DNA from: Flavobacteriaceae bacterium
GTDB lineage: Bacteria; Bacteroidota; Bacteroidia; Flavobacteriales; Flavobacteriaceae
NCBI GenBank assembly: GCA_947463515.1
Contig: CANHRI010000001.1
Coordinates: 58,470 to 122,469, forward strand
Reading direction: 5' to 3'
Length of the DNA stretch: 64,000 bases
Positions within the stretch are counted from its first letter, which is position 1. Each line of letters opens with the position of its first letter. The notes beneath the pieces are model-generated. The model saw only the letters and a list, made by a program, of their open reading frames with translations, did no database searches and was not told where the DNA came from. Both the position numbers and the translations under genes were made by a program. Positions 1 through 64,000 of this stretch are shown here, piece after piece.

Positions 1-336
1 GCCGCAGGATTTCATTGCCAGACCTTAGCGAAAGGAGAAAATCCGATTTACGCCCTCCGCACAGGTCCAAACACCATCCCCATTATTGGATTTTCAAAAC
101 GGTACGAGCACCCGTTCAATCCCCAAACTGGATTTATCGCTTTAATGACCTGTTCGAGTGCCGACGAAGGCTGTCCTATTGTTCTTGGAGCGAAAGCCCG
201 TTTTCCACTTCGTTACATCGATCCGAAACACGCAGACGGAACGCCAGATCAAGCAGCAGTGTATGCCGAGCGATGCCGACAAATTGCCACTGAAATGATG
301 TATGTGATGAGTCAAATTCAAACCCCTATAAAATGA
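1..336 (+). CDS. Low-MW phosphatase / arsenate-reductase-like protein, 5' truncated by window edge
   Basis: Frame +1 is open from base 1 ([19 protein letters not shown]...[31 protein letters not shown]) to the TGA at 334-336; overlaps the start of acr3. Confidence 0.7.
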
Positions 337-1397
337 GTGCCCAAGATTGTAACCCAGTCGTCAACCGAAAACGATTATCATTTTTAGACCGTTACCTGAC
401 GCTTTGGATTTTTTTAGCCATGGCTTTAGGGGTGAGTTTGGGTCATTTTTACCCCTCCGTGAGTGAAGACATTCAAAACTTATCCCATGGCACAACAAAC
501 ATTCCTTTGGCTATTGGATTGATTCTCATGATGTATCCTCCATTGGCTAAAGTAAATTACAGTAAAATGAGACCCGTTTTTAGAAATACCAAAGTACTTT
601 CGGCTTCCTTAATTCTGAATTGGATTGTTGGCCCTGTCCTAATGTTTGCTTTGGCGTTACTATTGCTGCCGGATTATCCAGAATACCGTAATGGCTTGAT
701 ATTAATTGGCTTAGCGCGATGCATTGCAATGGTAGTTGTTTGGAATGATTTGGCCGAAGGAGACCGCGAGTACGGCGCCGGACTCATTGCATTGAACAGT
801 ATTTTTCAAGTACTTTTTTACAGCGTCTATGCGTATCTTTTTTTGGGCGTTTTACCACCTTATTTTGGATTACCAGGGATTGAAGTAGATTTATCAATTG
901 GTGTCATCGCAGAAAGTGTGGGTATTTATTTAGGAATTCCTTTTTTGCTTGGCATAACCTCACGCTATTTCCTTATTCATCAAAAAGGGGAAGCTTGGTT
1001 TCAAGAACGGTTTGTTCCTTTTATATCGCCCTTTACCTTAATCGCTTTGTTGGCAACGATTGTATTGATGTTTAGTTTAAAAGGGCAACTCATTCTTGAA
1101 ATCCCATGGGATGTTGTGCGTATTGCACTACCATTGGTGCTGTATTTCGGAATCATGTTTGTGCTTAGTTTTATCTTGGGCCGCTATTTTGGAGCCAACT
1201 ATGCCCAATCGACAGCGGTGGCTTTCACGGCAACAGGAAATAATTTTGAATTGGCGATTGCGGTTGCCATTGGCGTATTTGGATTACACAGTGGTGAAGC
1301 CTTTGCGGGTGTCATCGGACCTTTGGTTGAAGTCCCCGCCCTCATAGCCTTAGTCCAACTAGCCTTTTGGTTTCGAAAAAAAGGAGCAACAACCTAA
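333..1397 (+). CDS. acr3: ACR3-family arsenite efflux transporter
   Basis: 354-aa multi-TM protein with Acr3-like segments ([56 protein letters not shown]). Confidence 0.93.
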
Positions 1398-1439
1398 TAC
1401 TAAGGATTGCTATATTTGTCTACTTAAAACTAAATTCCC

Positions 1440-1823
1440 GTGACCGACTTACAAACCCAAGAGGATATTTATGTAATTGTAGATGCATTTTATAAAAAAT
1501 TATTTGCCGACGCGCGAATCAATTATATTTTCACCGAAGTGATTCCCGTACATGAAAAACTAGAAGAACATTTACAAATATTAGTACGCTTTTGGTCGCA
1601 AGCCTTACTTGGCACAGGGGGTTATTTCAATAATCTCACACAAATTCACATGGAAGTTGATACCCTTTCGGCCTTGACCAAGGAACATTTTGACATTTGG
1701 TTAAACCATTTTGAAGCGGCTATTAATGATAATTTTGAAGGATTCAATTGTGAACGTATGAAAAATATGGCACACAATTTATCGACGATAATGCAGATAA
1801 AAATCAAACAAAAAAGAGGGTAG
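1440..1823 (+). CDS. Group III truncated hemoglobin
   Basis: 127 aa, GTG start; globin-like FYKKLFADARINYIFTEV...LLGTGGYFNN...HFDIWLNHFEAAI. Confidence 0.85.
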   Translation: MTDLQTQEDIYVIVDAFYKKLFADARINYIFTEVIPVHEKLEEHLQILVRFWSQALLGTGGYFNNLTQIHMEVDTLSALTKEHFDIWLNHFEAAINDNFEGFNCERMKNMAHNLSTIMQIKIKQKRG

Positions 1824-1848
1824 CCTAAACAGCCACCCTCTTTTTTTT
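1815..1848 (+). terminator. Rho-independent terminator (probably bidirectional)
   Basis: AGAGGGTaGCctaaacaGCcACCCTCTTTTTTTT overlapping the globin stop codon. Confidence 0.75.
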
Positions 1849-1866
1849 ATAATTATACTTTACAGT

Positions 1867-4167
1867 TTACTTTTTTACAAAAGGACGCACCACCGATTGC
1901 GTATCGTCGCTTAAACGAATCCAATACGTACCTTGGGGTAAGTTGGACACATCAAGCGAGGCCGCCGTTAACACTCCTTGTTGTACCGTTTGTCCTAATG
2001 CATTGACAATAGTATACGTGTTAAAATCTACAGGAGATGTCCATGTTAACTCGGTTTGCACTGGATTGGGATACAAACGCAAATCAGCAAGAGCTACTTC
2101 AGAAACATTCAAGGCATTATTATAAACACAGACGACAAAGTTGGCTGCAGTAGTTAGAGTTGCATTGACATTAAACACGCGAATCAAATAGGTTGTACCT
2201 ACTGTCAGATTGGTTAGGTTTACAATCTCAGTAGCACTTGTTCCTGCTTGACTCATACAGTTAATTACCGTACCGGAACAAGAGGCTTCATACACTTGAA
2301 ACCCGTGATTCACGCCATTGCCTCCTGACAATTGAACCGTCATTGTCGACAGTGGTGCCACAAACGAATACCACACATCTTGAGATGCTACTGCCGCACA
2401 GGTGGGTGCCGGCGCATCAATCGTAGTTCCAGCAAAGGATACTACTGGACCGTTACAAGCATTAGAAGGCGTAATCGATGTCGCATTGGCACATGCATCG
2501 TTGGACGGTTGAGGGAAACTTTGCACACAAATGGTAAATCCGTTGGTGATTACTCCGCTAGTCGCTGAAGCCACTCGAATAAAATATACGGTACCTGGAA
2601 CAAAATTATTGTTCAAATAGATTTCTGAAGCTCCATTCCCCCCTGTATTGATACAAGCTATGGCAGTTCCTGTACAACTTCCTTCAAATAATTCTAACAC
2701 TATATTGAAATTGTTGACTGGGTTAACTGTAATGCTGGTGGTAGCATTGGTGGCGGTAAATTGATACCAAACGTCTTGCGTAGAAGCGGTCACACAACTC
2801 GGTATTGTTCCAGAAGCCGTAGCTCCGTTAAATGTACCCGAAGTCAACACACACGAAGTTCCCGCAGTAAGTACTTGTGCTGAAGCACACGCATCATTAT
2901 TCGGTTGGGGATAATTTTAAACACAAATCACAAAGTTTAATGTAGTCAATGCAGCCGCGGTATTCAGAACCCTAACAAAATAAGTGGTTCCCACTACAAA
3001 ATTGGTATTCACATAAAACTCAGCCACACTCGTTCCGGACTGATTTTGACAAGCCACTAAAGTTCCTGTACACGATTCGGCGTAAATCTCAAAAGCAACA
3101 TTAAGGTTTGTATTGGGTCCAACGGAAACACTCATCGTAGGCGCTGTCGCAGTGAACTGGAACCACAAATCTTGCCCTGCGTTGGGCGCACAATTCGGTA
3201 CTCCACCGTTTAAGGTACTTCCAGCAAAAGTGGCTGAAGTTGCAACACAAGTTTCAGCGGGAGTTAACACCAAGGCATTGGCACACGTATTATTTGCGGG
3301 TGTGGGATAATTTTGAACACAAATGGTAAACGAGTTCGTAGCCAAGCCTATACTCGCATTCAAAACGCGCACAAAATAGGTATTCCCCACAACAAAATTG
3401 TTATTGAAATAGAATTCGGTCGAACCTACTCCAAACTGACCGATACAAGCTACTGAGGTTCCTGTGCAGCTGCCATCCAATACATCAAAAGCCACATTGA
3501 CATTGCCATTGGGAACTACCGTTACACTCATGGTTGGGTCGGTAGCCACAAAGCGGTACCACACATCTTGGGAGGCTGAGCTAGCACAAGTCGGAGCCGT
3601 TGTGCTACGACTTGATCCGCTGAACGTTCCCGAAGTGGCATTACAGGTTAAAGTAGGGGTTAGCGTTACCGCATTGGCGCATTCGTCGTTGGCGGGTGTG
3701 GGATAATTTTGAACACAAATGGTAAACGAGTTCGTAGCCAAGCCTGTACTCGCATTCAACACGCGCACAAAATAGGTATTCCCCACAACAAAATTGTTAT
3801 TGAAATAGAATTCGGTCGAACCCACTCCAAACTGACCGATACAAGCTACTGAGATTCCTGTACAGCTGCCATCCAATACATCAAAAGCAACATTGAGACC
3901 CGAAGCTGGGGCAACAGTAATGCTCATCGTAGCTTGTGTAGCGGTAAAACGATACCATACATCTTGTGAAGCTGAGGATGCACAAGCAGGTTGGGGCGAA
4001 GTACGGGTAGCGCCGTTAAACGAACCTGAAACGGCATTACACGTGTTAGCAGGCGTAAGTTCGATTGCGTTGGCACATTCATCGTTTTGTGACCAACCGC
4101 TTAGGATTCCCATAAAGAGGACAAAAAATAAGCGTAAAGTTCTTCCCATTTTTTCAATTTTTGACAA
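1867..4167 (-). pseudogene. T9SS type A sorting-domain repeat protein split by one in-frame TAA
   Basis: ORFs 2917..4167 and 1867..2850 are in the same frame. Bases 2851-2916 translate as NYPQPNNDACASAQVLTAGTSCV, continuing the repeat domain. The C-terminus (LRLYPNPVQTELTW...GTYWIRLSDD) is a Por secretion tail. Confidence 0.85.
3296..3900 (-). repeat. Tandem domain repeat, 396-bp period, near-identical adjacent units
   Basis: The block starting gcgggtgtgggataattttgaacacaaatggtaaacgagttcgtagccaag occurs at about 3296 and 3692 with few differences over about 200 bp. Confidence 0.85.
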
Positions 4168-4324
4168 AAATAATGCATCTCTAACAGATTTAAGCCCCTG
4201 ATTTTAGGTAAAATGTTAATAGGGGGCATAAAAAATTTTAATTTAATAATTTTATAAAGAAAGGGTAACATCTTTAAGCACAACTCCATTTCATTTCGTA
4301 TTTTCGAGTTTAAAAATTAAGAGT

Positions 4325-5383
4325 ATGTCAATAAAGATTACGGGGTCAGGATGTTACATCCCAACAGAAACAGTGACCAACTTGGACTTCGCCCGCCACC
4401 AATTTCTCAACGAAGACGGAACGCCTTTTCCCTACTCAAATGAAGTCGTTGCTGAGAAATTTTTGGAAATAACTGGAATTCAAGAACGCCGTTATGTTTC
4501 AAATGATTTATTGACTTCAGACATCGCGACTATTGCCGCCCAACGCGCAATTTCCGATGCAAGAATAGACCCCGAAACACTGGATTATATCATTTTTGCG
4601 CACAATTTTGGTAACGTCAAAAAAGGCGCAATACAAACCGACATTCTACCTAGTTTGGCTACGCGTGTGAAATATGATTTAAAAATCCAAAATCCAAAAT
4701 GTGTGGCCTATGATATTCTCTTTGGTTGCCCCGGTTGGATAGAAGGAGTCATTCAAGCCTATGCGTTTATAAGAGCGGGTATGGCCAAAAAATGTTTGGT
4801 GATTGGAGCGGAAACCTTATCCCGTGTGGTCGACATTCATGATCGGGATTCAATGATTTATTCCGATGGTGCGGGTGCCACAATTATTGAAGAAACCCAG
4901 GCTCCTGGGGGAATCCTAGCGCATGAAACCGCTACGTTTGCCAGTGAAGAAGCCTATTATTTGTTCTTTGGGAATTCGTTCAATACCAACCACGACCCCG
5001 ATGTTCGCTATATCAAAATGTACGGCCGTAAGATTTATGAATTTGCCTTGAGCAATGTTCCCAAAGCGATGGCCGCTTGTTTGGAAAAAAGTGGAATGGA
5101 TATCTCGCAAGTCAAAAAAGTTTTAATCCATCAAGCCAATGAAAAAATGGATGAAGCCATTATTCATCGTTTTTTTAAACTATACAAACAATTACCCCCT
5201 GAGGGTGTCATGCCCATGAGCATTCATAAATTGGGCAATAGCAGTGTCGCAACAGTTCCTACCCTATATGATTTATTGATCAAAGGACAAATTGAAAATC
5301 AAGAATTACATCCTGGCGATGTGGTGATTTTTGCTTCAGTTGGAGCAGGCATGAATATCAATGCAATCATTTATCAATTGTAA
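4325..5383 (+). CDS. 3-oxoacyl-ACP synthase III (FabH-like)
   Basis: 352 aa; GSGCYIPTETVTN, FGCPGWIEGVIQAY, IHQANEKMDEAI, HKLGNSSVATVPTLYDLL, GAGMNINAI. Confidence 0.9.
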   Translation: MSIKITGSGCYIPTETVTNLDFARHQFLNEDGTPFPYSNEVVAEKFLEITGIQERRYVSNDLLTSDIATIAAQRAISDARIDPETLDYIIFAHNFGNVKKGAIQTDILPSLATRVKYDLKIQNPKCVAYDILFGCPGWIEGVIQAYAFIRAGMAKKCLVIGAETLSRVVDIHDRDSMIYSDGAGATIIEETQAPGGILAHETATFASEEAYYLFFGNSFNTNHDPDVRYIKMYGRKIYEFALSNVPKAMAACLEKSGMDISQVKKVLIHQANEKMDEAIIHRFFKLYKQLPPEGVMPMSIHKLGNSSVATVPTLYDLLIKGQIENQELHPGDVVIFASVGAGMNINAIIYQL

Positions 5384-5663
5384 ATCGCAGTTTGAATTCA
5401 ATATAATCCAATTGAAATAAGGATTGAACAAAAAAATAGTACTGTTGACTTCTTGTAGACTCAAGTTTTTGTAGAACAAGGATTCCGTTTTTAAATTAAC
5501 TAAAGATTGCTTTTTCTCTTCTCGAACTATACATGAAAATATAGGTTTTGCTAGAATATATGCAACGTAAATCGGATTTCGAAATAAAAGTTTTTCCAAT
5601 CCAACATCATGAATTTATTTTTAATTTTGTCACGCTTCGTCCTATTGCGAGAAGCCCTTTGGT

Positions 5664-6191
5664 ATGTACGAGAAAACCTATCCCTCCAAACGATTTCGAA
5701 TCACATTGGAATTTTTAAAAAAACACATTGCTACTACGGAAAGCGTTTTTGATTTGGGCGTCCCCAATCCTTTTTCCAAAATCATGGAGGAGAATGGCTA
5801 TACGGTTCTAAATACCACGGGGGAAGATATCGATTTGGATCAAACGGCCTTGCAACAAGCGGATTACTCGGTGTTTACTGCTTTTGAAATCTTTGAACAT
5901 TTACTCAATCCCTTTACGGTGTTGCAACAAGTGAAAGCCGACAAAGTCCTCATTTCAATACCGCTGCGACTATGGTTTTCGCCCGCCTACCGAAGTAGAA
6001 CCGACGCTTGGGACCGGCATTACCATGAATTTGAAGATTGGCAATTGGACTGGTTGCTGGAAAAAGCGGGATTCACCATTGTCGATCGCGTAAAATTTAC
6101 CCATCCCGTAAAAAAAATCGGAATTCGTCCGTTCTTCCGTTGGTTTACGCCACGGTATTATTTGGTTTACGCCGAACGAAAAACGTTTTAA
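5664..6191 (+). CDS. Class I SAM-dependent methyltransferase
   Basis: 175 aa with FDLGVPNPFSKIMEENGY, FTAFEIFEHLLNPF, DRHYHEFEDWQLDWLLEKAGF. Confidence 0.75.
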   Translation: MYEKTYPSKRFRITLEFLKKHIATTESVFDLGVPNPFSKIMEENGYTVLNTTGEDIDLDQTALQQADYSVFTAFEIFEHLLNPFTVLQQVKADKVLISIPLRLWFSPAYRSRTDAWDRHYHEFEDWQLDWLLEKAGFTIVDRVKFTHPVKKIGIRPFFRWFTPRYYLVYAERKTF

Positions 6192-6200
6192 TCTCCAGTT

Positions 6201-7064
6201 ATGTTGCGATTCGCGATCATTATTCCAACCTACAATGAAGAAGCGTTTATCGAACAAACGTTGGCTTCTTTGGTCGCTCAAACGCATATGCCCGAGCAAA
6301 TTATCGTGGTCAATGACGGCTCAACCGATAACACTACCGCCATTGTTGAATCGTTTGCCGCTCGTCATTCCCAAATTCAATTGGTGCATAAATCGTCGGA
6401 AGCCATTCATCTTCCTGGCAGTAAGGTCATTCAAGCATTTCAGGCAGGTGAAAAAACGCTGACTATTCCTTATGATGTGATCGCTAAATTTGATGCCGAT
6501 TTAATTTTTCCTCCCGATTATATCGCTACACTAAATGCCCATTTTGAAGCCGATTCCCGTGTGGGAATGGTAGGTGGATTTTGTTATATCGAAAAAAATG
6601 GGACATGGATTCTCGAAAACTTAACCGACAAAGATCACATCCGTGGAGCTCTGAAAGCCTACCGGAGAGAAGCGTTTAAAGCGATAGGTGGATTGCGGCC
6701 TCAAATGGGTTGGGATACGGTTGACGAATTGTTGTGTCTCTTTTACGATTGGAAAATTGTCACCGACAAACGATTACACGTAAAACACTTAAAACCTACG
6801 GGGGCCAGCTATAATCAAGCCGCACGCTTCAAACAAGGAGAAGCTTTTTACACCTTAGGCTATGGATTTTGGATTACCGCCATTGCTGCTTTAAAACTCG
6901 CCCAACGCAAACAAAAACCTTTACTTTTTTGGGATTATCTTCGCGGCTACTGGAAAGCCCAAAAAGCACAAAAGCCGATGTTGGTTACCCCCGAACAAGC
7001 CCGCTTTATACGACGCTACCGTTGGCAAAAAATGCGATCAAAATTGCACGGCTTTTGGCGTTAG
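6201..7064 (+). CDS. Glycosyltransferase family 2
   Basis: IIIPTYNEEAFIEQTLASLVAQTHMPEQIIVVNDGSTDNT...KFDADLIFPPDY. Confidence 0.92.
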   Translation: MLRFAIIIPTYNEEAFIEQTLASLVAQTHMPEQIIVVNDGSTDNTTAIVESFAARHSQIQLVHKSSEAIHLPGSKVIQAFQAGEKTLTIPYDVIAKFDADLIFPPDYIATLNAHFEADSRVGMVGGFCYIEKNGTWILENLTDKDHIRGALKAYRREAFKAIGGLRPQMGWDTVDELLCLFYDWKIVTDKRLHVKHLKPTGASYNQAARFKQGEAFYTLGYGFWITAIAALKLAQRKQKPLLFWDYLRGYWKAQKAQKPMLVTPEQARFIRRYRWQKMRSKLHGFWR

Positions 7065-7181
7065 AAATCATAATTGCTTGTTTAATATTGTATTTTTAAA
7101 ACGATAGTATAACGATTAATTGGGGTCTCTTTTTTGCCTATTTTTCTGCCAAGGATATCAAAATCCACCACCCGCTGTATC

Positions 7182-7211
7182 TTGGTCTTTCAAAAAATAA
7201 GCGTACTTTTG
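7182..7211 (+). promoter_or_regulatory. Bacteroidota-type promoter upstream of mlaE
   Basis: TTG (7182-7184), 19-nt spacer, TACTTTTG (7204-7211) matching TTG-N17-23-TAnnTTTG; CDS begins at 7233. Confidence 0.6.
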
Positions 7212-7232
7212 TGCCAATCATAACCCAAACGG

Positions 7233-7973
7233 ATGCTCCGCTATCTCTCACAAATTGGACAATATTTCTTGATGATCAAGGAAGTATTTTCAAAGCCTAC
7301 CAAATGGTCGGTGATGCGCGGTTTGCTGTTCAAGGAAATCGATGATTTGATTATCGACTCTTTAGGGATTGTCTGTTTTATTTCGTTTTTCGTTGGAGGT
7401 GTTGTTTCCATCCAAACGGCATTGAACTTAACCAATCCGTTGATTCCAAAATTTTTGATCGGATTTGCAACCCGTCAATCGGTGATTCTCGAATTTGCCC
7501 CTACTTTTATTTCCATCATTATGGCAGGTAAAATGGGTTCGTTTATCACATCCAGTATCGGAACCATGCGGGTTACCGAACAAATTGATGCTTTAGAGGT
7601 AATGGGTGTGAATTCGCTCAACTATTTGGTATTCCCAAAAATGATGGCACTACTGCTCTACCCTTTTGTCATCGGAATCGCAATGTTTTTAGGGGTTTTA
7701 GGCGGCTGGATGGGTGGCGTTTACGGTGGATTTACGAGTAGCGCACAATTTATTCAAGGGATACAAACCGAGTTTATTCCGTTTCACATTACCTATGCCT
7801 TTATCAAAACCTTTATGTTTGCCTTATTATTGGCCACCATTCCTTCATTTCATGGATATTACATGAAAGGAGGCGCCTTAGAAGTAGGAAAAGCAAGTAC
7901 GGTTTCCTTTGTGTGGACCTCCGTTGTCATTATTTTGACCAACTATATACTAACCCAATTACTTTTGGCATGA
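7233..7973 (+). CDS. mlaE: ABC transporter permease, MlaE family
   Basis: 246 aa; IVCFISFFVGGVVSIQTALN...GKMGSFITSSIGTMRVTEQIDALEVMGVN is typical of MlaE. Confidence 0.92.
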   Translation: MLRYLSQIGQYFLMIKEVFSKPTKWSVMRGLLFKEIDDLIIDSLGIVCFISFFVGGVVSIQTALNLTNPLIPKFLIGFATRQSVILEFAPTFISIIMAGKMGSFITSSIGTMRVTEQIDALEVMGVNSLNYLVFPKMMALLLYPFVIGIAMFLGVLGGWMGGVYGGFTSSAQFIQGIQTEFIPFHITYAFIKTFMFALLLATIPSFHGYYMKGGALEVGKASTVSFVWTSVVIILTNYILTQLLLA

Positions 7974-8737
7974 TTGAAGTTAAAGACATCGAGAAATCAT
8001 TCGGAAGCGCCAATGTGTTAAAAGGGATTACCACTTCATTTGAAACGGGTAAAACCAATTTAATTATTGGGCAAAGTGGATCGGGCAAAACGGTGTTATT
8101 GAAGTCCTTATTGGGCATTCATCAACCCGACCATGGCACTATTTCTTTTGACGGACGCATTCTTTCCAACATGGATGCAGATGAACGTCGGTCGCTGCGA
8201 ACCGAAATTGGGATGGTTTTTCAAGGGAGCGCGTTATTTGACAGCATGACCGTTGAAGAAAATGTGGCTTTTCCGCTGAAAATGTTTACCAACAAAACGC
8301 CTGCTGAAATTAAAGAACGGGTTGATTTTGTAATCGACCGGGTGAATCTAGTCAACGCTCATCATAAAAAACCTTCGGAGTTATCGGGGGGAATGCAAAA
8401 GCGAGTAGCCATCGCTCGTGCGATTGTGAATAATCCACGGTATTTGTTTTGTGACGAACCCAATTCGGGACTTGATCCGAAGACCTCTATCGTAATTGAC
8501 AATTTAATTCATGAAATTACGGTCGAATACAATATCACCACAGTTGTGAATACCCACGATATGAATTCGGTAATGGAAATTGGAGAAAAAATTGTCTTTC
8601 TTAAAGAGGGAATTTTAGCTTGGGAAGGCTCTAAAAATGAGATATTTAAAACCGATAACGAAGCTGTAACCGATTTTGTATACTCTTCCAATTTGTTTAA
8701 AAAAATTCGCAAAGCACAAAATCGCGAAAACAATTAA
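7970..8737 (+). CDS. mlaF: ABC transporter ATP-binding protein, MlaF type
   Basis: ATG at 7970 overlaps the mlaE stop (ATGA). Walker A GQSGSGKT, signature ELSGGMQKRVAIARA. Confidence 0.92.
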   Translation: MIEVKDIEKSFGSANVLKGITTSFETGKTNLIIGQSGSGKTVLLKSLLGIHQPDHGTISFDGRILSNMDADERRSLRTEIGMVFQGSALFDSMTVEENVAFPLKMFTNKTPAEIKERVDFVIDRVNLVNAHHKKPSELSGGMQKRVAIARAIVNNPRYLFCDEPNSGLDPKTSIVIDNLIHEITVEYNITTVVNTHDMNSVMEIGEKIVFLKEGILAWEGSKNEIFKTDNEAVTDFVYSSNLFKKIRKAQNRENN

Positions 8738-11700
8738 CGACCCGAGGTGAGTAATACCCAACCTTGTTTCTCATTTCCATTGCGTAAAAACACAAAGTAG
8801 TAATACACCCCATCCGGTAAGTGTCCACCGTTTTCATTTTGTCCACGCCAACTGTTGATGTAATTTCGCTCTGCATACACGCGCCGTCCCCAGCGGTTAT
8901 ACACTTCAAATCGATCGACGTCCAATCCAGTTAAATTAAAACTGTCGTTATTCCCATCATCGTTGGGCGTAATCACATTGGGAAAAGCACAAAAAGTATT
9001 AAGTATTTCAAGAGAAACGGAAGTGGTACAAAGGCCATTTAAAGTTACCGAAGCCGTATAGGTTCCCGCGGATTGTCCCGTTAAATCAACCGTTGAAGTA
9101 TTCGCTTGAAATCCGCTAGGCCCCGACCAAGCTAAGGTGGCATTGTCCAAATTAGAAGGCGATTGCGGAACCATTTCAAGGTGTACAGACCCATTCACAC
9201 AAGTAGACACTATCGTAAACTCTGGCAAAGGAGTTACCTCAACGGTTGTCGTGGCTGTCGCTACACACGTATTGCGTTGTACCGTCAATTCGTAGGTTCC
9301 TGCCGCATCGGGAGACGCTGCAAATGGGGGCGGATTGGCACTCGTTGCGGTAAATCCATTGGGACCAACCCAAAGGTAAGAAGCACCAGGGATGTTTGGA
9401 GCTGTGAGTTCCAATTGACTTCCCGCACACAAGGCAAGGTCAGCAGTTATATTGAGCTCTGGAAGGGGTTCGAAAAAATTCACAACTACTGTTGCCATAT
9501 CAAAGGAATTACACAATCCGTCCACCCGATATTCAAAAGTATACGACCCAAAAGGCAATCCTTGCGTTGACCAAACCGATCCATTGAGTCCACCACTACC
9601 GGTAATATCGGTCCAAATTCCAAACGGTTGATAATTTCCAGACAATACGGTAAATAAATCGAGTGTTACCGTGGGCGAACACAAGGAAACTACCCCATCA
9701 TCGCCTGCAAAAGGGAGTGTCGTGGGCGGAATTACATATTGCAATACTTGATCGGGACACCCTGATCCGGCAAAAGCATAGGTGATCCGCACAAAATAGG
9801 TTCCTGCATGCACCGCATTAAAAAATGGATTAAAAGGAAGAACAGCAGTGGTGCTTAAAATTTGATTTGGATTATTGGCATTCCACCATTGGTATGTAAA
9901 AAGTGCATTATCATCGACCGCCAATTGTCCAAATTGCCCTTCGCACAAATTATTGGCGGTAATGGCAGGCGGATTCAATGACCCGAGGTTGACCAATCGA
10001 TTCACAATATTTCCACATTCGTCTTGCACTCTAAAGTTATATACGCCGGGCTGTAACCCTGTAAAAATATTGGAAGTCCCATTAACCAAAGTAAACGGTT
10101 GTCCATTAAATGAGGTAATTGAATAGTAAAGCGGTGCGGCACCTTGCGCAACAATTACTACACGAGGGGTATCGGCACAGGGAACATTATAAGCATTGAT
10201 GATTTGTAAATCGCCTAAAAAAGTGGCTTCTTCCAAAGTCGTTTCACAGGTTATCAAATTGGAACCTCCATTGTTAAAATAATAAAACACCTGAACGACA
10301 CGAAATTGCCCTGTGAAACCAAAATTGTAATTCATCCCCTGATATAATGGAATTCCGTTCAACGGATTAGGAATAGCGCCGTTTACTTGAGGAAAACCTG
10401 AACTTGGATGTGTCCATTGATTCAATGTTGGATTCCATTTTTGCAAATAAAAGACGTGATTGGATAAATTATTGTCTGTAAAAAACAAGCGTACATCAAA
10501 AGATCCGCAACGAGGTATAAATGAAATATCACGTTGTACAATCTGATACCCAACCACATTATATTCTTCGGTAAGTTGAATACCACATTCATCTTCGGTA
10601 ACAATCGTATACGTTCCCGGAGGTAATCCATTTAAGTAAAGACGTCCATTGGCAATTTGGGCCGTTACATTGAATGGCAAAGCATGAGGAAAACTTGAAG
10701 GAGCTGAGATTATTTGTGCAGCCACCAAATCGCCATTCAACGAGCGCAATGCAATAGAACTCATTCCAAAACCACACCCCGTTAATTCTTGTTTTACCAA
10801 AGGCAAGTTATTTAAAACGGGAATAATAGTGGTGGTTCGAACATAAATACGACCACACACATCTGTAATTGTAAAAGTGTAAGTCCCTACTGGCAAATTT
10901 GGAACTAAGGCATATACGCCACTCGCCACTATAAAACTACTGCAATCATAAGGCAAAGCCAATGGAAAATTAGCCGGTGCACTAGTCATGATAATCGATT
11001 GAAACTGAGAAAAGCGAATGCCAATTCCTATTGAACCCAAATTACCCTCACAACCGTTGGGATTCCCCGGAACTAATTGAACTTCCACCGGAGGTGCACT
11101 CACCGTTACTGTAATTTGAGACGTTATGCCACAACTATCAACCACCGTAATTTCATAATCACCTGGAGGTAATTCATCCTCAAAAACTCCGCCGAAAATG
11201 ACGCCTGAAGCATCCAAAGGAAGCTGCTGCGAATATTCCGGGGGTGCCTCTGTAAAGATAACCGACACTACTGGATCACCACTAATAGGCATTGACAACA
11301 CCCAAGAACACAACGAAGGCTGATACCCTAAATTATAATTCATAGGGGGGTCGCTCACCGTAAAAGAATACGTTAACGTTCGGTTACAGCTGTCTATTAA
11401 TACGAGAGTATAATTGCCATTAGGGATGGGACTCGTGGTTGTAGCCGCAAATGAAACCGTTGTATCATTGTAAGGCCCAGGATACATAGAACTCAACTGA
11501 GAAGGATTAAATCCTGGGGGAGCTTGGGTGAAATTTAAGGTATACGGTGGAAGAAACAAACAGGGATTGACCTGTAAAACGCGGAAACAATTATCCTTAA
11601 AACTGGATACAGAAACCGTGGGTTGCGAAATATAATTGATGGGGCCAAACGCACGGATATTACCACAGGCGTCGGTGATTACTACCGAATAGGTACTATT

Positions 11701-12513
11701 GTTTGTATCGAACAAGGGCATTTGTACAGGGACAGCAACAAATAATGGATCGCCTGAAGGTACGGTTTGTGTCCAAGATATCGAACTTTGATTGGGTGCC
11801 TGTGCGGTAAATGCCAACGTCAAAGGATAACGCAAAGGAAGGGTAGAATCATCACTAAAAAGAGTTAGCGTGGCAGCCCCTGTAGCACAAGAGGTTAATA
11901 CACAATCCAATACCAAACTCCCTACCGCTACATTGGGCGGATTCTCGTAAAAAACGGTATACGATTGTACAATAGCATCATTACAATTATCATTCACCCG
12001 AAATAAATAGGTTCCTGGAGGCAAATTAAAAAACTGATTAGATATCTGCTGAGGATAGGTCACTGGACCCGAAATAATCTCATACGAAACAGGTTGCCCG
12101 ACCGTAACATCAATTGTCACATCGGCATTGAAACAATTCACTTGTTGCCCTAAAATTTGATACGATAAAATCGTTCGTTCGTCGGTAAGCATGACCGTTG
12201 TTTGCTGACTGTTACTGGCATTCCCCAAGGTTTGTAAAGCCACCACTTGATAGGTTCCGGCCGTAAGTCCTGTAACAGATAGTTGGGTCGTAGTAACTAC
12301 AGGCTGGGTGATATTGGGCAAGGCATACACCGAAAAAGTTACGGTTGCATTGGGCGTCGTATTAGCCAATTCAAATTGTAAGGTACCATTCCCAGAACAC
12401 GTTTCATTTTGAACGTTAACCAATAGTGAAAAGTCTGTCAACTGCGCAAAAGACAAGCTTGAAGCAAACAAGAAAAAGAAAAGGCTTATATGTAAATAGC
12501 TTGGGGATCGCAT
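8734..12513 (-). CDS. Large secreted/gliding-associated protein with T9SS type B sorting domain
   Basis: 1259 aa, signal peptide, many Ig-like segments; C-terminus FPNVITPNDDGNNDSFNLTGLDVDRFEVYNRWGRRVY...LPDGVYYYFV. Confidence 0.9.
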   Translation of the reverse strand: MRSPSYLHISLFFFLFASSLSFAQLTDFSLLVNVQNETCSGNGTLQFELANTTPNATVTFSVYALPNITQPVVTTTQLSVTGLTAGTYQVVALQTLGNASNSQQTTVMLTDERTILSYQILGQQVNCFNADVTIDVTVGQPVSYEIISGPVTYPQQISNQFFNLPPGTYLFRVNDNCNDAIVQSYTVFYENPPNVAVGSLVLDCVLTSCATGAATLTLFSDDSTLPLRYPLTLAFTAQAPNQSSISWTQTVPSGDPLFVAVPVQMPLFDTNNSTYSVVITDACGNIRAFGPINYISQPTVSVSSFKDNCFRVLQVNPCLFLPPYTLNFTQAPPGFNPSQLSSMYPGPYNDTTVSFAATTTSPIPNGNYTLVLIDSCNRTLTYSFTVSDPPMNYNLGYQPSLCSWVLSMPISGDPVVSVIFTEAPPEYSQQLPLDASGVIFGGVFEDELPPGDYEITVVDSCGITSQITVTVSAPPVEVQLVPGNPNGCEGNLGSIGIGIRFSQFQSIIMTSAPANFPLALPYDCSSFIVASGVYALVPNLPVGTYTFTITDVCGRIYVRTTTIIPVLNNLPLVKQELTGCGFGMSSIALRSLNGDLVAAQIISAPSSFPHALPFNVTAQIANGRLYLNGLPPGTYTIVTEDECGIQLTEEYNVVGYQIVQRDISFIPRCGSFDVRLFFTDNNLSNHVFYLQKWNPTLNQWTHPSSGFPQVNGAIPNPLNGIPLYQGMNYNFGFTGQFRVVQVFYYFNNGGSNLITCETTLEEATFLGDLQIINAYNVPCADTPRVVIVAQGAAPLYYSITSFNGQPFTLVNGTSNIFTGLQPGVYNFRVQDECGNIVNRLVNLGSLNPPAITANNLCEGQFGQLAVDDNALFTYQWWNANNPNQILSTTAVLPFNPFFNAVHAGTYFVRITYAFAGSGCPDQVLQYVIPPTTLPFAGDDGVVSLCSPTVTLDLFTVLSGNYQPFGIWTDITGSGGLNGSVWSTQGLPFGSYTFEYRVDGLCNSFDMATVVVNFFEPLPELNITADLALCAGSQLELTAPNIPGASYLWVGPNGFTATSANPPPFAASPDAAGTYELTVQRNTCVATATTTVEVTPLPEFTIVSTCVNGSVHLEMVPQSPSNLDNATLAWSGPSGFQANTSTVDLTGQSAGTYTASVTLNGLCTTSVSLEILNTFCAFPNVITPNDDGNNDSFNLTGLDVDRFEVYNRWGRRVYAERNYINSWRGQNENGGHLPDGVYYYFVFLRNGNEKQGWVLLTSGR

Positions 12514-12622
12514 ATGGAGCTTTTTTTAACACGACATAAAATAATTGATAAGAATTTACTTATAAAGATAATGAATTACATCTTCATTACTCACTTCATC
12601 GTAAAGTAAATTTCAAAAAAAA

Positions 12623-13684
12623 CTACATTTCGTTTGCCTTGGCAGTAATCCGTTTGATCTCTTGTTCCTTCCCTTTAGGATAAATCAACAAAACATCTTG
12701 ATGGTCTACAATGATAAAATCATCCAATCCATCAACCACAATAAGCTTTTTCCCTTCAGAGCGAATAATATTGTTGGAGGCGTTCTCCAAAATTACGGTA
12801 GCATTTACCACCGCATTATCTTGAGCATCTTTATTCAATTTTTCATGAAGTGAACCCCAGGTTCCTAAATCATTCCAATCAAAAGTGGCGGGCAATACAA
12901 AGACATTTCGGGCATGTTCCAAAATGGCATAATCAATGGAAATGTTTTCCGCATGCGCATAATGTTCCGCAATAAAATCGGATTCATTTGGGGTATTGTA
13001 CGCTTCCATTCCCGCTGAAAACAAGGCATACATGGCAGGTTGAAAATGCTGAAAAGCTTCAGTTATCGCTTGTACATTCCAAATGAAAATTCCACCGTTC
13101 CACAAGTAATTACCCTGCTCCAAAAATTGTTTGGCCGTTTCATAATCGGGTTTTTCGCGAAATTGAACCACTGACTTCACTGCGGCAGTCTCTTTTTGAT
13201 TGTATTCAATATATCCAAAACCCGTATTGGGGAAAGTGGGTTGAATTCCCAAAGTCATTAGTGCATTTTCTTTTGCACAAAAATCAAAACACTGCTGTAA
13301 ATTTTGTGTAAACGCTTGTTCATCCTCTATCCAATGATCGCTGGGCGCAACCACGAATACTGCATCAGGATTTTGTTTTTTGATTTTAAATGAAGCATAC
13401 AAAATACATGGCGCTGTATTGCGCATGGCGGGCTCTAATAGAATTTGCTCGGGTGCTACCTCTGGTAGTTGTTCTAAAACAAGGGCATTGTAACGTGCAT
13501 TGGTCAATATCAGAATGTTCTCTACGGGAATACTCTTCGACAAACGACTGAACGTTTTTTGAATCAAGGTTTCCCCTGAACCCAACATATCGTGAAATTG
13601 CTTCGGAAAATCAGTTGTACTCACAGGCCAAAAACGAGAACCTACCCCGCCTGCCATTATAATCGCGTAATAATTGGAATTCAT
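12623..13684 (-). CDS. manC: Mannose-1-phosphate guanylyltransferase
   Basis: IIMAGGVGSRFWPVSTTDFPKQFHDMLG, VAPSDHWI, FDWNDLGTWGSL. Confidence 0.93.
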   Translation of the reverse strand: MNSNYYAIIMAGGVGSRFWPVSTTDFPKQFHDMLGSGETLIQKTFSRLSKSIPVENILILTNARYNALVLEQLPEVAPEQILLEPAMRNTAPCILYASFKIKKQNPDAVFVVAPSDHWIEDEQAFTQNLQQCFDFCAKENALMTLGIQPTFPNTGFGYIEYNQKETAAVKSVVQFREKPDYETAKQFLEQGNYLWNGGIFIWNVQAITEAFQHFQPAMYALFSAGMEAYNTPNESDFIAEHYAHAENISIDYAILEHARNVFVLPATFDWNDLGTWGSLHEKLNKDAQDNAVVNATVILENASNNIIRSEGKKLIVVDGLDDFIIVDHQDVLLIYPKGKEQEIKRITAKANEM

Positions 13685-13792
13685 GTAGCTAAAATTGGTC
13701 TACAGTTCTTATCGAACCGTCGATACAAATATATTTAATCCCCATAGGATACGCATAAATATGATTAAAAAAAGATAAAATAATAGAAGGAT

Positions 13793-14395
13793 TTATCCTC
13801 CTGGCACTAATTCTACCTCAGCATTGGCATTAAACAAAAACAATTTTCCCGTAGCCAATTCCAAACAAATATACCGTTTCACCCGTAACCCTTGCTTTTG
13901 AAAAATCCGACCGTTTTTAAGGCGAAAGCAAGCACCATTAGGCACTTCGTGGATAAAATAGATATCCGATTTACGCTCGTCAAACTGTTTTAACGCAAAA
14001 GCCAAACGCGCATCGGTATCACTGGAAGCCGTGGGATTTCGAAAATGTTGGGCTATCAAAGGCAACACTGAGTGTGGAAAAATCTCGGGTCGTATAAACG
14101 GTACCATCAACCGCTGAAACGTCATTTTCCACTCGACACCATGAGGTTTTATGTGCCTGCCGTATTGCTCAAAAGCCACCAAATGCGCAATCTCGTGAAC
14201 CAAGGTGATCAAAAAACGGTACTTATTCAAATTGGCATTCACCGTAATCTCGTGCTTCCCATTGACCGCTTTCCGATAATCACCATGCCTCGTTTGACGC
14301 TCATGGACAATCTTCAAATGCACACTATGGGTTTTGATCAACTCAAAACATGGCATTACAGCATGCTCAGGGAGGTATTTGGCGAGGACTTCCAA
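13793..14395 (-). CDS. SprT-like zinc metalloprotease-domain protein
   Basis: 200 aa; HEIAHLVAFEQYGRHIKPHGVEWKMTFQRLM (HExxH...H). Confidence 0.87.
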   Translation of the reverse strand: MEVLAKYLPEHAVMPCFELIKTHSVHLKIVHERQTRHGDYRKAVNGKHEITVNANLNKYRFLITLVHEIAHLVAFEQYGRHIKPHGVEWKMTFQRLMVPFIRPEIFPHSVLPLIAQHFRNPTASSDTDARLAFALKQFDERKSDIYFIHEVPNGACFRLKNGRIFQKQGLRVKRYICLELATGKLFLFNANAEVELVPGG

Positions 14396-14402
14396 AGGAA
14401 AA

Positions 14403-14423
14403 ATTATAAGTTATGAATTAAGA
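14403..14423. repeat. Heptamer array (ATTATAA GTTATGA ATTAAGA)
   Basis: Three in-phase 7-mers, containing the stop codon of the four-helix-bundle gene. Confidence 0.55.
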
Positions 14424-14783
14424 GATGAGTTTCAAATTTCGTCTCGTTGTTAAAATAATGCTTCGCAATATCCGAAAAACTTCCTCACAATCCTTATTTA
14501 ATGAATCAAATTGAACTTCAGATATCCGTTGAGTAGCTACCATTAATTCTAACCAATATTGCGTTTCTGCACATTCTTTTTGAGCAATATGTAGTTTATG
14601 AATAAAATCTAATTTCGACTGTGCGTTATGGGCTTCTCGCACATTAGCCCCAACAGAAGTAACCGACTTCAAAAACTGTCGTTCCGTTACAAAATCTCTA
14701 TTGGTAAGCAATACTTGTTGATAAAATTGAACCCCTTTCAGGGCTAACTGAAAGCTTTTTTCTATTATTATACTTTTCTTCAT
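14418..14783 (-). CDS. Four helix bundle protein (S23/IVS-protein-like)
   Basis: 121 aa; SFQLALKGVQFYQQVLLTNRDFVTERQFLKSVTSVGANVREAHNAQSKLDFIHKLHIAQKECAETQYWLELM. Confidence 0.92.
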   Translation of the reverse strand: MKKSIIIEKSFQLALKGVQFYQQVLLTNRDFVTERQFLKSVTSVGANVREAHNAQSKLDFIHKLHIAQKECAETQYWLELMVATQRISEVQFDSLNKDCEEVFRILRSIILTTRRNLKLIS

Positions 14784-14823
14784 GGCTTTTAAAAATTTGA
14801 TATTTAATAAATGTATGTACTAG

Positions 14824-14851
14824 TTATAATTCATAATTCATAATTCATAAT
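14824..14851 (-). repeat. Heptamer array, 4 units of ATTATGA type on the minus strand
   Basis: TTATAAT TCATAAT TCATAAT TCATAAT on the plus strand. Confidence 0.85.
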
Positions 14852-14855
14852 TCAA

Positions 14856-15530
14856 TCATGGAGTAGAGGACGAAACCTGAATAATCTTCCCATTATGAAA
14901 AGTATTTCCTTTTAGGGTGAAATTATAGATATAATCGGCCATTTCGGCCGCAGATACAGAGGCTTGGTACCCAGGGAATGCTTCTTCCAACATTTCGGTT
15001 TGAACAGCTCCTAAGGCCAAAACATTAAATGCAATACCGCGCTCTTTGTATTCCTCAGCAAGCAGTTCCGATAAGGTAATGACAGCGCCTTTGCTCGAAC
15101 TGTAAGCGGCCAATCCGGGGAATTTCATACTGCCTTGTACACCGCCCATCGAACTCACACTGACCACATGACTTCCCTCTGGCATGAAGGGCAGACAAAC
15201 CTGCGTGAGCATCGCTATTCCGAAGACATTCACCTTGTAAACCCGGTCAAAATCTTCCATACGCAATTGTTCAAAGGGCTTGTTGACCAAACTCCCCGCA
15301 TTGTGTACAAGTCGATCAACCTGCTTCCAACTATGGGTGAGAAAATTCCGGACCTGTTGCAAATCGTCCTCTACCATTAAATCAAGGGAGAAGCAAGTAA
15401 TATTGGGGTGTTGCATCAATTCCTGAGGGATTTTTCGCGATAACGCTAACACATGATGCCCCGCTTCTGCACATTGTAGTGCTAATTGCAAACCGATTCC
15501 TCGGGATGTTCCAGTAATAATAATATTCAT
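14856..15530 (-). CDS. SDR family oxidoreductase
   Basis: IIITGTSRGIGLQLALQCAEAG, NAGSLVNKPF, YSSSKGAV. Confidence 0.92.
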   Translation of the reverse strand: MNIIITGTSRGIGLQLALQCAEAGHHVLALSRKIPQELMQHPNITCFSLDLMVEDDLQQVRNFLTHSWKQVDRLVHNAGSLVNKPFEQLRMEDFDRVYKVNVFGIAMLTQVCLPFMPEGSHVVSVSSMGGVQGSMKFPGLAAYSSSKGAVITLSELLAEEYKERGIAFNVLALGAVQTEMLEEAFPGYQASVSAAEMADYIYNFTLKGNTFHNGKIIQVSSSTP

Positions 15531-15614
15531 AGGTTCTAAGTCTTGTTTGTAACTCTAATTTTTGCGCATCCGCAGTTCATGGCCTTTTAAGCAAAGTTAG
15601 GGATTTCAACCCAC

Positions 15615-15640
15615 AAAAAAACCTCCACTGAGGGAGGTCT
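15615..15640 (-). terminator. Rho-independent terminator of the acyl-CoA dehydrogenase gene
   Basis: Minus strand ACCTCCctcagtGGAGGTTTTTTT. Confidence 0.75.
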
Positions 15641-15660
15641 CTTCACTATTCATATACAAA

Positions 15661-16800
15661 TTAAGCAATAAGTCCGCGGGAAATTACAATACGTTGAATC
15701 TCGGAAGTTCCTTCGTAAATCTGCGTAATCTTCGCATCACGCATCATACGCTCTACATGATACTCGGCCACATATCCGTTACCCCCGTGAATCTGAACTG
15801 CCTCATTGGCTACTTCTAACGCTACTTCAGAAGCATACAATTTGGCCATCGCACCACTGTGCGCAATATCTTTTCCTTCATCTTTCTCCACAGCCGCTTT
15901 CATCACCAACAATTTAGCCGCCGTCGTTTTCACATACATATCGGCCAATTTGAAAGCAATTGCTTGGTGTTTAAAAATTTCTTTCCCGAAAGCCTTGCGC
16001 TCTTGGGCATATTTCAAAGCCAATTCATAAGCACCAAACGCAATACCCAAGGCTTGCGAAGCAATACCAATACGGCCTCCATTTAAAACATTCATGGCAA
16101 AAGAAAAACCAAAACCATCTTCGCCAATGCGGTTTTCTTTTGGCACTTTAACATCGGTAAACATTAACGAATGTGTATCCGATCCGCGAATCCCCATCTT
16201 TTTTTCTTTGAGTCCAATTTCAAATCCTTCCCATCCTTTTTCTACGATGAAAGCATTGATTCCTTTGTGTCCTTTTTCAGGGTCAGTTTGCGCCATCACC
16301 AAATAGGTAGAAGCGGTTGAACCATTGGTAATCCAGTTTTTGGTTCCATTCAACAAATAATAATCCCCCATGTCTTTCGCCGTCGTTTTTTGCGAGGTGG
16401 CATCCGAACCCGCTTCGGGCTCCGACAAACAAAAAGCACCGATCTTTTCTCCTTTGGCTAAAGGCACCAAATATTTCATTTTTTGCTGTTCGCTGCAATA
16501 TTTCTCCATACCCGCACACACCAAGGAGTTGTTCACCGACATGATTACCGCCGCTGAAGCATCGACTTTGGCAATCTCCGTCATCGCCAATACATACGAT
16601 ATACTATCCAATCCAGCGCCACCGTATTTGGGGTCGACCATCATACCCATAAAACCCAAATCGGCCATCATTTTGACCTGCTCGGTAGGGAACTTGGAGT
16701 GTTCGTCGCGTTCAATCACGCCGGGCAATAATTCGTTTTGAGCAAAATCACGCGCCGCCTGCTGAATCATCAAATGCTCTTCGGTAAGATTAAAATCCAT
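15661..16800 (-). CDS. Acyl-CoA dehydrogenase
   Basis: 379 aa; FCLSEPEAGSDATSQKTTA, GYVAEYHVERMMRDAKITQIYEGTSEIQRIVI. Confidence 0.95.
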   Translation of the reverse strand: MDFNLTEEHLMIQQAARDFAQNELLPGVIERDEHSKFPTEQVKMMADLGFMGMMVDPKYGGAGLDSISYVLAMTEIAKVDASAAVIMSVNNSLVCAGMEKYCSEQQKMKYLVPLAKGEKIGAFCLSEPEAGSDATSQKTTAKDMGDYYLLNGTKNWITNGSTASTYLVMAQTDPEKGHKGINAFIVEKGWEGFEIGLKEKKMGIRGSDTHSLMFTDVKVPKENRIGEDGFGFSFAMNVLNGGRIGIASQALGIAFGAYELALKYAQERKAFGKEIFKHQAIAFKLADMYVKTTAAKLLVMKAAVEKDEGKDIAHSGAMAKLYASEVALEVANEAVQIHGGNGYVAEYHVERMMRDAKITQIYEGTSEIQRIVISRGLIA

Positions 16801-16894
16801 ATAAATTCGTATTTGTTAGTCGTAAATTTTAATTTTGGTTTCCAAATGTATAATATAAAACGCGAAACTTCAAACGATTTCGTAATTTTAAAAA

Positions 16895-17968
16895 ATGTCT
16901 AAACACACCTACCATATTCTCGGCGTCATGTCGGGCACATCCCTCGATGGCATTGACTTGGCTGAAGTTTTTTTTACGTTCGAAAACGGGCGTTGGACCT
17001 ATGCATTCGGCGTTTCCGCAACCCTACCCTATTCCGAAGCTTGGCACCATCGTTTGCAGGTTGCCCTCCACTATTCCCCACCCGAACTTCAACAACTTAA
17101 TCAGGAGTATACAGCCTATCTCGGCGAAGTGATTGCGTCTTTTATTCAAACCCATGACCTTCAAGCCCTTGATGCGGTGTGCTCTCATGGACATACGATT
17201 CTACACCAACCGCAAAACGGATATACTTTACAAATCGGCAACTTTCCTGAAATTGCCTCCTATTGCCAACAAACGGTGGTGTGCGACTTTCGCGTACAAG
17301 ATGTGGAACGCGGTGGACAAGGCGCTCCTTTGGTTCCTATCGGCGACCGAATGCTGTTTTCAGAGTACACCTATTGCCTCAATCTCGGTGGTTTTTCCAA
17401 CGTCTCTTTTGAACACCATCAACACCGTATTGCCTTCGATATTTCGCCCGTCAATACCGTTCTCAATCACTATGCCGAACAACTTGGAATGGCCTATGAT
17501 GCCGGGGGAGAACGCGCGGCAGAGGGAACACTTTTGCTTGAGCTATTGAATGCTTTAAATGGCTTGGAATACTACGCACAGCCCTTTCCTAAATCGTTGG
17601 GGGTTGAATTTGTGCGCGAAAAAGTCTTACCCCTGATGCACCGTTACAACCCCTCGCCCATTGACGCGCTTCGCACCTTTACCGAACACATTGCCCAACA
17701 AACCGCCCAGGCATTACCCATTGCCCAAGGACATTTACTGATTACTGGCGGAGGCGCTTACAATCATTTTTTGCTTCAACGAATGCAAGCCTACCTCCCC
17801 GAAATGACCCTTATCGTGCCCGATAACACAACCTTGGAATTTAAAGAAGCCTTGATTTTTGGGTTGTTGGGCGTACTGCGCTTGCGGGAGGAAATCAATG
17901 TGCTTTCTAGTGTTACCGGTGCCCACGAAGACCATTGCAGTGGAAAAGTATACCCTTGGAAAGGATGA
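16895..17968 (+). CDS. anmK: Anhydro-N-acetylmuramic acid kinase
   Basis: GVMSGTSLDGIDLAEV, CSHGHTILHQP, DFRVQDVERGGQGAPLVPIGDR, ITGGGAYN. Confidence 0.93.
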   Translation: MSKHTYHILGVMSGTSLDGIDLAEVFFTFENGRWTYAFGVSATLPYSEAWHHRLQVALHYSPPELQQLNQEYTAYLGEVIASFIQTHDLQALDAVCSHGHTILHQPQNGYTLQIGNFPEIASYCQQTVVCDFRVQDVERGGQGAPLVPIGDRMLFSEYTYCLNLGGFSNVSFEHHQHRIAFDISPVNTVLNHYAEQLGMAYDAGGERAAEGTLLLELLNALNGLEYYAQPFPKSLGVEFVREKVLPLMHRYNPSPIDALRTFTEHIAQQTAQALPIAQGHLLITGGGAYNHFLLQRMQAYLPEMTLIVPDNTTLEFKEALIFGLLGVLRLREEINVLSSVTGAHEDHCSGKVYPWKG

Positions 17969-18010
17969 ATTATAAAGGAATCCGTACTTTTGCGGCACAA
18001 ACAAACTACG

Positions 18011-19240
18011 ATGAAAGATTTACTTAAAAAATTTGAAAATAAACAACCCGAAATCGTCTTCAATTGGAAAGATAGCGAAACCGATGCCGAAGGATGGACC
18101 GTAATCAACTCCCTGCGTGGAGGAGCGGCCGGCGGTGGGACACGGATGCGCAAAGGACTCGATATGAACGAGGTGCTTTCACTGGCTAAAACCATGGAAG
18201 TGAAGTTTACCGTATCAGGTCCTGCTATTGGAGGCGCAAAATCAGGGATCAACTTTGACCCCAACGACCCGCGTAAAAAAGACGTATTGAAACGTTGGTA
18301 TAAAGCGGTATCGCCACTATTAAAAAGTTATTACGGTACGGGGGGCGACCTCAACGTCGATGAAATCCATGAGGTAATTCCCATGACCGAAGAATGCGGC
18401 GTGTGGCATCCGCAAGAAGGGGTGTTTAACGGGCATTTCAAACCCACCGATGCTGACAAAATCAACCGTATTGGTCAATTGCGTCAAGGGGTAATTAAAG
18501 TGATAGAAAACCCTAAATTTTCCCCCGATGTTTTGCGCAAATACACCGTAGCCGACATGATTACGGGATACGGAGTCGCTGAGGCCGTTCGCCATTATTA
18601 CAACACCTATGGCGGGGATTTTCAGGGTAAAAAAGCCATCGTGCAAGGATTTGGAAATGTAGGTTCGGCCGCTGCATTTTACCTTGCTGAAATGGGTGTT
18701 CGCGTCATCGGAATTATTGACCGTGAGGGTGGCGTTATGAATGAAAACGGATTTACCTATGACGAAATCAAACGTATGTTCCTCAACAAAGACGGCAATA
18801 AATTGGTGGCCGAAAATATGATACCTTTTGCCGAAATCAATGAAAAAATATGGCCAATGGGAGCCGAAATTTTTGCCCCTTGCGCTGCATCTCGTCTCGT
18901 CACGCAAAGCCAAGTCGATGCTATGATTGGGAGCGGATTGGAAGTCATCACCTGTGGGGCCAATGTGCCTTTTGCAGACAAGGAGATTTTCTTCGGACCC
19001 ATTATGGAACATACCGATCAAAAAGTGAGTTTGATTCCTGATTTTATTTCCAACTGTGGTATGGCGCGCGTGTTTGCCTATTTTATGGAGAAAAAAGTCC
19101 AAATGACCGATGAAGCCATTTTCTACGACACCTCCGAAACCATCAAAAAAGCAATCGAACGCGTACACGATCGTAAAGCCGATAAACAAAACATTAGTGC
19201 TACTGCCTTTGAAATTGCCCTTCAACAACTTGTATCGTGA
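18011..19240 (+). CDS. Glu/Leu/Phe/Val dehydrogenase family protein
   Basis: Start placed at ATG 18011 (MKDLLKKFENKQPE). FTVSGPAIGGAKSGINFDP, YYGTGGDLNVDE, VQGFGNVGSAAAFYLAEMG. Confidence 0.9.
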   Translation: MKDLLKKFENKQPEIVFNWKDSETDAEGWTVINSLRGGAAGGGTRMRKGLDMNEVLSLAKTMEVKFTVSGPAIGGAKSGINFDPNDPRKKDVLKRWYKAVSPLLKSYYGTGGDLNVDEIHEVIPMTEECGVWHPQEGVFNGHFKPTDADKINRIGQLRQGVIKVIENPKFSPDVLRKYTVADMITGYGVAEAVRHYYNTYGGDFQGKKAIVQGFGNVGSAAAFYLAEMGVRVIGIIDREGGVMNENGFTYDEIKRMFLNKDGNKLVAENMIPFAEINEKIWPMGAEIFAPCAASRLVTQSQVDAMIGSGLEVITCGANVPFADKEIFFGPIMEHTDQKVSLIPDFISNCGMARVFAYFMEKKVQMTDEAIFYDTSETIKKAIERVHDRKADKQNISATAFEIALQQLVS

Positions 19241-20391
19241 AAGTAACCCGATTGTTTACTTCCTTTTTTGAAAGTGAAAAAGCAGGCGGATTAATCCTTG
19301 TTTTTTGCACGATTCTCTCCTTATTCTTGGCCAATTCCGAATGGTCGGAATCCTACTTGCATTGGTGGCATACGCCAATGGGTGGAAAACCTATAGAATA
19401 TTGGATCAACGACGGTTTGATGGCGATTTTCTTTTTGCTTATTGGACTGGAACTGGAACGGGAAGTATACATTGGTGAACTCTCCAAAATCAAAGACGCC
19501 GCACTGCCCTTAGCGGGGGCCTTAGGTGGCATGCTCGTGCCTGCGTTGCTGTTTGTTGTTTTCAACCACGACACTCCGACCCACAAAGGCTATGGTATTC
19601 CTATGGCAACCGATATTGCTTTTGCCATTGGGATCTTGTCGCTATTGGGCAAACGGGTTCCGGTGGCTTTGAAAGTCTTTTTGACCGCGTTGGCTGTCAT
19701 CGATGACTTGGGCGCCATTCTGATGATTGCCATTTTTTATACCGATAGTTTACAACTTGTAAACCTAGGCATTTCGCTGGGGGTGTTTGGCGTATTGCTT
19801 ATCCTCAACCGACTAAAGGTCAACAACCTCTTGTGGTACCTCATTGGAGGGGTAATTATGTGGTATTTCATGTTGCATTCTGGCGTCCATGCCACGATTA
19901 CAGGTGTTCTTTTGGCCTTCGCCATTCCGTTTGAAAATGGAAGTCCCCGCACGATTTCATACCAACTCCAACATTGGTTACACCATCCCGTAGCCTTTGT
20001 GATCATTCCTATTTTTGCCCTATGCAATACCGCTGTTGTGATCGAAGGCAATCTCATCGATACCTTACAACACCCGTATAGCATTGGCATTCTGGTAGGC
20101 TTAATCGTAGGGAAACCCTTAGGGATTTTTGCCTTCAGTTGGCTCACCGTTCGTTTCAAACTCACCCAACTCCCTGAAGGATTTACGTGGCAACGGCTTT
20201 TGGGACTCGGTATGTTGGGCGGTATCGGATTTACCATGTCCATCTTCATCACCCTACTGGCATTTGACGATACGACCGTAATAAACAACAGCAAATTTGT
20301 TATCGTAATCGCTTCGACCGTATCGGGACTTTTGGGCTACCTCTGGTTGCAAAAAACGCTTCCTCCTCCCGCAGCTACCCCCAATGAATGA
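19237..20391 (+). CDS. nhaA: Na+/H+ antiporter NhaA
   Basis: GLILVFCTILSLFLANS, IFFLLIGLELEREVYIGEL, GIPMATDIAFAIGILSLLG, ALAVIDDLGAILMIA. Confidence 0.96.
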   Translation: MKVTRLFTSFFESEKAGGLILVFCTILSLFLANSEWSESYLHWWHTPMGGKPIEYWINDGLMAIFFLLIGLELEREVYIGELSKIKDAALPLAGALGGMLVPALLFVVFNHDTPTHKGYGIPMATDIAFAIGILSLLGKRVPVALKVFLTALAVIDDLGAILMIAIFYTDSLQLVNLGISLGVFGVLLILNRLKVNNLLWYLIGGVIMWYFMLHSGVHATITGVLLAFAIPFENGSPRTISYQLQHWLHHPVAFVIIPIFALCNTAVVIEGNLIDTLQHPYSIGILVGLIVGKPLGIFAFSWLTVRFKLTQLPEGFTWQRLLGLGMLGGIGFTMSIFITLLAFDDTTVINNSKFVIVIASTVSGLLGYLWLQKTLPPPAATPNE

Positions 20392-20432
20392 TAATTTTTT
20401 GTACTTTTCAGCGTTAAATTCAAAAACCGCGT

Positions 20433-21419
20433 ATGGATTTCCAAGAACATTCCACCCAAGACGTCTCTTTTGACCGCTCACAAGACCGTCTAAAACCGCT
20501 CGGAGAGACCACCACCCAAGACAAACGGCTTTCGTTAGTTTTGGCCACAGTGCTTTACGCCCTGCTGATATTGGTTTTGTTTTTCATTCGCTTTTGGCCT
20601 CCCTCCGACAAAGAAATGGCGGCTTTAATTGCAGGCGGTGGCGGTGGCGGCGGTGTGACGGTGAACTTTGGCGACAGCGACTTCGGTTCGGGTTCGGATT
20701 ACCGCAACGACGACCTGAATGTTACCAACCAAAAAGCAACTGCAACCCCTACACCTGAAGAAAGTTTGCTCACCGACGATAGGGATGCTGCCCCCGATGA
20801 AGTTGTCGTTCCCAAAACTGAACCGACCAAAAAACCGGTGACGCCAACCAATCTTCCCATAAAAACAACGAAACCCAAAGAGATAAAACAACCCGTTCGT
20901 AAAGTCGATGATGCCTTAGCCAACATTCTCAAAGGAGGAAACCGTGGCGGCGATGGCGACGATGCCGCAGGAGGTAATAAAGGAAAAACCAACGGCAGTC
21001 TGGGTTCCAACGGCTACTACGGTAGTGGTGGAAGCGGCGGCGGTACTGGAGGCGGAAATGGCCCCGGGAATGGAACGGGAACAGGTCCCGGCTCGGGAAG
21101 TGGCAGTGGCGGCGGAAATGGCAGTGGTAACGGACGCGGAAACGGCCCCGGCTATGAACTAGCAGGCCGAAAAGCGCTCAACAAACCCCAACCCGCCTAT
21201 ACATGTAATGAAGAAGGAACCGTGGTAGTTCAAATCACCGTGGATAAAAACGGAAACGTCATCGATGCCAAACCGGGCGCGCGCGGCACCACCAACTCCG
21301 CTTCATGCCTCGCTAGTCAGGCTAAGATTGCAGCCATGCAAACCAAATGGTCGGCCAGTCCCGACGGTGCTGAACGGCAAGTGGGGAAAATCACTTACAA
21401 CTTCAAGTTAACAGAATAA
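20433..21419 (+). CDS. TonB-family C-terminal / glycine-rich energy-transducer-like protein
   Basis: One N-terminal TM helix, Gly-rich linker, C-terminus GTVVVQITVDKNGNVIDAKPG...ITYNFKL. Confidence 0.75.
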   Translation: MDFQEHSTQDVSFDRSQDRLKPLGETTTQDKRLSLVLATVLYALLILVLFFIRFWPPSDKEMAALIAGGGGGGGVTVNFGDSDFGSGSDYRNDDLNVTNQKATATPTPEESLLTDDRDAAPDEVVVPKTEPTKKPVTPTNLPIKTTKPKEIKQPVRKVDDALANILKGGNRGGDGDDAAGGNKGKTNGSLGSNGYYGSGGSGGGTGGGNGPGNGTGTGPGSGSGSGGGNGSGNGRGNGPGYELAGRKALNKPQPAYTCNEEGTVVVQITVDKNGNVIDAKPGARGTTNSASCLASQAKIAAMQTKWSASPDGAERQVGKITYNFKLTE

Positions 21420-21423
21420 ACAA

Positions 21424-21447
21424 AAGCGCTTTCGGGCGCTTTTTTTA
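21424..21447 (+). terminator. Rho-independent terminator
   Basis: AAGCGCtttcgGGCGCTTTTTTT after the stop at 21419. Confidence 0.75.
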
Positions 21448-22668
21448 GGTCTTATTTTTTTCACTAATCCATTTCGATAGGTAGCGGGTGCTTTGCAAGG
21501 TATGGTGGTTGAGCAATTGTCCTACAACATTGGCCTCGCGATGCTGTTGCATTTGCGTACGAACCAAATCCCAACGCGACCAAAATTGTGCGGTATGTGT
21601 TGCTGCAGAAAACTGTTGTTGCAACAACGCAAACCCTTGTTCTTGCGCTGATGTCCAAGCCAAAGCGTTGGTGTAAAGATGGATTGCTTCCGCTACAAAA
21701 ACATCCCAATCGTCGGTGATGACCCCGTTCCATAGGCCGTCGTGGTGCATTCCTTCGGCACCGATGGAAGTGGTAACAGTAGGAGTGCCCATTTGCATGG
21801 CCTCGAGGAGCTTGCCTTTAATACCTGCTCCAAAACGCAAGGGAGCGAGCATAACCTTGGCATTAGCAATGGTAGCCAACGCTTCGGGAGCACGCCCTAG
21901 ACATAAAAACCCTTGCGCGGGTTGGTGCCCTTGTTGAATGCGTTCGGAGGTGTATGCGCCATATATTCGGAGTTGGGCGTGGGGCAGTTGACGTCGAATC
22001 TTTGGCCAAAGCACTTCTTTCAAAAGCAGTACCGCATCGGTATTGGGATCGTGCATGAAATTGCCCATAAACACAAAATCGGCACGCGACGTAAAATCGG
22101 GTATCGAAGTCCCTTTTTCCCCAAACAAGGGCAAATACACCAATTGAGCTGCTGGAAATTGCCATTCGTTTTGCAACCATTCGTATTCAAAAGCCGAAAT
22201 GACCAGTACCCAATCACAGCGGTAAAAGGCAGCCAGTTCACGTTTGGCCGTATCTGAAAGCAACAAACTACGGGAAAGCGGCACTTGCTTTTTGACCGCC
22301 TGTTGCCGTGCGGCACGTAAAAAATGTAGGTCTTGACTATCGAGCAGCGTAAAGGCTTGGGGGCACTGTTCGCGTACGCGCCAGCCAAACTGCTCTTCGG
22401 TCACAAAACGGTCAAAAATCACCACATCGGGTTGCAAGGTATGCACCCATTCGTCGAAGGCCGTATCGTTAACGGCTATAGGGTGAAAGGTATAGGGATA
22501 AGCCGCCCAATCGATAGAAAAATCGCGGTTTTGCGCTGCTGAGGCCACGGTGATAGCGTATCCTTTGGCTGCAAAAAGGGAAAGGAGTTGCAACGAACGG
22601 GTGCCTGCTGCCGACGATTGCGGTTCGGGCCACACGAGACCGATAAAAAGTAGCCGTGGAGTTTCCAT
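21445..22668 (-). CDS. Glycosyltransferase (GT4-like)
   Basis: Start placed at METPRLLFIG. Contains LGRAPEALATIANAKVMLAPLRFGAGIKGKLLEAMQMGTPTVTTSIGAEGM. Confidence 0.85.
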   Translation of the reverse strand: METPRLLFIGLVWPEPQSSAAGTRSLQLLSLFAAKGYAITVASAAQNRDFSIDWAAYPYTFHPIAVNDTAFDEWVHTLQPDVVIFDRFVTEEQFGWRVREQCPQAFTLLDSQDLHFLRAARQQAVKKQVPLSRSLLLSDTAKRELAAFYRCDWVLVISAFEYEWLQNEWQFPAAQLVYLPLFGEKGTSIPDFTSRADFVFMGNFMHDPNTDAVLLLKEVLWPKIRRQLPHAQLRIYGAYTSERIQQGHQPAQGFLCLGRAPEALATIANAKVMLAPLRFGAGIKGKLLEAMQMGTPTVTTSIGAEGMHHDGLWNGVITDDWDVFVAEAIHLYTNALAWTSAQEQGFALLQQQFSAATHTAQFWSRWDLVRTQMQQHREANVVGQLLNHHTLQSTRYLSKWISEKNKT

Positions 22669-22715
22669 TCCTACAAAGAAAACATTTAATTTTGTGGCAT
22701 CAAAACGCAATCGTT

Positions 22716-23297
22716 ATGTTGGGATTACAATTGGCCACCGACCCGCGCTGGGTGAATATCGTAGAAGCAAACATTGAGGAAATCTTAACCGACCACGCTT
22801 GGTGCGAGCAAAAAGCGGCTTCCAATGCGATTTACATTATTGTCAACAACTCCGATAAGGTGGAACTGGTGACCGAAATGTTGCGCATTGCGCGGGAAGA
22901 ATTGGAGCATTTTGAACAAGTGCATGAAGTGATAAAAAAACGGGGATTGGTGTTGGGCCGCGAGCGCAAAGACGACTATGTAGGCGAATTGGTAAAATTT
23001 ATGAAAAAAGATGGCAGCCGCAACGATGCCTTGATTGAGCGTTTGCTTTTTGCCGCCATGATTGAAGCGAGAAGTTGTGAGCGTTTTAAAGTTTTATCCA
23101 CCAACATAAGCGACCCTGAGTTGGCACAATTTTACCGCGAACTGATGATTAGCGAAGCGGGGCACTACACGACCTTTTTGAAATTTGCCCGTCAATACAG
23201 CGAATCGATCGATGTAGACAAGCGGTGGAAAGAATGGATTGCCTTTGAAGCCTCGATCATCACCAAATACGGCAACAAAGAAACGGTACACGGGTAA
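22716..23297 (+). CDS. miaE: tRNA-(ms2io6A)-hydroxylase
   Basis: Start at ATG 22716 (MLGLQLATDPRWV). Diiron motifs EELEHFEQVHEV and EARSCERFKVL...SEAGHY. Confidence 0.9.
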   Translation: MLGLQLATDPRWVNIVEANIEEILTDHAWCEQKAASNAIYIIVNNSDKVELVTEMLRIAREELEHFEQVHEVIKKRGLVLGRERKDDYVGELVKFMKKDGSRNDALIERLLFAAMIEARSCERFKVLSTNISDPELAQFYRELMISEAGHYTTFLKFARQYSESIDVDKRWKEWIAFEASIITKYGNKETVHG

Positions 23298-23382
23298 AGG
23301 ATATTGGCGTAGGGCGCTGCGATAGAAGCTACATCAAGAAACGCTCAAAGTAATTAGAGATTTACAAAAGAGGGATACGGTT

Positions 23383-24469
23383 TTAACAACGTTGGCGCGG
23401 CGGAAGCTTGAGTGGATTGGATAAAATGAATTCAGCCATTGAGGTTGAAGCCACTGTTAGCACCCTTTTTTTGACCTCTTCAATTCTTCTAAATAAATCT
23501 TCCAAGTTATAGCCTTTGCGAACCTCGAGTAATGTCAAATTATTCTGGAGAGACTTTTGTTTTTTTAACTGATCTCTTTTCAACATTTTTTTTGTATGCT
23601 TCATCTCCTCCAAAAAAATCAATTGCCCTATCATGTTGTTCGCCGTGATATTCTATCGCGATCTTAAGTTCAGGAAGCCAAATATCATAGTGTTGTCTGC
23701 CAAGAAAATCAGGTCGCACGTGCTGCAAGACCTTAATGTCTTGAAAATTTTCTTTTATCTTATAATATAAAGCGGTTTCGTTTATATACCCTTCACCAAT
23801 ATGTTTTGCACCAATTTTCAATCGTAGTTTATTTTCAGCCTCTCTCAGTAGATTTGCGCTTGCGCTTCCAATTATATAATCAAGGTCTTCATTGGAAACC
23901 TTCCCGCGTTTAGCTTTAAAGGCTTCTAAACGTTTTGTTCTTATTTTACATAATTCAAAATACTTAAAGTAATAACTTCTTTCGTATGGTCGAATTACAT
24001 TTACATTTGCATCTATCTCATAAAATTGAAAGAAAAACGGAAGGTCGAAAGTGTCTTGCATTTCTTGATCCAATACTTCAAAAACACTTTTGAGGTTTTC
24101 ATTGCCGAAACTAGAAAGAGGATTTAGAGAAAATTCATGTAGTTTATAAATAATTGCTGCACTTCCAACGTTTTTATTTAAAGTTACACCTATTTTTATC
24201 AAGCACTTAACAATCTCGGTGTTTTCAAAGTAAGCTTGATTTTATATCCTCCTTAATTCTATCAGTGAATCTTCGTATAGCCCGATTTTGAATAGATTCT
24301 CGAAAAATTGTTTTGTGCACTCTCGTGGATATTTCTGCTTCAACCAATAATGCTGCCTTTTGGCTAAATTTAAATTACGTTTTGTGTAAAATTCGTCACA
24401 TATTAATTTTTTGACCTTGCCAAAACCAAGTTCTTGCAGTAGTAAATTGAATTCTTCACGACTTTCCAT
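23383..24469 (-). pseudogene. Disrupted nuclease-like gene (PD-(D/E)XK / Vsr-like C-terminal region)
   Basis: ORFs 24242..24469 and 23540..24202 share a frame, separated by TAA at 24242-24244. The third ORF (RDQLKKQKSLQNNLTLLEVRKGYNLEDL) joins after a 1-nt shift at an 8-A run near 23586. Motif ELKIAIEYHGEQHD. Confidence 0.72.
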
Positions 24470-24675
24470 TAATAATTTGTACTAAGGTTTTTACTATGTT
24501 TAACATTTCCCTCCTCCCCCCGCAAATTAAAAAATATTACTCCACCTTCCTCATGGTTTTTCCCCGTTTTTTGAAGTATTTTTCCAAGAAGAGTTAGGTT
24601 TTTTTTTCCGTAGGTGATGCGGCAAACTGCGTAGGCTACTTAACAAAAAAGAACAACGCCATAAAAACACCCTAT

Positions 24676-27450
24676 CTACCTCCACTGACGGCCTTGCTTT
24701 TTTTCCTTGCCCAATGGGTCTAACTTGTAGGTTAGCGAGAACATCACGTAACGGCGCAGTACCACATTTTCCTCATCGCGAATGGCTGTAGCGGTGATCG
24801 TACGGGTGGCGTTTTGGTTTTGGTTCAATAGGTCATATACCTTCACTTTGGCGGTAAAGCGCTTTTGGTAAAAACTGTAGGCCAAACTCGTATTCCACAA
24901 ATAAAAATCCTTGCGAAAACCGTCGGCAATATTGGAGTTGTACGTATACCCAAAATCGTTGCCAAATACCCAGTTGGTGGGCCAAAACAAGGTGGTTTGC
25001 AGGTTCACGCGGTGCAAATAATTGGTTGCTGCATTGACCACATAATTGGTGTACTCCGTGATGTTTCGGGTAAATTGATACGAGGGGTTGATGATCAACT
25101 TTTCACCGTATTCATACGTAAAATTCACCCGTGGGTTCAAGGTCACCGTGCGGGCTTCAAAAGCGTTGCCGTCGGTAATCCCTTTGCTGAGTCCGAAGTT
25201 CATCGCCCAACGCAATTCGTACCGAAACTTGTGGGCCTCTTTTTTATAGGTTTTATTCCAATACAAGCCCGTCCAACTGTTGTACGTCCCCGAAACATTG
25301 GTATAGGTAGTGGTCCGCTTTCGGCTTGCATCAAAAGTAGTCGCCGAAACAATCTGATTATTGTATACATTGCCGCCCGCATAAAATCCGTAGCCCGAAC
25401 GCGAAGCATAATCAAAATCGCGAAACGATACGTAAATATAATGGCGTAGGGAAGCGTCCAAATTCGGGTTTCCAATCGTGGTATTCAACGGGTTAGCCAA
25501 ATCCTCTACGGGCAACACCTGACTGCCCCGCGGAAGTTCGTTATCATAAGAATACGTCGCCCAAATGTTCCGCGATTTGGAGAGGCGCAAATTCAACGTC
25601 GCTTCTATATAGGGTACAAAAAACGTGCGGTTGGTGGGAGTCGTAACGCCCAAATAATCCATAGCCGCATCCATCGTACTCCATTGCGGACCTACATTGA
25701 AAGACGCGTTCCACACCGATTTTTCCAAAACCAAACCCGTGGTGGGTCGAAATACTTGTTGCTTGGTGCGCATGGCATTGGTGAGTAAGGGATTGGCTTG
25801 TGTAAAATCATTGGTCACCGGATCAAATTCTTGGGAGTCGCGGCCATTTTTTTCATGGGTAAACTCATGATAGACATTGTTCACCCACCGCAGCGAGTCC
25901 TTTACGGGTTCGTAAAACTTAAAGTCGTACGAAAACTGATTCACCCGATTGTAACTCGTATTGCGCTGGTTTCGCAAATCGTCGGGTTGGCTATTTTGGT
26001 AAAAAAGGGTTTGCGAGTCCACAAGATTTTGGGCATCGTCTTGTTGATGCTCTTGGTAAAAAACGAGGGCTACATTGCGTCCTTTCCGACGAAATGACTT
26101 GGTAAATGTGGTGGTATTTTCAAACGAGGTCGCCGTATTTTCGGAAATCGAGGATGCATTACTCTCGTTGAGCAATTGCGCCAAAGCATCACGCGACTCT
26201 TGCCGAGAAACGTTGGTACTCTGACCCAAGGTACGACTCCATTTGGGTTCCATGACTACCGTTAGGGTCGAATCAATCGCCCACTCGATATCGCCCGAAA
26301 TGTTGTGCGCGGTAGCTACATTTTTATACGAAGCCTCCGAGGCGGTTTCGTAATTCCCCGAAGGCAAAAAGTTGATTTGACGGGTGCGGCTGTTGTTGCG
26401 GGTATTGGCTTCACTAAAAAAGTAACTCAAGGCAAGGGGACTGTCCTTACGCCATTCGTCGGCATAATTGACCCCTGCCAAATGGGATTGGGTGATGCCC
26501 GTATTACCCCCAAAACGTCGGCGGTTGACAAAAAACGAACCGTTGTCACCCACCCAAATATTGGAATTGCGGCCTCCGCCCATATTGTCGAAGATTTCGT
26601 CCATAGAAAAGCCCGTCGCGTTGATGTTGTTGGACGAAGCCAGAACGCTTACTTTGCGGTTGTTGTTGAAATAATTGACCAATCCACTGCTTTCGTAGCG
26701 GTTGCTCGAACCAGCCCCAGCCATCACTTTTCCAAACCAGCCTTTGTTTTTCTTCTCATCAATGGTAAGATTAATACTGGCGTTGTTGGAGGCCGCAACG
26801 GCTCCTGTTTTTTCCTCTTGCTTGGTTTTGGTATCGGTGACTTGCACTTTGTTAATCATCGAGGAGGGTAAGTTTTGCAAAGCAATTTTTCCATCCCGGT
26901 CAAAAAAGGGTTTCCCGTTAACGAGGATTTGATTGACTTCTTTCCCGTTGACGGTAATTTTTCCTTCGGCATCGATTTCAACACCAGGCAGTTGCTTGAG
27001 CAAGGCTTCCACATTAGCATCGGGCCGCACTTTGAAAGAGGCGGCGTTAAACTCGAGCGTATCTTTTTTGATCCGGATGGGCGGTGTTTCGTTTTTAATC
27101 ACCACTTCATCAAGTGTTTGTGCTGCGGGTTGGAGTCCAATAATCCGCAAATCTTGGGAGGTCGTCAAATTTTTTAAGGTCACTTTATAGTCTTGATAGG
27201 CTACAAAGGAAATTTTCAAAATGACAGGGACATTGCTTTTTTTCAGGGCAAAATCAAAGGTTCCATTTTTTTGACTAATGGTGTATTCAATTACGGTAGA
27301 ATCTTTGGGGTTGGTCAAATAAACGGTGGCCGATTCGATGGGCACGCGCGAGTCTTGATCGACAATAGTTCCTTTGAGGTGAATGGTTTTTTGGGCTGTT
27401 ACGGTAACAAAACAAAAAATAAAGAGCGGGATAAACCAATTTTTAGGCAT
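24676..27450 (-). CDS. Outer membrane beta-barrel / TonB-dependent receptor-like protein
   Basis: 924 aa, N-terminal carboxypeptidase-regulatory-like domain, plug-like LLKQLPGVEIDAEGKITVNGKEVNQILVNGKPFFDRDGK. Confidence 0.87.
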   Translation of the reverse strand: MPKNWFIPLFIFCFVTVTAQKTIHLKGTIVDQDSRVPIESATVYLTNPKDSTVIEYTISQKNGTFDFALKKSNVPVILKISFVAYQDYKVTLKNLTTSQDLRIIGLQPAAQTLDEVVIKNETPPIRIKKDTLEFNAASFKVRPDANVEALLKQLPGVEIDAEGKITVNGKEVNQILVNGKPFFDRDGKIALQNLPSSMINKVQVTDTKTKQEEKTGAVAASNNASINLTIDEKKNKGWFGKVMAGAGSSNRYESSGLVNYFNNNRKVSVLASSNNINATGFSMDEIFDNMGGGRNSNIWVGDNGSFFVNRRRFGGNTGITQSHLAGVNYADEWRKDSPLALSYFFSEANTRNNSRTRQINFLPSGNYETASEASYKNVATAHNISGDIEWAIDSTLTVVMEPKWSRTLGQSTNVSRQESRDALAQLLNESNASSISENTATSFENTTTFTKSFRRKGRNVALVFYQEHQQDDAQNLVDSQTLFYQNSQPDDLRNQRNTSYNRVNQFSYDFKFYEPVKDSLRWVNNVYHEFTHEKNGRDSQEFDPVTNDFTQANPLLTNAMRTKQQVFRPTTGLVLEKSVWNASFNVGPQWSTMDAAMDYLGVTTPTNRTFFVPYIEATLNLRLSKSRNIWATYSYDNELPRGSQVLPVEDLANPLNTTIGNPNLDASLRHYIYVSFRDFDYASRSGYGFYAGGNVYNNQIVSATTFDASRKRTTTYTNVSGTYNSWTGLYWNKTYKKEAHKFRYELRWAMNFGLSKGITDGNAFEARTVTLNPRVNFTYEYGEKLIINPSYQFTRNITEYTNYVVNAATNYLHRVNLQTTLFWPTNWVFGNDFGYTYNSNIADGFRKDFYLWNTSLAYSFYQKRFTAKVKVYDLLNQNQNATRTITATAIRDEENVVLRRYVMFSLTYKLDPLGKEKKQGRQWR

Positions 27451-27535
27451 AGAGCTGGTGTAAAATACTAGAACGCGAATATCCTATTTTATTGTGAATA
27501 CGGTACTGAAAACACCCATTTTAACACCATAAAAA

Positions 27536-27556
27536 AACCCGGAGGTGATCCGGGTT
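27536..27556. terminator. Bidirectional terminator-like hairpin
   Basis: AACCCGGaggtgatCCGGGTTTT flanked by A and T runs. Confidence 0.75.
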
Positions 27557-27575
27557 TTGTATCGTTAATGAAAAA

Positions 27576-29237
27576 TTATTTCAACACTTTAAGCGATTCT
27601 GTTGCATACGCATTGGTAGGATCCAAGGCTAAGGTTTTGTTTAGCAACTCTTTGGCTTTGGCTTTGTCGCTGTTGGCGTAGAAGGAAGCCATGTTGTTGT
27701 AGGCTTCGGTCACCTTGGCTTTATTTTTTGTGATTTCTTCGGGACCTTTGGCGGTTAACGCATCCACGTATTTTTGGTACGATTCGGTCATGATGTCATC
27801 TTTGGCCATCACGCTGTTGATACGCGCTTTGTACAAATACGCTTCTGGATAATCGGGTTTGGCAGCGATCACATTGTCCATCGCTTTATCGGCATTGGTC
27901 AACGCGGGTACATCAATGGTCTTGGCATCTTTTCCGCGATTTACGGTGTGTACACACAATCCATAGTAGATGTTGTCTTCAAAGAAATTTTTGGAGGTGG
28001 TGTTCAAAATAGCCGCTTCAAATACACCAGCAGCTACCCCGTACAACTTTTGTCCAAAATAGGCTTTCCCGATTTCGTTCAAGCCATTGGCCACGTTCAT
28101 GTCCATCTCTACTGCTTTCTTCAAATGGGCCACCCCTTGGGCTAACAATGTAGCATCTACCGTTTTACCATCGGCCCCGATGGACTTTTTCACTTGCGCT
28201 AAGCCTAAGAAATAATAGTCGCCACCGATAATTTTATTTGCTTTGCCTAAGAATTCAGTCAATGCATTAATCGCTTCATCGGTGTTGCCGTTTTCGTAAG
28301 CAGCATACCCAAGGTAACGAAGAATACGCGGATTTACTTTATCCATTTTCTTCATTTCCAGGGCTTCTTTTTCCAATTCTTTGTACTCTTTGGCCAAGAT
28401 CAAAAAGTCGGCATGACGCATACGAGAAGACAAAGAGTAGTCGGTAAGACTCATGTATTTTTCGTAGTTGGTTAACGCTTTGGCAATGTTTTCCTTGTAG
28501 GTACCCGGTTTGTTGTTCGCCCATAAATAATAGGTTTCTGCCAATTCGCGGTACACGGGACCATAGTTAGAATCAATACTCACCACTTCGTCGTAAGCTT
28601 TAACCGCTTCGACATAGGCTTTGGCTCCTTTTAAAAGGACACCCAACTGCATTTTGGCACGAATCAAATTTTTATCCGTGTTGTAGGCATCGCGATACGC
28701 CGAATAAGCATCGTTTTGATTTTTTAACCCATAATATGCATCGCCCATTACCAATTTCACATTGGCATCATTGGGGTTCGCCAATTTAGCTTTTTCCAAC
28801 ACGGCAAGTGCAGCTTGATAGTCGGGCTTGTCGGTATTCATATACGCTTGCGCAATATAAACGTATTCTTCTACTTCTTTTTTACGCATTCCTTGAGTCG
28901 CCAAGTCAAATTTGGATTTGGCTGCCGCCGCATTTCCGGCTTCAAGGTCTAACTGCCCTAAACCGATGTTGTTGAATTTACCTCCTTCAGCTGCGGTTAA
29001 TCCTTTATCAAAAGTAATTTTGGCAGAGTCTTCCACACTCTGTTTGAGGTAAACGTTCCCCAATAGGAAAGTAGCCTTACCATCGGCAGGTTTGGTTTTT
29101 ATAATGGACTTTAAAATCGATTTTGCCTTATCATATTGTTCAGCATCAATGGCTTTCTTGGCCTGATCTAAGTCCTGCGCTTGTGTAACGGCAGTGGCAG
29201 CGAGAAAGGCTACGCTGAAAAATTTAATCGTGCTCAT
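27576..29237 (-). CDS. Tetratricopeptide repeat protein
   Basis: 553 aa with many TPR-like helices (KAKSILKSIIKTKPADGKATFLLGNVYLKQ). Confidence 0.88.
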   Translation of the reverse strand: MSTIKFFSVAFLAATAVTQAQDLDQAKKAIDAEQYDKAKSILKSIIKTKPADGKATFLLGNVYLKQSVEDSAKITFDKGLTAAEGGKFNNIGLGQLDLEAGNAAAAKSKFDLATQGMRKKEVEEYVYIAQAYMNTDKPDYQAALAVLEKAKLANPNDANVKLVMGDAYYGLKNQNDAYSAYRDAYNTDKNLIRAKMQLGVLLKGAKAYVEAVKAYDEVVSIDSNYGPVYRELAETYYLWANNKPGTYKENIAKALTNYEKYMSLTDYSLSSRMRHADFLILAKEYKELEKEALEMKKMDKVNPRILRYLGYAAYENGNTDEAINALTEFLGKANKIIGGDYYFLGLAQVKKSIGADGKTVDATLLAQGVAHLKKAVEMDMNVANGLNEIGKAYFGQKLYGVAAGVFEAAILNTTSKNFFEDNIYYGLCVHTVNRGKDAKTIDVPALTNADKAMDNVIAAKPDYPEAYLYKARINSVMAKDDIMTESYQKYVDALTAKGPEEITKNKAKVTEAYNNMASFYANSDKAKAKELLNKTLALDPTNAYATESLKVLK

Positions 29238-29249
29238 TGTTCTTTGTAT

Positions 29250-30176
29250 TTAAATTTTTGTTTTTTCAATTTGTTTTCGGGTTACAATCTTACGACCGGG
29301 TTCCCGTATGGGGGCTATGCCTGATTTTAATACAATGCGTTGGCCTTTGTCGCCAGCGATGAAGGAGGCAAATCCGATGCCGAGACCTTCATACCCTTGA
29401 CAGTTGATGATGTACAAAACACGTGCCAAAGGATAGTCATTCGTTCCTAAGGCTTCTTGCGTGGGATATGCAATCGAACCGTCGGCTTGTTGCACCCCTA
29501 ATGTTTTCACTTTTTCGACCCAAGGTTTTAAGGCAGTCTTGGGTTCAAAAAGCCAATTGCTTCCAACCAATCCTATCATTCCCTCATGCTCGGCTACATA
29601 TTGAATCACGGATTGGGTATTTTTTTGCGAATATACGCCTTCGGAAGGCAATTGCGTAATTCTGGCTTTCTCCATCATATAGCGCACCGTTCCTGAATTG
29701 GGATTGTCAAAAACGAGGCCTTTCAATGTACTATTTTTTCCTTGCAAAAATCCGATGAGGGTTTCCAAATTCACGACCGTATCCAGTGTTTTTGAAGCCC
29801 CAATCAAAGCAACACCATCGAGAGCAAACGGGGTAGTTCGCGGTACAATGCGTTGCGCTTTGAGAAATTGGGTTTCGTTGGCGTTTAGTTTTCGGGAGAG
29901 AATGGCTATGCCTGATTTGGCTTCCGATAACTTTTTGATCACTGAAACTTCTGAAGAGGGTTCCAAGGTGAGCGAGGCTTCATAGGTAGTTTGAAACACC
30001 AACTGTTGGTCTTCAACGATAGGCAATAACGACTCGTCAACCCAGATTATAGCTTTTCCGCGGAGTATGGTGTCTTTTTGGTTCTCGGAGGAGTTGGGCT
30101 TACAAGAAATGAAGAACCCTAACGTTCCGAAAAACGCCAACATTACATACGGTAGGATTGCATAAATTCTTTTCAT
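29250..30176 (-). CDS. PstS-like substrate-binding lipoprotein
   Basis: Lipobox-like FISCKP; YMMEKARI, GMIGLVGSNWL, YPLARVLYIINCQGYEGLGIGFASFIAGDKGQRIVLKSGIAP. Confidence 0.85.
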   Translation of the reverse strand: MKRIYAILPYVMLAFFGTLGFFISCKPNSSENQKDTILRGKAIIWVDESLLPIVEDQQLVFQTTYEASLTLEPSSEVSVIKKLSEAKSGIAILSRKLNANETQFLKAQRIVPRTTPFALDGVALIGASKTLDTVVNLETLIGFLQGKNSTLKGLVFDNPNSGTVRYMMEKARITQLPSEGVYSQKNTQSVIQYVAEHEGMIGLVGSNWLFEPKTALKPWVEKVKTLGVQQADGSIAYPTQEALGTNDYPLARVLYIINCQGYEGLGIGFASFIAGDKGQRIVLKSGIAPIREPGRKIVTRKQIEKTKI

Positions 30177-30415
30177 GACTCTTCATTCGGTTCGGACGAA
30201 TTAAAAAATCGCAGAAAACGAAAGAAGGCATACACAATAAGTAGTCCTCCAAACATCAAGCGATAATTATCGTCCATGTTTAAGGGAATCTTTTTCCAGA
30301 AGATGATCATTAACCCTAATGTTAAATAAATCAAAAAAAACAAGATTCCCATAAATAGAAGAAATCGCTCTTTAAGCGATTTCTTCTTGTATTGCATTAC
30401 CCATTTCGTAAGCAT
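30173..30415 (-). CDS. Small membrane protein, hypothetical
   Basis: 80 aa with two TM segments, overlapping/abutting neighbours in the operon. Confidence 0.65.
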   Translation of the reverse strand: MLTKWVMQYKKKSLKERFLLFMGILFFLIYLTLGLMIIFWKKIPLNMDDNYRLMFGGLLIVYAFFRFLRFFNSSEPNEES

Positions 30416-30417
30416 GC

Positions 30418-31221
30418 TTATTCCTCTGGGGTTTCAATTTTAATTGGAATTTGATACGAACAACGAACGCGTTTTCCGTTTTGTTCCGCAGGGGTCCATT
30501 TCGGACTCTTACGCAACACACGCTCGGCTTCTTTCCCTGTTCCGTAACCGATATCGCGTAATACTTTGATGTCGGTAAGTGAACCGTCTTTCTCCACGAC
30601 AAAAGAAACAAATACTTGTCCTTTTAATCCAGGTTCATCGGGAGCTTGGTAATTGTTTTTGATGAAGTTGTAAAACTTGGCAATTCCTCCCGGGAATTCA
30701 GGTTTTACTTCAATCCCTGCCGAGTTGTAGATATTGTTATCTTCTTCAACTACCTGACTAACGGGACCTGTACCAGGCTCTTCAACTGTAGGAATTGCGT
30801 TTGGATCTCCTTTGATATCCTCTTTCCCCAAGTTTTTGTCTTTAATTTCTTCAATCTTTGGGGGTTCCTCGGTTACTTCTTCCGTTTTGGCCACTACCGG
30901 CTTCACAAACTTCACCTGATCCACTTTAGGAGGAGGTGGTGGTGGAGGTGGTAATTCTTCCTTCGGTTTTTCCTCTTTGGGTGGCATTTTCACCGTCTTA
31001 ATTTTAGTATCGATGGTAGCCGAATCGTCTTCCGTTGCTGCACTAATAAATTCAGCAATTTTAGGCGTAGCCACAGCAATCGAGAAAATCACAGCTCCGA
31101 TGAAAAAAGCCCGTAAGTTGGTATTTCCGTCTTTAAGTCGTAATTCATAAGCACCATAACTCTTGTTACGTCCTTCGAAAACGATATCCAACCATTGTCT
31201 TTTTAATAAGTCAAGTTTCAT
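30418..31221 (-). CDS. tonB: Energy transducer TonB
   Basis: PPPPPPPP linker; C-terminus PEFPGGIAKFYNFIKNNYQAP...GQVFVSFVVEKDGSLTDIKVLRDIGYG. Confidence 0.93.
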   Translation of the reverse strand: MKLDLLKRQWLDIVFEGRNKSYGAYELRLKDGNTNLRAFFIGAVIFSIAVATPKIAEFISAATEDDSATIDTKIKTVKMPPKEEKPKEELPPPPPPPPKVDQVKFVKPVVAKTEEVTEEPPKIEEIKDKNLGKEDIKGDPNAIPTVEEPGTGPVSQVVEEDNNIYNSAGIEVKPEFPGGIAKFYNFIKNNYQAPDEPGLKGQVFVSFVVEKDGSLTDIKVLRDIGYGTGKEAERVLRKSPKWTPAEQNGKRVRCSYQIPIKIETPEE

Positions 31222-31249
31222 ACGTTATACTTTTGTACTACAAGAGTGG

Positions 31250-31816
31250 TTATTTTTTATTCAATTTATCAGCCAACGCTTTTTCTTCAGGAGAAAAATC
31301 GTTTACAATCGCATAAGTGGGTACCGAGCAGATCGCCATTTCATCCAAGATATCGACCAAGTTACGGTAGGTAGACTCTTTGGTTGGTTTGATAATCACG
31401 ATCAATCCTTTGTCTTTGTTTCCTGTTACTTGCGGTACCGATTCAACACGCTTTAATAGTTCCTTACGGATACCTTCGCGTCCGTGGGTAGTTTGGGTGG
31501 GTTTTCCTCCCGCTTCAGGAGATTCCAACAACCCGTGAAACCATTCAATTTTGTTGTCATCCCCCAAAATGATGGTCATGGTGCGACGTTGATCTACTTT
31601 TATATCTTTCTCTTTGGTTTTGTCCTCTTCTTTATCGGGCAATCCCAAATCCATCGCCTGTGGTTTTGACAAGGTGGTCGTCAACATAAAGAAGGTGATC
31701 AAAAGGAACGCCAAGTCCACCATAGCTGTTAAGTCTACTTTGGAGTTTTGTTTTTTACTGCGTACCTTACCACTCCCTTTTTTGCCGCCACCGTCGTTGG
31801 TATTTAATTCAGCCAT
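31250..31816 (-). CDS. exbD: ExbD/TolR biopolymer transporter
   Basis: KVDLTAMVDLAFLLITFFMLTTTL. Confidence 0.92.
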   Translation of the reverse strand: MAELNTNDGGGKKGSGKVRSKKQNSKVDLTAMVDLAFLLITFFMLTTTLSKPQAMDLGLPDKEEDKTKEKDIKVDQRRTMTIILGDDNKIEWFHGLLESPEAGGKPTQTTHGREGIRKELLKRVESVPQVTGNKDKGLIVIIKPTKESTYRNLVDILDEMAICSVPTYAIVNDFSPEEKALADKLNKK

Positions 31817-31832
31817 TTCTTATGTATTGGGA

Positions 31833-32462
31833 TTAATAATTTTTACCGCGAAGACCCGTAACCAGATTGAAACTGTTTACCGATTGTTTCTGAAGCTCGT
31901 CCATCACTTGTTTAATGCGAGGATATTGCTCTTCTGCATCGCCTTTGATTGCAAAATTCAACTGCTCTCTTTGCACATCGATGTTTGCTTGGCGTGACGT
32001 ATAAATCCAGTCTCTCAACTGATTATTCTTATTATCATCGATCGTATCGTGAGGAATACCCGGCTGTACGCCTTGCTTATTACGATCCGATCCTTTCATA
32101 GCGATCAATTGTTTCAATCCTTCGATCGGAACACCAAATTCATCAATTAAGCTGAATTCTTGGATTTCGTTCTCTGTAAATTGAATACCATATTTAGCGC
32201 CCATTAACTCGAGGGTTTTTTTGCGAACTTCTTTCCCTTTGATTCCGTAGAACACTTTGTCTTTTCCACCAATGGTAATGATGGCTAAATTTTCTTCCGG
32301 CAACTTGGATTGTACCGTTGAATTGGGTGTTTCTACTTGAAGCGGTTCCGGGTTTTTAGCGGTAGCCGTAAGGATAAAGAATGTAAGCAAAAGGAACGCC
32401 ACGTCACACATCGCCGTCATATCAATCGACGTTGCTTTTTTGGACATTTTTACTTTTGCCAT
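31833..32462 (-). CDS. exbD: ExbD/TolR biopolymer transporter (second copy)
   Basis: SIDMTAMCDVAFLLLTFFILTATAKNPEPLQVETPNS. Confidence 0.92.
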   Translation of the reverse strand: MAKVKMSKKATSIDMTAMCDVAFLLLTFFILTATAKNPEPLQVETPNSTVQSKLPEENLAIITIGGKDKVFYGIKGKEVRKKTLELMGAKYGIQFTENEIQEFSLIDEFGVPIEGLKQLIAMKGSDRNKQGVQPGIPHDTIDDNKNNQLRDWIYTSRQANIDVQREQLNFAIKGDAEEQYPRIKQVMDELQKQSVNSFNLVTGLRGKNY

Positions 32463-32497
32463 AATATCTCTTTTACTTTATTATAGGTTACCCTAAA

Positions 32498-33316
32498 TTA
32501 TTTCAAGCTTCCTTTCATTTTACGGTACTGGTTTACAATAGCGGTACCTGCCTCATCGATAGAATAGGTTAAGGTATCGATTTTAGATGTAAACAAGTTG
32601 TACGTTACAATTGAAAGTGCCGAAGTAGAAATCCCTGTTGCCGTGTTAATCAATGCTTCAGAGATACCGTTTGCCAACATCGCTTGGTCAGGAGTACCTG
32701 CAGTTGCTAATGCCGCGAACGCTTTGATCATCCCCGTTACAGTTCCTAAAAGACCAGCTAAAGTTCCTAACGATACTAGAGTAGATAAGATGGTCATGTT
32801 TTTCTCTAACATTGGCATTTCTAAAGACGTAGCCTCTTCGATTTCTTTGTGGATCATCTCAGCTGCTTCTTCGCTAGAGAATCCTTCTTTTTTCACATCT
32901 TGGTATTTCACCAAAGCTGCACGAATTGCATTGGCTACAGACCCTTGTTGTTTGTCACAAGCAGCGATAGCATCATCAATATTACCTTGTGCGATGCTCG
33001 ATTGAACTACACGCAAATACGCGTCTAAGTTTCCTTTTCCAGCTGCTTTTGTAATCACGAAGTAACGCTCAAAAGAGAATACAATCACCATCAACAACAA
33101 CCCCATCAATACGGGTACGATAGGTCCCCCTTTGTAAACCATGGCTAAGTAGTTTCCTGGTAGTGGATGCCCTTCATTGGTTCCCCCTTCGAAGTTAGAT
33201 CCCGCACCCATGATGAACTGCCATACAATCCATCCGACGAAAATACATAATACAATTACAATTGCGGAGAAATAGTTACCTCCATTTGACCCATTAGCGT
33301 TTTTTGCGTTTGCCAT
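32498..33316 (-). CDS. exbB: MotA/TolQ/ExbB proton channel
   Basis: IVPVLMGLLLMVIVFSFERYFVI; LLGTVTGMIKAFAALA...GISEALINTATGI. Confidence 0.93.
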   Translation of the reverse strand: MANAKNANGSNGGNYFSAIVIVLCIFVGWIVWQFIMGAGSNFEGGTNEGHPLPGNYLAMVYKGGPIVPVLMGLLLMVIVFSFERYFVITKAAGKGNLDAYLRVVQSSIAQGNIDDAIAACDKQQGSVANAIRAALVKYQDVKKEGFSSEEAAEMIHKEIEEATSLEMPMLEKNMTILSTLVSLGTLAGLLGTVTGMIKAFAALATAGTPDQAMLANGISEALINTATGISTSALSIVTYNLFTSKIDTLTYSIDEAGTAIVNQYRKMKGSLK

Positions 33317-33692
33317 TTTTTTAAAAATTTTTAGTTTTTAATAATTTATAAGCTATTAGTTGTAAATAAACTTGAATTGGAGCAAATTTAATTTTTTACT
33401 TCAAAAAAAAAAACTTTTTTGGGCTTTTATAACATTCTACCAAATCGAGACAAAGAACCCTATAAACTTAAATAAATAGAGGGTTTTGCTAAGGATTTGA
33501 CAATAATTACTTTAATTTTTTTATTCGTAACATTCGCTTAACATTGTAAAAACGATGAATTACTACCCTTTAGTATTTAAAAGAGGGAGAAAATGGAAAT
33601 TAGGTTGGAAAAAATGCGAAAAATTCATCGATTTGCTTCTTTTCATGCATAAAAAAAAGGGTATCTTAGCCTAACGCTAAATTATTTGCACT

Positions 33693-33903
33693 ATGCCTTC
33701 AAAATCAGGTTTTTTAGAAACGATACAAAAGGGCTACACCTTTACGGAAGCACAACTTGTTCTCGGAGCCGCACAATGGGAAGGGACCGTCTTTCCAAAG
33801 CTCCAGTGGCTCTTCCGTTAAAAACCATGGATCGTCACGTACTCATTGCGGAAGCCACCGGTACAGGAAAAACCAAAACGATTCAAGTTTTTATTCGTGG
33901 TGT
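33693..33903 (+). pseudogene. Remnant of a DUF853/HerA-like ATPase, frameshifted and truncated
   Basis: MPSKSGFLETIQKGYTFTEAQLVLGAAQWEGTVFP, then +1-frame APVALPLKTMDRHVLIAEATGTGKTKTIQV, ending just after Walker A. Confidence 0.72.
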
Positions 33904-34061
33904 TTTTGGGGTTTTAATGAAATGTTCAAGTAAATGCGCGTGGTTTTTGTGCTATTTTCGTTGCTGTTTTTCAAAAATGAGAGTTTGCGCTAGAATCATT
34001 TAGTAGGCTTTACCTTTTTGATTTTAGCCATTTATTTCATTTTTAAAAAGTAAAAAGGGTT

Positions 34062-35342
34062 ATGAAAAAACCATTCAACTACTGCTCGATTTCTTTCTAT
34101 GTACTCCTGTTATGGGGTTGCTTGCTACCACCGCTTTGGGGACAGTCACTTACGAAACGTGTTTTATTTTTAGGAAATAGTTACACCAACACCAACAATT
34201 TACCCGGATTGATTGCAAGTGCAGCCCAATCGACTAATGATGTTTTGATTCATGATAGTCACACCCCGGGAGGCTTTCGATTGTCAGACCATGCGAGCAA
34301 TGCAACCTCGTTGGCAAAAATTGCCCAAGGCACTTGGGATTTCGTAGTGTTACAAGAACAGAGTCAGCTTCCCTCCTTTCCTATCAACCAAGTCAATGCG
34401 CTGGTATTTCCGTATGCAGAAGATTTAAACACCTTAATTACCTCCCAAAATCCGTGTGCAGAAACCGTATTTTATATGACTTGGGGCCGACAAAATGGGG
34501 ACAGTCAAAACTGTATGGCAAATCCCCCTGTGTGTACCTATTCGGGTATGGACGATTTGTTGCGGGAACGGTATATGACTATGGCGACAAATGAAACGGC
34601 TATCGTTTCGCCTGTGGGAGCGGTGTGGCGTTATCTTCGTACGAATCATCCCAACCTAAACTTGTATAGTGCCGACGGGAGTCACCCTTCACTGTTGGGT
34701 TCGTATGCTGCGGCCTGCACCTTTTACACTACACTTTTTCGAAAAGACCCCACGCTTATCAGTTTTGAATCGACCCTTTCGGCTAGCGATGCGCAGCTCA
34801 TTAAATTGGCGGTAAAAACTGTGGTGTACAATCAGTTTCCCACTTGGTTTATTGGGACTTATGACCCAATGGCTGCTTTTACCTTTACGAATCCAACGGG
34901 AACCAATGTTCAATTTTTCAATCAATCGACAGGTGCAACGAGTTATTTATGGGATTTTGGGGATGGTACGACCGCTACAACAGCACAACCTACGCACACC
35001 TATGCGCAAAATGGAATATACACGGTCACCTTGACGGTAACGCATTGTGGGGTCACTTCTGTTATGCAACAAGTCATTAATACGGCGGTATTGCATCTTT
35101 CGCCCCAGCACCCGTTGCAAACTGAGGTGAATGTGAGTCCGAATCCCGTTACGACCACCTTAACCCTTCAAAGTAATGCATTGATAGAGCACGTGAAGAT
35201 ATACGACGCGTCGGGACGATTGGTACAAACGTTGAGCGGAAACCTAACTTCGGTCGATTGTTCGTCTTGGGCACCAGGTATGTATTGGCTCTCGGTGGCC
35301 ACCATGGAAGGAAATTATACCCAAAAAATTATCAAGTTATGA
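34062..35342 (+). CDS. SGNH-like (DUF4886-type) secreted protein with PKD domain and T9SS type A sorting domain
   Basis: RVLFLGNSYTNTNNLPGLI; YLWDFGDGTTATTAQPTHTYAQNGIYTVTLTV; C-terminus VNVSPNPVTTTLTLQ. Confidence 0.85.
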   Translation: MKKPFNYCSISFYVLLLWGCLLPPLWGQSLTKRVLFLGNSYTNTNNLPGLIASAAQSTNDVLIHDSHTPGGFRLSDHASNATSLAKIAQGTWDFVVLQEQSQLPSFPINQVNALVFPYAEDLNTLITSQNPCAETVFYMTWGRQNGDSQNCMANPPVCTYSGMDDLLRERYMTMATNETAIVSPVGAVWRYLRTNHPNLNLYSADGSHPSLLGSYAAACTFYTTLFRKDPTLISFESTLSASDAQLIKLAVKTVVYNQFPTWFIGTYDPMAAFTFTNPTGTNVQFFNQSTGATSYLWDFGDGTTATTAQPTHTYAQNGIYTVTLTVTHCGVTSVMQQVINTAVLHLSPQHPLQTEVNVSPNPVTTTLTLQSNALIEHVKIYDASGRLVQTLSGNLTSVDCSSWAPGMYWLSVATMEGNYTQKIIKL

Positions 35343-35701
35343 AAAAGTATCAGATTCAAACCACCCCTTTTGTGGTTCCCACTACCGATGGCAAGTTAAT
35401 CGAGGAACATCATGGTCGCGTGGCGACACAAAACGACGCCATTTCGATTGCCCATATGATTGCACCCCCGCATTGGAGCGAACCTTTTCAGACGCCCGAA
35501 TTTGAAGAATACACGTATATTATAAGTGGAAAAAAACAATTTATCATCGAGGGAGAAACGGTGATTTTGTCCGCGGGTCAATCCATCCGTATTGCAGAAA
35601 ACACGCGTGTGCAATACTCCAACCCGTTTGATGAACCCTGTGAATACATTTCGGTTTGTCGTCCAGCTTTTGATTTTACCAAAGTGCACCGTGAGGAGTA
35701 A
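35339..35701 (+). CDS. Cupin-domain protein
   Basis: ATGA overlap with the upstream gene; MKKYQIQTTPFVVPTTDGKLIEEHHG...FEEYTYIISGKKQFIIEGETVILSAGQSIRI. Confidence 0.82.
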   Translation: MKKYQIQTTPFVVPTTDGKLIEEHHGRVATQNDAISIAHMIAPPHWSEPFQTPEFEEYTYIISGKKQFIIEGETVILSAGQSIRIAENTRVQYSNPFDEPCEYISVCRPAFDFTKVHREE

Positions 35702-35713
35702 GGGGCTTGTTTT

Positions 35714-35840
35714 GCGCGAGGGGTGGCAACGGAAATCCTTGGCGTAGGTACGGAGCCAAGATTGCAGTGAACGACCCGACCCCGACAAGGGATTTCATAA
35801 GAACCTTACCTATTTCATTCGGGGGCGCGCCCAAAAAAAA
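35714..35840 (+). other. Structured intergenic element, copy 1
   Basis: GCGCGAGGGGTGG...GACCCGACCCCGA(hairpin)TCGGGGGCGCGCCCAAAAAAAA; closing stem GCGCG/CGCGC. Confidence 0.7.
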
Positions 35841-37190
35841 TTACTGCTTTTGCTTTAGGAGCGCAATGATTTTGGCCTCTACTTTGGGGCTATTCCATTT
35901 TTGTTCGATATCGGGCATTTGCATTACTTGTTCCATGATGGCATTTTGGTAATCGCCAATGGCTAGGGCTTCGGCATAGGGTTGCAAGCTAAAGGTCACG
36001 CGACTGTAGAGGGGCATCCACAAATCGGGATGTTTGTCGGAGAACCATTTTTCGATTTTTTTCTGCAATAAAAACTGGGCGTCGGCGGTTTTGGCGCTCA
36101 TTTCCTCAAAGTTTCTTCGGGAGAGTTCGGCGATAGCATCGGCATTGGGTTTGCGGAATTTTTCGTAGGCTCTAAAAATCGCATTCCAATCGTCGCCGTA
36201 TTGCTCGATCATTTGGTTGAGGAGCGTAATATCTTCGAAACCGGCGTTCATCCCGTGACCGTAAAAAGGAACAATAGCGTGGGCAGAGTCGCCAATCAAC
36301 GCCACTTTATCTTCGAATGTCCACGGATAACACTTCATGATGGCCAAGTAACTCGTAGGGTTTTTAAAGAAATCGCTCACCAAATCGGGAATAACGGCAG
36401 CGGTATCGGGGAAATATTCGGCAAAGAAATTGACCAGTGCCGTTTCATCTTTCAACTGTTCGAAGGAATTTTCGCCTTCAAACGGCATAAAAAGCGTACA
36501 GGTGAAACTTCCATCGAGGTTGGCCAAGGCCATGAGCATGAAATGACCGCGGGGCCAAATGTGTAAGGAATTTTTGTCAATTTTATGAGACCCGTCGGGA
36601 TTGGCGGGAATATGAAGTTCTTTGTAGCCGATTTTCATGAACTCTTGGGAGTAATCGAACATACTTTGGCGTTGCATGCGGTGGCGAATACGCGAAAAAG
36701 CCCCATCAGCGCCGAATACTTTATCGTATTTTAAATCAGTCCAGGCTCCTTTTTCGGTGGACCCCATGTGCAAGGTTGCCTCGGCCAGGGTCACATCCCA
36801 AATACGGTGTTCGAAGAAGAATTCTACACCTGCTTCTTCGGCCAAATCAATCATTTTTCGGTTGAGAACGCCACGGGATAACGAGAAAATGGCTTCGCCT
36901 TCTTTGCCGTAGTATTGGTAGTTTAACTGTCCGTCTTTCAGGTGAATAGCGCGTTTGTCAACGGGAATCCCAATACTGCGAATCGCATCGTCCAACCCAA
37001 TATCTGCCAATGTCTTCCAACCGCGATCGGACATCACCAGGTTGATGGAGCGTCCTGAGAATTCAACCGTACGAATGTCGGCACTACGGTCGTAAACGTG
37101 CACAGTATGGCCTTGCTTTTTTAGATAAATCGCTAGGAGTGTCCCTACTAATCCGGAACCCACCACGGCAATTCGTTGTGGCGTTTGCAT
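35841..37190 (-). CDS. kmo: Kynurenine 3-monooxygenase
   Basis: MQTPQRIAVVGSGLVGTLLAIYLKKQGHTVHVYDR...INLVMSDRGWKTL...LIGDSAHAIVPFYGHGMNAGFED. Confidence 0.93.
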   Translation of the reverse strand: MQTPQRIAVVGSGLVGTLLAIYLKKQGHTVHVYDRSADIRTVEFSGRSINLVMSDRGWKTLADIGLDDAIRSIGIPVDKRAIHLKDGQLNYQYYGKEGEAIFSLSRGVLNRKMIDLAEEAGVEFFFEHRIWDVTLAEATLHMGSTEKGAWTDLKYDKVFGADGAFSRIRHRMQRQSMFDYSQEFMKIGYKELHIPANPDGSHKIDKNSLHIWPRGHFMLMALANLDGSFTCTLFMPFEGENSFEQLKDETALVNFFAEYFPDTAAVIPDLVSDFFKNPTSYLAIMKCYPWTFEDKVALIGDSAHAIVPFYGHGMNAGFEDITLLNQMIEQYGDDWNAIFRAYEKFRKPNADAIAELSRRNFEEMSAKTADAQFLLQKKIEKWFSDKHPDLWMPLYSRVTFSLQPYAEALAIGDYQNAIMEQVMQMPDIEQKWNSPKVEAKIIALLKQKQ

Positions 37191-37274
37191 GGTATTGGTA
37201 AAAATGTTAGACAAAAATACTTAATAATATCCGAACGTTACCGTAACAGAAGTGCAAAATTACAGCAAAACTTA

Positions 37275-37321
37275 AAATTTGTTTAAACTTTTTAATATTT
37301 CATTAAACAAATTTATCTTTG
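37275..37321 (+). promoter_or_regulatory. 12-bp inverted repeat overlapping a TAnnTTTG -7 element
   Basis: AAATTTGTTTAA (37275-37286) and TTAAACAAATTT (37303-37314); TATCTTTG at 37314-37321. Confidence 0.6.
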
Positions 37322-37333
37322 AAAAAAAAAGTA

Positions 37334-37981
37334 ATGAAAGTCTTTACCGCTTCGGACCTAGCCGCCTTATCAAAAGTAGAACGTTTAAACCTCGTCAACA
37401 GTTGCACCGGCTACAAGTCGGCTAACTTGATCGGCACCCTTTCGCCAGAGGGGCATGAGAATGTAGCAGTATTTTCGAGCATTACGCATTTGGGTAGTGA
37501 CCCCGCAATGTTGGGATTTATCGTACGTCCCACTTCGGTGCCACGTCATACCTATCAAAACATTAAAGCAACCGGGTTGTTTACGGTAAATCATATTACG
37601 GTGGAGCAAATAGAAGCGGCGCATCAAACATCGGCGGCCTATGATTATGGGGTTTCGGAGTTTGACATGACGGGATTGACGCCAACGTATCGCGAGGGCA
37701 TTGCGGTGCCTTTTGTATCGGGATCGCCAGTGCAATTGCTTTGCCGCTATTTGAATGAATATCCGATCCATGAAAACAATACTATCCATGTCATTGCGAC
37801 GATTGAAGCCATTTATGTTGAGGACAATTTAGTCACGCGCGACGGATGGTTGCAACTGGAGCGCGGAGATGTCGTGGCGATCAATGGTTTGGATGGCTAT
37901 GCACGTCCCATCCTACAAGACCGATTTGATTATGCCCGTCCGAAAACCCCGTTAAAATCGCTTCGCCCCCATGCCTCATAA
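37334..37981 (+). CDS. Flavin reductase family protein
   Basis: [45 protein letters not shown]; start ATG 37334 preferred. Confidence 0.85.
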
Positions 37982-38114
37982 AAAAACCTTTTTACCCCAA
38001 AAAATATGTTTGGTTTGTGGACTTCCCTTTTCCTGGCGCAAAAAATGGGAAAAGAATTGGGAGTCCGTTAAATTTTGCAGTGACCGTTGCCGAAAAAATA
38101 AAAATACCCTATGA
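37971..38114 (+). CDS. DUF2256-type small Cys-rich protein (47 aa, absent from the ORF track)
   Basis: [47 protein letters not shown]; overlaps both neighbours; CxxC...CxxxC. Confidence 0.85.
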
Positions 38115-39388
38115 AACATCTCGTTTGGTTTCGAAATGACCTTCGCACCGAAGATCAATATGCGTTGTGGAAAGCCACACAACAAGCCGAAAAAGTGATC
38201 GGCGTATATTGTTTTGACCCTCGGCATTTTGCTATGACAACCTATGGATTCCCTAAAACGGGTGCGTATCGCGCTCAATTTTTACGGGAGAGTGTCCGCG
38301 CATTGAAACGCAATTTGGAAGTCTTAAACATTTCACTTTGGGTGTTTTATGGCGAACCCGAAACGGTGATTCCTGAGTTGGCGAAAAACCAAGGTATCAC
38401 AAGCCTTTTCACTACGCATGAATGGACTTCGGAGGAACGAAAAGTCACTGACGCGCTTAAAGTTCAATTACCTGGGATTGCTTTCCACGAACTTCAAGAC
38501 GGCTTTTTGTTTCATCCTGAGGACATCCCGTACAATGCAGCCAAAGAAATTCCTGAAATCTTCACGGAGTTTCGTAAAAAATGTGAGAAGATTTCGAAAA
38601 TAAGGCCGTTGGTCGAACCCAAAGCGATGCCGAAATCGAATTATGAGGAAACGCCTGAAATTCCCACTTTAGCCTCGTGTGGAATTACACCACAATCGCC
38701 TGATAAGCGCACGGCTTTCCCATTTAAAGGAGGAGAAAACAAGGCGTTAGCGCGCTTGGAGGATTACTTCTACACGACCGAAAATTTATCGCAATACAAA
38801 CAAACCCGCAACGGATTAATTGGACCCGATTACAGTTCGAAGTTCTCTCCTTGGCTTGCCCACGGCTGCATATCGCCACGGAAAATCTACTGGGAGGTGC
38901 AACAGTATGAAGCGGAAGTTTGCAAAAATGAAGATACGTATTGGCTAATTTTCGAATTGATTTGGCGCGATTATTTTCGGTACATTTCTCAAAAACACGG
39001 CAACAAAATATTTCAATTGGATGGCATAGTCAAACAAAAATACGATTGGGAATTCAATCCCCGTAAATTTGAAAAATGGACACAAGGTAAAACGCCCGAA
39101 CCTTTTGTGAATGCCAATATGAAAGAATTGGCCGCTACAGGATTCATGAGCAATCGCGGACGCCAAAATGTGGCAAGTTTTTGGGCTAAAGAATGGGAAC
39201 AGGATTGGTGCGCGGGGGCTGCGTGGTTTGAATCGCTGTTAATTGATTATGATGTCCATTCTAATTACGGGAATTGGTTGTACAATTCGGGCGTAGGCAA
39301 CGACCCTCGCGACCGAAAGTTTAACATTCGCCGTCAAGCGGAAATGTACGATCCAAAAAACGAATACCAGGATTTATGGAATACGTAA
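38111..39388 (+). CDS. DASH-family cryptochrome
   Basis: [15 protein letters not shown]...[20 protein letters not shown]...[13 protein letters not shown]. Confidence 0.93.
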
Positions 39389-40914
39389 CCTTACGCTTGA
39401 TCATGGGCGACCAATTGAATCTAAAGCATTCGTGGTTCACTCAAAAAGACCCCTCCGTGTTGTACTTGATGGCTGAAATGCGCCAAGAAACAGATTATGT
39501 AAAACACCATATTCAAAAGGTAACAGGGTTCTTTTTGGCGATGCGTGATTTTGCGCAAGAACTACAAAACCAAGGACTTCACGTTCATTATATTCCGATC
39601 ACTGATGAACGAGCAACATATTCTTTGCCCGAAATTTTAAAGCAGTGTATTGCCACTTTTTCCATCCAACATTTTGAATACCAACTACCCGATGAATACC
39701 GTTTGGATGTGCAATTGCGAACCTTTTGTAAAAGCTTATCCATAACACATCAAGTAGTTGACACCGAACATTTTTATACCACACGCGAAGAATTAGGACA
39801 GTTTTTCGAGGGGAAAAAGCAATTTTTGATGGAGAATTTTTACCGCATGATGCGGAAGAAACATCAGGTGTTGATGGTGGGAAACGATCCTTTGGGTAAA
39901 CAATGGAACTTTGATCACGATAATCGTTTGAAATATAAAAATCAGGTGCCTGTACCACCCATGGCGGTTTTTCCCAAAAATGTGCGTGGCGTTTTGGACG
40001 AAATATACCAAGCGGGCGTGCAGACTTTTGGGGAAATCGAACCGCATTTTTTTACTTGGCCGATCAATCGAAAGGAGGCGCTCGAGCAATTGGACTATTT
40101 CTGCGACCATTTGTTGCCCCATTTTGGCGATTATGAAGATGCGATGCATACCGAGCAAGCCTTCCTCTTTCACTCCCGCTTATCCTTTGTGATGAATACA
40201 AAAATCGTGAGTCCGAAGGAAGTTGTTGATCGCGTGGTGCAGCATTATTATTCCCATCAAGAGACCATCACCCTCTCGCAAGTCGAAGGATTTGTTCGGC
40301 AAGTTATAGGCTGGCGCGAATATATACGTGGGATTTACTGGCGTCACATGCCCGATTACGCGCAACGCAATGCCTTGGACAATACTTATCCGTTACCCGA
40401 AATGTATTGGACGGGGAAAACCAAAATGAATTGTATGCAACATGCATTGGGCTTGAGTTTGCAAAATGCGTATGCGCATCACATCCAGCGGTTGATGGTC
40501 ATAGGCAATTTTTCACTCCTCACCCAGCGCCATCCCGATGCGGTAGATGCCTGGTATTTGGGCGTTTATATGGATGCATTGGAATGGGTTGAACTCCCCA
40601 ATACCCGCGGGATGAGTCAGTATGCCGATGGCGGAATTTTGGCCACCAAACCCTATGTCTCTTCGGGTAGTTATATTCAAAAAATGAGCAACTACTGCAC
40701 GGGGTGTCACTATGATGTAAAATCCCGTACGGGGGAGCAATCCTGTCCGTTCAACAGTTTGTATTGGAATTTTTTGGATGATAAAAAAGCCTATTTTGCC
40801 AAAAATCAACGCATGGCTATGATGTTGAATTTATTGGGAAAAATCCAACCCGAAGAAATGTACGCCCTAAAAAAGAGGGCTTCCGAAATTATCGAAAACC
40901 CCGACCAATTTTAA
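39376..40914 (+). CDS. Cryptochrome/photolyase family protein (FeS-BCP / (6-4) photolyase type)
   Basis: LRLIMGDQLNLKHSWF...; Cys motif CTGCHYDVKSRTGEQSCPFNSLYW. Confidence 0.93.
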   Translation: MEYVTLRLIMGDQLNLKHSWFTQKDPSVLYLMAEMRQETDYVKHHIQKVTGFFLAMRDFAQELQNQGLHVHYIPITDERATYSLPEILKQCIATFSIQHFEYQLPDEYRLDVQLRTFCKSLSITHQVVDTEHFYTTREELGQFFEGKKQFLMENFYRMMRKKHQVLMVGNDPLGKQWNFDHDNRLKYKNQVPVPPMAVFPKNVRGVLDEIYQAGVQTFGEIEPHFFTWPINRKEALEQLDYFCDHLLPHFGDYEDAMHTEQAFLFHSRLSFVMNTKIVSPKEVVDRVVQHYYSHQETITLSQVEGFVRQVIGWREYIRGIYWRHMPDYAQRNALDNTYPLPEMYWTGKTKMNCMQHALGLSLQNAYAHHIQRLMVIGNFSLLTQRHPDAVDAWYLGVYMDALEWVELPNTRGMSQYADGGILATKPYVSSGSYIQKMSNYCTGCHYDVKSRTGEQSCPFNSLYWNFLDDKKAYFAKNQRMAMMLNLLGKIQPEEMYALKKRASEIIENPDQF

Positions 40915-40944
40915 TAGTATAAATTATGAATTATAAATGTTGGA

Positions 40945-43335
40945 TTAATTGGCTTTGGGTTTTAGAACCAATAACGTTGACGTTGCTTCAATCTCTTTGC
41001 GGTTGAGTTTCATTTTCCGGAAACGGCCTTTGACAAAAAGTTCCGCTTGGTCATTGTAGTGCGGACTTGAGCGTACCCCCGATTGACCCGTAGGTAAAAT
41101 GCTTACACTATTTTCAACATCGGAGAAGTCGATAATACGACGGGTTGAAGGGCCACCGCCAATGTTATACTTCCCGTCTTCGGCCAAATAAAACAATAAA
41201 TTATTGATCACTTCATTTCCTCCGGGCACTTCAAAGGTACCTACATTAAAAATGGGTCGTAAGGCCGCCACTTTCCCCAGAGGATGCTGGAGCTCTAGTG
41301 TATGGACTTTCCCCCAACGCCAATGGGTATATTCGGTACCTAATTGGTTTTCTAATGCTTTAATCGCCTCATGAAACGAACGGTTCATCATTTGGTCTCG
41401 GGTTTCTTTACTGCCTTTGGTGTTTACATCATCCCACCACGGTGAATTGGGATTAATACTTTGTCCCGCGATCATTTGTTTGAGGATATGTGTTCCCAAG
41501 AATAAGGAAAAGCGCTCTTCCCCCAATTCGTCTTGAAAGGTGTTTTTTAGATAACAATACAGCCATTTGTTATAAATCGTAGGTGCGATATCATAGACTG
41601 CATGGGTTCCTTCCCATTGTTGGAGTGTTTCTAATGCACTTTTTTCAGTAGCTGTCAATCCGTTTTTGGGGATACATTTTATCCAATTTTTCGCTAAATC
41701 AGGATAAATTAAGGACGTATGGTCGTTAATCATGCGTTCCACATCGGAACGATCCCAATTATTTTTGGTAGCCAGCAGCGACTTGATGCGTTTGGCGCGG
41801 TCTTGGGGCAAATAATACCCGGGATACAAATAGCCGTCTATGGGTTCGGGTTGGTTATTCGCCGAATAGACATAATGCCAGTCGGGATTGATAGCATAGG
41901 GATTTTCTTCAAAAGGCAAAAAGGTCCGTTGGTCGTCTTTACCATTCGTTCCATCCAAAATAAAGTTGGGATTTACCCCTTCGGGCAAGCGATACAATTT
42001 CCCCGACGTGATCCAAGCGATGTTATTTTTTGCATCGCCATACATGACGTTCAAGCCGGGGGCGTGCACGAGACCCACCTTTTGATAAAAATCATCCAAA
42101 TTTTTAGCATGACTCAACCCATAGACGGCTTCCAAAATATGATTGGCGTGTTGGGTGTAAATCCACGACATGGTTACAGGATTTTTGGCTTTCAATCCTT
42201 TCAACAATCCATTCATCAGGGGCCCATGCGAGGAGGATTTTATGGTCAATGCAACATCGGCAGTATCTTTTACTTTGATGGTTTTGGTGCGCACGGAATA
42301 ATTCGCATAGCCTGAAGCTGTTTTGTATTGATGGGCATTTTGGGGATGATTTTCTTCTTGGAAAAAGTCCAAATCATCATTTTCAAACATGGTCAACCCA
42401 TACGCGTAATCGCGGTTATGTCCAAGTAAGGGAAAAGGGGTTCCGGCCAAATAGTAACCGTACATTTCATAACCGGGACAAGAAATGTGAGCCTCATACC
42501 ATGTCCCGGGTTGGGAGAACATGATGTGTGGGTCGTTGGCAAAAATAACCTTGTTGTTCTTGGTTTTTTCGGCACCGATTACCCAGCTGTTGCTTCCGAT
42601 AAAAGGAGGTACGGGCGATTGTTCGAGAAGTTCAGTGATTGATTTTGAAATCGCAGCATAATCATTGGCTTTGCCTTTATAGGATTTCAAACGGGTTTTG
42701 GCTAAGGCACCGTCCAGCCCAAAGTCGGCTAAATAGTCCATTCCCCATTCGTCTCGAATTTCCGTCAGTAACGGGTCGGTTTTTTGCGCCATGGCAAAAC
42801 TGAAGGACATGAATCCGAAGATGTTGTACATGTCTTTGAGGGTAAATGGAGTCTTTTCAACTCCGATCAAATCAAATTCAACGGGTGTTTTTCCTTCCTC
42901 TATATAGTGATTTACTCCATCAATATAGGCTTGGGCCAACTGGTAGGCTTCTGATTTTTTGTCCAACGCAGCTACCGCTTGGGCGGAATTTTCATCGATT
43001 CCGATACCTGCAAAGAACTTGTCGTTTTCTAAAGCTTTCGCCCCAAACAATTCCGACAAGCGTCCAGGAGCAATACGCCGCATCAACTCCATTTGCCACA
43101 AGCGATCTTGGGCATGTACGTAACCGAGAGCCCGTAATGCATCTTTTTGATTTTGGGCATAAATATGAGGCACACCGTAGTCATCAAAATAGACTTTGGT
43201 TTCGCTCGATAAGCCTGCCAATGACTGTTCGCCTTCGTATTGGGGTGCTTTCGTTTGGAAATAAACATAAATTCCAAGGCTAATAGCCAATACAATGGAC
43301 AATATAACCTGTACAATTCTTTTCACTATTTTCAT
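40945..43335 (-). CDS. Penicillin acylase family protein
   Basis: ALGYVHAQDRLWQMELMRRIAPGRLSELFG; GSNSWVIGAEKTKNNKVIFANDPH. Confidence 0.93.
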   Translation of the reverse strand: MKIVKRIVQVILSIVLAISLGIYVYFQTKAPQYEGEQSLAGLSSETKVYFDDYGVPHIYAQNQKDALRALGYVHAQDRLWQMELMRRIAPGRLSELFGAKALENDKFFAGIGIDENSAQAVAALDKKSEAYQLAQAYIDGVNHYIEEGKTPVEFDLIGVEKTPFTLKDMYNIFGFMSFSFAMAQKTDPLLTEIRDEWGMDYLADFGLDGALAKTRLKSYKGKANDYAAISKSITELLEQSPVPPFIGSNSWVIGAEKTKNNKVIFANDPHIMFSQPGTWYEAHISCPGYEMYGYYLAGTPFPLLGHNRDYAYGLTMFENDDLDFFQEENHPQNAHQYKTASGYANYSVRTKTIKVKDTADVALTIKSSSHGPLMNGLLKGLKAKNPVTMSWIYTQHANHILEAVYGLSHAKNLDDFYQKVGLVHAPGLNVMYGDAKNNIAWITSGKLYRLPEGVNPNFILDGTNGKDDQRTFLPFEENPYAINPDWHYVYSANNQPEPIDGYLYPGYYLPQDRAKRIKSLLATKNNWDRSDVERMINDHTSLIYPDLAKNWIKCIPKNGLTATEKSALETLQQWEGTHAVYDIAPTIYNKWLYCYLKNTFQDELGEERFSLFLGTHILKQMIAGQSINPNSPWWDDVNTKGSKETRDQMMNRSFHEAIKALENQLGTEYTHWRWGKVHTLELQHPLGKVAALRPIFNVGTFEVPGGNEVINNLLFYLAEDGKYNIGGGPSTRRIIDFSDVENSVSILPTGQSGVRSSPHYNDQAELFVKGRFRKMKLNRKEIEATSTLLVLKPKAN

Positions 43336-43390
43336 GATAAAAAGTAAGATAAACTTTAGTCATCGGGTATGATGATTTGTTTCAACAAAA

Positions 43391-43411
43391 AAAGCCTTTG
43401 GGTAAGGCTTT
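43391..43411 (-). terminator. Terminator of kynU
   Basis: Minus strand AAAGCCTTacccaAAGGCTTTTTTT. Confidence 0.75.
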
Positions 43412-43416
43412 CGAAT

Positions 43417-44703
43417 TTATTCTTTTTGTAAGGCTAAAATTCCCGTTTTCAATATCTGTCCAAATGCATACATATCTTCATACGAACAATAGAAAGGAGC
43501 GGGAGCCAGCCGGATTACATTGGGTTCGCGCCAATCGGTTATGACGCCATTTTTCATTAAATAATCGAACAAATTTCGACCTTGTCCATGTAAATACACC
43601 GACAATTGGCAAGCGCGTTCTTCGGGATTTTTGGGGGTGATGACTTCAAAATCGGCACCTTCTAATTGACTATCAATATCATGCAATACAAATTCGAGGT
43701 AAGCCGTCAATTGGTTTCGCTTGGCAATCAATCGGTCCATGCCTACCTCATCAAAGAGTTCGACCGATGCCAAATATGGAGCCAATGACAATATGGGCAA
43801 ATTACTCACTTGCCAACCGTTGGCACCTTGCACGGGATCAAAGTCGGGTTCCATTTTGAAACGACGTTCTTTATTGTGTCCCCACCAACCTGCAAAACGG
43901 GGTAAATTGGTGTGGTGGTGTTTTTCGTGTACAAAACAACCCGAGGCATTTCCAGGGCCGGAGTTCATATACTTATAGCTACACCAAGCCGCAAAATCGA
44001 CATTCCAATCGTGTAAATTCAATTGGATATTCCCAGCAGCGTGTGCCATGTCAAATCCCACATAAGCGCCCACAGCGTGACCTGCTTCGGTGATGGCTTT
44101 CATATCAAACACCTGACCCGTGTAATAATTCACACCGCCCCATAACACCAAAGCCAACTCCTCGCCTACTTCATTGATTTTGGCCAAAATATCTTCGAGA
44201 CGAATATTGTGTTCGCCTTCGCGTCGTTTTACCTCAACAATAGCGTCTTTGGGATCGAAACCGTGTACGCGAACTTGTGATTGAAACATATATTGATCGG
44301 AAGGGAAGGCTTTTTCTTCGCAAATGATTTTGTAGCGTTTGCCTTGCGGACGGTAAAACGAAACCATCAAAAGGTGTAGATTCACCGTCAAGGTATTCAT
44401 TACGGTAACTTCTGTGGGCAAGGCACCTACTATTTTACTGAGAGGCGCTGCAAAACGTTCATGGTAATCCCACCAGGGTTTTTCGGCATAAAAATGTCCT
44501 TCGACCGCCAAATTTGCCCAGTCATTCATAACCTGTTGCACAAATTGAGACGCCGATTTGGGTTGCAACCCCAACGAATTCCCCGTAAAATAAATTACAT
44601 TTTTACCCTCATGTTGAGGAAAAATAAACTGATCGCGGTACGCTCGCAGGTCGTCTTGGCTATCGAGTTGTTGTGCGAATTCACGCGTATTTTGAAATGT
44701 CAT
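43417..44703 (-). CDS. kynU: Kynureninase
   Basis: YFTGNSLGLQPKSA, VGFDMAHAAGNIQLNLHDWNVDFAAWCSYKYMNSGPG. Confidence 0.95.
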   Translation of the reverse strand: MTFQNTREFAQQLDSQDDLRAYRDQFIFPQHEGKNVIYFTGNSLGLQPKSASQFVQQVMNDWANLAVEGHFYAEKPWWDYHERFAAPLSKIVGALPTEVTVMNTLTVNLHLLMVSFYRPQGKRYKIICEEKAFPSDQYMFQSQVRVHGFDPKDAIVEVKRREGEHNIRLEDILAKINEVGEELALVLWGGVNYYTGQVFDMKAITEAGHAVGAYVGFDMAHAAGNIQLNLHDWNVDFAAWCSYKYMNSGPGNASGCFVHEKHHHTNLPRFAGWWGHNKERRFKMEPDFDPVQGANGWQVSNLPILSLAPYLASVELFDEVGMDRLIAKRNQLTAYLEFVLHDIDSQLEGADFEVITPKNPEERACQLSVYLHGQGRNLFDYLMKNGVITDWREPNVIRLAPAPFYCSYEDMYAFGQILKTGILALQKE

Positions 44704-44759
44704 CGTTTTGTTGGTTTGAAGGGTAAATGTAGTAATCTTGGAGGAGATTTGAAATAGTA

Positions 44760-44808
44760 ATTATGGGTTATGAATTATGAGTTATGAGTTATGAATTATG
44801 AGTTATGA
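44760..44808. repeat. Heptamer array, 7 units RTTATGR
   Basis: ATTATGG GTTATGA ATTATGA GTTATGA GTTATGA ATTATGA GTTATGA. Confidence 0.92.
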
Positions 44809-44852
44809 ATGAATTGCTGGTTGTATAATAGCTGCATCGACATATTGACACG

Positions 44853-44872
44853 CCTGCCTGCCGGCAGGCAGG
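44853..44872. repeat. 20-bp perfect palindrome
   Basis: CCTGCCTGCCGGCAGGCAGG. Confidence 0.9.
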
Positions 44873-44884
44873 TTGCCGCATTAA

Positions 44885-44912
44885 AAAAGGCCTTCATTTC
44901 TGAAAGCCTTTT
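44885..44912 (-). terminator. Terminator of queA
   Basis: Plus strand aaaaaaGGCcttcatttctgaaaGCCtttt; poly-T on the minus strand. Confidence 0.65.
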
Positions 44913-44917
44913 CTAAA

Positions 44918-45967
44918 TTATAAGATCAACATCGCGTCGCCATAGGAATAAAAACGATAGCGTTCTTTCACGGCTTCTTCGTAGGCTTTTTTCATTAAGT
45001 CATGTCCACAAAATGCTGAAATCATCATTAACAAGGTTGATTTTGGCGTGTGGAAATTGGTCACCATACAATTGGCAATACTAAAATCATAGGGTGGGAA
45101 GATGAATTTGTTGGTCCAACCATCATAAGGATTTAGCGTACGGTTGGATGAAACCGAACTTTCAATGGCGCGCATAGAAGTGGTTCCAATGCAACACACG
45201 CGGCGTTTATTTTCGATGGCTTTGTTGACGGTATCACATGCCTCTTGAGAAATGCGTAATTCTTCAGAGTCCATTTTATGTTTGGATAAATCCTCTACTT
45301 CTACGGGATTGAAGGTTCCTAATCCCACGTGAAGGGTGACTTCAGCGAAGTTGATACCTTTGATTTCAAGACGTTTCAACAAATGTTTTGAAAAGTGCAA
45401 TCCAGCAGTGGGTGCAGCCACGGCGCCTTCTTCTTTGGCGTAGATGGTTTGGTAACGTTCGGCGTCCTCTTCGGTAACTTCACGGTTGATATATTTAGGA
45501 ATCGGCGTTTCCCCTAATTCCTTCAATTTATAACGGAATTCTTCGTAGGAACCGTCGTATAAGAAACGAAGGGTACGTCCACGAGAAGTTGTGTTATCAA
45601 TTACTTCTGCCACTAATGAATCGTCATCGCCGAAATACAATTTATTACCGATACGGATTTTACGGGCAGGATCGACTAAAACATCCCATAGGCGTTGTTC
45701 CGCATTTAATTCTCGCAACAAGAAAACTTCGATACGAGCTCCTGTTTTCTCTTTGTTTCCATACATACGCGCTGGAAACACTTTGGTATTGTTTAAAATC
45801 ATCACATCGCCATCATCAAAATAGTCGATAATGTCTTTAAACAATTTATGTTCGATTTGCCCAGTGCTGCGGTGAACCACCATTAAGCGCGACTCATCGC
45901 GGTTTTCAGCAGGAAATTCGGCCAATAACTCTGGAGGTAAATGGAAATTAAAATGGGATAGTTTCAT
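44918..45967 (-). CDS. queA: S-adenosylmethionine:tRNA ribosyltransferase-isomerase
   Basis: [31 protein letters not shown]...[13 protein letters not shown]...THVGLGTF-like [13 protein letters not shown]. Confidence 0.95.
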
Positions 45968-46053
45968 CTTTTTATAGCCTTTAAATTACATTGTTTTGCC
46001 TCACGACAAACGAGTGCAAATATACTATCCGCAAAAGGGGGTTGTCAAGTAAA

Positions 46054-47325
46054 TTACGATTTATTTTCCGACATTTCCCCTGAAATCCCTGCCTGCGCGA
46101 GATCACTCCAAAAAGTGGGATACGATTTTGACACCACTTCGGCATTTTCAATGCGTAGTGGCACACAAAGTGCTAATGGAGCAAAAGCCATGGCCATTCG
46201 GTGGTCTTGATAGGTCGCTATGGCCACATTGGGAATTAGGTGGGTTGACGATTCAAGATGTAATGTATCGGCGGTGGTTTGGATTTGTCCCCCTAGTTTT
46301 GAAATCTCTTGCTGCAGGGCTACTAACCGATCGGTTTCTTTAATTTTAAGCGTATGTAATCCGGTCAAAGTACATGAAATCCCGAGTCCGAAACAAGTCA
46401 CAGCAATGGTTTGTGCGATATCGGGAGCTCCAATTAAATGGGCTTCAAAATGGGAGGTTGTGGGAGGTGATACTTTGGTGATACGAAGGCGAAAATCGGG
46501 TAAAAATGTGGTGGTTACTCCTAATCTTTCGTACAAGGAAACCAAAACTTGATCGCCTTGTAAACTATTGGGCTGGTAGCTCGACAACGTAACTTCGGCA
46601 CCCACTTCCGATAAAGCGATTATACTATACCAATACGAGGCCGAAGACCAATCACTTTCCACGATAATCGACATCGAAGCACTTTCTTTTGGTAGAGAGA
46701 TCATAGGGAATACCCGAATCTGATTCCCTTCAAACGAACATATGACACCGATTTGTCGTAATAATGCCAGGGTCATTTGAATATACGGAATTGACGTGAT
46801 TTCACCTTCCAACGTTAGTTCAATACCCTTTTCCAAACTGGGAGCAATGAGTAGAAGGGCTGAAATGTATTGGCTGCTGACATGGGCGGGCAAACTAACT
46901 TTGTATAGTGATAGCTTTTTCCCTTTTATTCTCAAGGGCGGAAAACCGTCTTGTTCCGCATAGGTTATGTCGGCGCCCAATTGCCGAAGGGCTTCCACTA
47001 GAATTTGAATCGGGCGTTCTTTCATTCGCGACGAACCCGTAAGCAGGACTTCTTTGCCTTCTTGAATGGCAAAAAATGCGGTGAGAAATCGCATGGCCGT
47101 CCCCGCATGATGCACATCAATCAAAAGTTCATGCTGATTTTCGACCCGTAGTTTCTGAAGAGCCTGCATCATGACGTCCGAATCATCGGAGTTGGAGGTG
47201 TTTTCCAAATGTATGAACGGATATAGCGCTTGGAGCAAAAGAAGTCGGTTGGTTTCTGACTTAGAACCGGTTATGGCAATTTCTTTTCCAGTGATAAATT
47301 TAGAATGCAGTAAGTGGTTAGTCAT
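46054..47325 (-). CDS. aroA: 3-phosphoshikimate 1-carboxyvinyltransferase
   Basis: ITGSKSETNRLLLLQAL, HHAGTAMRFLTAFFA, LTGSSRMKERPI, KIKETDRLVAL; start MTNHLL preferred. Confidence 0.93.
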   Translation of the reverse strand: MTNHLLHSKFITGKEIAITGSKSETNRLLLLQALYPFIHLENTSNSDDSDVMMQALQKLRVENQHELLIDVHHAGTAMRFLTAFFAIQEGKEVLLTGSSRMKERPIQILVEALRQLGADITYAEQDGFPPLRIKGKKLSLYKVSLPAHVSSQYISALLLIAPSLEKGIELTLEGEITSIPYIQMTLALLRQIGVICSFEGNQIRVFPMISLPKESASMSIIVESDWSSASYWYSIIALSEVGAEVTLSSYQPNSLQGDQVLVSLYERLGVTTTFLPDFRLRITKVSPPTTSHFEAHLIGAPDIAQTIAVTCFGLGISCTLTGLHTLKIKETDRLVALQQEISKLGGQIQTTADTLHLESSTHLIPNVAIATYQDHRMAMAFAPLALCVPLRIENAEVVSKSYPTFWSDLAQAGISGEMSENKS

Positions 47326-47370
47326 GTAGCGAGTCAAATTTGAGTCCAACGCAAGGAGTCATGCGTACGA

Positions 47371-47398
47371 GTTATGAATTATGAGTTATGAATTATGA
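47371..47398. repeat. Heptamer array, 4 units RTTATGA
   Basis: GTTATGA ATTATGA GTTATGA ATTATGA. Confidence 0.85.
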
Positions 47399-47432
47399 GT
47401 TGAAAGTACCTAACTCTCCTCAAGGCCACGAG

Positions 47433-47539
47433 ACTAGTCACTAGTTACTAGTTACTAATTACTAATTACTAATTACTAGTCACTAATCACCAGTCACTAA
47501 TCACTAATCACCCCCGAAATTTCGGGGCTAGTCACTAAC
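47433..47539. repeat. Heptamer array, 11 units ACYARTY, followed by palindrome CCCCGAAATTTCGGGG and more CTAGTCAC
   Basis: Eleven in-phase 7-mers, 47433-47509, with no phase break. Confidence 0.95.
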
Positions 47540-47560
47540 CACCCCAATCGTGGCAAGTCC

Positions 47561-47896
47561 CTACTTCAGCTTCTCGTTATTGTGATGGCGATCGTGGTCA
47601 CGTTTTGTTTTCAAGTCCATTTTTTTATCAAATGCGGCTTGCAAATCGACCCCTGTTTGATTGGCCAAACAGAGCACGACAAATACGACATCGGCAAGTT
47701 CTTCGCCGAGATCTTTATTTTTGTCACTTTCTTTCTCCGATTGTTCGCCATAGCGGCGTGCAATGATACGAGCTACTTCTCCGACTTCTTCGGTGAGTTG
47801 CGCCATATTCGTGAGTTCGTTAAAATAGCGAACCCCATGATTTTTTATCCAATGATCGACGTCGAGTTGGGCGTTTTTTAGGTTCATGATTATCAT
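47561..47896 (-). CDS. MazG-like nucleotide pyrophosphohydrolase
   Basis: HWIKNHGVRYFNELTNMAQLTEEVGEVARIIARRYGEQ...DLGEELADVVFVVLCLANQTG. Confidence 0.9.
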   Translation of the reverse strand: MIIMNLKNAQLDVDHWIKNHGVRYFNELTNMAQLTEEVGEVARIIARRYGEQSEKESDKNKDLGEELADVVFVVLCLANQTGVDLQAAFDKKMDLKTKRDHDRHHNNEKLK

Positions 47897-47984
47897 TGAA
47901 ATTTAACAGTTACTAATTACGTAATTTAATATTTTTTTTTATTCTAGCATACCAATGAAATTTGAAAATTCATTAATATTAAAA

Positions 47985-48437
47985 CTACTCTTTAATACGA
48001 GTATCGATAAAAATAGTCACCGGACCGTCATTGAGTAAGGCAACTTTCATATCGGCACCAAAAATCCCTGTGCCCACTTTTTTCCCCAATTCCCGTTCCA
48101 TCGCCAACACAAAGGCTTCGTATAAAGGAATCGCTTGTTCGGGTCGGGCGGCCTTAATGTACGAAGGGCGATTGCCTTTTTTGGTCATGGCATGTAAGGT
48201 AAACTGACTCACCACTATACAATCCCCTTGGCAATCTTTCACTGATAGATTCATCCCCCCCTGCTCGTCGCCAAAGATGCGAAGGTTAGCAATTTTGGAC
48301 GCCAACCATTGCACATCGTCCATACCATCGGCTTCTTCTACACCCAACAAGATCAACAAACCCGTTTGAATTTCAGACACTATTTTTCCATCAACGGTAA
48401 CCGAAGCTTGTGTGACTCTTTGAAGAACTGCACGCAT
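47985..48437 (-). CDS. dtd: D-aminoacyl-tRNA deacylase
   Basis: [23 protein letters not shown]...[19 protein letters not shown]. Confidence 0.96.
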
Positions 48438-48445
48438 AGGTAAGA

Positions 48446-48494
48446 ATTATGAGTTATGAATTATGAATTTTGAGATTTGAATTTTGAGATTTGA
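48446..48494. repeat. Heptamer array that changes motif in phase (RTTATGA to ATTTTGA/GATTTGA)
   Basis: ATTATGA GTTATGA ATTATGA ATTTTGA GATTTGA ATTTTGA GATTTGA. Confidence 0.9.
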
Positions 48495-48573
48495 AATTGA
48501 TATTGAATTTTGAACTAGCCTCCCAGCCGCCGAAGAAATTCCACCAATCACGATTCAGTCCCGAAGTTTCGGA

Positions 48574-48605
48574 GCTAGTCACCAGTCACTAGTCACTGGT
48601 CACTA
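48574..48605. repeat. Heptamer array ACYRGTC, preceded by CCGAAGTTTCGG
   Basis: GCTAGTC ACCAGTC ACTAGTC ACTGGTC. Confidence 0.8.
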
Positions 48606-49565
48606 CAAACTCTTTCGTTCTTCAGCATACTGGTCTCCACGGTACTGTTCGTCATCTCCGGCTAAAATTTGTAAATAGCTACGGTAGCGCGACCACGCAA
48701 TGGTATCGGCTTCTAATGCTTTTTTCACAGCGCAATGAGGCTCTTCTTTATGTAAGCAATTGTTGAACTTGCACGATTCTTTTAAGGCAAAAAACTCTGG
48801 AAAGTAATCACTTACCTCTTCAGGCGCCATGTCTACCACGCCAAAACCACGAATACCCGGAGTATCAATAATTTTTGTCCCGAACGACAAATCAAACATC
48901 TCGGCAAATGTTGTCGTATGTTGCCCCTGCTGATGGGAATCCGAAATCGAAGCAGTACGTAAATCCAACCCCGGTTCCAACGCATTGACCAAAGTCGACT
49001 TCCCTACTCCAGAATGTCCCGAAAACATACATACTTTATCCACCATTAAAGCTTTTAGTTCCTCAAGACCTTTGGCTTCCAAGGCCGAAACACGTAAGCA
49101 ACGGTAGCCAATCTGACTGTAAACATACTGCAAATACAGTTGCTCATCCAATGCTGCATCGTCATAAGTATCTATTTTATTGAACACGAGAACCGCTTCA
49201 ATACCATAAGCCTCAGCAGTTACTAAAAAACGATCAATAAAACTGGTCGTTGTTGTAGGATTATTGATGGTTATCAGCAAAAAAACAACATCTACATTAG
49301 CCGCAATAATATGTACTTGTTTGGACAAGTTGACCGATTTGCGGATAATATAATTTTTTCGGTCGTGAATGGTGTGAATTTGTCCAATGGTTTCATCAGT
49401 GGACTGGTCTAGATCAAAATCAACGCGGTCGCCTACAGCAATCGGATTGGTACTTTTGATGCCTTGGATGCGAAATTTTCCTTTTATCCGACAATCATAG
49501 AGCTCTCCCGTATCCGTTTTTACCGTGTAGTAACTTCCCGTCGATTTGTAAACCCATCCTGTCAT
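48603..49565 (-). CDS. rsgA: Ribosome small subunit-dependent GTPase A
   Basis: MTGWVYKSTGSYYTVKTDTGELYDCRIKGKFR; GHSGVGKSTLVNAL; zinc motif CKFNNCLHKEEPHCAV. Confidence 0.95.
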   Translation of the reverse strand: MTGWVYKSTGSYYTVKTDTGELYDCRIKGKFRIQGIKSTNPIAVGDRVDFDLDQSTDETIGQIHTIHDRKNYIIRKSVNLSKQVHIIAANVDVVFLLITINNPTTTTSFIDRFLVTAEAYGIEAVLVFNKIDTYDDAALDEQLYLQYVYSQIGYRCLRVSALEAKGLEELKALMVDKVCMFSGHSGVGKSTLVNALEPGLDLRTASISDSHQQGQHTTTFAEMFDLSFGTKIIDTPGIRGFGVVDMAPEEVSDYFPEFFALKESCKFNNCLHKEEPHCAVKKALEADTIAWSRYRSYLQILAGDDEQYRGDQYAEERKSL

Positions 49566-49581
49566 GCTACAAAAATAAAAC

Positions 49582-49604
49582 AAAAAAGGCACCGAAGTGC
49601 CTTT
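49582..49604 (-). terminator. Rho-independent terminator
   Basis: Minus strand AAAGGCACttcgGTGCCTTTTTT. Confidence 0.8.
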
Positions 49605-49626
49605 AGTATTTTGAAATAATGCGGAA

Positions 49627-50145
49627 TTAGTATTTGTAAGCTACTCCTTTTTTGATGACCTGTGAGCCTCCCAATTGGTTGGAATTAGCCCCTACAGTCG
49701 CTTTATCAGCAGTTAATAAAATAAAAGGACATCCTAACTTAGCCGCTTCCATTTTTAATTTTTTCTCTGCTTTTTTATCTCCTGTGTTTCCGGTTTGGAA
49801 GTTGATCAAACCTGTTTTTCCACGTACTTCTTCTCCTTTTTTCAAACCTGAGATGTACGCTTTGTCTTCTAAGATGACCACTTTCTCCCAATCGTCCTCA
49901 CCGTTCACCACGATTTTCTCTGTAACTTCTTCTACACGACCCGATTTTCCGTAAACGATTTTTTCAATAGCATACTTACTTACTGTGTTTTCTGCATCCT
50001 CGCCATCATACTTGAATACGATGGTGTACTCTTCTAATTTAACTACTTTTCCGGTAATCACTTCACCGTTGTGCTTGTAAATTTTGTCTGCCTGTGCTGA
50101 TACGATGGAAGTGATCAGGGCAAATAGTAAAACTAATTTTTTCAT
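49627..50145 (-). CDS. Hypothetical secreted/periplasmic protein
   Basis: MKKLVLLFALITSIVSAQADKIYKHNGEVITGKVVKLEEYTIVFKYDGED; start MKKLVL preferred. Confidence 0.75.
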   Translation of the reverse strand: MKKLVLLFALITSIVSAQADKIYKHNGEVITGKVVKLEEYTIVFKYDGEDAENTVSKYAIEKIVYGKSGRVEEVTEKIVVNGEDDWEKVVILEDKAYISGLKKGEEVRGKTGLINFQTGNTGDKKAEKKLKMEAAKLGCPFILLTADKATVGANSNQLGGSQVIKKGVAYKY

Positions 50146-50185
50146 GATAAATAATTTAGAGGTTATCGAACGCAATATTAAGAAA

Positions 50186-51271
50186 TTATTCTGATTTAAA
50201 CACTTTTTCTTGATGCGCTATACTTTCTTGGTGAATGGCTTTAAAGAACTGAACGATAAACTCTTCGCTCAAGCCTCTCTGCGACCCCTCTTTGACCATG
50301 CGTTCCAAGATTTCATTCCAACGTTTATTTTGTAAAACCGCTACATTCTTCGCCTTTTTCAATGCCCCGATATCTTCAGCCACTTTCATTCGTTGCCCAA
50401 TGACATCCAACAATTTAGCGTCGTAATCGTCGATTTTGACCCGAAGCTTGGTTAGTTGTTGTAAATAGTCGCTATCCGCATCATCCTCTTTACGAATGAC
50501 CAAATCAAAAATAATCTGCTTCAAACGCTTGGGGGTCACTTGCTGCGCCGCATCACTCCACGCATTATCGGGATCGCAATGGGTTTCGATAATCATCCCA
50601 TCATAGTTAAAATCCAAGGCTTGTTGGGTCACTTGAAAAATCATATCGCGCTTACCCGTGATGTGTGACGGGTCGATAATCATGGGAATATCAGGAAACT
50701 TACTCTGAAAATCGATCGCAATTTGCCACTCCGGGTTGTTGCGGTATTTGGTTTTTTCATAGGTTGAAAAACCACGATGGATCACGCCTAATTTCTTGAT
50801 TCCCGCATGGTATAAGCGTTCGACTCCACCAATCCACAAGGCTAAATCAGGATTTACGGGATTTTTGACCAAAACAATCTTCTCTGTATTTTGTAAGGCA
50901 TCGGCAATTTCTTGAACTGCAAAGGGGTTTACCGTTGTGCGTGCTCCAATCCACAACACATCAATATCGTGTGCTAAGGCTAATTTCACATGCGCTGCCG
51001 TAGCCACTTCTACCGCCATCAACAACCCGGTTTCAGCTTTGGCTTTTTGCAACCATTTTAATCCAATTTCGCCCACGCCTTCAAATCCGCCCGGACGGGT
51101 GCGGGGTTTCCAAATACCCGCGCGAAAAATCGACACTTTGGAATCTTGCAATTCACGGGCAATTTGCATCACCTGATTTTCGGTTTCGGCACTACACGGG
51201 CCCGCAATCACCAACGGATGGGGCAAATGAAAATCATCCAACCAAGTGCGCATTTCTTTTTTATTTTCCAT
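50186..51271 (-). CDS. Bifunctional 3-deoxy-7-phosphoheptulonate synthase / chorismate mutase type II
   Basis: VIAGPCSAETENQVMQIA...IDPSHITGKRDMI; C-terminal chorismate mutase helices. Confidence 0.93.
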   Translation of the reverse strand: MENKKEMRTWLDDFHLPHPLVIAGPCSAETENQVMQIARELQDSKVSIFRAGIWKPRTRPGGFEGVGEIGLKWLQKAKAETGLLMAVEVATAAHVKLALAHDIDVLWIGARTTVNPFAVQEIADALQNTEKIVLVKNPVNPDLALWIGGVERLYHAGIKKLGVIHRGFSTYEKTKYRNNPEWQIAIDFQSKFPDIPMIIDPSHITGKRDMIFQVTQQALDFNYDGMIIETHCDPDNAWSDAAQQVTPKRLKQIIFDLVIRKEDDADSDYLQQLTKLRVKIDDYDAKLLDVIGQRMKVAEDIGALKKAKNVAVLQNKRWNEILERMVKEGSQRGLSEEFIVQFFKAIHQESIAHQEKVFKSE

Positions 51272-51276
51272 AGGGC

Positions 51277-52128
51277 TTATTTTTTGATTCCGTTTAATAT
51301 TTCTTTGATACGATTCGTATGCTGCATTTCTTGATATAGAGCGTCATACTGTTCGGTTTCCAATAATTCCCGAAATCGGGACAAATTTCGGATATATTCT
51401 TGTAAAGTGGCTAAAACATTTGCTTTGTTTTGGTTAAAAATAGGCGTCCACATATCGGGCGAACTCTTCGCTAGGCGTACCGTACTTTCAAAACCGCTGC
51501 CTGCCATGTCAAAAATATCCCGCTCATCTTGCTCTTTTTCGATAACCGTTTTTCCCAACATAAACGAACTGATATGCGACAAATGGGAAACGTAAGCAAT
51601 ATGCCTATCGTGGGCCTTGGGATCCATGTACCGAATACGCATCCCTAATTTCCGAAACAACGCCATCGCGCGTTCTTGCAACCCAAAGGCGGTTTTTTCA
51701 ACTTCACAAATGATATTTGTTTTGCCTTCAAATAACCCTTGTAAAGCAGCCTTTGGCCCCGAAAATTCTGTCCCTGCAATGGGATGGGTCGCCAAAAAAT
51801 TACGGCGATTGGGATGGTATTGCACGGCCTCGCACAGGGGTTGCTTGGTCGAACCCACATCCATGACTAAGGTCGTTTCACTGACGAGATTCAAGACTTG
51901 AGGCACAACAGTCAGCGCTTTATCTACCGGCACCGAAACAATCACCATATCCATTTGGGGAATTTCCTCCCATTGTCCTTCTCGGTTCACAAGGCCAAGT
52001 TCAATCGCTTGTTGTACATGACCCGCATGGGCATCCAATCCAATGATTTCTGCCTGATCCCAAATCAAACGGATATCACGAGCGAGCGAACCGCCTATCA
52101 AACCAATTCCGATAACTGCTATTTTCAT
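51277..52128 (-). CDS. tyrA: Prephenate dehydrogenase
   Basis: IAVIGIGLIGGSLARDIR; DVGSTKQPLCEAV; FLATHPIAGTEFSGP. Confidence 0.92.
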   Translation of the reverse strand: MKIAVIGIGLIGGSLARDIRLIWDQAEIIGLDAHAGHVQQAIELGLVNREGQWEEIPQMDMVIVSVPVDKALTVVPQVLNLVSETTLVMDVGSTKQPLCEAVQYHPNRRNFLATHPIAGTEFSGPKAALQGLFEGKTNIICEVEKTAFGLQERAMALFRKLGMRIRYMDPKAHDRHIAYVSHLSHISSFMLGKTVIEKEQDERDIFDMAGSGFESTVRLAKSSPDMWTPIFNQNKANVLATLQEYIRNLSRFRELLETEQYDALYQEMQHTNRIKEILNGIKK

Positions 52129-53273
52129 TTTGTAAATCGTTGTATTACTTCCTTAATTTTTTCTTCGGTGACACAGAGTGAAAACCGAATATACCCTTTT
52201 CCGTTGCTGCCAAAAATGATGCCTGGGGTGATAAATACATGGTAGTGGTACAACCATTCATCAATCAAACTTTCGGCGTCACTCCCTTCGGGCAACTTCG
52301 CCCAAACGAAGAGTCCGACCCCCTTTCTATCGTACGTACACCCCAACAAATCGGCCAGTTGCCAAATCAGTTCCCGACGTTTGCTGTAAACGTTAAACTG
52401 TGCGTCAAACCAATCAGTACCCAGTGCCAAAGCAGCTACAGCGCCTTTTTGAATTCCTAAAAACATCCCGCTGTCCATATTGCTTTTAACTTTTAACACG
52501 GCATCGAGAAATTCGGGTTTCCCTACCACCATGCCAACCCGCCACCCCGCCATATTGAAGGTTTTGCTGAGTGAGTTGAGTTCGATTGCCACCTCAACCG
52601 CCCCTTCACAATTGAAAATTGAAATCGGGTTGTGGTGCAACACAAAACTGTAGGGGTTGTCATTGATTAAAAGTAGTTGATGTTTGCGAGCGAAATCGAC
52701 CCATTGTTGCAATAGCTTCAAACTTCCCGGCGAACCCGTAGGCATGTGTGGATAGCCGATAAAAATCATTTTTACCTTAGACAAATCCAAAGCTTCCAAA
52801 GCGGCAAAGTCGGGCAACCAATCCTGCTCCGGCTGAAGGTCGTAATACATCGCCTCAGTCTGAACTAGTTCGGTCACTGAAGCATAGGTAGGATAGCCCG
52901 GATTGGGCAACAACACTTGATCGCCTGGATTGAGAAACGCCATAGCGATGTGCAAAATTCCTTCTTTGGAACCCATTAACGGCAAAAAATCTATAGAGGC
53001 ATCGGGTGCCAATTTAAACTGGGTTTCGTAAAATTGGCGCATACCGGCGCGGAGTTCGGGAATTCCTTGATAACTCTGATATTCGTTCGCTTTGGGTAAA
53101 GCGAGTGCCTCGACTAAGGCTTGTTGCACAGAAGGGTGCGGCGGCAAATCGGGACTCCCAATACCCATATTTATCACAGGATGTCCTTGGGCGACGAGGG
53201 CTTGGACTTCTTTCAATTTGCGAGAGAAGTAATATTCCTGCACGGATTGTAAGCGATTGGCTGGGGCAATCAT
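52125..53273 (-). CDS. PLP-dependent aminotransferase class I/II
   Basis: MGIGSPDLPPHPSVQQAL; LLPNPGYPTYASVTEL; ELNSLSKTFNMAGWRVGMVVG. Confidence 0.93.
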   Translation of the reverse strand: MIAPANRLQSVQEYYFSRKLKEVQALVAQGHPVINMGIGSPDLPPHPSVQQALVEALALPKANEYQSYQGIPELRAGMRQFYETQFKLAPDASIDFLPLMGSKEGILHIAMAFLNPGDQVLLPNPGYPTYASVTELVQTEAMYYDLQPEQDWLPDFAALEALDLSKVKMIFIGYPHMPTGSPGSLKLLQQWVDFARKHQLLLINDNPYSFVLHHNPISIFNCEGAVEVAIELNSLSKTFNMAGWRVGMVVGKPEFLDAVLKVKSNMDSGMFLGIQKGAVAALALGTDWFDAQFNVYSKRRELIWQLADLLGCTYDRKGVGLFVWAKLPEGSDAESLIDEWLYHYHVFITPGIIFGSNGKGYIRFSLCVTEEKIKEVIQRFTK

Positions 53274-54094
53274 ACTAATGTATTTTGGTAAATTCCTAAT
53301 AATTTAAATGAGGAAGCCATCAAGGTGAGTAACGCAGCGGCCTTTTCAAAATCGGCACAGTCTTCAAACGTCACATCGACAAAAAAGGCATAGGTAAACG
53401 GCGATTCGATTTTGGGTAGCGATTGAATTTTGGTAAGGTTCAAACGGCAATCGCTCATTACGTTGAGCACGGCGGCCAAACTCCCGCGTTGGTGGTGGAG
53501 TTCAAACTTCACCGACGCTTTATTGATGGTATTCGAAGGCACATTGGCTTGACGCGACACGATAGCAAAACGCGTGAGGTTGTTGTTCACGGTTTGAATC
53601 TCAGGCGCAATGATTTCGAGGGAAAACAATTCAGCCGCCACCACACTTCCTATCGCGGCGATACCCTGCAATTGTTGTGCTTGTATGCGGCGTGCCGTTT
53701 CGGCAGTATCTTTATCTTCAACGAGTTTGAGGTGGGGATGTTGTTTTAAAAACTCCATGCATTGGAGCAAGGCCATGGGATGGGAATGGACTTCTTGTAG
53801 GGAAGCCAACGACTGCCCCGGCAGTGCCATCAGATTTTGTTGGATTTCCAAATACTGTTCCCCGACGATATGAAAATCATTGCGATCAATAAGGGCGTAA
53901 TTGGGTAATAATGCACCCGCAATAGAGTTTTCCAAGGCCATGACGGCTTGGGTGGCGTGACCCTGCAGTAAACTATCGGCGACGGCTTCAAACGACAGGC
54001 ATTCTACCAATTCAAAGGCATCTTGAAAATACGCAAGAGCAACTTGATGGTGGAACGAACCTTGAATTCCTTGGATGGCAATTTGTGGTTTCAT
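53270..54094 (-). CDS. pheA: Prephenate dehydratase
   Basis: IAIQGIQGSFHHQVALAYF; VMALENSIAGALLPNYALID; ACT-like KFELHHQRGSLAAVLNVM; ATG at 54094. Confidence 0.92.
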   Translation of the reverse strand: MKPQIAIQGIQGSFHHQVALAYFQDAFELVECLSFEAVADSLLQGHATQAVMALENSIAGALLPNYALIDRNDFHIVGEQYLEIQQNLMALPGQSLASLQEVHSHPMALLQCMEFLKQHPHLKLVEDKDTAETARRIQAQQLQGIAAIGSVVAAELFSLEIIAPEIQTVNNNLTRFAIVSRQANVPSNTINKASVKFELHHQRGSLAAVLNVMSDCRLNLTKIQSLPKIESPFTYAFFVDVTFEDCADFEKAAALLTLMASSFKLLGIYQNTLV

Positions 54095-54098
54095 AGGC

Positions 54099-54128
54099 AA
54101 AAAAAAATCCCGATGGGAATCGGGATTT
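54099..54128 (-). terminator. Attenuator-type terminator hairpin in the pheA leader
   Basis: Minus strand AAATCCCGATtcccATCGGGATTTTTTTTT ending a few nt before the pheA ATG. Confidence 0.75.
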
Positions 54129-54148
54129 TAGTATTGGTGCTTAATTTT

Positions 54149-54241
54149 TTACTTCTTGATGTAACACAAAACCATTCCCTTTTCCTTCGGTGAGAAGAAA
54201 TAAAAGAAATAAGTAAAATAGGCATGGAATGTGCTCGACAT
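54149..54241 (-). CDS. Phe/Tyr-rich leader peptide of the pheA operon (30 aa, absent from the ORF track)
   Basis: atgtcgagcacattccatgcctattttacttatttcttttatttcttctcaccg... = MSSTFHAYFTYFFYFFSPKEKGMVLCYIKK*. Confidence 0.75.
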   Translation of the reverse strand: MSSTFHAYFTYFFYFFSPKEKGMVLCYIKK

Positions 54242-54399
54242 AAATGATTCTCTATTGTGCTAATGTAGAAAAAAATTGGAGCCCACCCTTCGCTATGCCG
54301 AGAAAAATTTACGAAAACGATTGAAACAAATTTTAACCATTTACTGGGTGTCCTTTGCAGAAAAAATAAATCTTGCTCCATACTTTCTACTCGCATCAC

Positions 54400-54532
54400 G
54401 CGTTAAGGATGGAGGCCTTGCGAAGCTCGCCCGAGGTAACGAGGGCAGCGACGGCCGACAGCCTGACCTCGTAGGGTGAAAAACAAGCGACTTAGCGCCG
54501 TTTTTCACCCTACGAGGGAACGCCCCAAAAAA
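54400..54532 (+). other. Structured intergenic element, copy 2
   Basis: GCGTT...AACGC closing stem; terminal 17-bp perfect stem CTCGTAGGGTGAAAAAC/GTTTTTCACCCTACGAG (54468-54484/54500-54516). Confidence 0.75.
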
Positions 54533-54547
54533 TTGAATGAGAATCTG

Positions 54548-54555
54548 TACCTTTG
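54548..54555 (+). promoter_or_regulatory. Putative -7 element (TACCTTTG) upstream of gldA
   Basis: Matches TAnnTTTG 20 nt before the gldA ATG; no clear -33 element found at standard spacing. Confidence 0.4.
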
Positions 54556-54574
54556 TGTGAAATAAATTACCATC

Positions 54575-55480
54575 ATGTCTATAGAAGTGCAAGCGGTTTC
54601 GAAATATTACGGTGCGCAAAAAGCCTTGGATTCCGTATCGTTTTCTGTCCAAAAAGGAGAAATTGTGGGATTCTTGGGTCCGAACGGCGCCGGAAAATCG
54701 ACCTTAATGAAAATCCTAACCACCTATTTAAACGCTGACGAAGGTTCGGCCGCCATCAACGGACATGATGTGGTGGGGCAAGCGAAGGCCGTGCAACGAG
54801 TCGTAGGGTATTTGCCCGAACATAATCCGCTGTATTTGGACTTGTATGTTCGCGAATATTTGGCGTTTAATGCCGACGTCTATCGCATTCCGAAAGCGCG
54901 TATCGAGGAAGTGATTACGTTAACCGGTTTGACTCCTGAATCGCATAAAAAAATCGGTCAACTATCTAAAGGCTATCGGCAACGTGTGGGATTGGCCACA
55001 GCTTTGTTGCATGACCCAGAAGTTTTGATTTTGGATGAACCCACGACTGGACTTGATCCGAATCAGTTGGTAGAGATTCGCAATGTGATTCGTCAGGTGG
55101 GAAAAAATAAAACCGTGTTCTTATCTACCCACATCATGCAAGAGGTGGAAGCTTTGTGTGATCGGGTTATCATCATCAATCAGGGAAAAATCGTAACCGA
55201 CAAAAAGTTGGATAAACTGGTTGACGAAGTCACCGTTCAAGTGCTGGAAGTCGAGTTTGATCAAGACATAGAAGCGAACGTTTTGGAATCCCTCGTGGGA
55301 CTAACCCAAGTACGGAAAACCAAAGATCGCGTTTGGGAACTTACCTTTCAAACCGAGGAAGATCCACGGGTACAATTGTTTGATTTTGCTACGGCACAGG
55401 GAGTTCGTGCGTTACAAATCGTAACAAAAAGTAAAAATCTAGAGCAAATTTTCCGCGAAAAAACAACGAGTAAACGTTAA
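54575..55480 (+). CDS. gldA: Gliding-motility-type ABC transporter ATP-binding protein GldA
   Basis: MSIEVQAVSKYYGAQKALDSVSFSVQKGEIVGFLGPNGAGKSTLMKILTTYLNADEGSAAINGHDV. Confidence 0.9.
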   Translation: MSIEVQAVSKYYGAQKALDSVSFSVQKGEIVGFLGPNGAGKSTLMKILTTYLNADEGSAAINGHDVVGQAKAVQRVVGYLPEHNPLYLDLYVREYLAFNADVYRIPKARIEEVITLTGLTPESHKKIGQLSKGYRQRVGLATALLHDPEVLILDEPTTGLDPNQLVEIRNVIRQVGKNKTVFLSTHIMQEVEALCDRVIIINQGKIVTDKKLDKLVDEVTVQVLEVEFDQDIEANVLESLVGLTQVRKTKDRVWELTFQTEEDPRVQLFDFATAQGVRALQIVTKSKNLEQIFREKTTSKR

Positions 55481-56223
55481 GGATACAGCAGTTGCCCTTG
55501 GTAGGTAGTTTCTATCGCTATTAAAGGAGGCACATGGGTCAAACGTACATTTCCTGTGCTTACAATTTTACCCGAAACTTTTTGAAGCGGATGCACAAAA
55601 AGGTCGTTAGACCCACGGTGGAAAATGGCCACTTCGTCAGCAACCAGTTGGGATGCTTCGACGCGACTATCGCCAGCCCAAATCAGGTAATGTGCATGCT
55701 GCGTTTGACCGCTAAGATGAAAGCGCGCCACATTGTTGGATTGTACAACGACTTGACTATTTTGAACTTCCATAAAAAAATCGCCCGTACCCGCACCATC
55801 CACACCATCGCCATTTTCATCTAATGCAAATAATCGTAGCATAGGATAGGTTAAAACGCCATTTGAGCGAATATCTTGTTCTGTTTTGGAGTAAATTTCT
55901 TCTACATTGGGCGCGGTAATTTTTAAGATTGCCGTGCCGTATTCACGGGTCCAATTGCATTGTGTTGCATCACGTAATATCAGGCGGTTCCCGTCTTGGG
56001 CGACTTGCACGTTGTTGATGAGATTCTCCCCGGCTTCGATAAAAACCTTGTATTCGGGTCCTTGGGTGATTTCGACGCCGATGCCGCGGTTGACTTCGAT
56101 GCGTGTAAACGGACTTACGGGAACTTCCCGCAGGATACGCTGCCCTTCAGCCTCGATACAATCCATGGGACGTTCGCAGCGAATAAACAACAATACCAAA
56201 CAGCAATAGAACAACGGTTTCAT
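55477..56223 (-). CDS. Head GIN domain (DUF2807) lipoprotein-like
   Basis: Start at MKPLFYCCLV; FTRIEVNRGIGVEITQGPEYKVFIEAGENLINNVQVAQDGNRLILRD. Confidence 0.85.
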   Translation of the reverse strand: MKPLFYCCLVLLFIRCERPMDCIEAEGQRILREVPVSPFTRIEVNRGIGVEITQGPEYKVFIEAGENLINNVQVAQDGNRLILRDATQCNWTREYGTAILKITAPNVEEIYSKTEQDIRSNGVLTYPMLRLFALDENGDGVDGAGTGDFFMEVQNSQVVVQSNNVARFHLSGQTQHAHYLIWAGDSRVEASQLVADEVAIFHRGSNDLFVHPLQKVSGKIVSTGNVRLTHVPPLIAIETTYQGQLLYP

Positions 56224-56225
56224 AC

Positions 56226-57314
56226 TTATAATCGAATCCCTATGCCCCACTCGATGGCTTCGGCGAGGAACAGGTGGGTTTTTAAACTTAATGAGGAATA
56301 TACCTTCGGTGTCCAATAGTATTTGAGTCCGATACGGTCGTAAATGGGAATATCATTTTGCAAACGATCGTATACATAGTAGCCCAGTTGTGCTTCAAAC
56401 GAAAGGCGGTTGATGTACCATTCGTAACCCGCAAACAACCCTACTCTTCGGTAATCGGTATTGGGGTCAATTTGATCTTCGGGAAAGGCTGCTGACTTGT
56501 AGCGGATGAAATCTTTGACACTTTGGGTAAGAAACACATCGACTCCCAATTGGAGTCCCGACTTACGATTCAAACGCTTATCGACAAAGGCGCCCAAATG
56601 TAAAAAAGGGTATTGGCCACTATTGATAACCGAACTTTCATTGACGCCCGTGCGAACAACCACGTTGTAATGCATCTTCTGACGGTAGTTGATTGTATCT
56701 TTTGCCAGCGTGTCGATTCCTTTCTCGGTTGACTTCGGAGAACTGTAGGTGAGTCCAAGGTTGAGTCCGTATGAATTGATGCCGCTGTTGGGGGACTTGG
56801 TACGTCCGTTGGAGTAGTGGGTGAAAAGAAAACCCGCTTGCATCGTCCAAGGAGAGCGAAACAAAGGAATTTGATAGTGCAATCCTAAGTTGATGTTGGC
56901 CAACAAAGGACTCCCAAACGCTTTATTCTTGCTATTGGTGACCTTATCATAAGGCTGATTCATATAGGCCACCCCAGCCGCCGTGGTGAGTCGCAAATGA
57001 CGGTGTAGAAAAAAGAACTGAAACTGCCCGCCGACGGCCCAACTGTGTCCGAGAAAACGATTGTTGAAATCCTGATACAATAGATAAATCCCGTAATTGG
57101 GATTATCGTAGGTACGGTGCCACTCTTTGCTTCCGTGGGTTTGCCAATTATAGGCTAGCAAAATCCCTTCGGGATGCCCTTGCAAATGGTATAAGTCGGG
57201 CGTATGTGGCATAACATTCCCGCGAAACAAACTTAATTCCCATTGCGGCGAAACCCCAGGCGTTTGCGCCCATAGGAGTTGTAGTCCACACAAAAACAAA
57301 AAAATACTGCGCAT
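56226..57314 (-). CDS. Acyloxyacyl hydrolase / PagL-like outer-membrane protein
   Basis: GVSPQWELSLFRGNVMPHTPDLYHLQGHPEGILLAYN...FTHYSNGRTKSPNSGINSYGLNLGLTY. Confidence 0.8.
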   Translation of the reverse strand: MRSIFLFLCGLQLLWAQTPGVSPQWELSLFRGNVMPHTPDLYHLQGHPEGILLAYNWQTHGSKEWHRTYDNPNYGIYLLYQDFNNRFLGHSWAVGGQFQFFFLHRHLRLTTAAGVAYMNQPYDKVTNSKNKAFGSPLLANINLGLHYQIPLFRSPWTMQAGFLFTHYSNGRTKSPNSGINSYGLNLGLTYSSPKSTEKGIDTLAKDTINYRQKMHYNVVVRTGVNESSVINSGQYPFLHLGAFVDKRLNRKSGLQLGVDVFLTQSVKDFIRYKSAAFPEDQIDPNTDYRRVGLFAGYEWYINRLSFEAQLGYYVYDRLQNDIPIYDRIGLKYYWTPKVYSSLSLKTHLFLAEAIEWGIGIRL

Positions 57315-57354
57315 GGCAATGGGTTAGGTAAAGCAAATATAAAGGAAATTGGGA

Positions 57355-57410
57355 ATTATGAATTAGGAATTATGAGTTATGAATTAGGAATTAAAAGTTA
57401 TGCGTTATAA
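57355..57410. repeat. Heptamer array, 8 units
   Basis: ATTATGA ATTAGGA ATTATGA GTTATGA ATTAGGA ATTAAAA GTTATGC GTTATAA. Confidence 0.9.
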
Positions 57411-57434
57411 GCCCCCCAACCCCCAAAGGGGGAG
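57410..57434 (+). repeat. 25-bp G/C element, inverted partner at 58771-58795
   Basis: AGCCCCCCAACCCCCAAAGGGGGAG; partner differs by one base. Confidence 0.9.
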
Positions 57435-57462
57435 TTATACCTAATAAAAAACTCACCATCAG

Positions 57463-57491
57463 ACTTACGACTTACGACTTTCTGACTTACG
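57463..57491. repeat. Heptamer array ACTTACG
   Basis: ACTTACG ACTTACG ACTTTCT g ACTTACG; one phase break. Confidence 0.75.
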
Positions 57492-57557
57492 ACTACAAAA
57501 AAACCTGCCCCACCGAAGTGCAACAGGTTTCTGAATATAAAGGTTAGTTAGTAGCTA

Positions 57558-58514
57558 TTAAAATACCTCTTGAGCAATCGCCTTAATGTTGTCGGCTTTC
57601 CCCATGGAATAGTAATGCAACACGGGAACGCCCGCCGCCAAAAGTTCTTTACTTTGTTGAATGCACCATTCAATGCCAATTTGCTTCACCGCATCGTTGT
57701 CTTTGGCACGTACCACCTCCATAATCAAACTGTCGGGCAATTCCAGACTAAAGCGGTGCGGAATCAAGTTCAACTGCTTCTTTGTCGCGATTGGTTTGAG
57801 TCCGGGAATAATCGGCACCTCAATACCTGCTTTCCGACATTTATCGACAAAATCAAAAAACTTTTGGTTGTCAAAAAACATTTGCGTGATGATATAATCG
57901 GCGCCATTCTTAATTTTTTGCTTCAAAAAATGAATGTCCGAATCCAAACTGGGTGCTTCCATATGTTTTTCAGGATAGCCCGCCACACCGATACAGAAAT
58001 TGGTTTTGGCGGTATTTTTCAAGTCTTCGTCCAAATAAATTCCGCGGTTCAAATTACTAATTTGCTCCACCAAATCCGAGGCATAATGGTTCCCGTCTTT
58101 CTCAGGTTTGAAATAGGTTTCCGTTTTCAACGCATCCCCGCGCAGTGCAACCACATTGTCAATACCGAGGAAATCCAAGTCGATCAACAAGTTCTCGGTA
58201 TCTTCTTTGGTAAAGCCACCACACAATACGTGCGGAATCGCATCCACGTCGTATTTCCCTTGAATCGCGGCACAAATACCAACCGTTCCCGGACGTTTTT
58301 TGACCACTTTCTTTTGCAACAATCCGTTCTCCAACTCCTTAAATTCGTATTCCTCACGGTGATACGTCACGTCAATAAAAGGCGGTTGAAATTCCATCAA
58401 CGGATCAATCCCGTCAAAAATCGACTGGATATTCTGCCCTTTCAACGGCGGTAAAATCTCAAAAGAAAACAACGGCTTTCCTTGAGCATTTTCGATATGT
58501 TGGGTTACCTTCAT
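57558..58514 (-). CDS. metF: Methylenetetrahydrofolate reductase
   Basis: FSFEILPPLKGQNIQSIF; FIDVTYHREEYEF; DNVVALRGDALK; ITQMFFDNQKFFDFV. Confidence 0.95.
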   Translation of the reverse strand: MKVTQHIENAQGKPLFSFEILPPLKGQNIQSIFDGIDPLMEFQPPFIDVTYHREEYEFKELENGLLQKKVVKKRPGTVGICAAIQGKYDVDAIPHVLCGGFTKEDTENLLIDLDFLGIDNVVALRGDALKTETYFKPEKDGNHYASDLVEQISNLNRGIYLDEDLKNTAKTNFCIGVAGYPEKHMEAPSLDSDIHFLKQKIKNGADYIITQMFFDNQKFFDFVDKCRKAGIEVPIIPGLKPIATKKQLNLIPHRFSLELPDSLIMEVVRAKDNDAVKQIGIEWCIQQSKELLAAGVPVLHYYSMGKADNIKAIAQEVF

Positions 58515-58579
58515 TTATTTTAAATTATAAATTTTGAATTTTAAATGGGTTTATTCTAAACTACTTGTTTCAAGTTCTA

Positions 58580-58690
58580 TTTTTTTTGGGCGCGTCCCTG
58601 TGGCAGCACCTTGGTCTTTATCCGCGCGAATCGGTATCCACAGGGTCGGGTCATCCGCGGTGCACGGCACCTTGCTTCTACCCCTCGCGC
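58580..58690 (-). other. Structured intergenic element, copy 3
   Basis: Minus strand GCGCGAGGGGTAG...GACCCGACCCTGTGG...CCACAGGGACGCGCCCAAAAAAAA. Confidence 0.72.
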
Positions 58691-58723
58691 ACTCCCTGCA
58701 CCCATCACCCCCGAAGTATCGGA

Positions 58724-58765
58724 ACTAATCACTAGTCACTAATTACTAATCACTAGTCACTAGTC
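58724..58765. repeat. Heptamer array, 6 units ACTARTY, preceded by CCGAAGTATCGG
   Basis: ACTAATC ACTAGTC ACTAATT ACTAATC ACTAGTC ACTAGTC. Confidence 0.92.
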
Positions 58766-58770
58766 ACTAT

Positions 58771-58795
58771 CTCCCCCTTTGGGGGCTGGGGGGCT
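58771..58795 (-). repeat. 25-bp G/C element, inverted partner of 57410-57434
   Basis: Minus strand AGCCCCCCAGCCCCCAAAGGGGGAG. Confidence 0.9.
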
Positions 58796-61523
58796 AATCC
58801 GCCACATTCGGCGCCAACCACTTATGAGCCACCTCCACCGATACACCACGACGTTGCGCATAATCCTCGACCTGATCGGCTTTGATTTTCCCCAACCCGA
58901 AATACTTGCTTTCGGGATGAGCAAAATAGTAACCCGACACCGAAGCAGCCGGCCACATCGCCATACTTTCGGTCAGGGTTACTCCAATGCGTTCTTCTAC
59001 TTGCAAAAGTTTCCAAATCGTCGGTTTTTCCAAATGGTCGGGACAAGCGGGATAGCCCGGTGCGGGTCGGATGCCCTTATAATCTTCGGCAATCAAGGCT
59101 GGGTTATCCAACTGTTCGTCGCTGGCATAACCCCAAATTTCTTTCCGAACTTTCAAATGCAAATATTCAGCAAAGGCCTCCGCCAATCGGTCGCCCAAGG
59201 CTTTGACCATAATCGCCTGGTAATCGTCCAAATCCTTTTCAAACACGGCTGCTTTTTCATCAACCCCAAAACCCGTCGTCACACAAAAACACCCGATGTA
59301 ATCTTGCACGCCCGTTTCTTTGGGTGCGATAAAGTCGGCCAAGGCGATATTCGGCGCTCCTATATTCTTCTTTGACTGCTGACGCAAGGTGAGGAAAGTT
59401 GTCGGTGGTCGGTTGCTAGTTACTGGTTGTGGGTTGTCGGTGGTTGGCAGCACTTCGATATCATCATCGTTGACGGAATTTGCTGGGAAAATGCCCACTA
59501 AACCTTTGGCGATAAACCAGTTTTCGCTCACAATTTGCGCCAACATTTTTTGAGCATCGTCAAACAGCTGTTGCGCTTGTTCGCCTACGACATCATCCTT
59601 CAATATCGCGGGGTATTTCCCAAACAGCTGCCACGAATGGAAAAACGGTGTCCAGTCGATAAACGGCACCAATGCCGCCAAGGTTACCTTCACTTCTTGT
59701 ACCCCAATAAAATTAGGCTGAGCCGGTTGGTATTGGGACCAATCCAAACGCAATTTATTCGCACGGGCTTCAGTTAGACGCAAGAATTCCTTTTCGCGAC
59801 TGCGGTTCAAATACCCTTCGCGCAATTGATCGTATTCCTCCCGAATTTGTTCGGCATAAGTCGCTTTGTTTTCGGGTTGCAACAAATTACTCGCTACCGT
59901 TACGGCACGCGAGGCATCGTTGACATGCACCACACTTCCGGTGTATTCGGGGGCAATCTTCACCGCAGTATGTGCACGCGAAGTCGTTGCGCCTCCAATC
60001 ATAATCGGAATAGAAATATTCAAGCGTTCCATTTCTTTGGCGAGATACACCATTTCGTCTAAAGACGGCGTGATCAAACCACTCAATCCAATGATGTCTA
60101 CATTTTCAGCGACAGCGGTTTGTATAATTTTCTCGGGCGGTACCATCACCCCCAAGTCGATAATTTCAAAGTTATTACAGGCCAACACCACCGATACGAT
60201 GTTTTTTCCAATATCGTGTACGTCGCCTTTTACAGTAGCCATGAGAACCTTTCCAGCCCCCGCCGACTGACCGTCTTTACTGGCTTCAATAAATGGTAAA
60301 AGGTACGCCACTGCCTTTTTCATGACCCGAGCCGATTTCACCACTTGCGGCAAGAACATTTTTCCTGAACCAAACAAATCGCCGACTACATTCATCCCGT
60401 TCATCAAATGTTGTTCGATGACTTGGATGGGTTTATCAACCAATTGACGTGCTTCTTCCACATCTAGTTCGATAAATTCGTCCAAGCCTTTTACTAGGGA
60501 ATGTGTAAGGCGTTCTTGTACCGAACCGTTGCGCCATTCTTGAACAACCTTATCCGTGGTTTTGGTATCCGATTTTAAGTTTTCGGCGTAGTCGAGCAAA
60601 CGTTCTGTCGCATCATCACGACGATCAAGCAAGACATCTTCAACATAGGTGAGTAAATCGGGATCAATTTCGTCATAGATCTCTAACATTTCCGGATTCA
60701 CAATACCCATCGTCATGCCGTGTTGGATAGCATTGTATAGAAAAGCAGAGTGCATGGCTTCACGCACTTTGTCATTCCCACGGAAGGAAAATGACACGTT
60801 ACTCACCCCTCCCGAAACATGGGCATAGGGCAGATTTTCACGAATCCATTTTGTCGCTAAAAAGAAATCCACTGCATTGCGGCGGTGTTCCTCCATACCG
60901 GTAGCGACGGGAAAAATATTGGGGTCAAAAATGATATCGGTAGCCGGAAAACCCACTTGATGCACCAAGATATCGTAACTGCGTTTACAAATTTCGATTC
61001 GGCGTTCGTAGGTATCAGCTTGTCCCACCTCATCAAAAGCCATGACAATCACAGCAGCGCCGTAGCGTTTGATCAATTTGGCATGATGGATAAAAGCGGC
61101 TTCCCCTTCTTTCAAAGAAATCGAGTTCACAACGCCTTTTCCTTGGATGACTTTGAGTCCGGCTTCAATGATTTCCCATTTCGAACTGTCGATCATCACA
61201 GGAACACGAGCAATATCGGGTTCGGCTGCAATCAAATTCAGGAATTTAGTCATCGCTTCTACCCCATCAAGCATTCCTTCGTCCATGTTGACATCGATGA
61301 TTTGCGCACCGCCTTCTACTTGGGCGCGGGCAATATCTACAGCTGCCTCGTAATTCCCCTCTTTAATTAATCGCAAAAACTTACGGGAACCCGTTACATT
61401 GGTCCGTTCCCCTACGTTAACGAAGTTGGTTTCTGGAGTGATGATTAGTGGTTCTAAACCAGATAATCGCAAGTATTGGGTTGTCGGTTGTCGGTTGTCG
61501 GTTGTCGGTATCTCCTTACTCAT
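58794..61523 (-). CDS. metH: Methionine synthase, pterin/B12-binding/activation domains (split MetH C-part)
   Basis: [54 protein letters not shown]. Confidence 0.94.
59398..59446 (-). repeat. Intragenic heptamer array, 7 units, in metH
   Basis: Plus strand GTTGTCG GTGGTCG GTTGCTA GTTACTG GTTGTGG GTTGTCG GTGGTTG. Confidence 0.92.
61480..61507 (-). repeat. Intragenic heptamer array, 4 perfect units, 5' end of metH C-part
   Basis: Plus strand (GTTGTCG)x4; encodes [10 protein letters not shown]. Confidence 0.95.
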
Positions 61524-61530
61524 AATGCAC

Positions 61531-62541
61531 TTATATACGGGCTACTGATGACTGTAAACTGCTCTCGGTTCTCGGCTTAAATTCTGCCGCCACTTGTGCA
61601 ATCGCACGAATATGCTCTGGAGTAGTCCCGCAACAGCCCCCGATGATGTTCACTAAGTTTTCATTCAAATACTCGCGAATTAAGGCTTGCATTTCTTCGG
61701 GCGTTTGATCGTATTGACCGAAGGCATTGGGCAAACCAGCATTGGGATGCGCCGAAATATTGAGTTGGGTATGTTGCCCTAAGCGTTTTAAATACGGTTT
61801 CAACTGATCGGCACCGAGTGCACAATTGAAGCCAACACTTAACAAAGGAATGTGTGCAATCGATATCAAAAAAGCTTCCACCGTTTGCCCGGATAGGGTT
61901 CGCCCAGAGGCATCGGTAATCGTTCCAGAAACCATAACGGGAATATCGGATTGGCGTTCTTCTTTCACTTCTTCGATGGCAAACAAGGCAGCTTTGGCGT
62001 TCAGCGTATCAAAAATCGTTTCGACCAAAAGTAGGTCGGCTCCCCCATCGATAAGCGCTTCCACTTGTTGGCGGTAGGCAATTCGCAAATCGTCAAAAGT
62101 TACGGCGCGATAGCCTGGATCGTTGACATCGGGACTCATGCTGGCGGTACGGTTGGTGGGACCGATTGAACCTGCCACAAAACGGGGTTTGTCGGTAAAT
62201 TCGTCGGCTACTTCACGGGCAATTTTAGCCGATTGGTAGTTGAGTTCGTAGACTAAATCTTCCATATGGTAATCGGCCATCCCAATCGTGGTTCCTGAAA
62301 AGGTATTGGTTTCTACGATATCGGCACCGGCTTCAAAGTACGCACGATGCACGGCTTTTACGGCCTCGGGTTGGGTGATGGAAAGCAAGTCGTTATTCCC
62401 TTTTAGGGGATGAGGAAAATCTTTAAAACGTTCGCCACGGAAGTCAGCTTCTTCAAACTGATTGCGTTGCAACATAGTTCCCATGGCGCCATCGAGAACA
62501 AGGATTCGCTGTTTTAGAATTTCATTAATATTTACACGCAT
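61531..62541 (-). CDS. metH: Methionine synthase homocysteine-binding domain (split MetH N-part)
   Basis: [46 protein letters not shown]-like [14 protein letters not shown]. Confidence 0.94.
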
Positions 62542-62544
62542 AAT

Positions 62545-62698
62545 GATAACTAATCTTGTATTGCGTTATCAGGAAAGAGAGGATTCTCCTAAGTTATCTT
62601 TTTCTGAAAAAATCAGAATAGAATGTAGCACCTTCCTCGAGGTTGAGGGGTTGCTAAGCGTTCGTAGGGTCTATTCCCTCCCGCTTTCGTGATAACGC
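62545..62698 (-). ncRNA. SAM-I (S-box)-like riboswitch with expression platform upstream of metH
   Basis: Minus strand GUUAUCacgaaagcGGGAGGGAAUAGACCCUACGAacgcuuaGCAACCccuc...GGAAGGUGCUACAUUCU...GAUAAC. Confidence 0.88.
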
Positions 62699-62718
62699 CA
62701 TTATTTTTAAGAACAATG

Positions 62719-62750
62719 CAAAGGTAAGACAAGAAAATCCTCATTTCAAA
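62719..62750 (-). promoter_or_regulatory. Promoter of the metH riboswitch transcript
   Basis: Minus strand TTTG-N20-TACCTTTG. Confidence 0.65.
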
Positions 62751-62769
62751 ATAATTATTTGAAAAAAAG

Positions 62770-62783
62770 CGCAAACGTTTGCG
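62770..62783. promoter_or_regulatory. 14-bp palindrome CGCAAACGTTTGCG (LacI/PurR-operator-like)
   Basis: Perfect palindrome lying between the divergent metH and metK promoters. Confidence 0.6.
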
Positions 62784-62800
62784 AAAAATTTAAAGATATA

Positions 62801-62834
62801 TTTGGAATTATTGGATTTGATTTTCATAAATTTG
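62801..62834 (+). promoter_or_regulatory. Promoter of metK
   Basis: TTTG (62801-62804), 22-nt spacer, TAAATTTG (62827-62834). Confidence 0.6.
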
Positions 62835-62849
62835 CAACCGAAAAATAGA

Positions 62850-62921
62850 AGAGGAGAAATTTGTTCTGATTGCAACCTCGTAAAAAAATGCTAAAGCAGT
62901 AATTCTTCTTTAGTTGTTGCA
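62850..62921 (+). ncRNA. Candidate SAM-II-like riboswitch in the metK leader
   Basis: GAGGagaAAUUUGuucugaUUGCAaCCUCgUAAAaaaauGCUAAAg followed by a segment complementary to both core motifs. Confidence 0.5.
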
Positions 62922-62972
62922 CCACCCTTTTTCCCTCTTATCATTTAAAACAAAAATTTTAAAGGTATAATT

Positions 62973-64000
62973 ATGGCTTATTTATTTACTTCTGAGTCGG
63001 TAAGTGAAGGACACCCAGACAAAGTAGCGGATCAGATTTCTGACGCGTTAATTGACAACTTTTTGGCATTTGATGCTGATTCTAAAGTAGCTTGCGAAAC
63101 GTTGGTCACTACGGGACAAGTTATTTTGGCGGGTGAGGTGAAATCTAACACCTATTTGGATGTGCAGCAAATCGCACGTGATGTCATCAAGAAAATTGGG
63201 TACACCAAAAGCGAGTACATGTTTGAAGCCAATTCATGTGGTGTGCTTTCAGCGATTCACGAACAATCGGCAGACATTAACCAAGGAGTTGACCGTGCCA
63301 CCAAAGAAGAGCAAGGGGCGGGTGACCAAGGAATGATGTTTGGCTATGCCACCAATGAAACCAACAATTACATGCCATTGGCGTTGGATTTGTCGCATGC
63401 CTTATTGATTGAATTGGCAAATTTACGTCGCGAAAACAATGAAATCACCTATTTACGTCCAGATGCCAAGTCGCAAGTAACTTTAGAATATTCTGACGAT
63501 AACAAACCGCAACGTATTGACGCGATTGTGATTTCGACCCAACACGACGACTTCGATCAAGAAGAAGCGATGTTGGCGAAAATCAAGAAAGACATGATCG
63601 AAATCTTGATTCCGCGCGTGAAAGCGAAATACCCACAATACGCCCATTTATTTAACGACGATATCACCTACCACATCAACCCAACAGGTAAATTCGTGAT
63701 CGGTGGTCCACACGGAGATACAGGTTTAACAGGCCGTAAAATCATCGTAGATACCTACGGTGGAAAAGGTGCTCACGGTGGTGGTGCATTCTCTGGTAAG
63801 GATCCGTCCAAAGTAGACCGTTCAGCTGCCTATGCAACACGTCACATAGCGAAAAACTTAGTCGCTGCTGGTTTATGTGACCAAGTATTAGTTCAAGTTT
63901 CTTACGCGATCGGTGTAGCTAAACCATGTGGTTTATTCATTGATACCTACGGAACAGCGAAAGTAGATATGACAGACGGCGAAATCGCACGTAAAGTAGA
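62973..64000 (+). CDS. metK: S-adenosylmethionine synthetase, truncated by window end
   Basis: [34 protein letters not shown]...[16 protein letters not shown]; open to base 64000. Confidence 0.97.

Follow-up and report, generated by a model that had tools for sequence, protein, structure and literature searches.

The window, that is, the whole stretch of 64,000 nucleotides that was analysed, carries on its minus strand a SAM-I riboswitch aptamer which is followed by genes of methionine metabolism, and a second riboswitch of another SAM class lies divergently from it. The features of the locus are as follows.

57558..58514, minus strand: metF, 5,10-methylenetetrahydrofolate reductase (TIGR00676 above cut-off, PF02219)
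58794..61523, minus strand: C-terminal half of metH, 909 aa (NCBIfam TIGR02082 positions 319-1181)
61531..62541, minus strand: N-terminal half of metH, 336 aa, homocysteine S-methyltransferase domain (PF02574; NCBIfam metH profile positions 1-325), first of the genes thought to be regulated
62591..62698, minus strand: SAM-I (S-box) riboswitch aptamer, full length (RF00162, 80 bits)
62719..62726, minus strand: probable promoter -7 element TACCTTTG (sequence; Bacteroidetes consensus TAnnTTTG)
62750-62747, minus strand: possible -33 element TTTG, with a 20 nt spacer to the -7 element
62770-62783, between the divergent metH and metK promoters: perfect palindrome CGCAAACGTTTGCG
62845-62904, plus strand: SAM-II long-loop riboswitch (RF01726, 63.7 bits), upstream of metK at 62973

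The preliminary description of this DNA had named metH as the target gene, and this identification holds, but not for a whole gene, since metH is split here and the open reading frame behind the aptamer encodes its N-terminal half. The pterin-binding, B12-binding and activation domains (PF00809, PF02607, PF02310, PF02965) are found in the C-terminal half, which begins after a gap of 7 nt, and metF lies on the same strand 279 nt beyond it. The closest named relative, judged by MetH, is Flavobacterium stagni, with 99% identity.

The -7 element stands 22 nt 5' of the GUUAUC of P1, and TAnnTTTG is found 22-25 nt 5' of GTTATC in 31 of 70 related leaders. In Bacteroidetes, the consensus TAnnTTTG is separated from the transcription start by 4-5 nt (PMC6847099), so the conserved spacing upstream of GUUAUC suggests that the transcript probably begins near 62714, just 5' of the first strand of the aptamer. 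The palindrome CGCAAACGTTTGCG is present in F. stagni and absent from the other 79 related loci, and it resembles an operator of the LacI/PurR type; a short bidirectional hairpin is the alternative.

The SAM-II element shares its ligand and the intergenic region with the SAM-I element, but it is a separate riboswitch, on the other strand and before metK, so one intergenic region holds both SAM classes. A survey in 2007 reported no species with both SAM-I and SAM-II (PMC2258182). SAM-II was found in 384 of 397 Flavobacterium genomes, and both classes together in most of the 60 Flavobacterium genomes which were searched for both.

The SAM-I aptamer and its repeated strands

The preliminary description had called the element SAM-I-like and had proposed a search with RF00162. 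In cmscan, this model is matched over positions 1-108, the full aptamer, at 62698-62591 on the minus strand with 80 bits (E 3.2e-17) against a gathering score of 44.4 bits, and this is the sole SAM-I aptamer of the genome. In addition, the conserved pocket motifs, GCAACC and GGUGC of P3 and the G of J1/2, match the RF00162 alignment, and the aptamer stands upstream of methionine/SAM genes, the split metH and metF. For J1/2 the Rfam consensus is aAGA, but the window has ACGA, with the variant position at 62689 on the minus strand. The 41 Flavobacterium metH aptamers of the first set all share this ACGA, and most other SAM-I aptamers of Flavobacterium have AAGA or CAGA, so that, as judged from these sequences, ACGA is a largely gene-specific change adjoining a SAM-contacting base. 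SAM-I variants that respond to spermidine are characterized by altered SAM-contacting positions and by polyamine genes downstream (PMC10853860). This identity was considered and rejected for the window aptamer, whose P3 motifs agree with the SAM consensus and whose genes are metH and metF. By its sequence the aptamer is thus an ordinary SAM-I aptamer, and it is filed here as a SAM-I member with a variant platform.

The preliminary description distinguished four segments, A to D, in the minus-strand RNA, and a check of the sequence found all four at the positions it had given. With the extensions made in this analysis they are as follows.

62698-62691, minus strand: segment A, GCGUUAUC, the 5' strand of P1 (sequence, RF00162)
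62684..62698, minus strand: segment A extended, the 5' strand of P1 with J1/2 and the start of P2 (RF00162, fold, recurrence)
62593..62598, minus strand: segment B, GAUAAC, the 3' strand of P1 (Rfam structure line; invariant pairing in the alignment of close leaders)
62570-62563, minus strand: segment C, GAUAACGC (sequence)
62563..62577, minus strand: segment C extended, CUUUCCUGAUAACGC (ligand-free MFE; kept in relatives)
62544..62550, minus strand: segment D, GUUAUC(A), a copy of the core of A at -9 to -3 before the metH start (sequence)

The pairing of A with B as P1 agrees with the Rfam structure line, which assigns GAUAAC to the 3' strand of P1, and the 7-bp C:D pairing UGAUAAC/GUUAUCA is also present, between 62571-62565 and 62550-62544. 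The GUUAUC of D proper occupies 62550-62545, and three bases, AUU, lie between D and the AUG at 62541. The leader carries what amount to two copies of each P1 strand, D repeating the core of A and C repeating B, and the extended C consists of a near copy of B and a CUUUC tract that pairs with J1/2-P2. Segment A is the switching strand, and its partner is predicted to be B when SAM is bound and C when SAM is absent. Each of the two pairs, GCGTTATC...GATAACGC at a spacing of 60-140 nt and TGATAAC...GTTATCA at a spacing of 8-25 nt, occurs at a single site in the 64-kb window; as both patterns are self-complementary, the search lists each of them on either strand.

Predicted exchange of the P1 5' strand

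The preliminary description had given A:C as a helix of 8 bp which forms without SAM. The pairing exists and belongs to the ligand-free MFE, and only its length has to be revised: 9 bp (62698-62690 with 62563-62571) and 5 bp (62688-62684 with 62573-62577) are separated by a 1x1 C-C mismatch. When the growing transcript was folded, P1 had a probability of 0.97 just before C emerges, and once C is transcribed A:C without ligand is the MFE with a probability of 1.00. Shorter transcripts were used for this, since an RNA that extended about 60 nt into the gene formed long-range pairs with its coding part, and these obscured the switch.

The A:C helix occupies all of A and so is mutually exclusive with P1, as is required of an antisequestor. 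Furthermore, its 5-bp part uses J1/2 including G62688, which aligns with the SAM-contacting G of J1/2 known from solved SAM-I structures. Because A:C pairs this G as well as the P1 strand, A:C and SAM binding would be doubly exclusive. The P1 state lies about 5 kcal/mol above the free ensemble in the window; by estimate, a ligand of nanomolar affinity at 0.1-1 mM could pay about 7 kcal/mol, and the cost of P1 would be within the reach of nanomolar SAM binding.

In the window, pairing the A strand with the platform gives a duplex of -19.7 kcal/mol (z = -6.5 against dinucleotide shuffles). The same pairing was surveyed in 109 SAM-I matches from 97 related genomes and in 70 of 80 further metH loci, and it beats shuffles in the metH leaders of Flavobacteriaceae (mean z about -1.6) and of six other families (mean z -2.5 to -4.5); on the sequences compared, A:C recurs in the metH leaders of at least seven families of Flavobacteriales. 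It is not confined to metH: the non-metH leaders of Flavobacterium have a mean z of -3.0, many of them preceding metX (one was checked), and almost all A:C pairs are retained in 27 metX leaders. In a phylum-wide sample, A:C is strong in other genera of Flavobacteriaceae (z to -7.9), is present in some metH and other leaders of other orders (L231, L250, L251, L257) and, in the majority of the remoter groups sampled, is weak or missing. Moreover, the core of A:C shows a compensatory change, GUUAUC/GAUAAC here versus CUUAUC/GAUAAG in other families.

The mirror pairing, between the 3' strand of P1 and sequence further downstream, was scored too; its mean z is close to zero for the majority of groups, with few loci at p <= 0.05. 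The window leader resembles the yitJ SAM-I riboswitch of Bacillus subtilis (RF00162) in the aptamer, in P1 as the SAM-dependent helix, in the methionine genes and in the expected OFF logic. In yitJ, however, it is the 3' strand of P1 that switches, leaving P1 for an antiterminator (PMC3656099), and the output is an intrinsic terminator, so the strand exchanged in the window leader is the opposite one: the 5' strand would be captured, and the output is predicted to be accessibility of the start codon.

Proposed masking of the start codon and rival explanations

The analysis establishes the identity of the aptamer, its segments, their conservation and the predicted energetics; we infer SAM binding, the direction of control and translation as the controlled step. 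It is quite probable, in our judgment, that the SAM-I riboswitch shuts off the translation of the split metH, and possibly of the downstream genes too, at high SAM. With SAM bound, A:B would form P1 and C would be released to pair with the start region, either with D (-9 to -3) or, as an alternative in this species, with the UGCGU over the AUG; the start would then be masked and MetH not made. At low SAM, C would capture A in the 14-bp imperfect helix, in which the J1/2 G required by the SAM pocket is also paired, so that the aptamer would be dismantled and the start freed. The extended C is thus predicted to act as antisequestor with A and as sequestor with D or the AUG region. Since Flavobacterium works without Shine-Dalgarno (SD) pairing, the block would target access to the AUG with the bases immediately 5' of it, and not to an SD. 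F. johnsoniae is without SD sequences, and mRNA structure near the start lowers initiation in it (PMC6847099), which agrees with masking of -9 to +6.

Conservation around the start codon is consistent with this reading. The seven closest leaders retain GUUAUCA beside the start codon (UUAUCA in L155), and the loop between C and D has diverged; D is kept in this position in L111, L112, L113, L123 and L151, and in a weaker form in L155. Over a larger sample of 80 related metH loci, 5 have GTTATC at most 14 nt from the start codon, where the expectation is about 0.003 per locus (binomial P 4e-6, among relatives that are not independent). Covariation in C:D is slight, with one compensatory pair among seven closest leaders that are nearly invariant, and taken alone this count is uninformative. 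The eighth C:D pair changes from C-G to U-A in L123 (F. luminosum) and is broken in the window. Other species have other D sequences, for instance GCCUC, matched by GAGGCAUG, in L049 and AGGUUAUUU, matched by AAAUAACUU, in L021.

The preliminary description had proposed that C:D blocks initiation once P1 forms. When P1 was imposed, C:D was the predicted fold in five of six close relatives (L112, L113, L123, L151 and L155, each with a C:D probability of 1.00), but in the window its probability was only 0.17, and in F. stagni 0.04. C:D is weak in these two because the 3' end of C can pair elsewhere: in their P1 state, ACGCA of C pairs with UGCGU over the AUG instead. The start is predicted to be covered by C in either fold, although which pairing does so in the window is ambiguous. 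It is possible, though doubtful, that in this species ACGCA/UGCGU alone masks the start and D has no part, which would leave the overall logic unchanged. This is the predicted P1-state fold in the window and F. stagni, but the energy gap in its favour, about 1.5 kcal/mol, is within the error of the model, and D still matches C in both species, as it does in relatives without the UGCGU alternative. A pairing of B with D (6 bp) was also considered and rejected, its ensemble energy being about 2.5 kcal/mol weaker than that of the P1 state and the extra matched bases of D tracking C, not B.

Masking was further assessed by the energy of opening positions -15 to +6 in a sample of 50 leaders with C near the start. 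This comparison replaced a per-sequence test of C:start pairing, in which only 3 of 21 metH leaders reached p <= 0.05, AT-rich shuffles being quick to pair. The mean cost of opening is 3.7 kcal/mol higher in the P1 state than in the A:C state, the difference falls to 1.3 kcal/mol when the stretch after C is shuffled, and 46 of the 50 leaders are positive; the species are related, so the Wilcoxon P of 1e-9 overstates the independent support. The difference in the window itself (2.7 kcal/mol) is below that of its shuffles (4.6), and therefore the case for closing of its start is carried by its relatives. In leaders L076, L169, L171 and L173, no start-closing effect was predicted.

Many Flavobacterium metH leaders have 100-300 nt extra between C and the start, so masking of the start by C cannot be the full story in them. 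Rho-dependent termination as the main mechanism, in which the SAM-bound state leaves the pyrimidine-rich C (CUCUCUUUCCUG) single-stranded for Rho loading before or in metH and A:C hides C without SAM, is more attractive for such leaders, and the CUUUC tract of C is conserved even in those that have the long insert and no D near the start. Translational repression would by itself lay the mRNA open to Rho. However, Rho loading needs neither a conserved D at the start codon nor masking above shuffles over 50 leaders, and we regard Rho as an improbable main mechanism. Intrinsic transcription attenuation as in the S-box leaders of Firmicutes, where it is the commonest SAM-I mechanism, is far less probable still: terminator-like hairpins with U runs do occur in a few other SAM-I leaders of the order (L006, L010, L014, L033), but no terminator-like site was found between 62591 and 62541 on the minus strand and no hairpin with a U run precedes the metH start there, nor is there enrichment of the textbook antiterminator pairing, in which the P1 3' strand binds further downstream. 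That the aptamer is real and A:C and C:D arose by chance, making no switch, accords with a start-closing effect in the window not above its shuffles, but it is scarcely credible in view of the A:C score against shuffled platforms (z about -6.5 in the window) and the recurrence of A:C across families.

Relation to known platforms

Translational control by the window leader, if it occurs as proposed, has parallels, translation control being the predicted commonest mode of riboswitches outside Firmicutes (PMC2258182). The SAM-I riboswitch of the Xanthomonas campestris met operon acts mainly on translation, its start codon being masked with SAM bound (PMC7270179), and the output predicted here is the same; the platform of X. 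campestris, however, also masks the SD and binds uncharged initiator tRNA, whereas no SD is expected in the window leader. Translational OFF logic is also shared with SAM-I riboswitches that hold the ribosome-binding site within P1 (direct sequestration, PMC2258182), but in the window the 3' strand of P1 lies about 50 nt 5' of the start and a separate segment, C, would do the masking.

Beyond the single locus, we incline to the view that Flavobacteriales SAM-I riboswitches have a distinct platform, in which a copy of the P1 3' strand with a pyrimidine tract invades the P1 5' strand and J1/2, disrupting the SAM pocket, and, when released, masks an SD-independent start; it would serve metH and metX, D having been reinvented in differing sequences. 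Such a translational platform would be lineage-wide and is apparently undescribed: no description of a SAM-I platform in Flavobacteria or of P1 5'-strand exchange in SAM-I was found in the open-access literature, which is weak evidence as subscription papers were outside its scope. In the textbook SAM-I riboswitch the 3' strand of P1 is swapped and the ending is a terminator, whereas here a whole order, of bacteria that initiate without SD pairing, appears to swap the 5' strand instead, with start codons as the site of action. It would offer a compact natural system, with variants in many species, for riboswitch control of initiation without an SD, and the many variants allow the evolution of platforms under a fixed aptamer to be studied.

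Two further kinds of leader were observed among the relatives. The terminator-like hairpins of L006, L010, L014 and L033 (e.g. AATCTCTTCTGACTTATCGGGAGAGATTTTTTT) carry in the loop CUUAUC, a copy of the P1 5' strand, and on this sequence evidence these four leaders are a different platform type within the same order. In addition, the inserts of 100-300 nt in metH leaders (L016, L052, L064, L068 and others) share the motif GAGCGAAT..TTTGC...TTCCCGCT...GCTATATC...GGATACCGCT...CGGGGCTAA, which looks like a dispersed structured element, perhaps a candidate Flavo-1 (RF01705).

Follow-up and report, generated by a model that had tools for sequence, protein, structure and literature searches.

How would a SAM-II riboswitch act where there is no Shine-Dalgarno sequence to hide? 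In published accounts, switches of this class either conceal a Shine-Dalgarno site or form a terminator (PMC9373788, PMC2258182); Bacteroidetes are largely without Shine-Dalgarno sites (PMC6847099), so that how their riboswitches act is a question. It is raised by the metK leader in a 64,000-nucleotide stretch of DNA (the window) from a Flavobacteriaceae bacterium (GCA_947463515.1, contig CANHRI010000001.1), where metK faces a metH operon with a SAM riboswitch of its own.

The metK leader matches RF01726 (SAM-II long loops) over the full length of the model (positions 1-60), with an E-value of 6e-10 for the whole 64-kb window, and is the only copy in the genome. Its aptamer ends 68 nt before the metK start codon. 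The parts of the locus on this strand are:

62827..62834 (+): TAAATTTG, metK promoter -7 box TAnnTTTG of the Bacteroidetes type (sequence)
62845..62904 (+): SAM-II long-loop aptamer, RF01726 (cmscan, 63.7 bits against a gathering score of 44)
62851..62854 (+): P1 5' strand GAGG, partner CCUC at 62876-62879 (RF01726 alignment, sequence)
62866..62874 (+): P2 pseudoknot 5' strand CUGAUUGCA (CTG with CAG in 149/159 leaders)
62889..62899 (+): P2 pseudoknot 3' strand UGCUAAAGCAG (RF01726 alignment, sequence)
62973..63998 (+): metK, methionine adenosyltransferase, running off the window (NCBIfam TIGR01034, 465 bits)

An initial annotation of this DNA had recognized a SAM-II-like metK leader from its landmarks, a reading that the RF01726 score bears out, and every segment it quoted is found in the letters where it had been placed. 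The model it named was RF00521 (SAM-II/SAM-alpha, PMC1273637), which shares with the leader P1, the P2 pseudoknot, the UUGCA and GCUAAA motifs and SAM as presumed ligand, but which gives no match in the leader even at E up to 5; the family is instead the catalogued long-loop variant. RF01726 is expected upstream of a SAM or methionine gene in Bacteroidetes, and the gene here is metK. Of 159 leaders, 158 have a TAnnTTTG or TAnnTTGC box in front of the aptamer, at a median of 13 nt before P1, so that the transcript should begin almost directly with the aptamer. The layout of P2, which we take from what is known of SAM-II structures, is read as pairing potential (CUG/CAG plus UUGC/GCUAA), without compensatory changes. 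Judged from its sequence, the metK leader is a SAM-II long-loop riboswitch of the kind catalogued in Bacteroidetes, and it is predicted to bind SAM. The leader is also conserved in related metK genes, a point on which the initial annotation had staked its reading: RF01726 occurs in 235 of 249 family genomes and in 98 of 101 of the genus. Many genus genomes (L201-L212 and other long-loop leaders) carry an extra hairpin, for example ACUGAAAAAUUUUCAGU, in the loop between CCUC and GCUAAA, with stem letters that resemble the P2 strands ACUG/CAGU.

Beyond the aptamer, three segments can pair back with it in reverse order, reaching the P2 3' strand, the P2 5' strand and then the P1 strand:

62908..62914 (+): anti-aptamer segment 1, CUUUAGU, partner GCUAAAG at 62890-62896 (P2 3' strand; fold, sequence)
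62916..62921 (+): anti-aptamer segment 2, GUUGCA, partner UGCAAC at 62871-62876 (P2 5' strand; fold, sequence)
62930..62938 (+): anti-aptamer segment 3, UUUCCCUCU, partners AGAGG and GAAA within 62850-62859 (P1 5' strand), with A62855 bulged (fold; own-versus-foreign pairing test)

The initial annotation had pointed to the complementarity of CUUUAG (62908-62913) with CUAAAG (62891-62896) and of GUUGCA (62916-62921) with UGCAAC (62871-62876), both of which the letters confirm, and had suggested that one downstream segment could unfold both core motifs. Duplex tests on 158 leaders and folding of this one support the suggestion and extend it to the whole aptamer; the third segment (62930-62938) was absent from that account. 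The minimum-energy fold of 62850-62943 is a long hairpin with all three anti-aptamer helices and not the aptamer, at -20.2 versus -13.4 kcal/mol with P1 kept, a preference of about 7 kcal/mol in which, as in all the ViennaRNA energies, neither the pseudoknot nor SAM is taken in. When the transcript is folded as it grows, P1 is present at 62880-62900, the P2 3' strand is captured at 62915 and the full hairpin has formed, with P1 lost, by 62940. Taken alone, this leader is modestly unusual against dinucleotide shuffles (RNAduplex z -1.9, p 0.04; fold z -1.87, with 8 of 200 shuffles equally good).

The signal is carried by the family. Across 158 leaders, which are related, so that shuffle and permutation trials are not independent and kinship inflates the numbers, duplexes between the aptamer and the sequence downstream of it beat dinucleotide-shuffled downstream sequence with a mean z of -2.8, reaching p<=0.05 in 70% and p<=0.01 in 47%, while about 30% miss p 0.05. 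All three helices occur in order in 48% of leaders versus 2.5% of shuffles, in an automatic test that missed the present leader, where a chance match to segment 3 elsewhere scored equally high. The downstream sequence also pairs better with its own aptamer segment than with foreign ones (-1.28 kcal/mol, permutation sd 0.14, 0/20000), the segment compared being the variable stretch from GAGGA to before CUGAUU. Shared ancestry alone offers no reason for the sign of the duplex and own-versus-foreign signals. The paired segments moreover differ between leaders, those of the Flavobacterium type using CUUUAG/GCAAU/UUUUUCCUC and others CAAAUCCUUCC or GUCAAAUCUUCC, which argues for pairing rather than for a fixed motif. 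The initial annotation had proposed to look for compensatory changes in an alignment of flavobacterial metK leaders. With 44 leaders aligned by MAFFT, RNAalifold gave none, and it returned the aptamer and not the alternative hairpin, because the downstream segments are not in register in the alignment. On these comparisons, the downstream sequence that would undo the aptamer is real and conserved across the bacterial family. An extension to other Bacteroidota was dropped, as the signal there is weak (mean z -1.2 in 20 leaders, some of them probably mis-parsed).

The computation itself shows that the aptamer matches its family, that an alternative hairpin can form and is conserved, and that this hairpin follows variation in the aptamer; beyond that, we infer an order of events, an OFF sign and a readout. 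As transcription proceeds without SAM, CUUUAG would capture the P2 3' strand first, GUUGCA would next take the P2 5' strand, and UUUCCCUCU would then displace P1, until a single long hairpin (62850-62938) remained. If SAM is bound before about 62915-62940 is made, the pseudoknot would keep its strands and the downstream region would be freed. Stepwise folding of this kind suggests a kinetic switch, in which SAM would have to bind before some 15-40 nt more had been made. Feedback logic would make the SAM-bound state OFF for metK.

The readout is the weak link of this model. The S. meliloti metA and metZ SAM-II switches are reported to hide the Shine-Dalgarno sequence or to form an intrinsic terminator (PMC9373788), neither of which is seen here: occlusion of a Shine-Dalgarno sequence by P2 was considered and rejected, a search of the metK leader gave no intrinsic terminator, and the start codon lies 68 nt beyond the end of the aptamer, so that the two classical mechanisms do not fit. 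The likeliest readout, at an even chance or slightly less, would be reduced accessibility of the start site in the SAM-bound state. Relative to shuffled leaders, the region from -20 to +12 is more accessible in the SAM-free model than in the bound one (difference 0.034, t 4.6). The shift has the sign that an OFF switch should give but is small; at this metK, accessibility hardly differs (0.457 free versus 0.435 bound). Sequestration of the start codon was accordingly set aside as a general SAM-II readout, its average effect being small and at this metK nearly absent. In some leaders, L003 among them, a GUUGCUUUU...AAAAGCAAC hairpin ends beside the start codon, and it is present in the SAM-bound model only.

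The small accessibility effect and the absence of an intrinsic terminator from the metK leader are what give room to the main alternative, in which the same aptamer and anti-aptamer would be read out by Rho-dependent termination: SAM would free a G-poor, pyrimidine-rich and unstructured stretch of about 70 nt on which Rho could load, and without SAM the hairpin would hide it. The downstream region has the composition for this, with 19% C, 8% G and a C/G ratio of 2.3 across leaders, and 14 C and 5 G in 73 nt in this one. Pairing with a purine-rich aptamer would, however, produce an excess of C over G in any case, about 70 nt is little for Rho to load on, and the literature search found no Rho data for these leaders. 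We regard termination by Rho as possible but on the doubtful side.

Two other explanations would do away with the anti-aptamer. The complementarity could be conserved for another reason, such as a protein or sRNA site, with the aptamer acting by itself, and in one set of leaders CUCCUUUAG, GCAAU and UUUUUCNUC do look like conserved motifs. Yet leaders that lack them pair elsewhere with the aptamer (for example CAAAUCCUUCC with GGAAGGAUUUG), and the downstream sequence tracks aptamer variation, so that we hold this explanation to be improbable. Chance complementarity in an AU-rich leader would be hard to dismiss from this metK leader, at p 0.04, but the duplex scores, the three helices in order and the preference for the own aptamer segment across the family make it most improbable. 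Our preferred reading, which we consider likely, is that of a SAM-II long-loop riboswitch with a three-step anti-aptamer, in which the SAM-bound state is OFF and start-site accessibility the most likely readout, and that the metH SAM-I switch works alike.

That switch stands on the opposite strand of the same intergenic region, where the initial annotation had placed a metH SAM-I switch facing metK; RF00162 finds it at 80 bits, as the only copy in the genome. The metH leader is thus a member of the SAM-I (S box) family, with a fold unlike that of SAM-II:

62591..62698 (-): SAM-I (S box) aptamer of the metH operon (RF00162, 80 bits against a cut-off of 44.4)
62563..62571 (-): UGAUAACGC, second partner of the SAM-I P1 5' strand GCGUUAUCA (62698-62690), both anti-aptamer and sequestor strand (fold, sequence)
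62544..62550 (-): GUUAUCA, partner UGAUAAC at 62571-62565, in a hairpin ending 2 nt before the metH ATG at 62541-62539 (fold, sequence)
61531..62541 (-): metH part 1, the homocysteine-binding part of methionine synthase (TIGR02082 positions 1-325)
58794..61523 (-): metH part 2, the rest of methionine synthase (TIGR02082 positions 319-1181)

The metH SAM-I switch would likewise use a second copy of a P1 strand, here the 3' strand, and its hairpin would lie right against the start codon. In fold models, the UGAUAAC/GUUAUCA hairpin is present when P1 is formed and a 9-bp anti-aptamer helix when it is not; averaged over the whole start region, modelled accessibility changes little (0.64 to 0.59). 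A near relative, L177, keeps the UGAUAAC/GUUAUCA stem with a rewritten loop. Among the SAM-I leaders tested, the P1 5' strand can form a helix of at least 8 pairs with downstream leader sequence in 62% versus 14% of shuffles, a count to which this metH leader and L177 contribute no signal, since in both the copy was taken for P1 and the leader misparsed. As modelled, the start-codon hairpin on the metH side is clearer than the metK readout. The two switches had been described in the initial annotation as controlling opposite sides of the methyl cycle. In fact metH and metK catalyze consecutive steps (homocysteine to methionine to SAM), so that repression of both by SAM would be a coherent feedback.

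The metH locus has further features. Methionine synthase is divided between two neighbouring reading frames, with metF (57558-58514, TIGR00676) coming after them; a run of GTTGTCGG-type repeats lies at the start of the second metH frame (61480-61515), with a similar stretch inside that frame. Midway between the divergent promoters, 62770-62783 is a perfect palindrome, CGCAAACGTTTGCG, followed by a T run on the minus strand. Its core has one other exact copy in the genome (G000:C2:36919). We rejected CGCAAACGTTTGCG as a genome-wide operator, its core GCAAACGTTTGC being found at only two places in the genome versus one match per strand for a reversed control.

The arrangement recurs in the family. 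RF00162 was found in 199 of 249 family genomes, and both classes in 193, a figure obtained by hand comparison, in which 6 of the 14 genomes without RF01726 carry RF00162 (G048, G066, G118, G138, G151 and G170). By a regular-expression search, 32 of 219 metK loci, a set that is not random and includes several chosen for adjacent-looking coordinates, have a divergent SAM-I core within 700 nt of metK. Several of these pairs were confirmed by RF00162 coordinates, and the named loci include Flavobacterium and Polaribacter. The divergent partner gene has a metH-type start in 10 of the 32; the others are mostly like O-acetylhomoserine sulfhydrylase or cystathionine synthase/lyase, as judged from N-termini only and not by database match. 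The 2007 survey of Barrick and Breaker had found no species with both SAM-I and SAM-II (PMC2258182); here the two classes coexist in 193 of 249 family genomes and in a fraction face each other. Four genomes of 1.3-1.9 Mb, partly incomplete (G004, locus L019; G052; G081; G239), have no SAM-I match and two SAM-II copies. At L019, one copy precedes a gene that starts like O-acetylhomoserine sulfhydrylase, a type found under SAM-I in other genomes, an arrangement whose sequence suggests a swap of riboswitch class.

The aptamer itself belongs to a catalogued family, and both the phylum and the gene that it precedes are usual for that family: RF01726 (Weinberg et al., 2010; PMC2864571) is like the metK leader in aptamer consensus, Bacteroidetes host and status as a cis-regulatory element or switch. 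The expression platform may be new. No description of a downstream strand-exchange element for RF01726 was found in a literature search outside the 2010 supplement, nor, in literature with few subscription journals, one of the anti-aptamer or of divergent SAM-I/SAM-II pairs; searches on RF01726 mechanism, Rho and Bacteroidetes riboswitches returned nothing specific. Two SAM riboswitch classes also share one intergenic region in the tandem SAM-II/SAM-V of marine alphaproteobacteria, where they lie on one transcript, whereas here they lie on two divergent ones.

There is about an even chance that flavobacterial SAM-II switches use an undescribed, mirror-image platform, in which a pseudoknot is unzipped in three ordered steps while transcription is under way, by several clade-specific solutions, and no Shine-Dalgarno sequence is needed, and that back-to-back SAM-I and SAM-II switches recur as a unit that controls consecutive steps on the way to SAM. 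The conserved and mutable anti-aptamer would offer a testable account of how SAM switching works without Shine-Dalgarno sites.
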